Assembly: GCA_015523485.1 (NCBI GenBank)
Contig: WAKH01000077.1
Coordinates: 1 to 46,522 of the forward strand
Origin: Thermodiscus sp.
Lineage (GTDB): Archaea > Thermoproteota > Thermoprotei_A > Sulfolobales > Acidilobaceae
Reading direction: 5' to 3'
Length of the DNA: 46,522 nt
Part shown: in pieces, positions 1-46,522 of the stretch
Layout of the letters: each line of letters starts with the position of its first letter
Numbering within the stretch: the first letter of the stretch is position 1
The notes under the pieces: model-generated
Told to the model about the DNA's origin: nothing
Seen by the model: the letters and a program-made list of their open reading frames with translations, nothing else
Database searches by the model: none
Program-made: the position numbers and the translations under genes

Positions 1-108
1 ATAATCGTCAAAGGAGCAATAATAGAGACAACTGAAGGTAAAGCGATAGTGACCTCGAGGCCGGGACAGGACGGAGTTGTTAACGCGGTTTTAATTAAAG
101 AAAAATAA
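1..108 (+). CDS. rps8e: 30S ribosomal protein S8e, C-terminal fragment (5' truncated by window)
   Basis: Open frame from base 1 encodes [35 protein letters not shown], typical S8e C-terminus. Confidence 0.85.
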
Positions 109-117
109 TTTTAATCG

Positions 118-432
118 GTGGATTCTCCTTTGAGCAGGGAGTATAAAGGGGAACGAATAGCAATCTACCCTTCCTATCTAGACAAGAAGCTACCGCGAAG
201 GCTCGGCAGAAAAGTACCTATCGATGTAGCGGTTGAGAACCCTCGCATCGATGAGATCGTAAAGGCGGCCTCTGAGTTAGGACTTGACCCATATGTCGAG
301 GAGGATAAAACGCATCCTAGAACATGGTACAGGTACCATGGAAGAGTCACCGTTAGGAAAGCCGACAGTAAGATTAGGATCCTGAAAATGATCTCTCAAC
401 TGATTAAAGATAAGTATAGAAAGAAACACTAA
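118..432 (+). CDS. srp19: Signal recognition particle 19 kDa protein (SRP19)
   Basis: 104 aa; IYPSYLDKKLPRRLGRKVP...NPRIDEIVKAASELGLDPYVEEDKTHPRTWYRYHGRVTV; GTG start, next to S8e as in other crenarchaea. Confidence 0.9.
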   Translation: MDSPLSREYKGERIAIYPSYLDKKLPRRLGRKVPIDVAVENPRIDEIVKAASELGLDPYVEEDKTHPRTWYRYHGRVTVRKADSKIRILKMISQLIKDKYRKKH

Positions 433-532
433 CTTCATCCCCTTATAAGAGATTCTTAGGTATACCTCGGTTATTCCGTCAAATATTGTCCCAGCCACTC
501 GAATATAAGGTGAGGCCCCCCACCGCCTCTAA

Positions 533-922
533 TTGGTGTGGTGGTTGGAAGGTAGACTACTACTGGGCAAAGTGGTAACTAAGACCAAGTCCGGATATGT
601 GATAGTAAAGATACATGACCCTAACATGAGGATCAAGATCGGTAGCAAGGTAGCAGACAGCTCGGGTAGCGAGGTTGGGATAGTCGCGGACATTATTGGC
701 AACGTGGAGAAACCCTATGCAGTAGTAAAATGGCGCAGTAACATTTCACCACGTGACGATGAACAACTGTTCGTTATAATTGTTAGGAGGCGGAGGGGGG
801 CTAGGCGGAGAGGTGGCAAGAAGCGTGTCAGCGGTGGAAGGAGGCCAAGGCGTGGTAGATTGTCCTCCCGAAGAAATCGTGGTCACACCGGAAGGTCTAA
901 GGGTATGTCTAGTAGACGGTAG
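533..922 (+). CDS. gar1: H/ACA RNP component Gar1-like protein with Arg/Gly-rich C-terminal tail
   Basis: GKVVTKTKSGYVIVKIHDPNMRIKIGSKVADSSGSEVGIVADIIGNVEKPYAVVKW is a Gar1 beta-barrel pattern; tail RRRRGARRRGGKKRVSGGRRPRRGR...; immediately upstream of tfb. True start may lie a few codons downstream. Confidence 0.85.
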   Translation: MVWWLEGRLLLGKVVTKTKSGYVIVKIHDPNMRIKIGSKVADSSGSEVGIVADIIGNVEKPYAVVKWRSNISPRDDEQLFVIIVRRRRGARRRGGKKRVSGGRRPRRGRLSSRRNRGHTGRSKGMSSRR

Positions 923-1832
923 AGTACTAGGTAGTGTATCCTTCGATGACAGGCCCGAGTGGAGGCGTTTCCCTAAGAAGGGCGAATCCAAAGGCTTAGA
1001 AAGGGGATCTAGGCCTCTAACATTCTCATTCCACAACGGCGGTGTGGGTGCAGAATTAAAGATAACAAGGAGAAGGGGGCTCACAAGGAGTTCTATCCGA
1101 TTAAAAAACATGAAGAGAGGAGTCTATAGAATCACGGCGACTAGGAAAGAGCGCGCCCTGATAGAAACCTTTACCCTCATGCACAGGATCCTCAAAAGCT
1201 TGGATGTACCCAAGTCGAATGCAGTCGCCGAAGTAGCGGGAAAAATAATAAAGAAGTACCTAGAGGAGAGAAGAGCTGAGGGTAAACGAGCCAACAAGAC
1301 GACTATAATTAACTCTAAAGAGAAACTTGCAGTAGTCATCGCAGCTATACGAAAGGCTCTCATAATTCACAACCTCCCTATAGGAGAGAGTGAATTATAT
1401 GAAGCGGCAGCGAATGAAGCGCCAGAAGCAAGGACGCAAGAATTCAGGAATTACGTGTGGAAGATAATGAAGAGGATGAGCGACTACGGAGTCGTACCAG
1501 CTTACCACATGTATGGTAGACCAACCGCGAGAAGCCGGTTGATGAGGGTTGACAGATATGTTGTGAGACTTCTATCTACGCTTGATTTACCGTTAACTCT
1601 CAGAACACCTGCACTGCGTTTCCTCGAGACCGCTATGAAGTCTGGAAAGAGTTTATGGGGTAGGAAACCGGAAGCTATCGCCGCGGCTGTAGTATACCTA
1701 GTGGCTAGGCTTCATGGGTATGAAAATATAACCCAGAAAACTGTCGCGAGCGTCTACAAGCTTAGCGAGGCAAACGTTAGGAAGACCTTCAGGTACCTGC
1801 TAGAGGATATGGTTATGATAGTGGGCGTTTAG
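813..1832 (+). CDS. tfb: Transcription initiation factor IIB (TFB), degenerate N-terminal zinc ribbon; ORF opens at 780, start codon uncertain
   Basis: Two cyclin-like repeats (RITATRKERALIETFTLMHRILKSLDVP..., VRLLSTLDLPLTLRTPALRFLETA...GRKPEAIAAAVVYLVARLHG...TVASVYKLSEANVRKTFRYLLE); N-terminus retains PEW motif. Confidence 0.9.
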   Translation: MARSVSAVEGGQGVVDCPPEEIVVTPEGLRVCLVDGRVLGSVSFDDRPEWRRFPKKGESKGLERGSRPLTFSFHNGGVGAELKITRRRGLTRSSIRLKNMKRGVYRITATRKERALIETFTLMHRILKSLDVPKSNAVAEVAGKIIKKYLEERRAEGKRANKTTIINSKEKLAVVIAAIRKALIIHNLPIGESELYEAAANEAPEARTQEFRNYVWKIMKRMSDYGVVPAYHMYGRPTARSRLMRVDRYVVRLLSTLDLPLTLRTPALRFLETAMKSGKSLWGRKPEAIAAAVVYLVARLHGYENITQKTVASVYKLSEANVRKTFRYLLEDMVMIVGV

Positions 1833-1973
1833 TGGAGCTAGATGTTAATAATTATTTAAAAAGATAAGGCAAGACCCTAATCTGACATGTATCGGATAGA
1901 TATATAGGGTGTCACTTCCCATATCTATCAATACGGCCTACCCCAGGTTACAATGACTATAGGCTAGCGGCAG

Positions 1974-2390
1974 GTGTGGATTAGAGTGGCAGGAATCAGT
2001 GAACTAGAGAAGAAAGCGTTGGAAATAATTGAGACAAAAGAGGGCGGTGTCCTCCAAAGCGACCTGTGGAAGATGCTAGGCCTAGACAGTAGAGAAGGCT
2101 CGAGGCTTGTCCTCAGACTGGTAAAGAAGGGCCTAGTGAAACGCGAACAAGTATCAGTAAATGGACGTAGAACCTACAAGCTAACTCCCGCGAAAATGGC
2201 TGCTGAACCAGTTACGGTCAAAATCAATATCGCCAGTATTCTAGACATCCCATGCACGACATGTCCTCAAATCTCGGAGTGTGGGCCTAAGAACTTCTAC
2301 GATCCCGCTACATGCCCTCTCCTCGAAGCGTGGATAGCGAGGAAGCTGAGAGGAGACAGGAAGGTTATAAGGAGGCCAGCAAGAATCTAA
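1974..2390 (+). CDS. TFE-beta-like (RPC34/RPC39 homolog) winged-helix protein with C-terminal Fe-S cysteine motif
   Basis: wHTH (ALEIIETKEGGVLQSDLWKMLGLDSREGSRLVLRLVKKGLVKRE) followed by CTTCPQISECGPKNFYDPATCPLLEAW, the 4-Cys pattern of archaeal TFE-beta. Confidence 0.75.
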   Translation: MWIRVAGISELEKKALEIIETKEGGVLQSDLWKMLGLDSREGSRLVLRLVKKGLVKREQVSVNGRRTYKLTPAKMAAEPVTVKINIASILDIPCTTCPQISECGPKNFYDPATCPLLEAWIARKLRGDRKVIRRPARI

Positions 2391-3564
2391 TCACCTCCTT
2401 ATAGTCGGCGCTTGTCCTTATACTTGTCGGTGAATAGTGACTTCTACAAGCCCTATGTCCAGCGTCCTCAAGAGTGGATAGAAGCGCCTCTATGCGAGGC
2501 ATGCTAGTTCTCGCGAATGACGCTGCTTGCTCTACACGTAGATGTAGGCCATACTCTTCTAACTCAGCCTCGCACTTAATTGTATTAAGGAGATCCATTA
2601 TCCGTGTCTGTGTATTGAGGTATTCTCTCACTGATGTTTCATCGATTAGTTTAACGATAAAGTTAACATCGTTAAGATTCGACGTCCATAATGGACCGAT
2701 CGGTACTGGTGACTCGTACCCCGTGCATGATGGAGGGTCCCGTATAAGGTAGGTTCTCTTCTCGCTGGGACAGTAATATGCATATCCAAGGGACTCCTCT
2801 AGCATCCTATCCGCCCTTCTCGCCCCCCTCATGATTTGAACATATATTCTAATGTAATGGTCCGCGTAGTAGGAGAGTAGAGGGTAAATGGCCTTGTCAT
2901 GGGATGCAGCTATCCTAGCGATGTAACCCAGTAGTACTCTTATGCCTATCTCTTTGGACTCTGGGGTTTTCCTAATCGATACACCATACTTTCTTAAGGC
3001 AGCTCGGTGCTTTGAACCCTCTAACACAGCTAAATCTGTCGCTGTAACAGCTAGTAGCCCCTTATTTCCTATCACCGATATTGCAGCGTCTAGGTATGGT
3101 GCTGGCGAGCCGAAAGGGTCGATGTCAACTACCAGAGGGGGGCGGTCAAGAATCCAACGGGTTGCAAATAGTAGCTCGCGGGCATCCTTATGGTAGACTG
3201 CCACTACTTCATCTAACCCGTTAAGCCTTACGTTGTCCCTTGCAAAGGATACTGCACATTCATCGATATCGCCAGCCACTAGTTTAAGATCGCCATTTAC
3301 TTCTATCGCGTACCGTATAGGTCTAACTCCAGTAGCGGTTAGTGGTTCTGCGACGTAGAAGTCTTTGACAGGTGCTAGATGTTCTCTATAAACACTTAGG
3401 GCGACCACGCTGAGATCTCTATTAAACTCCATTCTAGGATTGTAGAATACTTCTAGCCAGGCGGGTTCAATTCCGTGGGGTGCAATAGCCTGAGCCGGAT
3501 CCGGTATGTAGAGTAGGGCTTTACCTTCCTTGATTACTGCCCTTGCCACACAGTTTCGCGGCAA
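2365..3564 (-). CDS. trm1: tRNA (guanine(26)-N(2))-dimethyltransferase
   Basis: AEPLTATGVRPIRYAIEV, VDIDPFGSPAPYLDAAISV, LLAVTATDLAVLEGS motifs; N-terminal start may be internal because of overlap with the next gene. Confidence 0.92.
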   Translation of the reverse strand: MPRNCVARAVIKEGKALLYIPDPAQAIAPHGIEPAWLEVFYNPRMEFNRDLSVVALSVYREHLAPVKDFYVAEPLTATGVRPIRYAIEVNGDLKLVAGDIDECAVSFARDNVRLNGLDEVVAVYHKDARELLFATRWILDRPPLVVDIDPFGSPAPYLDAAISVIGNKGLLAVTATDLAVLEGSKHRAALRKYGVSIRKTPESKEIGIRVLLGYIARIAASHDKAIYPLLSYYADHYIRIYVQIMRGARRADRMLEESLGYAYYCPSEKRTYLIRDPPSCTGYESPVPIGPLWTSNLNDVNFIVKLIDETSVREYLNTQTRIMDLLNTIKCEAELEEYGLHLRVEQAASFARTSMPRIEALLSTLEDAGHRACRSHYSPTSIRTSADYKEVIRFLLASL

Positions 3565-4087
3565 TTTCTCCAGCCTCTTCTAGCAGTCTTTCTCGGTTCT
3601 CTAGTGTCACCTCGATTATCTGTGAGGATTGCTCAATTATACGGTATATGTAGGGGTCCCTTGACCTGAGGCGGCGGTGGATAACGCCTATTGTAGGCTT
3701 GTTTAACTTTAGGACGGCTATTATTGCACTTCTCAGCTGTGGTACCAGTAATTCCATAGGTCCAATTTCATCAATAACAATAACGTCGGCATCCCCTTTC
3801 GCCTTTTCCAGTGCACCGACTCCTATCCTGAGAACGTCACTCGTAACTATACCGTACTTACCTAGTCTAGGTCCCGGATATCCAACCTTAGCAAGCCAAC
3901 CTTCTTCTCCGCTCATGATATCCACAATCTTGAAGCCGATCCTTTTTCCATCACTGCCCCTCACTTCTGGGGCTATGATGCCGCCTACCCGGCAACCCAT
4001 ATCTTCTATCAGTTCCTTAACTCTCCTTACAATAGTACTTTTACCTACTCCAGGTCTTCCAGTGTAGAATATCTTAGCCGGGGTCAC
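3521..4087 (-). CDS. Nucleoside-triphosphatase THEP1 family
   Basis: P-loop FYTGRPGVGKST, VGGIIAPEVR, VIVIDEIGPMELL. Confidence 0.9.
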   Translation of the reverse strand: MTPAKIFYTGRPGVGKSTIVRRVKELIEDMGCRVGGIIAPEVRGSDGKRIGFKIVDIMSGEEGWLAKVGYPGPRLGKYGIVTSDVLRIGVGALEKAKGDADVIVIDEIGPMELLVPQLRSAIIAVLKLNKPTIGVIHRRLRSRDPYIYRIIEQSSQIIEVTLENRERLLEEAGEIAAKLCGKGSNQGR

Positions 4088-4093
4088 CCTTAA

Positions 4094-5080
4094 TCACTCA
4101 TTTCTACTTTCTTCTTTTCTCCTTTGAATTAATGCCTTTATTAGATCGCTTAAGTTATCGATTACTATCGCCCTCACGCCCTCTTTCTCAAGCTCTCGAG
4201 CGATTTTCCTGTCTTCGACTATGACACCCTTGTCTTTTATGTCAAGTGTCCTGGCCATCTTCTCCATGTATATGGACTTCTCGTAGAGAGTACGCTTGCT
4301 TTCTCTGGGATGCTGTACTGTAAATACGATCCTGGTTTCTTCTATCGACCCACCTATGTCTAACACAGTCTTCTTTGCGTGGACTATCTTGAATCCTATC
4401 GCTTTCAGATCTGCTGCAGCCTTCTCCTCTAGGCGTGAATCAAATGGTTTTACTGTCCTTGGTTCGGGCAGGTTGCTTGTGTCGAATATATCGCATGGGA
4501 CGACTATGTCTTCTCCTAGCAGGTTTATCAGCTTCTCGGCTCTCTCGATTGTTGGATCGAGTCTTCCTCTCTCATACTCGTATACTGCTTTACGACTTGT
4601 CTTGAGGACCATAGCGAGATCTCCTAGACTCAGACCCTTCTCTAGCCTTCTCTCGCGGAGCTTGGCTGGATCAACCCGTACCTTGTATCCATCTCGTGAT
4701 TCGAAAATGTATACGGGTTCCCTGCCACTCAGTATGCCCTCGAGCGTTTCTGGAGATACGACTTTTATGCCATACTTCTCATAGGCGACACCTTCAAATA
4801 GCTCTTCTCCACCTCGCCTCTTTGCAACTATAACTGGGGATATGTTCATAGAGGATGCCAGGGCGAGTAACTCTTGTACTTCACTCTTGGGTATATCATC
4901 TAGGTCGCTTGCTACTTTGACGAGAATCCTCCGCCCATCGCGTAGTCTCACGGCTAGATCTATGCTTCTCCTCTCTATCCTCCTCGGGTACTCTAGTACA
5001 GCTATTTCACTGGCGTACCTGTATAGTATTGCTAGTGTCTTGTAGAGCACCTCCTTTGCGTCTAACTCCATTACCGGCAT
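4094..5080 (-). CDS. XRE-type HTH transcriptional regulator (archaeal, nuclease-fold-like N-terminus)
   Basis: HTH region LRERRLEKGLSLGDLAMVLKTSRKAVYEYERGRLDPTIERAEKLINLLGED flanked by two alpha/beta segments. Confidence 0.8.
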   Translation of the reverse strand: MPVMELDAKEVLYKTLAILYRYASEIAVLEYPRRIERRSIDLAVRLRDGRRILVKVASDLDDIPKSEVQELLALASSMNISPVIVAKRRGGEELFEGVAYEKYGIKVVSPETLEGILSGREPVYIFESRDGYKVRVDPAKLRERRLEKGLSLGDLAMVLKTSRKAVYEYERGRLDPTIERAEKLINLLGEDIVVPCDIFDTSNLPEPRTVKPFDSRLEEKAAADLKAIGFKIVHAKKTVLDIGGSIEETRIVFTVQHPRESKRTLYEKSIYMEKMARTLDIKDKGVIVEDRKIARELEKEGVRAIVIDNLSDLIKALIQRRKEESRNE

Positions 5081-5135
5081 GACCCCATGAATGATATAGT
5101 TCGATGAAGAGAGTTAATAGAATTAGGGGTGTAGT

Positions 5136-6023
5136 ATGAAGCTCCCCACAGTTGAAGAGTACGTGGAAATAATACAGAGCTTCATAGAAATATCAAAGAC
5201 AGAAAAAGAGTCTCGTAAGCTCAACCTGCCATTTAACTCCATTAGGATTGGAAATGTGATTTTCCTGAAAAGTACGTCCACAGAGAGGATAACAGTTATC
5301 GGTGATCTTCACGGAGACTACCTAACGCTCCATAACATATTATCAAAATTCAGGTCATCTGATTTAATCGTCTTCCTCGGCGATTATGTTGATAGGGGTC
5401 CCTGGAAGGATCAAATATTAACAGTATACACGCTTCTCAAGTCCAAGCTTGATGGAATGCCTATAGTCATGCTAAGAGGTAATCATGAAGCACCGACAGG
5501 CTTGGAGCCAGCGGGTCAAGACTTTCCCTATGCTATCCTCGAATACTACGGAGACGATGCGGGTGTACTAATAGACTTACACAAACGGTTATGGGATTCA
5601 CTCCCTCATGCACTCGTTATTGAAGGAGTTGCATTACTGTTACATGGAGGGCCTCCAACGATTAAACTGGACTCGCCTACAAATGAGTACTTAGGCGGAG
5701 TAGTTGAAAGCAGAGATGTGCTAGAAGAAATTCTTTGGAATGATCCAATCGAAGACGATGTTATAAGAAAACCTAACCCACGTGGGGCTGGAAGCCTATG
5801 GGGTAGACCAGTGACCGAGATAGCACTCGGAAAAATCAATGGGAAGCTAATAATTAGAGGCCACCAGCCAGCACTCAAGGGTTATTCATGGAGCCATAAG
5901 GGAAGAGTACTCACCCTGTTCTCTTCCAAAATCCCTGTGTATGGTTTGGATAACGCTGGCGTCCTGTCTTGTGGTGTCGATGAGATAAGTCCTGAATGTG
6001 GGGATTGCATAGACTTTGTCTAA
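5136..6023 (+). CDS. Ser/Thr protein phosphatase (PPP family, archaeal PP1-like)
   Basis: GDLHGDYLTLHNIL, FLGDYVDRGPW, MLRGNHEAP, LLHGGPP, IIRGHQPALKGY metallophosphatase motifs. Confidence 0.9.
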   Translation: MKLPTVEEYVEIIQSFIEISKTEKESRKLNLPFNSIRIGNVIFLKSTSTERITVIGDLHGDYLTLHNILSKFRSSDLIVFLGDYVDRGPWKDQILTVYTLLKSKLDGMPIVMLRGNHEAPTGLEPAGQDFPYAILEYYGDDAGVLIDLHKRLWDSLPHALVIEGVALLLHGGPPTIKLDSPTNEYLGGVVESRDVLEEILWNDPIEDDVIRKPNPRGAGSLWGRPVTEIALGKINGKLIIRGHQPALKGYSWSHKGRVLTLFSSKIPVYGLDNAGVLSCGVDEISPECGDCIDFV

Positions 6024-6038
6024 CTGTTCTTTAACAGT

Positions 6039-6701
6039 TCAGTCAAGTATTGCGCTGGATAAGACCAGGGCAAATCCTAGGAAAGAGGCTCCACCCAACC
6101 ATATTGACGTCAATGAGTCTATTGGAGGATGCGCTCCCGAAAAGGCTGTTATGAGGGGATCAATAGTTACCCTCAGATATGGTATCGAGAGGACGAGTAC
6201 GACGAACGCGACCGATCCAGTTCTAGCTTCTCCGAAACTTAGTGAGGCTGAGACGAATGCAGACACCGATGCTAAGAATAGACTCACTCCACCAGCCCAG
6301 AGTAACATGGGTGTCCAGGCAACGACCAATCCAATAGTAAATACTTTAACTATGATACTAAATAACATTAATTGACTGAACAAGAATATGTAAGAATACG
6401 TACTCTTAGCAAGGATCAAGATCCAACTCTCCACTGGCGACGACCTTAAACCATCTAGTGTACCACTCAGGGCTTCACGAATAAATCCGGCGAATGACTC
6501 AAACAGGGCTAAGAACAATGCAAAGGCGATCATTGTCCCAGCAAGAACCTCCCCCGGATACTGCGAATACGAGGCAGCCGCTGAGGCGAGAATACCAGCC
6601 GCTAAGGTAAACCCTATCTTGACATAGAAGTCTACTCTCTCCCTGACTTCAACTTTTAAATCTTTATAAATTAAGGCTAAAAGTAAACTTAGCGTTTTCA
6701 C
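6039..6701 (-). CDS. ccmB: CcmB-like heme/ABC exporter permease subunit
   Basis: Multi-TM protein, LIYKDLKVEVRERVDFYVKIGFTLAAGIL start typical of CcmB; overlaps the CcmA-like ATPase gene; adjacent to ccmC/ccmE. Confidence 0.8.
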   Translation of the reverse strand: MKTLSLLLALIYKDLKVEVRERVDFYVKIGFTLAAGILASAAASYSQYPGEVLAGTMIAFALFLALFESFAGFIREALSGTLDGLRSSPVESWILILAKSTYSYIFLFSQLMLFSIIVKVFTIGLVVAWTPMLLWAGGVSLFLASVSAFVSASLSFGEARTGSVAFVVLVLSIPYLRVTIDPLITAFSGAHPPIDSLTSIWLGGASFLGFALVLSSAILD

Positions 6702-7360
6702 CTCAAACGTCCCCCTTCTAGTTTCAAAACGCGGACATCCTTTAATGGGCCGATATCAGTCTCTTTAGGAGCAGTCGCTATAACTACACCTCCCCTACTT
6801 GTGTGCATATCGAGGACCGTTATCAAATCACTGACACCTGTATCGTCGAGGCCGGTAAATGGCTCGTCTAAAAGCAATACGCTCGGCTTGTGAATTAAGG
6901 CTCTCGCTATGTCAACCCTCCTCCTCCATCCAAAACTTAGTGAGGCCACTTTCTCGTTTATCTTGGCCTTGAGTTTCAGGATTTCAACTATCTCATCGTT
7001 CTCAGGAGAATAATCGTTGACTCCAAAGAGCTTCGCGTAAAACAATAGGTTTTCCTCCACAGTCAGTGGACTATACACTAAACTCGTATGGAGAACCACT
7101 CCCATCAGACTCTTCGCCTCAGGATAATATGGCTCGATACCAAGTATGCTGACTTTCCCTTTACTCGGCCGAATCAAGCCTGCTATTATCTTGATCAGCG
7201 TTGTTTTACCAGAACCGTTTGCACCAAGAATGAAAACCTTCTCCGACTCTGGTACAGATAAATCTATTCCCTTTAACACCCAGTCTCCATGTTCCTCGTA
7301 CTTTTTCCAGACATCAACTACTTCTACCATTGATTTATCCAAATATGGCACCATAGTCAT
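6698..7360 (-). CDS. ccmA: CcmA-like heme ABC transporter ATPase
   Basis: Walker A LGANGSGKTTLIKII, signature LSFGWRRRVDIARAL, Walker B VLLLDEPFTGLD; operon with CcmB. Confidence 0.85.
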   Translation of the reverse strand: MTMVPYLDKSMVEVVDVWKKYEEHGDWVLKGIDLSVPESEKVFILGANGSGKTTLIKIIAGLIRPSKGKVSILGIEPYYPEAKSLMGVVLHTSLVYSPLTVEENLLFYAKLFGVNDYSPENDEIVEILKLKAKINEKVASLSFGWRRRVDIARALIHKPSVLLLDEPFTGLDDTGVSDLITVLDMHTSRGGVVIATAPKETDIGPLKDVRVLKLEGGRLR

Positions 7361-7389
7361 ACAACCATGAAGATACCAATAATTAATCT

Positions 7390-8436
7390 ATGACTGTCAA
7401 TGTGTTAATACGAGGGTGTATAGCATTGACAAGTACACGAAAGCTTGAGTATATAGTTTCAGTTATCGCCCTTATGGACGTATTAACTGCGGTCATAGCA
7501 GTTCTCAAGGCCCCATTTCCTTTGAAGGTAGACCTAGGTGCCCCCACGGCATATATATCAATATACGTTCATGTCCCCCTTGCGTGGGCTTCATACCTAC
7601 TCTTCGCCATCGCCATGATAGGTGGTATACTATATCTCGTAAAGGGCAAGGATGTATATGAAAAGGTAACAGTTTATGCAACCCTACTCGGAATAATGTA
7701 TGGGTTCGGAACAATAGTAACTGGAATGGCCTGGGCCAAGGAATCCTGGGGTGCTGCATGGAACTGGGACCCTAGAGAAACGGGAGTACTACTCCTGTTA
7801 CTAGCCTATTTGGGTTACTTCGCGATTAGAAACAGTATCAGGGACCCCGAAAAAAGGAAGACAATCTCCTCTGCTTATGCAATAGCAGCATTCATGGCCG
7901 TACCTATAAGCTTCATCTCGGCATACATAGGTGATAGCCTGCATCCAACCTCAAGCCAGGCTGGCAGCTTCTTTGGGCAACCCCAAGTTATGATGTACTT
8001 TATTCCAAGAGTTCTCTTAGCCACAGCAACAGCTATCGGCTTAGTTACATTACTAGTGAAGGGAGATGGAAAAGGCAGCGCTCCTAGAATCGCAGGAGGC
8101 CTGATTCTAATTCTGGGAATATTGACAACAATATACCTAGTGTCTCCATACATAACCTCCCATCCTGAAAGAGTACTTAACGCTACGCTAGCTGGAGACA
8201 AAATATCTTCCATTGTAACGCCTAAAGGAGTCATAAAGTTCAACCCACCAATCGATTCACCTGTTCAACCCGCATCCTACAAGGGAGAGCCCACAATAAT
8301 TGGCCATCTCGTAACTTTGAACGGGAATAGTCTAAACCTTGTGATACACTGGAGTGCCTCATTCGCATTGGTGACCTACTCGATAATTCTTGGAGTCGTA
8401 TTGACCTTCGTATATAGGCTTAGTCGAAATATATAG
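7390..8436 (+). CDS. ccmC: CcmC/CcsA-family heme handling protein with WWD motif
   Basis: WWD motif GMAWAKESWGAAWNWDPRETGVLLLLLAYLGYFAIR; upstream His in YVHVPLAWASYLLF; downstream His in SLHPTSSQ; 6 or more TM helices. Confidence 0.88.
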   Translation: MTVNVLIRGCIALTSTRKLEYIVSVIALMDVLTAVIAVLKAPFPLKVDLGAPTAYISIYVHVPLAWASYLLFAIAMIGGILYLVKGKDVYEKVTVYATLLGIMYGFGTIVTGMAWAKESWGAAWNWDPRETGVLLLLLAYLGYFAIRNSIRDPEKRKTISSAYAIAAFMAVPISFISAYIGDSLHPTSSQAGSFFGQPQVMMYFIPRVLLATATAIGLVTLLVKGDGKGSAPRIAGGLILILGILTTIYLVSPYITSHPERVLNATLAGDKISSIVTPKGVIKFNPPIDSPVQPASYKGEPTIIGHLVTLNGNSLNLVIHWSASFALVTYSIILGVVLTFVYRLSRNI

Positions 8437-8514
8437 ACTAATGACTCACAACTATGTATTAAGGGGTCAAAAGGATATGTTTCCTATAATCCCAATCTTT
8501 AGAGGGGGAAGAAT

Positions 8515-9051
8515 ATGGAGACGAAACAACTAGGTTCAGTTAAACGAAGGAGGAATGTAATAGCAGCAGGAGTTATCTTCATAGTAGTAATATTAACTAT
8601 TGGATATATGAGTATCAGCCAGTCAAGCTACAAGAGCATTTCCGATCTAGCAGATGTTAACAAGAGAGTAAAGGTTACTGTCGAGGGGACCGTGGAACCA
8701 GTTCTAAAGGGCACATACACATTGATCGTGAATGGAAAAGAATACTATGTTGAAGGACACGGAAGCTATGGAGTAGCAACAGATAGTTCTGGCAAAGTCT
8801 ATGCCGTCTTTATCCTGTCAGGAGATAATTTCGCGGTTCTCGCCCTCTATGACGTAGGCGAGAACACCAGTGCATATCAATTAGGCTCTGGTCTCGCAAG
8901 CAATGTTGTTGTCAGTGGTATATACGATCCAACGATTAAAGCGGTACTTTCAGGGCCCGGAGGGAGTGTTGAGCTACCCTACCTAGAAGTGAGTGCTATT
9001 CTCAAAGGATGCCATAGTAGTTATGAGCAGGGTGTTGGAACTAGAGGCTAA
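8515..9051 (+). CDS. ccmE: CcmE heme chaperone, CXXXY variant
   Basis: N-terminal TM anchor, OB-fold-like beta segments (VKVTVEGTVEPVLKGTYTLIVNGKEYYVEG), C-terminal AILKGCHSSYEQG = C-x3-Y at the place of the usual H-x3-Y heme ligand. Confidence 0.8.
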   Translation: METKQLGSVKRRRNVIAAGVIFIVVILTIGYMSISQSSYKSISDLADVNKRVKVTVEGTVEPVLKGTYTLIVNGKEYYVEGHGSYGVATDSSGKVYAVFILSGDNFAVLALYDVGENTSAYQLGSGLASNVVVSGIYDPTIKAVLSGPGGSVELPYLEVSAILKGCHSSYEQGVGTRG

Positions 9052-9187
9052 ACTGTATAATCTTATCCCCCCGTTCAGCTTTCTCAAATCCACTCCATAT
9101 ACCCATGCGAATATAGTTAAGCAAATAACTATCAGTATCCAATCTTCAAATATATGGATGTAAAAAGGGCCTCAATCACACGTATAT

Positions 9188-9928
9188 ATGCGGGCGGGCG
9201 TGTTAGGATTGCCGGGCTTCAGGGGCATAAAAGCTATAGTAGATTTCAACAATTGTACTCTACAGAATCTATTATCACACGCTGAGAGACTTAGAAAGGA
9301 GTCTAACCTAAGGATACACATCATTAGAGTCATAAGAGAAGATAACAGGTTACATGCATGGGTCCGTATCGCTGGAAGTAAGTCAGCAATGAGGAAACTT
9401 CTGCAGAAGATAGCCAAGACCCGCGAGTCCTACTATACAATAATTGGTGAAACATATGGAGGAACGATAGTTTACATAACAGTCCCCTCGAAAAGATGTG
9501 GAAGGTCTACAAGCTGTCCTTTAGCCAGTCCTTCTCCCAGGATTATACCCATATCAACTGTCATTCAAGACGGTAAAATGAAAGCCCTAGTAGTAGCATC
9601 CTCAAAGAAATCATTGGATGCCCTAGCTAAGAAAGGTTTCCAGCTAGAGGTAATCGTGGGTGATCACGAGTCTCAACAATCGCTCACCAATAGGCAAGAG
9701 GAGATATTGATGAAAGCTTTTATGATAGGTTACTATTCTTATCCACGAAACGCCGATTTAAAGGATCTAGCCAAGGCTACAGGATTATCGCTCTCAACGG
9801 TGGCTGAATTGATAAGGAAAGCTGAAATGAAACTGATTAAGAGATTCCTGCTGGAGGAGCTGCTGATCGCATATATACGTAGAGATAGTGATGGAAGTCG
9901 GGAGAGGATAGAGGATAATAGTTGCTGA
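9188..9928 (+). CDS. HTH_10 / bacterio-opsin-activator-type transcriptional regulator
   Basis: C-terminal LTNRQEEILMKAFMIGYYSYPRNADLKDLAKATGLSLSTVAELIRKAEMKLIKRFL is the Bat HTH signature. Confidence 0.85.
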   Translation: MRAGVLGLPGFRGIKAIVDFNNCTLQNLLSHAERLRKESNLRIHIIRVIREDNRLHAWVRIAGSKSAMRKLLQKIAKTRESYYTIIGETYGGTIVYITVPSKRCGRSTSCPLASPSPRIIPISTVIQDGKMKALVVASSKKSLDALAKKGFQLEVIVGDHESQQSLTNRQEEILMKAFMIGYYSYPRNADLKDLAKATGLSLSTVAELIRKAEMKLIKRFLLEELLIAYIRRDSDGSRERIEDNSC

Positions 9929-9965
9929 GAGATTTCCAATTAACATTATTAAAAATAATTATATT

Positions 9966-11423
9966 CTAGTCTATTATAATTATGTTGAGTGAATATAGGA
10001 GAAGGATTAATCCCATTATACTCAATAATCCATAACTGTATTGTTGAGCTTTTTTACCTGCCATTTTGTTTAGGGTGGCCATCACTTTTTCATTACCTGT
10101 AGCCCATACTGCCAAGGCTATGGGAACCGAGATTCCTAGTGTAAATGAGGCTAGAGTAAGTAGACCTACTGTTAATTCGCTTCCAGCTATTAGTATCAGC
10201 GCACCTACGACGAGCGGAAAACTGCACTGAACCGCTAAAAGACCGTATAAGAAGCTGAATCCAACTATTCCTCTTTTGGTTAAGACTCCGATGTTAATGA
10301 ACGTAGGAACGCCTAGGACCCCTAGAATGCCAGCTGACAATAGTATCAAGGCAGCTGTTGGTAATAATATCCTGTTGACGGATGTCGTAATAGAACCTAG
10401 GACTAGGAAAAGTCCACCTATCATGAGTGCTCCTGCGGCTGTTGCTATCCCAGCTTTTACTGATGTTCCGGCTCCCAGGTTAGGCGTGCCCTCGCGGGAC
10501 ACCAGCATCGAGAGATACGCTAGGAGAACTGGAAATACGCACGGTGAGAACGCGGCAATCAAACCCGCTATTAGCGCGGTTGATACAGATGCTATTGCTC
10601 CGAGATTATAGCTTGATTCTTGCAATTCTACCTTTTCACCTGTTAACCCCGTTTGTATCGTTGCTGTTATTCCATCGAGCATAGATGCCATTTGTTCCGC
10701 CTCTGTAACTGATAGGTTTGGCACCATGCTTAGAATGATATTAACTAATGCACTCTTCCCACCAACATACTGTGATGGGGGAACGCCCTCTTCCAGACTC
10801 CTTCTGAGCAGGTTAGCTATTGTGTCATTACTTGAGTACACCCATTCCCTCAGATCTTCATTATTTAGCGATCTTGGTAACGTATGGCACTCCGTACAAG
10901 TTTCCTGCATTCTAACGAATACGTTCTCACTCAAACCCGATGAGGAAGTTGCCCACTCATACATTACATTAGTTATGTTGTTCCCCGTGAACGAACCTAC
11001 ATGACGGGCCACAGGTTTTCCATTTAGATACACAATGAATGTAGGCGTCTCCTCCACGCCATTATTTACGTAAATATCTATTGTTTCTTTACTAAGTTTC
11101 ACAACGTAGAATCTTATGGGGAGATCCGGGTTCCTCGCTAACTTACTCCAATACGGTTCCATTTGCTGGCATACTGGACACGTGTCGCTAGAGAACATAA
11201 TAGCTACTGGCTTGCTATTAGATAGCGCCTTGTCGAATTCTCCTTGACTTGTTATTATATAATCAACGTTACGACTTTCAACAAGCGAGAATGGATTGGC
11301 TTGTACTATGTAGAATAAGATTAGGCCTCCTATGATTACTGATACAAGGATTAGTATACCGGACTCCAAGCGCTCCCTGCTCCACGTATCCATTCTTAGT
11401 TTCCTAGGCAATACGCTCCCCAT
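9966..11423 (-). CDS. Thioredoxin - CXXCH segment - CcdA/DsbD membrane domain fusion
   Basis: TM anchor, thioredoxin-like domain with DTCPVCQQMEPYW and VEETPTFIVYLNGK, then QETCTECHTLPRSL (heme c motif), then CcdA-like TM domain with FSPCVFPVLLAYLSML and VQCSFPLVVGAL. Confidence 0.85.
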   Translation of the reverse strand: MGSVLPRKLRMDTWSRERLESGILILVSVIIGGLILFYIVQANPFSLVESRNVDYIITSQGEFDKALSNSKPVAIMFSSDTCPVCQQMEPYWSKLARNPDLPIRFYVVKLSKETIDIYVNNGVEETPTFIVYLNGKPVARHVGSFTGNNITNVMYEWATSSSGLSENVFVRMQETCTECHTLPRSLNNEDLREWVYSSNDTIANLLRRSLEEGVPPSQYVGGKSALVNIILSMVPNLSVTEAEQMASMLDGITATIQTGLTGEKVELQESSYNLGAIASVSTALIAGLIAAFSPCVFPVLLAYLSMLVSREGTPNLGAGTSVKAGIATAAGALMIGGLFLVLGSITTSVNRILLPTAALILLSAGILGVLGVPTFINIGVLTKRGIVGFSFLYGLLAVQCSFPLVVGALILIAGSELTVGLLTLASFTLGISVPIALAVWATGNEKVMATLNKMAGKKAQQYSYGLLSIMGLILLLYSLNIIIID

Positions 11424-11508
11424 CCAGCCTGGTAGCTTAGCAATCTAATGTTGATAATGCCTAATCCATATATTTACGAATACTGTAATTACACAGGGAT
11501 GCAGCTAT

Positions 11509-12957
11509 TTACTTGCGAATAGACCTGTAGAGCCCGTATATTTTACATTTGGGGCAAAGCCAGATTTGCTCTTGCACCCACTTAGGTGCGCCTCTCCTCT
11601 TCAGGATTTCTTCAACGTGCCTTATCATCTTAAGACTCCCAATCGGTCTTCCACATAGTTTACATTTAGCAATTTTATCACTCGTTAGTGTTACCTTCTT
11701 ATCCAGTATATCATTATTATAGACATATTTTAGGTTGATTGCTTCGTGACTACAAGCCCATACGCATTCCCAACAGGCATCACAATATGCATGGTTAAAC
11801 CTCAATGAGATACTGTTTTCGGTGACTTCTAGTGCAAGGGCACCAGTAGGACACATGCTCGAGCAGGCATCGCACAGTAGACAACTATCCTGGTCTACAT
11901 TAACATAGCCAATTACGGGCGCATCAAATGCCAGGTTCTTTACTCCATACAATTCGGTTAGCATCCTCACCTGCGAAATCTTTCTAGATGGCAGCATCTT
12001 ACTACTCTTTGTTATTCCTTCACTATTGTTGAATAAAATTAATAAATCAACCAACTCATCAACATTTTCGGCTATGCCAACTGGTAGTCCAGAATAGTTT
12101 CTTAATTTATCTTTATTCCAAATCTTACTGTTATCATTATAAATCGCTATGCTAAAACCAGCTGCGAGTGACGCCACCAAATGAAAATCTGTGAAATGAT
12201 CTATTCGATCCAAGGTTACTAGTACAGCCGGATTGATTTTTTCCTTGTTTTCAAATAGTCCTCCAATTATAGATGATGCTTTCTTTTTGGATACAATAAT
12301 GAGGGTTAAGCTCCGCTTGGCCCTCATTCTTAGGTTATCAATAAAGTAGGTGTAAGAGGAGTTCTCGAATGCTGGCATATTGAGGAGTTGATGTGGACAA
12401 CTCCATAGGCAAATACCGCATGAGTCGCAGAGAACGGGATTAACTTTGGGTGGTTTGCCTCGTAGTGCTTCTTTTGGACACGATTCAATACAGAGGTTAC
12501 AGTTTGGGTGGGCTACGCATCTATCCTCCATTGTAATGTACGGTGCGGAATAGTATTTTGTTATACTTTTAATAGGATTAGTGATTAGGTCTCTCCTACT
12601 AACACGTTTCGATAAAGTGTATGATTTTGGTACTCTGTCAAGTTTAGTCATCATTATCATCAATAGTTTTGATAATAACAAGTCTGCGGCCGTTAATGCT
12701 GGTTCTGCTAATTCAAATTCTATGGGATCAACCGGGAAATATGCATATGGATTGACACCTTGTAGTTCGATTCTTTGGATTAGGTCGGTATAAGTTGACC
12801 ATGCTCCGCTATATAATCCCAATACTTTCATATTTTTAATAATATAATATAATATTTTTTCCTCTATTTTCTCGATTGGATAGAATTCAACTTGTACTGG
12901 CAAACTTCTAGTGTCAAGCCCGACATCTTCCTGGGCTATAATAATCATCCCTTCCAC
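11509..12957 (-). CDS. Cytoplasmic polyferredoxin-type protein with four [4Fe-4S] motifs and C-terminal CxxC/CxxC zinc-ribbon-like tail
   Basis: CNLCIESCP, CDSCGICLWSCP, CLLCDACSSMCP, CDACWECVWACS, then CKLCGRP...WLCPKCK; no signal peptide. Confidence 0.8.
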   Translation of the reverse strand: MEGMIIIAQEDVGLDTRSLPVQVEFYPIEKIEEKILYYIIKNMKVLGLYSGAWSTYTDLIQRIELQGVNPYAYFPVDPIEFELAEPALTAADLLLSKLLMIMMTKLDRVPKSYTLSKRVSRRDLITNPIKSITKYYSAPYITMEDRCVAHPNCNLCIESCPKEALRGKPPKVNPVLCDSCGICLWSCPHQLLNMPAFENSSYTYFIDNLRMRAKRSLTLIIVSKKKASSIIGGLFENKEKINPAVLVTLDRIDHFTDFHLVASLAAGFSIAIYNDNSKIWNKDKLRNYSGLPVGIAENVDELVDLLILFNNSEGITKSSKMLPSRKISQVRMLTELYGVKNLAFDAPVIGYVNVDQDSCLLCDACSSMCPTGALALEVTENSISLRFNHAYCDACWECVWACSHEAINLKYVYNNDILDKKVTLTSDKIAKCKLCGRPIGSLKMIRHVEEILKRRGAPKWVQEQIWLCPKCKIYGLYRSIRK

Positions 12958-13154
12958 CTTATCGAGGCGATGTTACTCACTGCCCAATCATCGCGAGTAC
13001 TACTCATTACTATTACATGCTTGTAACGTATAGTCGACTCGTTTTAACCTATACATTGTTTGTTTTACATGATGTAACTATCACCGTAATTTTACGGGTC
13101 TTCCTTCTTTTTCTGATATTCCTATATGATCCTTTATTTGAGGCTGATCTTATC

Positions 13155-13862
13155 TTGACCGGATATACAATAAAAATAACATATAAAAACATAAAAATAT
13201 CGATAATCGCTGCTCTAGTAATGTTAACCCTAGCCTTACCACTAGCCAACGCAACCAGCACAGAAACAGGTGAAATCTACACTCTATATCCATGCTCAAA
13301 CTGCCACAGTAAGATAACAGTAACTGGAAACACTCATTGGAGCTACTTCCACGATGTAAACCTTACAGCTGGAGCACATAGCGGACTAATGTGCTCTAAC
13401 TGTCACGATCCCCAGTCCAATATGATGAACCTCGTGAACGGAGTCCCAATCGCCCTTATAGGTCTACATAACCAGTCCCAACTAATGGAAGTAAATACTC
13501 TCTGTGGAATATGCCATACGAAGGAATTCGAAGCATACAACCTGGGAGCACACGGTAACGTCACCTATGAATGCATCAACGGTACCTATATTGACGTAAA
13601 AGGTTACAATGGCGTAACCTACAGGCTACACCTCTGCGACAACTACTATAACCTGACAACAAAGCCAGCAAACCCATGTGTAACCTGCCACAACCCCCAT
13701 GAACCGACATACTACGCCTTAAGCGTTCTTCCACCGCCTAGCGACAGGGTCCCACCACCGGATGAGACAAACATATTGATAGGCGGCATATCAGTAGTGA
13801 TCACAGGTCTTTCGCTGATCTTCGCTGGACACCTCATTGCATCACGATCTCCTAGGAGGTGA
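13155..13862 (+). CDS. Tetraheme c-type cytochrome with signal peptide and C-terminal TM anchor (ORF opens at 13017; start uncertain, TTG 13155 proposed)
   Basis: Four CXXCH: CSNCH, CSNCH, CGICH, CVTCH; signal-like KISIIAALVMLTLALPLANA; C-terminal IGGISVVITGLSLIFAGHLIA. Confidence 0.85.
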   Translation: MTGYTIKITYKNIKISIIAALVMLTLALPLANATSTETGEIYTLYPCSNCHSKITVTGNTHWSYFHDVNLTAGAHSGLMCSNCHDPQSNMMNLVNGVPIALIGLHNQSQLMEVNTLCGICHTKEFEAYNLGAHGNVTYECINGTYIDVKGYNGVTYRLHLCDNYYNLTTKPANPCVTCHNPHEPTYYALSVLPPPSDRVPPPDETNILIGGISVVITGLSLIFAGHLIASRSPRR

Positions 13863-13868
13863 AAAGAA

Positions 13869-14912
13869 GTGAGTAATGGGAATGGAAAAAAGATAGATGA
13901 GGGAAGGAGGACAACATTAAAGCTACTTGCCCTAGCAGCTTTGCTCTCTACGGTAGACTTTGCAGTATTCGATAAGAGTGAGTTCAAAAAGATGCTTAGA
14001 AAGGTTGGCCTCGACGAGATACTCGGTGTAGCGGACGCTAGGCAGGGTCTCGGAGATTTCGAGCGAAGAGCCCTCGAGAAAGAAAAGATGCTAAAATCTC
14101 TGTGTGATCAAGCAGCTGAACAGCTATGTAGCGAGAAAGGAGAGACTAGCTCCGAATGCCTCCTAGCTAGAAAGAAATGCTCCAAGCTAGTAGTAAAATC
14201 AACTCCAGCCAGAGAGGGTAAGAGGTTCGCGATGGCACTTGACGTCGACAAGTGTATTGGATGTAGGAGATGTGAATATGCTTGCGTGATGGAGAATAAC
14301 ACTGTTAGAGACGCTGGTATGGACTGGATACGTATATATGAGGTTGACAGAGAGGCTGTAGAGCAGTTAGAGGGCGCTCGAGACGACTATCTTGTCGCAC
14401 CGAAACCAGGAAAAGTATATGTCCCAGTGGCATGTATGCACTGCGAAGATCCACCCTGTACAATGGTATGTCCTGTTGTTGCTACCTGGAAAGAGAAAGA
14501 TGGCATTGTCGTAATAGATTATGACAAGTGCATTGGATGTAAGTACTGTGTAGTAGCATGTCCATATGGTGCTAGGAGATTCAACCTGTTCAAACCGAAA
14601 CTTAACCCGCTTGACCTCAATCCAAACATGCATATCCTTGGCAATGTCCCGCGACCAGTCCATGTCGTAGAGAAGTGTACATGGTGTGTACAAAGAACCC
14701 GTGATGGCGGCATACCAGCTTGTGTGGAAGCATGTCCAGTTGGAGCAAGAGTGTTCGGAGACTTGAAGGACCCGGAGAGTCCAATAAGGAAGGTTATCGA
14801 AGAGTATGGCGTGTTCGTGCTAAAACCTGAGGCCGGAACCAATCCTCGCTTCTTCTACTTCTTCGGTGGAGCCAGAACCCCTCCAAGGAAATCGGAGGGT
14901 GGTGAAAAGTGA
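13869..14912 (+). CDS. NrfC/DmsB-type electron-transfer ferredoxin subunit with probable Tat signal
   Basis: GRRTTLKLLALAALL twin-Arg leader; CIGCRRCEYAC, CMHCEDPPCTMVCP, CIGCKYCVVACP, CTWCVQ...CVEACP. Confidence 0.88.
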   Translation: MSNGNGKKIDEGRRTTLKLLALAALLSTVDFAVFDKSEFKKMLRKVGLDEILGVADARQGLGDFERRALEKEKMLKSLCDQAAEQLCSEKGETSSECLLARKKCSKLVVKSTPAREGKRFAMALDVDKCIGCRRCEYACVMENNTVRDAGMDWIRIYEVDREAVEQLEGARDDYLVAPKPGKVYVPVACMHCEDPPCTMVCPVVATWKEKDGIVVIDYDKCIGCKYCVVACPYGARRFNLFKPKLNPLDLNPNMHILGNVPRPVHVVEKCTWCVQRTRDGGIPACVEACPVGARVFGDLKDPESPIRKVIEEYGVFVLKPEAGTNPRFFYFFGGARTPPRKSEGGEK

Positions 14913-16162
14913 GTAAGGGTATAGGCGAGAAGGTGCTAGAAGCGGTTGACTCCCTAATCTACATATTCAGGGAAGGCGTGAAGGGCTCCAAGGCCTACAA
15001 ACTACTACTCGCGGGTCTCGGCATAATGGCCGTATATGGGATCTATCTATGGATATTCGTTCAACACGCACCAATCTTCCTTGGATCAGATAACGGCGGG
15101 CTCTACATGACAGGAGTGAATGAAGACGTTCCCTGGGGGCTCTACATATCATTCTTCACGTTTTGGGTCGGTGTCGCCGCATCCGCGGTAATCTTCAGCT
15201 TCGCGGGATACGTATTTGGCGATAAGGAATTCAAGAGGATAGTTCCGCTGGCCGAGGCGCAAGCTGTCGTAGCATTGATCATAACTGTTTGGGGTATTGT
15301 AGCCAACTTAGGCCATCCAGAGAGAGGTTTAATCTACATGCCGAGATTCGAGAACCTGCGAAGCATGCTGGATTGGGACTTCACAGTGATTTTCACCTAT
15401 ATGGGCCTCAACGCGATAGCGTTCGTATACACGATACACAAGTATAGGAGAGGAGAAGAAGTCCCATGGAAATTCCTAGTAATATTCATGATAGTCTCAA
15501 CGCCGTTCGCCATAGGAATACACACTGTAACGGCCTGGATCTTCCACGCACTAACAGCGAGGCCAGCACTTAACACCGCGTTACTAGCTCCTAGATTCAT
15601 AGCTACAGCATTCGCTAGTGGACCAGCATTGCTATTGATTGTCGTATATCTTGCTGAGAAATACACTGACTGGTTTAAGGTTGACCTAAAACTCTATCGG
15701 ACAACTTTGAACGTGATAGTAGTAGCGTTAGCAACAGGCCTCTTCTTCACACTAGCCGAGATACATGAGGCATTCTGGTATACAACCGAGCCTCTGAAGC
15801 GATCACAGCTTTTAGCAACATTCCTGGGAGGACCCAGCTTACTATTGACATTCATGATCTGGTTATGGATCGGTCTGGGAACAGCCGCAGCCTTACTAGG
15901 AATGGCTCCCCCGATGAGAAAGTCCAAGAAGAAAATCGTATATATAGCACTCCTCACGTTCATTGCGGTCTTCTCAGAGAAGACACTAAGCACGATCCTT
16001 CCCGGATTCATCATAAACCCGATACATGTTCCAGCAGAGTATCATATTACACCGATAGAGGTCTTCGTAGGTATAGGCATACACGCGACTGTGTTTATTT
16101 TATACGCGATTTTAATAAAGTCCTATCTTATTACTCTCAGGGCTAAGGGGGTGAATGTATAA
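14909..16162 (+). CDS. NrfD/PsrC-family membrane quinol-oxidizing subunit
   Basis: Multi-TM, overlaps the FeS gene stop (ATG/TGA type coupling); NrfD-like segments SFFTFWVGVAASAVIFSFAGYVFGDKEFKRI, GHPERGLIYM, HTVTAWIFHALTARPALNTALLAPRFIATAFASGPALLLIVV. Confidence 0.88.
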   Translation: MSKGIGEKVLEAVDSLIYIFREGVKGSKAYKLLLAGLGIMAVYGIYLWIFVQHAPIFLGSDNGGLYMTGVNEDVPWGLYISFFTFWVGVAASAVIFSFAGYVFGDKEFKRIVPLAEAQAVVALIITVWGIVANLGHPERGLIYMPRFENLRSMLDWDFTVIFTYMGLNAIAFVYTIHKYRRGEEVPWKFLVIFMIVSTPFAIGIHTVTAWIFHALTARPALNTALLAPRFIATAFASGPALLLIVVYLAEKYTDWFKVDLKLYRTTLNVIVVALATGLFFTLAEIHEAFWYTTEPLKRSQLLATFLGGPSLLLTFMIWLWIGLGTAAALLGMAPPMRKSKKKIVYIALLTFIAVFSEKTLSTILPGFIINPIHVPAEYHITPIEVFVGIGIHATVFILYAILIKSYLITLRAKGVNV

Positions 16163-16777
16163 ATGGGTAAAATTCACTGGATAATTATAATAATGATAGT
16201 ATTGGGGGCATATGCATTTACGATAGCCCACTCGCAGCCATCAGAAGAGCAGGCTAGACAAGCATTCGAACAAAGCGGTTGCTACGGCTGCCACACAACC
16301 CACGAGTGGACTGACTTAACGGCAACTATAACGGATTGGGCTCACATGTATGACAGCTTGGATGAGGCTGCACAAAGCGTTGGATACTCGAGTTTCGATG
16401 ACCTCATGACAACAATGAAGGACTGGGCTGGTTTATATGGCGGCATTAGCGACCAACAATATCAAACTATATACGAATATTTCGTATATCTATTCAACTC
16501 TTCGAAACCAGCGCAACCAACTACCACTACAACAACCACAACACAGGCCACTGGCCAGGAAACCGTGACTGAGACTCTTACTATAACTAAGGAGAAGACG
16601 GTTACAGAGACGCAGAGCGTATATGTAGTTCTCAACGAGTCCAAAGTAGTAGAACGAACAGTCACGGAAAGTGTTCCGCCGGCAAAGCCGCCCAGTGCAT
16701 TCAACTACGCCGCTATTGTAGCAGCGATATTGGCACTGGCTGGTCTAGGCTACTTAATCTACATAATTAAAAAATAA
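16163..16777 (+). CDS. Monoheme cytochrome c, Thr-rich linker and C-terminal TM anchor
   Basis: Signal peptide, SGCYGCHTTHEW, PTTTTTTTTQATGQETVTET linker, AIVAAILALAGLGYLIYIIKK tail. Confidence 0.85.
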   Translation: MGKIHWIIIIMIVLGAYAFTIAHSQPSEEQARQAFEQSGCYGCHTTHEWTDLTATITDWAHMYDSLDEAAQSVGYSSFDDLMTTMKDWAGLYGGISDQQYQTIYEYFVYLFNSSKPAQPTTTTTTTTQATGQETVTETLTITKEKTVTETQSVYVVLNESKVVERTVTESVPPAKPPSAFNYAAIVAAILALAGLGYLIYIIKK

Positions 16778-16783
16778 TTTTTT
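16778..16783 (+). terminator. Possible T-tract terminator after the monoheme cytochrome gene
   Basis: TTTTTT run immediately after the stop codon, before an independent TATA element. Confidence 0.35.
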
Positions 16784-16823
16784 ATTAATATTATGAATTA
16801 TATAACGTACATTTACGGTGTCA

Positions 16824-16832
16824 TATATAAAA
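16824..16832 (+). promoter_or_regulatory. Candidate TATA box for the octaheme cytochrome gene
   Basis: TATATAAAA about 70 nt upstream of ATG 16900 in an AT-rich intergenic gap. Confidence 0.45.
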
Positions 16833-16899
16833 TCAGTTCTACGAAGGTTATACTTAATCGAACATCAATATATGTGAATTCATACGTGGGGGCTGCATT

Positions 16900-19050
16900 A
16901 TGAAAAAATACATGAGTTATTTGTTAATAGCTTTGCTAATAGCGTCGCCGCTGCTAGTACCAAACATGCACAGCGCACACGGAGCCACTCAGACTACACG
17001 AGCAGACTTGAATACACTACAACAGGCCCTCGCACTTGCCAGTCCGCAGACTAGAGACTGTATATCATGCCACCTAGAGGAGACACCTGGAATTGTATTC
17101 GACTGGCTCAATAGCCATCATGCATGGGCCACTCCAAGCGAAGTTCTTGAACTCTACGATGCCATTAACTATACAGGAGCCTCGATAGCATCAAAATTCC
17201 AGAACTACCAATACACAGTTGGATGCTACGAATGCCACGGCATGTTCAAGGAGCAAGACAGGCCCGACATAGCGGAGAACCACTTTGGCTACCAGATAGT
17301 AACAATAGTTACGATGAAGGACTGTAGCCAGTGCCACATGAAGGAAGCAGAAGAAATCAGCTGGACAATGCATAGCTTCGCGGCTTTAAACGGTCCATTA
17401 AAACCTTGGTACACGAAAATAGTTAACTATGCAAAAGATAACAACCTAGTGCAGCAAATGCTACCGCCCGTTTACGAGAAGACAGGCACAGGACTGGTGG
17501 ACTGGCCATGGTACAAACAATATGCTAACAAACTACTAAACAACCCAAGCGACCCCGAGGTTCAACAATTAGGAACAATCTATGACAACGACTTCAAAGA
17601 CATCGTATCACCGCTATATCCAGCCAGCGGCGTCCTCAACAGCACAGGATTAATGCACAGTGAGTTAAACAAGAACGCGTATGCCTACCACGCATGTCTT
17701 GAATGTCACGGTACTCTAGTAGTACCCTACCAGAACCAGGGATACCGAGTCCTATATTGGGGATGGCCTAGCAACGGTGCTGGAAGGATAGATCCTGATG
17801 GCAGCCTAGGAACCTGTACAGCATGTCACACGAGACACGTGTTCAGTATAGAAGAGGCCAGGAAACCATACACATGTGGACAGTGTCACCTGGGATACGA
17901 CCACCCACACATCGAGATTTACGAAGAGAGCAAGCACGGTAACATCTATGACGCCGAAGGGGAGACCTGGAACTGGACAGCTCTACCATGGAAGGTCGGC
18001 GTAGACTTCAGGGCGCCAACCTGCGCAGTATGTCACATGAGCACGATAGCAGATGCTAATGGTACAATCGTAGTGCCTGGTAGCCACGATCTCAGAGAGA
18101 GGATAGTATGGGACCAGATGCACTTCTTCTCATATCCAAAGCCTAAATGGTCCGACTTCACCCAGAACGCCATCCTAAAGGGAGGTAACCAGCTGACCGG
18201 AGCAGGCTTGCTAGAGAACGGTATAGTACCAGAAGGCTATACTGTCAGGGTGACTCAGGCGCCTGCCTCGGGAGAGTTCGGCTTCCCAAGGATAGTTGAT
18301 GTCCAGTTTACAGGCGAACTCCAGCAAAAGAGAGAAGCTATGAAGGCTGTTTGTGAACTATGCCACGCTTCCCAGTGGGTAGATAACTACTTCACGACAT
18401 ATGATCAGGTGATAGTAGAATACAACATAACTGCACAGTACGCGTTCAGCCTGCTGAAGAAGGCTTGGGAGGAGGGAATCCACGATCCGAAGAACAAGCT
18501 AGACGAATACATGGAGATAATGTGGTACTACATATGGCACCACGAAGGTAGAAGATGGAGGAACGGAGCCTCAATGATGGGACCCGACTTCGCCCACTGG
18601 TTCGGAATCGTAGACACGGTGATGGACAAGCTTGGAAGAATGATCACCTACTACCAGACCGCACACAGGATACTAGAACTCCAGAACCAGATACAGCAAC
18701 TACAAGCTGGAGGTAACGTAACACAGCTACAACAACTACAGCAGGAGCTTGCACAACTAAAGCAGAGGCTATCAGCTATGGAGGCCCAGGTACCCGTACT
18801 GGCGAGCAATATCACTTCAATCAAGGCTGAAATCGAGACAATGAATACAACAGTATCGCAACTAAGCGGTACAGTCGGGCAACTAAGCGGCGATGTAAAC
18901 GTTGTGAAGACCAATATCGACGAAATAAAGACAACAGCTGAAGAAGCAAAGAACACCGCCGGGAGAGCAAACGTCGCCCTAGGAATAGGCGTCATTGGCT
19001 TGATAATAGCTGCGATAGCGCTAGGAATGGCCATTAGACAATCAACCTAA
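16900..19050 (+). CDS. Octaheme c-type cytochrome of the hydroxylamine oxidoreductase (HAO) family with C-terminal coiled coil and TM anchor
   Basis: Eight CXXCH: CISCH, CYECH, CSQCH, CLECH, CTACH, CGQCH, CAVCH, CELCH; HAO-family CTACHTRHVFSIEEARKPYTCGQCHLGYDHPHIEIYEESKHG and IWHHEGRRWRNGASMMGPDFAHWFG; C-terminal Q/L heptad-like region then VALGIGVIGLIIAAIALGMAI. Confidence 0.9.
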   Translation: MKKYMSYLLIALLIASPLLVPNMHSAHGATQTTRADLNTLQQALALASPQTRDCISCHLEETPGIVFDWLNSHHAWATPSEVLELYDAINYTGASIASKFQNYQYTVGCYECHGMFKEQDRPDIAENHFGYQIVTIVTMKDCSQCHMKEAEEISWTMHSFAALNGPLKPWYTKIVNYAKDNNLVQQMLPPVYEKTGTGLVDWPWYKQYANKLLNNPSDPEVQQLGTIYDNDFKDIVSPLYPASGVLNSTGLMHSELNKNAYAYHACLECHGTLVVPYQNQGYRVLYWGWPSNGAGRIDPDGSLGTCTACHTRHVFSIEEARKPYTCGQCHLGYDHPHIEIYEESKHGNIYDAEGETWNWTALPWKVGVDFRAPTCAVCHMSTIADANGTIVVPGSHDLRERIVWDQMHFFSYPKPKWSDFTQNAILKGGNQLTGAGLLENGIVPEGYTVRVTQAPASGEFGFPRIVDVQFTGELQQKREAMKAVCELCHASQWVDNYFTTYDQVIVEYNITAQYAFSLLKKAWEEGIHDPKNKLDEYMEIMWYYIWHHEGRRWRNGASMMGPDFAHWFGIVDTVMDKLGRMITYYQTAHRILELQNQIQQLQAGGNVTQLQQLQQELAQLKQRLSAMEAQVPVLASNITSIKAEIETMNTTVSQLSGTVGQLSGDVNVVKTNIDEIKTTAEEAKNTAGRANVALGIGVIGLIIAAIALGMAIRQST

Positions 19051-19129
19051 CCCCCACCCCAATAATTTTTATTTTATCAGTCTTAATTCGTTCAGCGTAG
19101 AATATCGTATCGACGTTAAGGTGTGAAAA

Positions 19130-21274
19130 TTGGAGATGCTATTACCAACGGTGATGCAGTACTTTGGCACAGTAGCCTCGAGTGGACTTATTGCGAGGCT
19201 TGATAGCATAATGAATTTGTACGCATCTATATTAATAGTATTCGACAATTTTACGGTATCCTCGATCTATCTACTCCTAATATCACTAACAGTAATAATT
19301 TTATCAATCAAAATATTTAATGAATATAGATTCTTGAAACTGATAGGAGCAGTTTCATCCACAGCGTCACTATTTATATTCCTGCTTTTAGGGACACCGA
19401 ACTACAAATTAGTACCATTATTTCTAATAGTAATAATAACGTATTCGATTATACTTCTCGAGCTTGTAAACCCAATAAAGCAATTATATATAGTTTTCAT
19501 TATTATCATGTTGGCAATACCTACATATCTTCTCGGACTATTAAAAGTCTATTATAATTATATAATTATCGCTAATCTACTTCTCGTGATAGGAGGAATC
19601 TCCTACATAATCAAATATTCCAATAAGCAGGATGGAGATGACAAACAATTATCACTCGCTATAACCTTGTCAGTTTACTTAGCATCACTTACTAGCACGC
19701 TAAACCTAGCTAAAGAGTCCCAATTATACTTTGAACTTTTCTGGATCTTCACATCCATATTAATAATATTAACTCTACAAAGATTTAATATTGTGAAGAG
19801 GCCTGAGCTAATAGCAGGCCTAGCCGGCCTCACAGGCGTAATAACATTCATCGCCACCGACTCAACTATTAACGCAATTCTAGTAGTTACCATCACGGCT
19901 TCATGTCTCGCATCATATCGGCTCTGGAGATCAAATACAGGAGCACAGAATGGACTCGTCCTCAAGGCACTGATACTCCTACTACTAGGCATCGGTATAG
20001 TAGCTGTCTCAAGCATACAACTATACGACTCACCAAGTGGAAGAGTTACTGGAGTGATTATAGACCGCGAATTCTCCCCCCAAGAAACAGAAGCATCAGT
20101 TGAGATACCGGTCAAAGCCAAGACTGCAATCGATGACTTATCATTATTATCAAATAATATTAATAGTTCATCAAAGCTATATCTCCTCATACTTCAAACG
20201 TACACAGTTGGAAACATACAAGCTCCCGGTATAATCCAGTCTGTTACTGTATATGATCTTGAAACTAAAACCAACATAACATACAACGGTAGTGAAACAA
20301 GCATCATATTATTCAACGTAGACAAGCCCGTTGATATTAGATATGCCATCCAACCGGCAGAGGATAACAATGAATTACTCGTTTCTATCGAACTGACAGG
20401 TGTGTTAATTCCCTGGAACCTTATAGGCAACGAGTCCATCTCTCCCATACACAACGTCCTTATTGTCAAGTTTAGAGATCCGTTAATAGTACAGGCTAGC
20501 TACAATTATACAATAGTAATTAAAGAAGCTGTTCTCGCCTCGAAGAGATTCTTGGGAGGAAAAGGTACTATCAATGAAACAGGAATAGGCATATACATGG
20601 ATAACGCTGTCTTGGGGATCCGGCAAGGGGCTATTGAGTTCCCTGATGGTATCACGTTGAATATTCCGAGAAATGTAAGTGATGAGTACTACCGGGCTTG
20701 GCAATATAGAATCAACATGACGCAAAATAATCCAGAGTTGGACAAAATACTCTCAGCTATCCCGTCAATCGAGTTAAGCGATCTCACCAGTCTGGCCACG
20801 GCTAGTCATGTGACTATTCGTTTCCCTGAATATTTGGAGTCAAGAATCTCTATAACCTCGATTGGGAATCAGACGACAGCCTGTGCTATAATATACTTTC
20901 ATGAGCAATTCATCGATATATGTAGCCCTATCATAGAGCCGATGGGCATAATGGGGTTAAGAATAATCAATTTCTCCAACCCGGTAATTGAATACAATTC
21001 GATCAAGGCAGACTATCTTAAGGCAAGCATGGTTAAGTACGTGCTAAGCCACGAGGGACCCTACTACGGGCTCGTTACTGCATCCATAGTAAGTAATAAT
21101 CCTGGCAATGTGTTGTGGATAGCCTCTAATATGAACGCCTTAGAACAACGAGTTGAGCTGACAAGCACTACCATTGAAGTTCCGTTCTATAACTTGGGGG
21201 GATTAGCTCCATTCCTATTTGTGTCATCTATGATAATCGCGACGTATATGGTCCCAAGGAAGCAGGAAGAATAG
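19130..21274 (+). CDS. Polytopic membrane protein with large extracytoplasmic domain and final TM; function unknown
   Basis: About nine hydrophobic segments in residues 1-300, ~390 aa polar/beta-rich domain with many N-x-S/T sites, final GGLAPFLFVSSMIIATYMV; TTG start. Confidence 0.75.
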   Translation: MEMLLPTVMQYFGTVASSGLIARLDSIMNLYASILIVFDNFTVSSIYLLLISLTVIILSIKIFNEYRFLKLIGAVSSTASLFIFLLLGTPNYKLVPLFLIVIITYSIILLELVNPIKQLYIVFIIIMLAIPTYLLGLLKVYYNYIIIANLLLVIGGISYIIKYSNKQDGDDKQLSLAITLSVYLASLTSTLNLAKESQLYFELFWIFTSILIILTLQRFNIVKRPELIAGLAGLTGVITFIATDSTINAILVVTITASCLASYRLWRSNTGAQNGLVLKALILLLLGIGIVAVSSIQLYDSPSGRVTGVIIDREFSPQETEASVEIPVKAKTAIDDLSLLSNNINSSSKLYLLILQTYTVGNIQAPGIIQSVTVYDLETKTNITYNGSETSIILFNVDKPVDIRYAIQPAEDNNELLVSIELTGVLIPWNLIGNESISPIHNVLIVKFRDPLIVQASYNYTIVIKEAVLASKRFLGGKGTINETGIGIYMDNAVLGIRQGAIEFPDGITLNIPRNVSDEYYRAWQYRINMTQNNPELDKILSAIPSIELSDLTSLATASHVTIRFPEYLESRISITSIGNQTTACAIIYFHEQFIDICSPIIEPMGIMGLRIINFSNPVIEYNSIKADYLKASMVKYVLSHEGPYYGLVTASIVSNNPGNVLWIASNMNALEQRVELTSTTIEVPFYNLGGLAPFLFVSSMIIATYMVPRKQEE

Positions 21275-21300
21275 CCATCTGGGTACTACGCTGGAGTTAG

Positions 21301-21708
21301 CTAATGGCATCCCGCCATTTTTGCATAAACGTTCACTTGGGAGCATATTCTACACACTGATGTCTTGTATCTCATGTAGTCCTCCAAGGAGTTTATCCCG
21401 TTGTGTTTTGCAATTATTGCTGAGACTTCCTTTATGATTTTTATGAGGTCTTGGTTTTCCTCGATCTCTTGTATAAGCTTTCTGCCTCGTTCCCCGCTTA
21501 GATAATAGGTTACGGCAGCTGGGGTAAGGCCGAGCATTTTCGCTGCCCTATACTTTGTAAGTTTGTAGTCTTCTACGAGAGTTTTCACAATGAGGGCTCT
21601 TATGCTTGGTATCACAACTTTTCCAGCATACTCGCAGGGTAGCTCTAACTTTAGCAGTTCTGTTTTATGGCTTCCATTCAGCGGTTTGCTATTCTTTTTT
21701 CTGGCCAC
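21301..21708 (-). CDS. HTH transcriptional regulator with C-terminal Cys motif
   Basis: HTH LTKYRAAKMLGLTPAAVTYYLSGERG; C-terminal CRICSQVNVYAKMAGCH. Confidence 0.8.
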   Translation of the reverse strand: MARKKNSKPLNGSHKTELLKLELPCEYAGKVVIPSIRALIVKTLVEDYKLTKYRAAKMLGLTPAAVTYYLSGERGRKLIQEIEENQDLIKIIKEVSAIIAKHNGINSLEDYMRYKTSVCRICSQVNVYAKMAGCH

Positions 21709-21875
21709 TAAGTCTCCCCTTACAATACTACTATCATCGAACCATAAATAATGAAACTATATATTATGCTAAAAAATCTATATAATTTATACTATTCTCA
21801 TGTAATATATGTGGGAATCTATAGCGATAGTGTATTAAACTTCAAACTAAACGCCATCACATTAGGTGCGAAAGA

Positions 21876-22616
21876 GTGAGCGCGAGAAGATACTACACGC
21901 TAGACCTCTCAGCAGAGTTCCGACAAGAGCTGAGAGAAACTCTAGAAGACCTAGTGAACCCAGTGGAAATAAACGTCTTCGTGGGACCGCACTGCGAGAC
22001 TTGCGAGGACACGATAGCCCTAGTGAAAGCAATCGAAGAGGAATCACCAGTTAGAAATGGCAAGAAAATGATAACCGTCAACATATACGATAAGTCCAAC
22101 CCAGAACACCTAGAAGAATTCAAGAAGCAGGGTGTCGAGAGGGTCCCCACCGTCACATTAATAGACGGTTACATTAGATACACGGGCATCCCAGCTGAAG
22201 AGGAAATCAGGGGATTCATAGAGACTATAATGAGAATAAGTGAAGAGGACTCAGGGCTGGAAGAGACTACGAAATCCCTCCTAGCGGGCCTAAAGGGCAA
22301 AGTACACATTGAGACAATAGTAACGCCCAGCTGTCCATACTGTCCATACGCGGTACTCCTAGCTAACATGTTCGCCTACGAGGCATATAGGCAGGGTTCA
22401 AAGAGCGTGATCTCGGACACGGTAGAGGCCTACGAGAACCCAGACATCGCCGACAAATACGGTGTGCACAGCGTCCCAGCCATAGCGATAAACGGAGTAC
22501 TAGCATTCGTAGGAGTACCCTATGAAGAAGACTTCATAAGATATGTAAAAGCTGCGGCGGAAGGCAAGATTGAAGAGCTCATACTAAGAGACTATGGAGA
22601 CGCTACTGGCTTCTAA
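21876..22616 (+). CDS. Protein disulfide oxidoreductase (double-thioredoxin-fold PDO)
   Basis: Two CxxC sites: VGPHCETCEDT and TPSCPYCPYAV; RVPTVTLIDG and SVPAIAINGV cis-Pro loops. Confidence 0.92.
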   Translation: MSARRYYTLDLSAEFRQELRETLEDLVNPVEINVFVGPHCETCEDTIALVKAIEEESPVRNGKKMITVNIYDKSNPEHLEEFKKQGVERVPTVTLIDGYIRYTGIPAEEEIRGFIETIMRISEEDSGLEETTKSLLAGLKGKVHIETIVTPSCPYCPYAVLLANMFAYEAYRQGSKSVISDTVEAYENPDIADKYGVHSVPAIAINGVLAFVGVPYEEDFIRYVKAAAEGKIEELILRDYGDATGF

Positions 22617-23829
22617 ACCTCTTCCTAATCCTAAACTTATGGAACAATCTTGTTTCCGTCAATGATATCTCAGCTACCCCCACAAAACCGGCTGGTACCG
22701 GGATTCTAACAAGATCTCCACTAACCGGTATATCATCAGGGCCTAGTGGACCTATGATGGTACAGTTTCTACCATCATATGGCAACCGCAAGTCGGCGAT
22801 TCCTGATTCATGTATGGGATTATAGATTGAGAACACCATCTTTGGCTCATCCCATCCTACAAACACGATTGCTGCACTGCTGCTCCTAATATTCCCGAAA
22901 CCCGGCTCTGGTGCTCTAATAGGCCTCCATTCTACAAGATCCTCTATGAGAATCCGATAACTAGTTTTAGACCCACCACTCGCTATCCTTAAAGATCCAT
23001 TAACCTGTACGACGATCTTTCCCGGTTTTACGTCTAGGATTATTCCTGTCCTCGATGCTAGAGAGATCTTGTTCCACAATCCTATGGAAACCGCTGGGAC
23101 AGGACCTATCGAGCGACCAGCTACACCTATTCTCATATCATAGTGCATTCCAGGGTAAAGGATGCTTACTTTATGATCATAATATGGCGAGTCAATCTCT
23201 AGAGAGCACTTACCCTCGATGTAAATTGATCCGTTGTGGAAATACCCATGGCAGTCTTCTGAACTAATATAAGAGAGATCTTTATTGAGCTCCTTTGCAG
23301 CCGTGGACAGTTTAAAGCCGTTAATTAAGGCTTCACTTGGTCTCCGGTGTTTAGATCTCTTGCATTTAGTAATGCTTGAGGTCCGAAGCGGTGGGGGCAT
23401 ACTTCCAATTATCATGGTGTCCATGTCCTCGTCATATACGCAACCTGCGGGTCCCTCGTCCGTATTGGATATTGTAATTGGTGTCAGCGGAAGCCAGGAG
23501 AGCGGGTTAACATAGTAGTTTCCAACCTCGTATCCCAGCCATTCGGCAAGTCTTTCGAGTTCAGTCCATGGATCGAATCTTGGAACGGGTTCCTCGTAGT
23601 ATTGTAAACTGGGCTCGATGGGAATCTCTGATTCGGAACCGCCACCGTTGACGCTCACTTTGTAGATTCCGCAACAAATCCAATCTACACTTGGTAGCTC
23701 GTTATCTTCTACCTTTCTTATTCCGTTTAGGAGTAGAATCTGCTGGAGGCCTGGAATACTTATAATTTCCTTTGGATTGAGGGACGAATACACTGTCCAA
23801 TCAGGAACGATTGTTTTTGAATACTTCAT
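22603..23829 (-). CDS. Hypothetical protein
   Basis: Uninterrupted 408-aa ORF, same strand and overlapping the following small ORF; no family recognised. Confidence 0.6.
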   Translation of the reverse strand: MKYSKTIVPDWTVYSSLNPKEIISIPGLQQILLLNGIRKVEDNELPSVDWICCGIYKVSVNGGGSESEIPIEPSLQYYEEPVPRFDPWTELERLAEWLGYEVGNYYVNPLSWLPLTPITISNTDEGPAGCVYDEDMDTMIIGSMPPPLRTSSITKCKRSKHRRPSEALINGFKLSTAAKELNKDLSYISSEDCHGYFHNGSIYIEGKCSLEIDSPYYDHKVSILYPGMHYDMRIGVAGRSIGPVPAVSIGLWNKISLASRTGIILDVKPGKIVVQVNGSLRIASGGSKTSYRILIEDLVEWRPIRAPEPGFGNIRSSSAAIVFVGWDEPKMVFSIYNPIHESGIADLRLPYDGRNCTIIGPLGPDDIPVSGDLVRIPVPAGFVGVAEISLTETRLFHKFRIRKRFRSQ

Positions 23830-24151
23830 TTATTATCTCCTCTGCATGATTCTGGTCTTTTACCTCTATTACCGCGTAGAGGCGCTCTCCCTCCTCTAGA
23901 TCAACCTTCCAGCCAGCATTTGCTAATTTCTCTTCTTTATCCTTAGTTGCGCTGGAGCCCTGTATTAGTATTGATAGCTTCTTTTTTCCATCGCTGAACT
24001 CGGAGTACGTCACTTTTATGTTTCTCTCTATTGAATAAGCGACTAGGCGTGTCTCGCGTGTTTTTCCTCCTGTTAGCGTACTGTGGTATACCTCCTTCAG
24101 CGTTGTTTCAAACCCTATTCGTTTCAAGGCGTCTTTGAGCATGATACTCAC
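23801..24151 (-). CDS. Hypothetical small protein
   Basis: 116-aa ORF directly upstream of and overlapping 22603..23829. Confidence 0.55.
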   Translation of the reverse strand: MSIMLKDALKRIGFETTLKEVYHSTLTGGKTRETRLVAYSIERNIKVTYSEFSDGKKKLSILIQGSSATKDKEEKLANAGWKVDLEEGERLYAVIEVKDQNHAEEIINEVFKNNRS

Positions 24152-24386
24152 CCTTCCCGGTCATTGTTTTATCTGAGACGGTATATGAGGGGAGCGTCTT
24201 TTCGCGGTAATCTCTTCACAGTTCTGGTGGGGGCAAGTGTCTTCATCCGCTCCCTTAATCTAGAGATATCATAACCCACACTAGATAATTTTTTGTCCCC
24301 TATCAGACTAATAATAATCAATATACAAAAATATAATATGAATAACAAATATATACATGCTCACGTTTATACCCCCCACGTATATC

Positions 24387-25466
24387 ATGGGGGTTAAGGG
24401 GAAGAGATTGAGCGAAAAACCAGAATACGCTATCATCGGTGGAGGCCCTGCTGGCGCAGCGGCAGCCTACACCTTATCTAAAGCAGGCTATAAAGTAACT
24501 GTATACGATTCAGCCCCGCGGCTTGGCCTAAAACCCTGTGGAAGAGGAATACCGAATATTGGTCACCTACCATTCCCAATACCGAAAGAATCTATCCTGA
24601 GGCAAATCCGAGGTGCTACCCTCTATGTCGACGGGGAAAGAGTATTTGACGTTGAAGAAGGTCTATCCGGTGTTATCGTTGATAAAAGTGTCATGCTAGA
24701 AGCGCTCATAACGGATTCAGGCGCAGAATTAGTCAAAAAAGCCTACTATAAAATAGGTAAGAAACATGTCAGAATCGGTGGTAACTACGTTGAGGTAAAC
24801 CGGGGTCTATTCGCTGCAGGACACGGATATTATAGTGATGAAAAAATTAACGCGTTCCAGTACAGAGTCAAGAACAGGTCATTCGAAGAGATGGATAAAC
24901 TCGTCATCTACTTCGACACCGAACTGATTGGATACTACTATATCTTCCCAAGCCACAGCGATGAAGCAGATGTGGGAGTAGGAGGCTATGCCGACTTCCC
25001 AGAGCTCAAATCAAGGCTAGACAAGTTTATGAAGGAAAACGAGTATGTAAATGGCAGCAAGATACTCCGACACGAAGGCGCACAAATAGCTGTAGGAGGT
25101 GTTAGGCTTAAGCTGATCGATAACCTCCCCGCAATAGGCGAGACAGCTGGATATGTTCTGCCATTGACCGGGGAAGGAATCAGACCCAGCATGATCTCGG
25201 GTCATACGGCTGCACAAGCCTTAATAAATGGCGGTAAAGTAACTGAAAGTCTCCAAAAAATGCCTATGACCAAGTCTGTAAACCTACAAAGGAAAATCCT
25301 CGAACGTGTCAAAAAGATGAAACCAGCCCGCAGAGCAGAGTTACTTAAGAGCATACCGGCTAGTGTTCACGCCATGATAGCGCTTGGAGAGATAAACAGG
25401 TTAGAGCTTGCCAAAGCCTTGATAAATAAGCCAAGCCTTCTAGCAAAAATACTTGGACTATTATAA
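24387..25466 (+). CDS. Geranylgeranyl reductase family flavoprotein (ORF opens at 24357)
   Basis: YAIIGGGPAGAAAAYTLSKAGYKVTVYDSAP Rossmann; LPLTGEGIRPSMISGHTAAQALINGG C-terminal FAD motif. Confidence 0.85.
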   Translation: MGVKGKRLSEKPEYAIIGGGPAGAAAAYTLSKAGYKVTVYDSAPRLGLKPCGRGIPNIGHLPFPIPKESILRQIRGATLYVDGERVFDVEEGLSGVIVDKSVMLEALITDSGAELVKKAYYKIGKKHVRIGGNYVEVNRGLFAAGHGYYSDEKINAFQYRVKNRSFEEMDKLVIYFDTELIGYYYIFPSHSDEADVGVGGYADFPELKSRLDKFMKENEYVNGSKILRHEGAQIAVGGVRLKLIDNLPAIGETAGYVLPLTGEGIRPSMISGHTAAQALINGGKVTESLQKMPMTKSVNLQRKILERVKKMKPARRAELLKSIPASVHAMIALGEINRLELAKALINKPSLLAKILGLL

Positions 25467-25472
25467 CATTAT

Positions 25473-25979
25473 GTGAGGCTGGTATACGTCATGAGCATAG
25501 ATGAAAGAGACTTGGCTTTACTAAGACTACTTGAGGATGATTCGAGGATAGCATGGCGTAGGATAGCGAGGGAACTGGGAGTCAGCGAGGCGACAGTGTA
25601 TCTAAGAGTGAAGAAACTCACTCTAGACGGAGTTCTAGAAGGGTACACGATAAAGGTTAATCCAGAGAGACTCGGTCTAACAGCTACAATCTTTGCATTA
25701 ATGAGGGTTGAAGCAAGAGAAATAAGAAAAATCAGGAGACAGTTAAGGAAACTAAGATTCATATCTGAAGTCTATGAAATTACCGGCCACTACCACTTCC
25801 TGGTAAAGATAATGGCGCCCACATTCACTGAAGCCGCGAAAGCAATCGACGACCTCATGAACCTTGAAGGAGTGGTCGAAGTAAGCACGTTTACCGCTCT
25901 AAGGAAGATACGGGATGGATCGAAGGTAGTGAGGGATTACATTGAGTGGAAACCGATTGGCGGTCCCGCGAGAGCCTAA
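25473..25979 (+). CDS. Lrp/AsnC family transcriptional regulator
   Basis: DERDLALLRLLEDDSRIAWRRIARELGVSEATVYLRVKKLTLDGVLEGYTIKVNPERLG plus RAM-like C-terminal domain. Confidence 0.9.
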   Translation: MRLVYVMSIDERDLALLRLLEDDSRIAWRRIARELGVSEATVYLRVKKLTLDGVLEGYTIKVNPERLGLTATIFALMRVEAREIRKIRRQLRKLRFISEVYEITGHYHFLVKIMAPTFTEAAKAIDDLMNLEGVVEVSTFTALRKIRDGSKVVRDYIEWKPIGGPARA

Positions 25980-26078
25980 GGCCATCGCCAAACGGCTCAG
26001 CCCCGGTTTGCTAAAGGTCATCCCGCCACATGTAATGTCAAATAATTGAAGGGTTAATGCTTAGGGGGTCTGGACTAG

Positions 26079-27002
26079 TTGAATAGAGCGCCCTCCCACG
26101 TACTGGTAGGCGGCTTAGGCTTTGTAGGTTACCACCTAGCAATGAGACTCAAGAAACAAGGCTACAGGGTCACAGTGATTGCAAGGAGACGAAGCATTCA
26201 GAAGCGCGGGGATCTCTTCCACGAGTTGCAAAGCAGTGGTATCGAGGTAGTTGATGCCGGAGACCACATTAACCGGGAACTATTGATCGAAATGGACCCA
26301 TTGGTAATATACCACCTCGCTGGAAAACCCGGGGGCTCCTACAAGGTACAATACGAGTCACACGTCAGACTACTGGATGTAGAAATAGAGGCTGCACTCA
26401 AGACCTCAGCACGAGTAGTCTATACCAGTAGTATTGCTGTCGCCGCCGACATCGCCGATAAACCAGCTGGATCAACCATTACCGAGGAAGATGCACCGCC
26501 TAACAGGGAAGCAAGCTTCACCACCATTCATGCTGAAACCAAGGCTGCAGGCGAAACTATCCTATTAGAATCAGGCCTCAAAAAATGGTCGATTATAAGA
26601 CCAGGCTTGATATTCGGTCCCAAATCGCCACACATTGAGTGGAGAATTATGAGAGCACTAAGCAAACTTCACATTTCACTCATCCTAGAGGGCATACCTG
26701 TTGTGAACGTAAAGGATGTAGCAGAGATACTTTACATGGCTGGCCAGGGGTGCTTCGACAAACAATGGATTCACGCGGTGGCGGATAAAATAGAATTCAA
26801 GGACGTAGTAAATGAATACTGCCAGCTTTATGGGAAAGACAAGTGTATCAAGCTCCCGGCAACAATAATTACGAAACTAGGACGGGTTACTCCGAGAAGT
26901 AGTCCGGCTAGGTTATCCTGGAGTCTGGTAAGGAAGAGATACAGGTATCGCAGCGCTAGGCTTAAGGGGTTTCCTTGGAGGTTAAGGCCGGTTGAAGATT
27001 AG
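26079..27002 (+). CDS. NAD-dependent epimerase/dehydratase (extended SDR)
   Basis: VLVGGLGFVGYHLAMRLKKQGYRVTVIAR; IRPGLIFGP; TTG start. Confidence 0.82.
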   Translation: MNRAPSHVLVGGLGFVGYHLAMRLKKQGYRVTVIARRRSIQKRGDLFHELQSSGIEVVDAGDHINRELLIEMDPLVIYHLAGKPGGSYKVQYESHVRLLDVEIEAALKTSARVVYTSSIAVAADIADKPAGSTITEEDAPPNREASFTTIHAETKAAGETILLESGLKKWSIIRPGLIFGPKSPHIEWRIMRALSKLHISLILEGIPVVNVKDVAEILYMAGQGCFDKQWIHAVADKIEFKDVVNEYCQLYGKDKCIKLPATIITKLGRVTPRSSPARLSWSLVRKRYRYRSARLKGFPWRLRPVED

Positions 27003-27685
27003 AAGAATCCACTGAGAACTAGTTCCGCTATTTCAGCGAATCCTTGCCCCCCTGGCCGTTTAGCTACATAACTAACGATCTGTTTGACTTCTGGGTCGGC
27101 ATCCGCTGGACATGCACTAAATCCTGCTGTCTGGAATAGTGGTATATCATTGAGGCCGTCACCAACTGAAAGGACTCTCTCAACATTGATTCCAACCAGC
27201 TCCGCGGCGGTCTTCAGACCTTCACCCTTACCTCCTCCCGGAGGTTGAATGTGTATGGCATAACCAGAATCATACATCTTCATACCATATTTCTCCACGA
27301 TCCTTTGAAGTATTTGCTTGTTGAATTCGGGGGGAGGATAGAAGGCAATGTCATGGTGCCTATAGACGTTTTGCCAGCTCTCCTTGAAGCCGGCCTTTCT
27401 AAGTTCGTCTAAGAGTTGCACAGGAGGTCTGCCCTTGCACAAATGGATAGTTTCACCCTTGTAGAAGACAACACAACCGTTCTCAGCTATAACGGGTCCC
27501 TTAGCTCCAATATACCTCGCGAGCCCTGCTGTTATGGGTAAGCTATTACCTGATACGAGAGACACGGTTATACCATTCTCCTCGAGTTCTCTAATCGCCC
27601 TTACTGCTTCTAAACTAAGTAGGAGCTCGCCCCTTCTTATCGTCAATGTGCCATCAACATCGGTAGCTATCATTTGTATCCTCAA
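26999..27685 (-). CDS. Phosphoglycolate phosphatase (archaeal HAD type)
   Basis: ATDVDGTLT, SLVSGNSLP, LSVGDGLNDIPLFQTAGFSACPADADPEVK. Confidence 0.88.
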   Translation of the reverse strand: MRIQMIATDVDGTLTIRRGELLLSLEAVRAIRELEENGITVSLVSGNSLPITAGLARYIGAKGPVIAENGCVVFYKGETIHLCKGRPPVQLLDELRKAGFKESWQNVYRHHDIAFYPPPEFNKQILQRIVEKYGMKMYDSGYAIHIQPPGGGKGEGLKTAAELVGINVERVLSVGDGLNDIPLFQTAGFSACPADADPEVKQIVSYVAKRPGGQGFAEIAELVLSGFF

Positions 27686-27767
27686 CTTCTTGCACCACTT
27701 GTTGTCTGGCTATTTCGACTGGCTTATAACGTGGAACCTTACCCTTAAACCATAACGGGTGAATAGT

Positions 27768-28688
27768 ATGGCAGAAGATATGTTCCAGTGGCACTGGTTT
27801 ATCGAATGGGGGACCCCTAACAGTGCACACATGTATGGAATTGAAAAGATTCTCTACCACGGGCGGTCGAAATACCAAGACATAATGGTTGCTATCGTTA
27901 AGGATCTAGGTAAGGCTCTCATACTAGATGGGAAGACGCAGTCAGCAATCGTAGACGAGTTCGTTTATCATGAATCCCTCGTGCATCCAGCAATGATACT
28001 ACACGGAAAACCAGAGAAGGTTTTGATCCTAGGAGGTGGAGAGGGTGCAACTGCACGAGAGGTATTAAGATTCAAGAGTGTAAAGAGGGTCGTTATGGTT
28101 GACATAGACGAGGAGGTCGTTAAGGTATCGAAAGAGTACCTGCCTGAGTGGCATAGAGGCGCGTTTGACGATCCAAGGTTTGAGCTCATAATAATGGATG
28201 GATTGAAATATGTTGAAGAAGCCAACGAAAAGTTCGATGTCATAATTGCTGACCTGGCTGATCCTTTAGAAGCTGGTCCAGCATACAAGCTGTACACGAA
28301 GGAGTACTATGAGAAGTTAAAGAAGCTCCTCAATCCTGGCGGTGTATTCGTAACCCAGGCAACTAGTCCAACAATTACGACGTTCACCCACGCGGTAATA
28401 TTCAATACCATAAAATCCGTATTCAAGTATGCATCCATATACCACGTTTACGTGAGGAGTTTCGATGGAGTATGGGGCTTCGTGATAGCATCTGATACTA
28501 AGGACCCAAGGAGTCTAACACCCGAAGTCATTGATAAGTACCTAGCTGAGAACGTTGAGGGAGAAAACAGGTTCTATGAAGGGATAATACATCTCTCCAT
28601 GTTCGCAGTACCCAAATATCTCAGGAAAGCTATAGAGAGCATAAAGGATATTGCTACATTGGAAAAGCCGGTGTTTATGCCGGCTTAG
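27768..28688 (+). CDS. speE: Polyamine aminopropyltransferase (spermidine synthase family)
   Basis: LILDGKTQSAIVDEFVYHESLVHPA, VLILGGGEGATAREVLRFKSVKRVVMVDIDEEVV, DPLEAGPAYKLYTKEYY. Confidence 0.92.
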   Translation: MAEDMFQWHWFIEWGTPNSAHMYGIEKILYHGRSKYQDIMVAIVKDLGKALILDGKTQSAIVDEFVYHESLVHPAMILHGKPEKVLILGGGEGATAREVLRFKSVKRVVMVDIDEEVVKVSKEYLPEWHRGAFDDPRFELIIMDGLKYVEEANEKFDVIIADLADPLEAGPAYKLYTKEYYEKLKKLLNPGGVFVTQATSPTITTFTHAVIFNTIKSVFKYASIYHVYVRSFDGVWGFVIASDTKDPRSLTPEVIDKYLAENVEGENRFYEGIIHLSMFAVPKYLRKAIESIKDIATLEKPVFMPA

Positions 28689-28692
28689 ATTC

Positions 28693-29556
28693 CTACTCTC
28701 TACCTTTTATGACATGGTATATTCTAGTATAGTCCGATTTAGCGAAGCCTGATCTTACACCATACCTGTATAGGTTCAACGCGCTTGCTGTGAGGTGTTG
28801 TGGGAGACCCTTGTAGAATCCGGTTCGAACAGCATAGTCTAGATCCTTCATGGCGAGCGAGAGGGTAAATGATGCATCCTTCGCTGGGTCATCTCTCATC
28901 CTATCAATATACTTCTCGGCTATTGGGCCGAAGATCGTCTTCGATAGAACTTCTTTGACTAGATTAGAGTCTACCCCGTAGGATTCGGAGAGTAGTACAG
29001 CCTCCGCCAGCAGGCTGACGCTACCGATTAGTAGTGAGTTGAATGAGAGTTTTAGTGCCGCCGCCTTCTCCGGCTCCTCTCCTAGATCTATCAGCTCACC
29101 AGCAAGGTCATTTAAGATGCCCTTGGCAGCCGACTTACAAGTCCTACTTCCAGCGACAACTATCAGTGCCTTGCCATTCCTTAGTGCTGAGGGACCCCCG
29201 AGTATAGGGGCTTCAACGTAACATCCCCCGAGCGCCTGCGTGAAACTTGAGAATCTCGACGACCCGTGCGGTGTTATTGTGGCATGGTTTATGATTATAG
29301 CTCCATCCATTCTATGAAAAGTGCTCATAACAGAATAGATTGCATCTTCATCCGATAAGAATAAGAGAATGAATTCCGCCTCTTGTACAGCATCGAACGG
29401 GCCTGGCACCACCTTGGCGTTAATCTTCCCGGCTAGCTCCTCTGCCTTCTCCCTCGTCCTGTTCCAAAGGATAACATTGTATCCCATTGAAGCAAGTCTC
29501 TCCGCAGCCGCCGACCCCATTCGACCAGTTCCAAGAATCGCTACTTTAGACACCAC
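28693..29556 (-). CDS. NAD(P)-dependent beta-hydroxyacid dehydrogenase family (3-hydroxyisobutyrate dehydrogenase-like)
   Basis: VAILGTGRMGSAAAERLASMGYNVILWNRTREKAEEL; CYVEAPILGGPSALRNGKALIVVAG; LKLSFNSLLIG. Confidence 0.88.
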   Translation of the reverse strand: MVSKVAILGTGRMGSAAAERLASMGYNVILWNRTREKAEELAGKINAKVVPGPFDAVQEAEFILLFLSDEDAIYSVMSTFHRMDGAIIINHATITPHGSSRFSSFTQALGGCYVEAPILGGPSALRNGKALIVVAGSRTCKSAAKGILNDLAGELIDLGEEPEKAAALKLSFNSLLIGSVSLLAEAVLLSESYGVDSNLVKEVLSKTIFGPIAEKYIDRMRDDPAKDASFTLSLAMKDLDYAVRTGFYKGLPQHLTASALNLYRYGVRSGFAKSDYTRIYHVIKGRE

Positions 29557-29639
29557 ACCCAGTCACCGATCACTTATATTGGTTCGATTTGAATAAATCT
29601 TCTAGATTGCCATATCCACTGAGGGTGCAGTGAATAGGT

Positions 29640-30758
29640 ATGATGCAGACCAGCAGGATCTGTCCAAGATGCGGACGCAGCGAGAGCGAGGTAGAGTTTA
29701 TCGGGCCCTTCTGCAGAGACTGCTATATACAGGTATACGGAGTTGCCACTCTCCCTAGGCAAGTGGACTTCGTCTACTGCCAGTATTGTGGAAGGTACAA
29801 GTACCAGGGAGGATGGAACGAGCCGACCGGAACTATTGAAGAGACTCTCATAGACTATCTCACATTCTACCTTACAAGAAAACTCAGGCCAACAGAGCAC
29901 CTAGACGAGGCATGGATAAGCGAGATTAGATTGGATAAGGAATTCGTGGGGCCCGCCATCTACAACGCCTTTGTCAAGATAAATGGTAGACGAGGCGACG
30001 TGGAGGTCATCGAGGAAAAGATTGTAACCGTCAAAGTGAACGCTGCGGTGTGCCCAGTATGTACAAGGCGTATTACGAAGCGGGGATATAATGCAATCCT
30101 TCAAATCAGGAGTAGTGAGGGAAAGCTGAGTGAGAACCTCAGAGAACGAGTCAACGTTTTCCTAAGCGAGAACCTCTCGGGACGATTGGCTGAGTCTATC
30201 ATAGGCTTTGAAGAGCATAAAGAGGGATTCGATATCCTGATAGAGGATCCTTCAATTGCTCGTATGATAGCGGCGAAGTTAAAGTCGAATTTCATGGCTA
30301 AGACGATAGAAACATTCAAGCTCGTAGGCCGCAACCCCGACGGGACGAGGAAAGGACGCCTAACAATATCTGTTAGAATCCCGGAGATAAGTCCGGGAGA
30401 AATAATTATGATCGATGGGAAACCCTACCTGTTCCTTGCAGTCTCCCGTGGGAACAATCTCCTGCTCGTCGACCTGGAAACTGGGAGAGAGGAGCATATG
30501 TCAATCGATGTACTGTGGCAAAAAGGATTCCAACCATATCCCGGAGGTGTAGACTTAAAGAGATACATGTTAATAAGTAGAGATAAAAATACAACAATGT
30601 TCCTGGACGCAGAGTCGGGCTATCGTAATGTGATAGAAGTACCGACGAGTACTGTGAAAGTGTACGTCGACAGGTTTATTGAAGGGCGAGAGTATAAAGT
30701 CTTCCTCGCCAGCAACATGATTTATGTGGTTGAAGAGATAATAGAAGAGGGGAAATAA
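29640..30758 (+). CDS. NMD3-like 60S export/ribosome biogenesis protein (archaeal NMD3)
   Basis: CPRCGRSESEVEFIGPFCRDCY, YCQYCGRYK, VCPVCTRR zinc motifs; upstream of aIF1A. Confidence 0.85.
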   Translation: MMQTSRICPRCGRSESEVEFIGPFCRDCYIQVYGVATLPRQVDFVYCQYCGRYKYQGGWNEPTGTIEETLIDYLTFYLTRKLRPTEHLDEAWISEIRLDKEFVGPAIYNAFVKINGRRGDVEVIEEKIVTVKVNAAVCPVCTRRITKRGYNAILQIRSSEGKLSENLRERVNVFLSENLSGRLAESIIGFEEHKEGFDILIEDPSIARMIAAKLKSNFMAKTIETFKLVGRNPDGTRKGRLTISVRIPEISPGEIIMIDGKPYLFLAVSRGNNLLLVDLETGREEHMSIDVLWQKGFQPYPGGVDLKRYMLISRDKNTTMFLDAESGYRNVIEVPTSTVKVYVDRFIEGREYKVFLASNMIYVVEEIIEEGK

Positions 30759-30759
30759 G

Positions 30760-31095
30760 ATGGCGAAAAAGAAAGGAGGACGTAGAGACAAAAGGAAGGG
30801 AGAGATGCCGCTACCTAACGAAGAAGAAGGTACAATGCTCTGCGTCGTCAGAAGAAACCTTGGTGGAGGTTTCCTAGAGGTATTCTGCAAAGACGGAGAG
30901 ATCTACAAGGCCTGGATACCGGGAAAGATGAGGAGAAGAGCGTGGATGAGGGAAGGCGACGTTATCCTCTTCCTACCATGGGGCTCGAGGGATATGAAGG
31001 GCGAGGTAGTGTACAGGTACCTTAGAGATGAAGTGAAGAAGCTAATGGAGATGGGCCTAATCACCGAGGAATTCATCGAGGAGGGCATGGAGTAG
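30760..31095 (+). CDS. Translation initiation factor aIF-1A
   Basis: MPLPNEEEGTMLCVVRRNLGGGFLEVFCKDGEIYKAWIPGKMRRRAWMREGDVILFLPW S1/OB fold. Confidence 0.93.
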   Translation: MAKKKGGRRDKRKGEMPLPNEEEGTMLCVVRRNLGGGFLEVFCKDGEIYKAWIPGKMRRRAWMREGDVILFLPWGSRDMKGEVVYRYLRDEVKKLMEMGLITEEFIEEGME

Positions 31096-31096
31096 A

Positions 31097-31918
31097 GTGC
31101 CAGGAAAAGGTAGATGGCTTAAGCGAAGGCGTGAGGAAGAGAGGAGGATCAAGGATAGGGACCTAATAAAAACAGTTGAAGAAGTATTTGACTCCTTCAC
31201 ACTCACCCACGTCTATAAGCTTATGACGAGAGGAGTACTCCGCGACTTAAAAGGAGTTGTAAACGCTGGAAAGGAGGCGCGAATATACTGGGGGATCCTG
31301 AAAGACGGTCGGGACGCTGCCGTTAAGATATACTTATCGTTTACAGCGGAATTCCGGAAGAGTATAAGAATGTACATTGAAGGTGATCCTAGATTCGAAA
31401 ACATCCCTCGCTCAAACTTCAGGAAACTAATTTACGAGTGGACTAAGAAGGAGTTTAGAAACCTTAAGAGATTGAGAGAATACGATGTGAGGGTCCCAGC
31501 CCCAATAGCATATTCTGGAAACGTCCTAGTTATGGAGTTCATAGGTGAGAAAGGGGTTAGAGCACCTCTCCTCGTGGAATCTATTGACGAGCTCACAACT
31601 GATGAAATAAAGGAGATATACTATGATGTTATTGCCCAGATGGAGAAAATAGTATGCCGGGCAGGGCTAGTACACGCTGATCTAAGCGAGTTCAACATAA
31701 TGATATATGATGGAAAGCCTTGGATAATAGATGTTGCACAAGCAGTACACTATAGTCATCCTCACGCTTTCGAGTTTCTCGAGCGTGATGTAAATAATAT
31801 CTTCAACTTCTTCTCTGAGTATCTAGATGTTGGAGGAGAGAAGGACGCTATTGCTGATAAACTAAGGAGGTGTCTAAGAGGATGGCTGTGGGGGAAGGAA
31901 GACCTAGAATCTATGTAA
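31097..31918 (+). CDS. rio1: RIO1-type serine protein kinase
   Basis: GVVNAGKEARIYWG, AAVKIYL, GLVHADLSEFNIMIYDGKPWIIDVAQAV; GTG start. Confidence 0.93.
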   Translation: MPGKGRWLKRRREEERRIKDRDLIKTVEEVFDSFTLTHVYKLMTRGVLRDLKGVVNAGKEARIYWGILKDGRDAAVKIYLSFTAEFRKSIRMYIEGDPRFENIPRSNFRKLIYEWTKKEFRNLKRLREYDVRVPAPIAYSGNVLVMEFIGEKGVRAPLLVESIDELTTDEIKEIYYDVIAQMEKIVCRAGLVHADLSEFNIMIYDGKPWIIDVAQAVHYSHPHAFEFLERDVNNIFNFFSEYLDVGGEKDAIADKLRRCLRGWLWGKEDLESM

Positions 31919-32478
31919 AAGTTCCAATCGATAGGCTTGGAGCTGTAATTGGCAAGAAGGGGGAAGTTAAGCTTAAACTCATCGAGAAACTAGGCGTCAG
32001 GTTAACGATTGACAGTGAAAATTCAATGGTTATAGTCGAGCCAGAAGCCCCAAACATTCCGCCGATAAACATGATGAAAGCAGCCGAAATCATAAAGGCA
32101 ATCGCTTATGGTTTTCCTCCCGAGAAGGCGTTTAGGTTACTGGACGACGAGCAGATCTTGGTTATAGTAGATTTAAAGCAAATAGTGGGCGATTCTCCAA
32201 ATCATTTGAAACGTGTAAAGGGAAGAATCATTGGAGAGGGTGGTAGGGCCAGGAAGACGATAGAAGAAATGACCGGAACTGATATCTTCGTCGGCGACCA
32301 TTACGTCGCGATAATAGGAGACTATGAAAGGGCTATGGCCGCTAAGAAAGCAGTGGAAATGCTCGCGGAGGGTCGAATGCATAGCACGGTTTACAGATAT
32401 CTCGATAGGGTCCTGAGGGAGATAAAGAGACGTGAGGCCCTGAGAATGTGGGCTAAAGACGAATTCAACGAGTTTTAG
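31882..32478 (+). CDS. KH-domain protein, Dim2/Pno1 homolog (ORF opens at 31870)
   Basis: YVKVPIDRLGAVIGKKGEVKLKLIEKLGVRLTID and RVKGRIIGEGGRARKTIEEMTGTDIFVGDHYVAIIG. Confidence 0.9.
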   Translation: MAVGEGRPRIYVKVPIDRLGAVIGKKGEVKLKLIEKLGVRLTIDSENSMVIVEPEAPNIPPINMMKAAEIIKAIAYGFPPEKAFRLLDDEQILVIVDLKQIVGDSPNHLKRVKGRIIGEGGRARKTIEEMTGTDIFVGDHYVAIIGDYERAMAAKKAVEMLAEGRMHSTVYRYLDRVLREIKRREALRMWAKDEFNEF

Positions 32479-32539
32479 ATGGGATACACAAGGTTTTTCC
32501 CTTCTAGTTAGACTAATCAATGGGGGTTGGACGGGGGCT

Positions 32540-32992
32540 ATGATGGTAGCCTGCGACGAGCAGAGCCCAGCCCAGGGCGGTGAGAAGGAAGAGCCGAATG
32601 AGCCCCCGTCCGACTGCAGAATAATAGTCTATAACGGGAGAAGGGTGCTCGACGAGATCACAGACAAGGTCAAGGAGCCATTCTACGAGTACAATACGTT
32701 AATCTCAAAGACCGGTTATTACTTGAAACCGGTTCACAAAGTCTACAAGAAGCTTCCAGATGGACGTACACGGATCTATGAGTATTATGGAAGGTATTGG
32801 TGGAGAAAGGAAGGTAAAAGGTGGATCTATGCAGGTCATGTAAAGCCTAGAAAGATTAGAGTAGACCCGCCAGATCATCCCTTAGACGGGCTATCAATAA
32901 TCATTGAGGGCGAAGATATAATCCTTGACTGTAGGGATTTCGAGCGTTTCAGAGAATACTTTAAAGGATTAAAGTTTGAGAGATATTATTGA
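32540..32992 (+). CDS. Hypothetical protein
   Basis: 150-aa ORF, codirectional with upstream operon; no family recognised. Confidence 0.55.
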   Translation: MMVACDEQSPAQGGEKEEPNEPPSDCRIIVYNGRRVLDEITDKVKEPFYEYNTLISKTGYYLKPVHKVYKKLPDGRTRIYEYYGRYWWRKEGKRWIYAGHVKPRKIRVDPPDHPLDGLSIIIEGEDIILDCRDFERFREYFKGLKFERYY

Positions 32993-33000
32993 TTTTCTAG

Positions 33001-33840
33001 TTATTCGAGAGGTGTTATGACTATCGAGTCTCCCACGTCCACTCTAAGTCTACGAGCAGCATTACCTTGATTTACGGCTATCTCCAGGTAGCCAAAGCTG
33101 TTCACATATAGTATGAGCTCTCCAGTCTGTGCGTCTTCAAACTTCCTTCCAACTACTGCTGGCATTGATCCAGCCTCGGTCCTGACCATTATCCTTTGCC
33201 ATGAAGCTATTGGTAGAACGCCTGGTTTTGCGCTTAGAGCAATGTTCCCAAACCTATCCACGTAGACTACTTTCAGCCTATAACCTTCTTCAACTTCTTC
33301 AACGTGTTCTAGTGCTAGTCTCTTGAGCTGTGTTTGTTCAATCGGGGTCCCTATCAACTCCATGTCTACTCCCGACGCGTAGAGTGCTGCTGCTGGTGTG
33401 AACACGTCTCTTGCATGGAAAGTGTATGATAACGGCCATTTGTTGCCTGGAAGTTTTCCGGAGAACCTGCTAGCTGCTACTTCGACCACACGATTTGGTA
33501 TGAGGGCTACTCCCTTCTTGAATCCCTCTTTTAGAATGGCAGGATAAAGGAGGCCGTTGTTTGGTCCGACGAAAACGTAGTCGCCTGCCTCAACTAGTAT
33601 CGCTTCCCTGGTAGTCCCTACGCCAGGATCAACTACTGCTACAATAATAGATCCCTTAGGGGTCCAGTGATAGGTGTTTGCCACTATGTAAGCTCCCGCG
33701 GTAATCTTAAAACTAGGCACAGTATTATCGAGATCGATTACTTCTAGATCTTTATTAATAGACTTGACGACTGCTCTTATTATGCCTGTGTAGGGTCCCT
33801 CGCCGAAATCGGTTATCAGGTATATCTGTTTCTTAGCCAT
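33001..33840 (-). CDS. SAM hydroxide adenosyltransferase / SAM hydrolase (DUF62) (ORF opens at 33858)
   Basis: IYLITDFGEGPYTGIIRAVV, VDPGVGTTREAILVEAGDYVFVGPNNGLLYPA, YVDRFGNIALS. Confidence 0.9.
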   Translation of the reverse strand: MAKKQIYLITDFGEGPYTGIIRAVVKSINKDLEVIDLDNTVPSFKITAGAYIVANTYHWTPKGSIIVAVVDPGVGTTREAILVEAGDYVFVGPNNGLLYPAILKEGFKKGVALIPNRVVEVAASRFSGKLPGNKWPLSYTFHARDVFTPAAALYASGVDMELIGTPIEQTQLKRLALEHVEEVEEGYRLKVVYVDRFGNIALSAKPGVLPIASWQRIMVRTEAGSMPAVVGRKFEDAQTGELILYVNSFGYLEIAVNQGNAARRLRVDVGDSIVITPLE

Positions 33841-33927
33841 AGTGCCCACCGGGCCCACATAGTGTACCGGGTCTATCTCTTCTAGCGCCTGCAGGTATAT
33901 CTAGCCTAGGTTATATATTAATTCCCT

Positions 33928-34002
33928 GCGGGGGTGCGACGCCCTGCAGAGGTAGACCCGACATAGGGTACCAATGACTGCAGGGTCTCTACCCCCCGTA
34001 CA
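33928..34002 (+). ncRNA. Candidate H/ACA guide sRNA (single hairpin)
   Basis: Nested stem: 33928-33935/33991-33999 (one bulged C), internal loop GCGACG/TCTCT, CCCTGCAG/CTGCAGGG (33942-33949/33978-33985), GGTA/TACC with AATGA kink-turn-like asymmetry, CCC/GGG tip; ACA at 34000-34002, exactly 14 nt below the base of the upper stem. Confidence 0.45.
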
Positions 34003-34054
34003 AGCCTATTATCTCTCAGCCCACTGTTGGGGGGTTGCTTTAACCTTGAAACCG

Positions 34055-34062
34055 TTTATATA
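34055..34062 (+). promoter_or_regulatory. Candidate TATA box for gdhA
   Basis: TTTATATA about 50 nt upstream of ATG 34109. Confidence 0.5.
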
Positions 34063-34108
34063 GTTATATATAGAATATTCATAGATGAATGCGTGAGGTG
34101 CGCATAAT

Positions 34109-35371
34109 ATGACCATGGTTCATGACCCCTACGAAGAAGCTAAGAAACAGCTTCGGCAAACTATTGAGCTTCTAGGCCTCAGCGAAGAAATTTACGAGAT
34201 CCTATCAGTACCCGAGAGGTTACTCCAAGTAAGGCTTCCTGTCAAGATGGACGATGGAACCGTGAAGGTATTCATCGGCTGGAGGAGCCAGCACAACAGT
34301 GCGCTAGGTCCCTACAAGGGAGGAGTCAGATACCACCCGGACACGAATGCCCACGAGGTAATTGCGCTTAGCATGTGGATGACCTGGAAGAACAGCCTCG
34401 CAGGACTACCCTACGGTGGTGGAAAGGGAGGAATAAGGGTTGACCCACACAAGCTAAGCCCCGGAGAGCTTGAGAGGCTCTCAAAAGCCTACTTCGAGGC
34501 AATTAGCGACATAGTAGGCGTAGACCAGGATATCCCCGCCCCCGACGTATACACGAACCCCCAGGTGATGGCCTGGTTCTTCGATGCATACAGTAGAGTA
34601 AAGAGGGGACAATACCTAGGCGTAGTAACCGGTAAGCCTCTAGAGCTAGGCGGAATGCAGACCAGAATAATCGCAACAGGCTTCGGTACAGCAGTCTCAG
34701 CCAGAGAGGTTGCTAAGAAGCTATGGGGTGGAGTAGAAGGTAAGACCGTAGCCGTACAGGGTTACGGTAACGCTGGATACTATGCAGCCAAGTTCCTACA
34801 CGAGATGGGTGCAAAGATAGTAGCAGTCAGCGACAGCAGAGGAGGAATCTACAACCCAGACGGCATCGACCCAGAGGAAGCAAAGAAGATAAAGAATGAG
34901 ACTGGCACCGTGATAAACTACCAGAAAGCAACAAAGAAGCTAACAAACGAGGAACTATTGGAGCTAGAGGTCGACATCCTAGTCCCCGCAGCTATCGAGA
35001 ACGTAATAACTGAGGCAAACGCTGACAGGATAAAGGCTAAGGTAATCGTAGAGGCGGCAAACGGTCCGACAACACCCGACGCAGAGGAGATACTAACCAA
35101 GAAGGGCATCATCGTAGTACCAGACATCCTCGCAAACGCAGGAGGCGTCATAATGAGCCACATCGAGTGGGTCAACAACAGGATGGGAGGCTGGATAACA
35201 GAGGAAGAGGCCAGGACCAGGCTAGAGCAGAAAATGGTTGCCAACACGCTAAAGGTATGGGACTACTGGCAGAGCAAGCTTGACACCAGCAAGTACAACA
35301 TGAGGGCTGCCGCCTACGCAATAGCGGTAGACAGAGTAGTTAGGGCTATGAAACTAAGGGGTTGGATATAA
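34109..35371 (+). CDS. gdhA: Glutamate dehydrogenase
   Basis: GWRSQHNSALGPYKGGVRYHPDTNAHEVIALSMWMTWKNSLAGLPYGGGKGGIRVDP; VAVQGYGNAGYYAAKFLHEMGAKIVAVSDS. Confidence 0.97.
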   Translation: MTMVHDPYEEAKKQLRQTIELLGLSEEIYEILSVPERLLQVRLPVKMDDGTVKVFIGWRSQHNSALGPYKGGVRYHPDTNAHEVIALSMWMTWKNSLAGLPYGGGKGGIRVDPHKLSPGELERLSKAYFEAISDIVGVDQDIPAPDVYTNPQVMAWFFDAYSRVKRGQYLGVVTGKPLELGGMQTRIIATGFGTAVSAREVAKKLWGGVEGKTVAVQGYGNAGYYAAKFLHEMGAKIVAVSDSRGGIYNPDGIDPEEAKKIKNETGTVINYQKATKKLTNEELLELEVDILVPAAIENVITEANADRIKAKVIVEAANGPTTPDAEEILTKKGIIVVPDILANAGGVIMSHIEWVNNRMGGWITEEEARTRLEQKMVANTLKVWDYWQSKLDTSKYNMRAAAYAIAVDRVVRAMKLRGWI

Positions 35372-35481
35372 CCTTCTATATAATACACTTATTTTTTATA
35401 TTATCACACCAATTATGGTGTCTCCTAGGATAATCTAGATAAGCCTCTAAGCCCTCCTTATAATCAGTAGAGGGATTATCC

Positions 35482-35970
35482 ATGGACCTGAAATTGGAAG
35501 TCATAGACATACCTATAGCCGACGGCACCAATGTCATTATAGGTAAGAGCCACTTCATAAAAACCGTAGAGGACCTGTATGAGGCTCTAGTTACATCCTG
35601 TCCCTCTATACGATTTGGTATAGCATTCTGTGAAGCAAGCGGTAAACGGCTAATCCGGAGAGACGGAAATGATGAAGAATTAACAGAGCTAGCCGTCAAC
35701 GCGTGCAAGAAAATCGCAGCAGGACATGTATTCGTAATCTACCTCAGAGGGGGATGGCCCATTAACGTCCTAAACGCCATCAAAAACGTGCAAGAGGTCG
35801 TCTCAATAGAGGCGGCAACCGCTAATCCTCTCAAGGTTATAGTAGCCGATCTTGGCGAGCAGAGAGCGTTACTCGGCGTGGCAGACGGATTTACGCCTTT
35901 AGGCGTCGAAGAAAAAGACGATATTGAAGAGAGGAAAGAATTCCTGCGAAAGATTGGGTATAAGCGCTAA
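35482..35970 (+). CDS. Adenosine-specific kinase (DUF355 family)
   Basis: [66 protein letters not shown]. Confidence 0.88.
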
Positions 35971-37169
35971 CCCTGTGTTAGTCTCTTAGCCGCATCAACT
36001 ATTCTCTTTGCTCCTTTTTCGATGTCTTGCATTGATGTAGCAAAGCTTAGTCTCACGAAGTCCTTGCCTAGTTCTCCTGGGAAGCTGGTTCCCGGTAGTA
36101 CTAGCACTCCATAGTCATAGAGGAGTTTATCGACGAGTTTGTGAACATCTAATCCAGTAGCGTCGAGCAACTTCTTTACTCTTGGGAACATGTAGAATGC
36201 CCCCTTGGGTAGGTATGCTTCAATTCCTGGTGCTTCGGAGAGTATCTCATATAGTCTCTTAGCTCGTCTCTCGAATTCCTTGACCATTTCATCGACGGGG
36301 CCCCAATCTCCCTTGAGGGCCTCGACACCAGCCTTCTGCACAAAGCTGGGGGCACAGCTGTATACTGATACGGCGAGATCAATTAGTCTCGGTATCACTT
36401 CTTTCCTAGCCACCAGGTAGCCTAGTCTCCATCCAGTCATGCTGAACGTTTTGGAGAACCCGTTCACGTATACGACATAGTCTCGCCAGTCATCGTAGCT
36501 TAGGAAGCTCTTGAACTTAGTTCCATGAAATACAAAATTATCATATATTTCATCTACAAATACGACGAGATTATGTTTCCTTGCCAAGTCCATTATCGCA
36601 TCCATTTCTTCGGGCGAGAGCACGGTTCCTGTCGGGTTATGAGGGTTGTTTATTACTATTCCTCTGGTTTTCTCTGTTATCGCCTGTTCGAATTTCTCTA
36701 TGTCAATCGAGAACCCCTCATGCTCTTCGAAGGACATTGGCACGAATACTGGTTTAGCACCAACGAATTTCGCAACTTGACTATAGGCATAGTAGCTTGG
36801 GTCAGGTATTAGCAATTCGTCGCCGGGCCTCAGAAACGCTGCTACTGCTATGAATACAGCAGTCTTGGCCCCCGTCGTTACTATGATCTCATCGGGCGAC
36901 ACCTTGCCATAACGCGATAAGTACTCCGATATCGCTTCCCTCAGCTCCACGATTCCAGCTGTCTCGGTATAGCCTGTGAAGCCCTCGTCAAGAGCTTTCT
37001 TAGCAGCTTCTCTTATATGGCTGGGGGTCGGGAAGTCGGGCTGTCCTATGCCGAAGCTGACTACATCCTTTCCTTCTCTTATCAATTTTTTGACGATAGC
37101 TAGATAAGTGAATCCGGTTTCTCCAATGATCTCGTGCATGACAGGATTCAATACTTGGGTTGGCTTCAC
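35967..37169 (-). CDS. aspC: Class I aspartate aminotransferase
   Basis: [57 protein letters not shown] (PLP lysine). Confidence 0.95.
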
Positions 37170-37261
37170 TTGTTATCCCCCACTTTTCAATGGCATTTAG
37201 TCCTTGGGTAAGTACTAGGTTAATAACAACGGATGTTGAACAAATATTGACGGTGGAATAG

Positions 37262-37813
37262 GTGCCTAGAGGAATACAGGAGGTAAAGGTAACGGTTCGA
37301 TGGTTCGAGTATGAAAAGAAGAACTATGGTAAGGTAGAGCTCGGTGTGCTAAGGCCCGTAAAGGTCTACGAGTCAGTTGAGGTGGGTAGCCCTATAGAGG
37401 TGCTTCTCTCGATAATAGAGAAATCGACAAAATCACGTGAAGGAGATTACTTTGAGGTAAAGGTCGAGGCTCCAGGAATCATCGAAGTGATGGGGGAGAG
37501 TCCAAGGTACAGGGGGCAGCGGGCCCTGTTCCCACGCCCAGCAAAGTTAAACCGGGTTGGGATATTGACAAGCGACAAGATCGCCTCGCTGACTAATAAG
37601 ACGGGCGGTGACTACGTGACCTTTAAACTAGACGATCTAACCTGGTATGTTGAAAAGGACGAGGTCTATGTATATGAGGGGACAATGAACGCGGAAGACA
37701 ATGTAGTCGCTGTATACCTTGATACGAGTGAGGGACCCAGGATAATCATCCCGTTTGGCCGAGATAAGATTCTTCGAGACGCTTTATCTCGTCAGCAATC
37801 ATCTGGCGAATAA
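37262..37813 (+). CDS. Hypothetical protein
   Basis: 183-aa ORF with GTG start; convergent overlap with 37746..38069. Confidence 0.6.
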   Translation: MPRGIQEVKVTVRWFEYEKKNYGKVELGVLRPVKVYESVEVGSPIEVLLSIIEKSTKSREGDYFEVKVEAPGIIEVMGESPRYRGQRALFPRPAKLNRVGILTSDKIASLTNKTGGDYVTFKLDDLTWYVEKDEVYVYEGTMNAEDNVVAVYLDTSEGPRIIIPFGRDKILRDALSRQQSSGE

Positions 37814-38069
37814 GGCTGCCATGAACCCTAACAAGGTGAAGGTAGTAGCCTCTTTTTGTGAAGGGTCCCTTCCTACATATCACGCAGTAACTCAATTCTT
37901 CTGAAGATCTGAGTTGTATACCAATATTCCTTGCCGCCGTTACAGCTAGTTTGTGAGCGTAAGGGATGCTTAACGTGTCTGGTTCGCATAGTCTACTAGC
38001 TATCTTAGCCGCTTCCTCTACTAACTTGGCTGGAACAGAGTTTGCCTTCATCCGTTGGCCATCTCCCAT
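37746..38069 (-). CDS. C2H2-type zinc-finger small protein
   Basis: YCVICRKGPFTKRGYYLHLVRVHG finger after a helical KLVEEAAKIASRL... segment. Confidence 0.65.
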   Translation of the reverse strand: MGDGQRMKANSVPAKLVEEAAKIASRLCEPDTLSIPYAHKLAVTAARNIGIQLRSSEELSYCVICRKGPFTKRGYYLHLVRVHGSLIRQMIADEIKRLEESYLGQTG

Positions 38070-38073
38070 ACAT

Positions 38074-38874
38074 TTACGGCTTTATGGGTTTGAGACCTTT
38101 ACCGTCACCATTCATTAGTCTAGGACGGATCTCGGTATATTTTGCAATAAGTGAGTACTCTAGCTTTGGCAACAATACTCTTTCTACCTGGAACATTCCA
38201 GCCATATCCTTCATGTAAACTTCTATCACAAGTGGCCTATCTTTTCCCTTCTTCAGCTCTACTTTGGCTATGCTGAGCGCTGAGAGTGCATGGATATCCT
38301 CTTTCCCCTTCGAGTATGGTAATCGGGCTCTACCCTCAGCCATATCGGTTGCGTCAGCTACCTTTACGATGGAAGCTTCTATTGTGAGAGCCTTGACATT
38401 CATAGCCGTTGAAAATATGGCACCTAGCACCTCGCTCTTTATCCTGTAGGCAAGGGCTCGTTCTTCATGACCTATTATTTCTGGTAGTATTCTGTCTAGT
38501 ATGTTGCCAGCGAGAAGTGCTCCTATTAGCTCATGGTTGTCCCTGTGAACAGAGTTTCCTATATCGTGTAGATATGCTCCTAGAAGGATTATCAGCTTCG
38601 AGTATTCCTCGCTTGGGACGACTCGTTGCTCGATGCTTGAAGGTCTTATACCTGCACTCTTCAATATTTCGTAGATCTCAATGGCAGATCCTGATACGAT
38701 TGATGCATGAACTGGGCCGTGATCATTGTATAGTAGCCTGCTTACTGCGTTGATGTTCGCCATTCTTAATAGCTCCTGTATCTCGTCGTCGGAGGTTAGT
38801 ATTCTCCATGCTCTTGATAGTAGTTCGCTTGACTCGATGTGTCGTTTTACTAGGCTTGGTGATACGATGGCCAA
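38074..38874 (-). CDS. HD-domain metal-dependent phosphohydrolase
   Basis: YNDHGPVHASIV, LLGAYLHDIGNSVHRDNHELIGALL, VKVADATDMAEGRAR. Confidence 0.85.
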   Translation of the reverse strand: MAIVSPSLVKRHIESSELLSRAWRILTSDDEIQELLRMANINAVSRLLYNDHGPVHASIVSGSAIEIYEILKSAGIRPSSIEQRVVPSEEYSKLIILLGAYLHDIGNSVHRDNHELIGALLAGNILDRILPEIIGHEERALAYRIKSEVLGAIFSTAMNVKALTIEASIVKVADATDMAEGRARLPYSKGKEDIHALSALSIAKVELKKGKDRPLVIEVYMKDMAGMFQVERVLLPKLEYSLIAKYTEIRPRLMNGDGKGLKPIKP

Positions 38875-38875
38875 T

Positions 38876-39196
38876 CTACTGTTTCACCTCTTCTTCGATC
38901 CAGTTTAGATAGTCTATATTGCCTGCAACTATTGGTAGTGCTATTATCTCTGGTACTGTGTAGGGGTGAACCTTCTTGACTTCCTCTATAAGCTTGTCTA
39001 ATATTTGTCTTTTCGTTTTTATAATTAAGAGTTCTTCATTGTCTCTTTCGATATTACCCTTCCACCAATAAAAACTTCTTATTTCCTTGATTATATTTAC
39101 GCATGCGCCAAGTCTTCTCTCTACTATGAAGTTTGCTATCTCCTCGCCTTTCCCGGCAGGTGTAGTAATCAGCACAACAACATGTTCGCCGGTCAT
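38876..39196 (-). CDS. cutA: CutA1-like divalent-cation tolerance protein
   Basis: VLITTPAGKGEEIANFIVERRLGACVNIIKEIRSFYWWKGNIERDNEELLIIKT...HPYTVPEIIALPI. Confidence 0.95.
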   Translation of the reverse strand: MTGEHVVVLITTPAGKGEEIANFIVERRLGACVNIIKEIRSFYWWKGNIERDNEELLIIKTKRQILDKLIEEVKKVHPYTVPEIIALPIVAGNIDYLNWIEEEVKQ

Positions 39197-39203
39197 AGCT
39201 CTG

Positions 39204-40493
39204 TCACCCTATTTTGAAGGGTCTCACCCCGGCGTACTGGGATGAACCTTGAAGTATTGATTCTATCTCGAGGAGCCTATTATACTTAGCAGTCCTCTCG
39301 CCTCTGGCCGGTGCGCCGGTTTTTATCAATCCTGTCGTCATTGCCACAGCGAGATCTGCAATGAATGGATCTTCTGTATCACCACTTCGATGACTGATAA
39401 TTGCTCTCATGCCATGTGAGACGGCGTATCTTATGAATTCTATTGTTTCAGTTAGTGTGCCGATCTGGTTTATCTTTACTAGGACCGCGTTGGTGGCTTT
39501 GATTTCGAGTCCTTTCTCAAGGTATCGTGTATTTGTAGTATAGAGATCGTCACCGACAATCAGTACTTTTTTGCCGATTTTTCTAGTGAGTTCTGCGTAG
39601 TCGTTGAAAGCGTCTTCATGGAATGGGTCTTCTATATACCTAATAGGATATTCATCTACTAGTCCTGCATAGTATTCCACGAGGTCTCCAGGACTGTAGG
39701 ATTTGCCGTCTAGATGGTATACTTCCTCTTCATTAGAATAGAATTGTGATGCTGCGGCATCTATGCCTAGATAGAAGTCCGTTCCAACCGTATATCCTGC
39801 CTTCTGTATAGACTCAATTAACAGGTCTAGTGCTTGTCTTGTCTGCTTTATAGGAGGGGCGAAGCCTCCCTCATCCCCTACGTTAACAGCTGATAGCCCG
39901 TACTTTTCCTTGAGTATCTTCTTCAATATACCGTAAACTTCGACTGCCATTCTCATAGCATCGTAAAAGGTATCGGCGCCCACCGGGATTATCATGAATT
40001 CTTGAATGTTTAATTCGTTTCCAGCGTGTACACCACCATTGATAACGTTTAGTAGAGGGGTTGGTAGTAGACGGGCTCCAGGGCCACCGAGGTACTCGAA
40101 GAGTTCGAGAGAAGCGGTACCCGCTGCGCTTCTAGCCACAGCTATGCTGGTGGCGGTGGTCGTGTTTCCCCCTAGTTTTGACTTATTAGGAGTCCCGTCC
40201 AGGGCTATCAAGACACTATCTATGAAGGCTTGGTATCTCGAATCCAGCCCGACTAGTCTAGGTTTTATCATGGTTTCGACAATGGTTATGGCCCGCATTA
40301 CACCATAGCCCAGCCACTTCTTGCCTCCGTCTCTGAGTTCTATGGCCTCTCGTTCACCACGGCTAGCGCCGCTAGGAGCATAACCGTAACCGGCCCCAGA
40401 TTTTGTCTTCACGATGACTTTGAGTGTTGGCCTGCCCCTAGAGTCTAGGACTTGTAATGCATTAACTTGTTGTATCTTGAAAGCATCATCCAC
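39204..40493 (-). CDS. eno: Enolase
   Basis: QVLDSRGRPTLKV, GASRGEREAIELRDG, GVHAGNELNIQEFMIIPVGA, VGDEGGFAPP, LVKINQIGTLTETIE, SHRSGDTEDPFIADLAVA. Confidence 0.97.
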   Translation of the reverse strand: MDDAFKIQQVNALQVLDSRGRPTLKVIVKTKSGAGYGYAPSGASRGEREAIELRDGGKKWLGYGVMRAITIVETMIKPRLVGLDSRYQAFIDSVLIALDGTPNKSKLGGNTTTATSIAVARSAAGTASLELFEYLGGPGARLLPTPLLNVINGGVHAGNELNIQEFMIIPVGADTFYDAMRMAVEVYGILKKILKEKYGLSAVNVGDEGGFAPPIKQTRQALDLLIESIQKAGYTVGTDFYLGIDAAASQFYSNEEEVYHLDGKSYSPGDLVEYYAGLVDEYPIRYIEDPFHEDAFNDYAELTRKIGKKVLIVGDDLYTTNTRYLEKGLEIKATNAVLVKINQIGTLTETIEFIRYAVSHGMRAIISHRSGDTEDPFIADLAVAMTTGLIKTGAPARGERTAKYNRLLEIESILQGSSQYAGVRPFKIG

Positions 40494-40574
40494 TTTGTGA
40501 CACCTTTAGATACCATGTGTGCATCCCAAGAAATAATTAATTCGTTCTAGCTATGTGAGTAGGGGGCATAGGGA

Positions 40575-41231
40575 TTGAGGGTCCTGATTATAGGCGCTGG
40601 CAGGGTAGGCAGTACGCTGGCCGAACTCTTGAGCGAAGCCGGCCACTCAGTAACTATTATTGATAAGAATGAACAAAAAATAATGAATATACAAGCTGAT
40701 GTAGAAAGCTACATTAGAGACGCAACAGACCCGGCCATTTACGATGAACTAGACATAAGGATGTATGATGTTGTTGTAGCAGCGACAGATAAGGATGAAG
40801 TCAACCTCTTCGTCGCAGCAATAGCCAAACTCAACAATATAGAGAAAGTATATGTTAGAGTAAAGAACCCTAAGACAAGCAAGCTGTTGAGAATACTTGG
40901 CGTTGACGGTGTAATCGTAGTCCCTCAAATCGCCGCTAATATACTCTACACCCTCATTGAGGGCAGATATAGGATAGTCAATTTGATTAATACGTTAATA
41001 GGAGAGTTTAGACTCGTATCACTAACCGTAAGAGAGACGAGTCCCATAAGGGGGTTAACTCCCCGCGACTTAGAGGTGAGGGGGATGATGCCTAGAGGGG
41101 TGAAGATCCTAGCGATTTATCGGGAGGATCAATTCTACGACCCCAATGAGGCGCCCCCGCTGGAAGCAGGACAGATCGTGATAGCTCTTGTCCATGAAGA
41201 ATCGCTGAAAGAGTTTAACGAGTTGTTCTAG
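40575..41231 (+). CDS. TrkA/RCK-type NAD-binding potassium regulator
   Basis: VLIIGAGRVGSTLAELLSEAGHSVTIIDKNEQKIMNIQADVESYIRDATDP; TrkA-C like C-terminus; TTG start. Confidence 0.9.
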   Translation: MRVLIIGAGRVGSTLAELLSEAGHSVTIIDKNEQKIMNIQADVESYIRDATDPAIYDELDIRMYDVVVAATDKDEVNLFVAAIAKLNNIEKVYVRVKNPKTSKLLRILGVDGVIVVPQIAANILYTLIEGRYRIVNLINTLIGEFRLVSLTVRETSPIRGLTPRDLEVRGMMPRGVKILAIYREDQFYDPNEAPPLEAGQIVIALVHEESLKEFNELF

Positions 41232-41250
41232 GCGTAGCAGGTGATAGTGA

Positions 41251-42090
41251 ATGGATGCATCTGTCTTCCAGGAAATCTGGAGCGCCATTGCCAGCGGCAC
41301 GTATATGGTTCGAGTCCTAGAGTCGTTAATATTAATAGTTATAATATTGATTTTCTTAAACATAATTAAAAAGCTTATTTTCAAGATCGGCGGATTAAGC
41401 GGGGCAGACCAGAGGGCTATGGAGAATACCTATAAGATAATAGAACTAAGCCTAATCATAATAACACTATTCCTAGTCCTGTTCCTGCTTACACAACAAT
41501 CAATCATAGTCCAGTTCATATTAGGTATCGTATTAGTGATCTTCGCAGCGTCATGGGAGACTATAGCAAACGTCGCCAGTTACTACGCTATACTCCTCAC
41601 TCAAGCTGTAACAGTCGGCGAATACATAGCTCTTGAAGGATGCGAGGGTAAAGTCAGGAAGATAACAGTACTGTATACCATTATTGACGGTTATAACAAG
41701 GTTTGCACAATACCCAACCGGGTATTCCTTTCAAAACTAAAGTCAACGATCAAAGAACCAGTTTATGCTAAGTTTAGAGTTAGAATATGGGGGTTCGAAG
41801 ACGTAGATGTTGCAGAGGATATAACGGCTAAACTGAAGGAGAGACTCTACGATATTGCAGGTAGCGTAACAGCCATACCGGGAGAAGCAAGAATATACAT
41901 TGAAGAACTCAGCCCTGACGCTGTTACAGCGTCATTACTCATACCACACCCCGGCCATCGAATACAACCTGAAAAAGTTGGACTCATTGTGAGAGAAATA
42001 GCCACCATCCTTAAAGAGTATGGATACCCATTCAATATCAGCCTGGAGCGCCAGAATGGCGGAGTAGCGAGGTGGAAGGGACTTGCCTAG
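41251..42090 (+). CDS. MscS-family mechanosensitive channel
   Basis: TM helices, ASWETIANVASYYAILLTQAVTVGEYIALEGCEGKVRKITVLYTIIDGYNKVCTIPNRVFLSK. Confidence 0.85.
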   Translation: MDASVFQEIWSAIASGTYMVRVLESLILIVIILIFLNIIKKLIFKIGGLSGADQRAMENTYKIIELSLIIITLFLVLFLLTQQSIIVQFILGIVLVIFAASWETIANVASYYAILLTQAVTVGEYIALEGCEGKVRKITVLYTIIDGYNKVCTIPNRVFLSKLKSTIKEPVYAKFRVRIWGFEDVDVAEDITAKLKERLYDIAGSVTAIPGEARIYIEELSPDAVTASLLIPHPGHRIQPEKVGLIVREIATILKEYGYPFNISLERQNGGVARWKGLA

Positions 42091-42376
42091 GAGGAAAAAG
42101 AAGGATCCATTCATATGCCCGAGCTGTGGAACAAGAGTCAATGAGCCCGTCAAGACCTGGACAATAGTTTCACCGATACCCGACAAGTATGGGAGAATAA
42201 CCGTCACTATAATGGGGAGTTTCCAGTGCCCTAACTGCGGTGCAAAGTGGAAGGATTCAATCAAGAAGATAAAGACGGGTGGCGATGAAGAGGCTATGAG
42301 AGAGGGAGAGGAGAAGAAGGAGGAAGGAACTATCATAGAGATAGACCTATCTGATCTCGACGAGATAGAATTGTAG
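42083..42376 (+). CDS. Small zinc-ribbon protein with acidic C-terminal tail
   Basis: ICPSCG...QCPNCGAKW; acidic EGEEKKEEGTIIEIDLSDLDEIEL tail; overlaps MscS stop. Confidence 0.75.
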   Translation: MPRRKKKDPFICPSCGTRVNEPVKTWTIVSPIPDKYGRITVTIMGSFQCPNCGAKWKDSIKKIKTGGDEEAMREGEEKKEEGTIIEIDLSDLDEIEL

Positions 42377-42398
42377 ACACATAAAAATCTAATATTAT

Positions 42399-43907
42399 TT
42401 ACTCCCATTCAATTGTAGCCGGAGGCTTACTAGTTATATCGTAGACAACCCTTACAACTTCCGGTATTTCCGACGTTATTCTCCTCATAATGGATTCGAG
42501 AAGCGACCAATCTGGTTTAAAGACCTCCGCTGTCATGGCGTCATCGCTCTTAACCATTCTAACGGCCACTACGAGACCATACGCCCTCTTGTCTCCTTTA
42601 ACCCCTGTAGCCTTTGACTTAGTCACAACAGCGAAATACTGCCAGAGATCCCTGGAGTATCCATATCTCTCGACCTCCTCGGAGACTATAGCGTTAGCCC
42701 TCCTAGCAATTTCCACTAGCCTGCGTGTTATGGCGCCCTCGACCCTGACTGCTAGAGCTGGCCCTGGAATTGGCTGCTTATAGAGGAGTTCATCGGGTAA
42801 TCCTAGTAATCGACCTATGGCCCTTACTTCGTCCTTGTAGAACATGCGTAGAGGCTCAACAAGTTTCAGTCCAAATCTTTCAGGCAAACCTCCTACATTA
42901 TGGTGACTCTTGATCACATCGGCTCCACGCCTTCCTCCAGATTCGATTACATCTGGGTAGATTGTACCCTGAATTAGGTATTCGGCTCCAGTGCTTCTAG
43001 CAATCTCCTCGAATACCTCCGCGTATACGCGTCCGAAGACCTTCCTCTTTTCTTCTGGATCCGAGATTCCCTCGAGAGCCGTTAGAAATTCCTCACTATA
43101 GTCTACAACCTTTAGTCTTATTCCGAGTCTTGTCAAGGCCTCTCTTACTCTCTCAACTTCGCCTTCCGGGTGAAGTCCATGGTCGATCAAGACTGGAATG
43201 AGGTTGTCATCAATAGCCTTGTATGCAATCACTGATGCGACAGTAGAATCTACGCCTCCGCTGACTGCGGCAATGGCGAGCGAGTCTCCTACCATCCGTT
43301 TCACGTATTCAATCAGCTCGTCGATTAGCTTGCTTGGCCTCCACTCCCTCTTCAATCCCGCCTCTTTAATCCAATTATCTAGCAATTCCCTCCCTAGAGT
43401 AGTGTGTTTAACCTCGGGATGCCATTGAACACTGTAAACATTTCCTATCCACATCGCTGCAACTGGGCTACCTTCACTTGTAGCTGAGACTTCGACTCCA
43501 GGAGGAGGCTCTAGTACTGCATCGTTATGGCTCATCCATACCTTTATCCTAGATGGGAAGCCAGCGAATATCTTCTCACTCTTAATTATATCGACATATG
43601 TGGGGCCGAACTCTGGTTTAGGAGAGGGACCCACCTTTCCACTAAGAACCTTGGCTAACAACTGGTGACCGTAACAAATTCCAAGAATCGGCCTGTTCTC
43701 TTCGATCAACTTCTGGGCCACTTGGTCGTGGTTAGCCTCCCATACGCTCGAAGGACCACCGCTTAGGACAAATGCAGAGTAACCCTCTATACTCCCAATA
43801 ATCTCCTCTGGATATACAAGTTCTGAATAGACTCCAAGTTCTCTCAGTCTCCTCGCTATAAGATGAGCATACTGCCCTCCAAGGTCTATTACTGCAACCT
43901 TATCCAA
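42399..43907 (-). CDS. guaA: GMP synthase (glutamine-hydrolysing)
   Basis: LSGGPSSVWE, ILGICYGHQLLAK, VQWHPEVKHT GATase and AAVSGGVDSTVASVIAYKA PP-loop, IPGPALAVRVEG. Confidence 0.96.
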   Translation of the reverse strand: MDKVAVIDLGGQYAHLIARRLRELGVYSELVYPEEIIGSIEGYSAFVLSGGPSSVWEANHDQVAQKLIEENRPILGICYGHQLLAKVLSGKVGPSPKPEFGPTYVDIIKSEKIFAGFPSRIKVWMSHNDAVLEPPPGVEVSATSEGSPVAAMWIGNVYSVQWHPEVKHTTLGRELLDNWIKEAGLKREWRPSKLIDELIEYVKRMVGDSLAIAAVSGGVDSTVASVIAYKAIDDNLIPVLIDHGLHPEGEVERVREALTRLGIRLKVVDYSEEFLTALEGISDPEEKRKVFGRVYAEVFEEIARSTGAEYLIQGTIYPDVIESGGRRGADVIKSHHNVGGLPERFGLKLVEPLRMFYKDEVRAIGRLLGLPDELLYKQPIPGPALAVRVEGAITRRLVEIARRANAIVSEEVERYGYSRDLWQYFAVVTKSKATGVKGDKRAYGLVVAVRMVKSDDAMTAEVFKPDWSLLESIMRRITSEIPEVVRVVYDITSKPPATIEWE

Positions 43908-43999
43908 TACCCTACCTCCCAGTTATAGGCAACGAGTTTGTCCAAGGGTAAAATCGTTCTATTCAGCAGTTGGGGATTCACTACGTTGTATAAACTATA

Positions 44000-44089
44000 G
44001 AGTAGAAGGCGCGCAAACCCGCCTTCATCGCCCATACCGCGGTTACCGCGGCCTCAGACGGGCACGGGTCCGCTTATACTATTCTACTC
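44000..44089. other. Structured intergenic element (multibranched inverted repeat), possible ncRNA; strand undetermined
   Basis: Closing stem GAGTAGAA/TTCTACTC (44000-44007/44082-44089), internal AAGGCG/CGCCTT hairpin, GCCC/GGGC stem, CCGCGG-TTA-CCGCGG hairpin. Confidence 0.4.
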
Positions 44090-44154
44090 CTAGAATCGTT
44101 ATATGCATATTCTTTTACTCTTCACCTGCATCTAGGTAAATCGGTGAATATGGC

Positions 44155-45633
44155 ATGATCTACACAGTTCCACCTAGCGTGTTGAAGCTCGATGGTGATC
44201 CTCTCGAAGTAGATAAGCCGAAGGTTGTCATAATACCCGTTAAGCAGAGAGCAGACAAACCCGTAATTGAGGGCATTGTAAAGAAGCTTGATGAAGTGTC
44301 GGGGGGTCTTGTAAGTAAATCTGCTGAAACCGGGCTGTTCAAGGCCAAACGGGGAGAGCTGTACACATTTCCGCTAAATGGTAAGATTTTCTTGCTAGCT
44401 GGTGTGGGTAAGGGAGAGAATGCAGATGATTACAGAAGAGGATTGGCTAAAGCGGCGAAACAGGTAGTTGATAAGCATGAGGAGGTCGCTGTAGAACTAA
44501 GTGGACTCAACGCCGAGTTCTCAAATGAAGCTATGATCGGATTCCTGCTTGGAGCATATATGTTAGATCATTTCAAGAGTGAGAAAAAAGCTAAGCTTAG
44601 AGTAGTCTATCATCATGGAGAGGTAAACTTAGACTATGTCAAACCGATAGTGGAGGGCGTATATCTAGCTAGAGATATAGCAAATGCACCGCCAAATGAT
44701 TTGTATCCTGAGCGTCTTGCCGAGAAGATAAAGGATCTATTCTCTAGCTTGCCAAACGTTGACGTGGAAGTATTCAATTATGATAGGCTAGTCAAGGAGG
44801 GATTCGGAGGAATAGTCAACGTTGGAAGAGGCAGCAAATACAAACCTGTACTCGTAAAGATCCATTACAAGGGAGGAGGGAAGAAAATAGCCCTTGTCGG
44901 TAAAACACTAGTCTTCGATGCGGGAGGTATACAGGTTAAACCTTCGCATTCGATGACCGATATGTACGCGGATAAGGCGGGAGGAGCGGCAGTTGCCGGT
45001 ATACTATGGGCTGCCGCTAAACTAGGATTACAAATAGACCTATACGGGCTACTTGGGGTCGCAATAAACACGCTAGACGGGGAATCGTACCTGCCAAGCT
45101 ACGTCATCAAAATGTGGGATGGCACAAAAGTAGACATAGGACACACGGACGCTGAAGGCAGACTAGTAATCGCAGATGCAATAGCCTACGCAGCCAAAGA
45201 AATAGGCGCCGATGTTATAATCGATCTCGCAACTCTCACCGGTGCAGCAGTGGTAGCATTGGGACCCCTAATCGCAGCACTATTCACGAGAGACAAGCAG
45301 CTAGAAAACACGTTTAGAGACGCTTCAGAAGAGACAGGAGAACTAATATGGCCGCTTCCAATGGCAGACGTATACAAGCCGCTACTAACGAAAAACGCGA
45401 GACTTGGCGACATAAGCAATGTAGGTGGAAGATGGGGAGGAGCAATATACGGAGCACTATTTCTGGAAAAGTTCAGCCATGGAAAGAAGTTCGTACACGT
45501 TGATATAGCTGGGCCTGGAATAGGTGGAGGAGAGGCTTCATCAATAGCGCCAGAATATTGGCCTGGAAGACATGCTCCAGGATACGGAGTCCGACTGGTG
45601 ATTTCCGTCTTACAAAAGCTCGCAACCTCCTAA
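44155..45633 (+). CDS. pepA: Leucyl aminopeptidase (M17 family)
   Basis: LVGKTLVFDAGGIQVKPSHSMTDMYADKAGGAAVAG, GHTDAEGRLVIADAIAYA, DLATLTGAAVVALG. Confidence 0.95.
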   Translation: MIYTVPPSVLKLDGDPLEVDKPKVVIIPVKQRADKPVIEGIVKKLDEVSGGLVSKSAETGLFKAKRGELYTFPLNGKIFLLAGVGKGENADDYRRGLAKAAKQVVDKHEEVAVELSGLNAEFSNEAMIGFLLGAYMLDHFKSEKKAKLRVVYHHGEVNLDYVKPIVEGVYLARDIANAPPNDLYPERLAEKIKDLFSSLPNVDVEVFNYDRLVKEGFGGIVNVGRGSKYKPVLVKIHYKGGGKKIALVGKTLVFDAGGIQVKPSHSMTDMYADKAGGAAVAGILWAAAKLGLQIDLYGLLGVAINTLDGESYLPSYVIKMWDGTKVDIGHTDAEGRLVIADAIAYAAKEIGADVIIDLATLTGAAVVALGPLIAALFTRDKQLENTFRDASEETGELIWPLPMADVYKPLLTKNARLGDISNVGGRWGGAIYGALFLEKFSHGKKFVHVDIAGPGIGGGEASSIAPEYWPGRHAPGYGVRLVISVLQKLATS

Positions 45634-45705
45634 CACTCTACGGGTTGTGGGACATCATACACATAACCTTGCCCAATAACTATCTTGATATGAAGGGGAA
45701 GGATA

Positions 45706-46522
45706 ATGTCATTGTTTAAGACCTGCAAACCATTGATAGGAGTAGTACATCTACCGCCTCTACCGGGATCGCCTGGTTACATGAAAAGGAGCTATCCGAC
45801 AGGGATCGGAAAAACATGGAGCATCGAGGAAATATACGAGTATGCTAAACAAGAAGCGAAAAAGTATGAGAATGCAGGATTCGATGCCGTTATCATAGAG
45901 AATTTTGGAGATAAACCCTACAGTATAAGGGCAACACCTGGCCAGATAGCCGCCATGACCGGCGTCGTCAGAGAGGTGGCGAGAGTAGTAAATATTCCGG
46001 TTGGAGTAAGCCTCCTCAGGAACAGTCCATACGAGTCAATCTACGTTGCCCTCGCGGGCGGGGCTAAGTTCATTAGAGTGAACAACCTCTGCGAGTACAG
46101 AGTATCTCCTGAAGGAGTCCTAGAGCCCTCACTACAAGAGCTAGCGCGAGCTGTGTCGGAGCTAAACTTGTATGAGGCACTGACTAGAGGAGAGTTCGAA
46201 ATACTAGTCGACATCGATGTGAAGCACAGTTGGCCCTTGATTGACGAATACAGTGTGTCCCATGTAATGATCGAGTGTCTCGATAGGGTGGGTATGCCAA
46301 TTTCAGCAATCGTAGCCACTGGGCCTAAAACCGGGGTGCCTCCTGATAAGGAATATTTGAACGAGTTAAAGACGAGTCTCAAACCTTTCAAAACGAAACT
46401 TGTGATTGGTAGCGGCATCTCCTCTGAGAATATATCAGAATATTGGAGGTTCTCTGACGGCTTCATAGTAGGAACTTCGATAAAGCTAGGCGGAGAAACC
46501 GAGAATGTAGTATCGGTGGACA
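45706..46522 (+). CDS. BtpA/SgcQ family protein (3' truncated by window)
   Basis: MSLFKTCKPLIGVVHLPPLPGSPGYMKRSY...AKKYENAGFDAVIIENFGDKPY; open to window end, not in the ORF track. Confidence 0.85.
   Translation, partial: MSLFKTCKPLIGVVHLPPLPGSPGYMKRSYPTGIGKTWSIEEIYEYAKQEAKKYENAGFDAVIIENFGDKPYSIRATPGQIAAMTGVVREVARVVNIPVGVSLLRNSPYESIYVALAGGAKFIRVNNLCEYRVSPEGVLEPSLQELARAVSELNLYEALTRGEFEILVDIDVKHSWPLIDEYSVSHVMIECLDRVGMPISAIVATGPKTGVPPDKEYLNELKTSLKPFKTKLVIGSGISSENISEYWRFSDGFIVGTSIKLGGETENVVSVD

Follow-up and report, generated by a model that had tools for sequence, protein, structure and literature searches.

A cytochrome c-like domain between the thioredoxin and CcdA parts of a predicted cytochrome maturation reductase in Thermodiscus and related archaea

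In cytochrome c maturation by System I (Ccm), the membrane protein CcdA or DsbD feeds CcmG, and CcmG together with CcmH keeps the cysteines of the apocytochrome reduced. A stretch of 46,522 nucleotides from Thermodiscus sp. (the window) encodes a protein that resembles several described systems and matches none of them in full. As in CcdA/DsbD proteins with a fused thioredoxin, a thioredoxin CXXC motif and a CcdA domain with one cysteine on each of two transmembrane helices are combined in one chain and in a maturation context; here, however, a third, cytochrome c-like domain lies in between, giving the order transmembrane anchor, thioredoxin, cytochrome, CcdA. E. coli CcmG shares the membrane anchor, the predicted outward-facing thioredoxin, the CPxC motif and the location in a ccm cluster, whereas here the thioredoxin shares one chain with CcdA, its electron source, and with the cytochrome domain. 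PDB entry 2l4d likewise joins an assembly factor of the thioredoxin fold to a cytochrome c domain; this entry is among the matches of the middle-domain profile, and we take it to be the Sco-cytochrome c fusion of Pseudomonas putida. Thiol–heme electron transfer has been reported for the Sco-cytochrome c fusion, but it is a bacterial copper-site factor without CcdA. In Shewanella oneidensis the cytochrome c NapB acts on CcmG during maturation, as is proposed here for the fused domain, but NapB is a separate, unfused nitrate reductase subunit with two hemes (PMC8782879). Archaea mostly lack CcmH (PMC9084895; main text of PMC4429474), and the protein described here may bear on how they manage without it. 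By its sequence it would be of a known kind, a CcdA/CcmG-type reductase, with the added cytochrome c-like domain as what is new. No description of a thioredoxin–cytochrome c–CcdA protein was found in the main texts, as distinct from the supplements, of a literature made up mostly of non-subscription papers.

The ORF reading of the window gives a minus-strand gene of 485 codons with an ATG start, and the opposite (plus) frame over the same interval is riddled with stops. The features of the encoded protein are as follows.

9966..11423, minus strand: whole gene, fusion of a transmembrane anchor, thioredoxin, cytochrome c-like domain and CcdA (485 residues)
11298..11378, minus strand: N-terminal membrane anchor, residues 16–42, preceded by a positively charged N-terminus
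10944..11255, minus strand: thioredoxin/CcmG-like domain, residues 57–160, from Pfam Thioredoxin, the E. coli CcmG profile and Foldseek matches to thioredoxins
11169..11180, minus strand: CPVC active site, residues 82–85, with C82 and C85; C82, P83 and C85 present in 22 of 22 homologues
10644..10937, minus strand: cytochrome c-like domain, residues ~163–260, from profiles and AlphaFold2
10884..10898, minus strand: CTECH heme c attachment motif, residues 176–180, with C176, C179 and H180; 22 of 22
10725..10727, minus strand: M233, candidate distal axial ligand; 22 of 22, aligned with the Met of stand-alone monoheme cytochromes
9972..10601, minus strand: CcdA/DsbD-type membrane domain, residues 275–484, six transmembrane helices, SPC295 and QC400

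The chain thus carries, as the preliminary description of the locus had reported, a thioredoxin-like CPVC site and a CcdA/DsbD membrane domain with both of its motifs, SPCVFP (residues 293–298) and VQCSFP (QCSFP at residues 399–403), within a single ORF. The same description had placed CTECH at 10885–10899; the motif stands and its position is shifted by one nucleotide. The ~90-residue segment that it noted after CTECH is indeed helical, and is not a separate spacer: together with the CXXCH it forms one helical domain of ~98 residues. The six cysteines of the protein make up exactly three pairs (CPVC, CTECH and the membrane pair), and H180 of CTECH is one of only two histidines. From charges and hydrophobicity, the N-terminus is predicted to lie inside, and the thioredoxin and cytochrome domains outside; this is the face where Ccm attaches heme, which fits a Ccm thiol reductase.

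Thioredoxin is the sole Pfam family seen in the window protein (residues 57–154, E = 2.3e-12). The domain also matches E. coli CcmG in profile comparison (probability 96), and its Foldseek matches are thioredoxins. A membrane-anchored, predicted outward-facing thioredoxin with CXXC inside a cytochrome maturation locus is what a CcmG/ResA-like protein would comprise. The CcdA part of the window protein falls below the Pfam threshold, and DsbD_TM is weakly matched in 9 of the 22 homologues. Hydrophobic segments and AlphaFold2 helices agree on six transmembrane helices of CcdA/DsbD type. C295 and C400, which lie near prolines on TM1 and TM4, are present in all 21 complete sequences.

The middle domain was compared with cytochromes in several ways. 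Searched one by one against Pfam, 20 of the 22 isolated domains matched Cytochrome_CBB3 (best E = 2.8e-5, weak and under the curated cut-off), 15 matched Cytochrom_C, 6 matched Cytochrom_C1 and 4 matched Cytochrom_C550, all likewise under curated cut-offs, and every other family was matched by one domain at most. The domain profile matched the cbb3 oxidase subunit CcoP in the PDB (E = 0.001), followed by numerous cytochromes c. The profile–profile comparison with stand-alone monoheme cytochromes of the order gave a probability of 96.2 and E = 2.5e-9 over 90 columns, with CXXCH aligned on CXXCH and Met on Met. Comparison with a small set of classical class I cytochromes gave a probability of 94.8 over 77 columns; as some sequences of this set were entered by hand, it is weaker evidence than the stand-alone monoheme match. 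AlphaFold2 modeled the lone domain with pLDDT 96 and pTM 0.88. In the model, an N-terminal helix running into CXXCH is followed by three short helices, a further helix that ends at M233 and a C-terminal helix, an order that is the one expected of a small cytochrome c. A Foldseek search of this model against the PDB gave no confident match (best E = 0.5; cytochrome c6 at E = 2.5, TM 0.3), and a search against viral models returned nothing useful.

These comparisons suggest that the middle domain is related to cytochrome c and not to CcmH. We hold it to be quite probable that the domain carries heme c, and the heme would probably be a single one ligated by His180 and Met233. The preliminary description had proposed a reductase of cytochrome maturation with a possible heme c of its own, and this is the reading favored here. 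It draws on the ccm cluster, the adjacency of ccmF in relatives and the CcmG-related thioredoxin for the reductase, and on the conserved CXXCH, the invariant candidate Met and the profile likeness to cytochromes c for the heme. Taken as a whole, an apocytochrome disulfide reductase dedicated to Ccm (CcmG plus CcdA) and bearing a heme c domain appears fairly likely.

The middle CXXC could instead be a third relay dithiol that replaces CcmH, passing electrons from CcdA to the thioredoxin, then to the pair and on to the apocytochrome, with no heme involved. Archaeal Ccm systems without CcmH (PMC9084895; main text of PMC4429474) leave room for such a relay, the arrangement of all cysteines of the window protein in three pairs is in keeping with it, and the Pyrodictium genome paper predicts the gene to be a functional CcmH homologue (PMC5556600). 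However, a relay needs neither the His after the second Cys nor the distal Met, and both are invariant in 22 of 22 homologues. Profile comparison of the middle domain with E. coli CcmH gave a probability of 0.3, and Pfam CcmH, the LRCxxC domain family, had zero matches in the 22 members, in which the cytochrome families recur; on these two results an identity of the domain with CcmH was ruled out. A heme-free relay is therefore considered unlikely.

The three-part protein, with the predicted heme c domain in its middle, was found in 22 genomes from four families of the archaeal order of Thermodiscus, and full-length homologues among the relatives are 31–53% identical. Named carriers include Pyrodictium, other Pyrodictiaceae, Acidilobaceae and Desulfurococcales MAGs. 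The middle-domain profile finds the domain in 25 of 214 genomes of the order; 22 of these matches were aligned, the others being a stand-alone cytochrome (L055), a contig-end fragment and a frame-broken copy. Neither the full-length nor the domain profile found the middle domain outside the order in 398 sampled genomes of the phylum, no fusion was present on the plasmids searched, and the single window protein used as a query against genome contigs gave no match. An assembly artefact or chimera was ruled out by the occurrence of the same architecture in 22 genomes, single-contig ones included.

Within the middle domain, the Cys pair and the His of CXXCH, together with W194, M233 and L249, are invariant in 22 of 22 homologues, and the XX positions of the motif vary. 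The preliminary description would have been undermined by an absence of homologues keeping CXXCH; no such refutation was found. A chance CXXCH was ruled out by this conservation and by its occurrence in only 4 of 20,000 shuffles of the window protein. The isolated window domain is 18–33% identical to the domains of the other homologues, and the invariance of CXXCH and Met233 despite this low identity is thus selective. In the close pair L040/L056, dN/dS is 0.09 for the thioredoxin, 0.14 for the middle domain, 0.16 for CcdA and 0.34 for the linker that follows the domain, so that by these sequence comparisons the middle domain is under purifying selection.

The window fusion sits within a ccm cluster, whose other genes are as follows.

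6039..6701, minus strand: CcmB-like membrane protein, beside CcmA, conserved in the ccm loci of relatives, without a library match
6698..7360, minus strand: CcmA-like ABC ATPase, by library match
7390..8436, plus strand: CcmC (Cytochrom_C_asm), by library match
8515..9051, plus strand: CcmE-like heme chaperone, matching CcmE of the ccm loci of relatives, without a library match
9188..9928, plus strand: HTH_10 regulator, between ccmE and the fusion

The CcmE-like protein has the archaeal CxxxY motif (GCHSSYE) in place of the His motif. Homologues of the HTH_10 regulator adjoin ccm genes in many relatives. Directly 3' of the fusion and on the same strand lies ccmF in 17 of 21 complete fusions, the other four being the window fusion and those of three genomes from a single family, to which the presumed Ignicoccus belongs. 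L057, the closest relative, has these genes in an identical order, with ccmF (L057 7463–10441) between the fusion and the regulator; it is absent from the corresponding interval of the window, 9928–9966, and the ccmF of the window genome is on another contig, C49 (L117). In Pyrodictium delaneyi, Pdsh_09020 lies between ccmF (09015) and ccmB (09025) and was assigned to the CcdA superfamily (PMC5556600). From the match of this gene order to L061, a MAG named P. delaneyi, we infer that Pdsh_09020 is the fusion; it is missing from the five heme proteins given in that paper (PMC5556600). In its main text, the archaeal cytochrome survey regards CXXCH-containing thioredoxin proteins as common false positives, and the Ignicoccus cytochromes given in that main text are others only (PMC4429474). 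If the heme assignment is true, the fusion would be an unlisted c-type cytochrome for both Ignicoccus and Pyrodictium.

The CcmF partners of the long fusions, and of the short forms described below, retain all four His that correspond to positions 173, 261, 303 and 491 of E. coli CcmF, which we take to be heme ligands. A role of the fused domain as a substitute heme reductant for a heme-less CcmF is unsupported, as all four ligands are kept, and there is no sign in these sequences that the domain is a simple replacement for the heme of CcmF itself. CcmF in these loci (L057 7463–10441, L117 and others) is ~990–1090 residues long, compared with 647 in E. coli; the long C-terminal extension matches no Pfam family and contains few cysteines or none.

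The fusion would constitute the thiol-reducing arm of archaeal System I on a single chain. CcdA would move reducing equivalents across the membrane through C295/C400 to C82/C85 of the fused CcmG-like thioredoxin, which in turn would keep the cysteines of the apocytochrome CXXCH reduced for CcmF; this direction of electron flow follows from the known CcdA/CcmG pathway. The middle domain would be a monoheme cytochrome c matured by the same Ccm machine, as its CXXCH, its Met and its profile similarity suggest. A reductase bearing its own cytochrome c would then be at once a component of the assembly machinery and one of its products, provided that heme is bound. The heme would exchange single electrons with the neighboring thioredoxin dithiol, and, if so, would link thiol and heme redox chemistry directly and physically. 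His/Met-ligated hemes usually have high potentials, and transfer from dithiol to heme would thus be likelier than the NapB direction, from heme to dithiol. Tentatively, the domain may serve as an electron outlet or a redox gauge towards the heme-ligation site of CcmF, and not as a donor. Attachment of heme requires both reduced CXXCH thiols and reduced heme iron, and the b-heme of CcmF has been proposed as the reductant (PMC10746174). A further, somewhat doubtful possibility is that the heme c domain couples the two sides, with the thioredoxin reducing the apocytochrome cysteines and heme c passing electrons to, or sensing, the CcmF heme; if this were true, the Ccm machine would depend on its own product and regulate itself. 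When Methanosarcina acetivorans was grown under reducing conditions, deletions of ccmG and ccdA left holo-cytochrome undiminished (PMC9084895), a result that warns against overrating the reductase.

A sensing role might also be the primary one. The domain would then act as a built-in apocytochrome, a client of its own machine that reports heme supply and thiol reduction and gates the reductase, with any redox role secondary. It is a CXXCH apocytochrome, is predicted to lie on the working face of CcmF and is encoded beside CcmF, and the sequence around its few invariant residues tends to change more quickly than the thioredoxin, as might that of a client. The gating, however, is hypothetical, several lineages live without the domain, and the invariant Met suggests selection on a holo-cytochrome and not just on a CXXCH target, which leaves this explanation rather improbable.

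Electrons might alternatively enter through the heme, which would take them from the quinol pool or from respiratory multiheme cytochromes and pass them to the thioredoxin disulfide, bypassing CcdA. Under anaerobic conditions, Shewanella NapB reduces CcmG independently of DsbD (PMC8782879), and the window locus adjoins multiheme cytochrome and NrfD genes. The invariant Met, on the other hand, points to His/Met ligation and a potential usually far above that of a thioredoxin disulfide, whereas NapB is reported to have a low potential, and CcdA keeps both cysteines in every complete fusion, leaving the cytoplasmic route intact. We consider this input route quite improbable.

The reductase with a predicted heme c domain has shorter relatives. 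Short thioredoxin–CcdA fusions of ~350–450 residues occur in Aeropyrum, in a Pyrolobus-type genome (G051) and in others; they have the same thioredoxin and CcdA parts and mostly the same place before ccmF as the long form, and differ in having no cytochrome domain. The short form of G051 does not adjoin ccmF. G167 and G168, both single contigs, each encode a long and a short copy, and every copy has its own ccmF; these paired reductase–ccmF sets (L040/L108 and L039/L107) form a natural comparison of long and short forms. As short forms serve other ccm loci, the domain is dispensable for basic reductase function. A tree built from the thioredoxin and CcdA parts shows about six changes of state for the long form, and a single clade of long fusions was rejected (p-AU = 1e-5); losses, repeated gains or recombination must therefore have occurred. 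An old gain followed by repeated loss is the simplest reading, and recombination is possible. Counts of the domain against absence of heme-copper oxidase lean to an association, with just one independent pair on supported branches. That the domain is a degenerate or structural spacer with a functionless CXXCH is highly improbable, since CXXCH and Met are invariant over low identity and its dN/dS is well under that of the neighboring linker, even though its presence varies on the host-protein tree and an Aeropyrum relative has it in shrunken form. In this relative (L075 5944–7281), the shrunken linker keeps CGDCH without the Met, and looks, from its sequence, like a decaying cytochrome domain.

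In G041 the fusion is split, just where the cytochrome domain begins, into two overlapping frames, thioredoxin and cytochrome–CcdA (L009 446–2001); the break may be a sequencing error, a frameshift or a natural split. On the plus strand of the window, 16163–16777 encodes an anchored stand-alone monoheme CXXCH protein without a Pfam match, located between the NrfD and multiheme cytochrome genes. The family to which it belongs occurs widely within the order and is profile-related to the fused domain; the CXXCH and distal Met of the two align, and the family members differ in being separate, unfused anchored proteins. Adjoining the fusion, on the minus strand at 11509–12957, is a polyferredoxin-like protein with two ferredoxin regions. 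Its homologue is adjacent in L002 and L057 and nearby in L058 and L070, and it may supply electrons from the cytoplasm or belong to the neighboring respiratory cluster.
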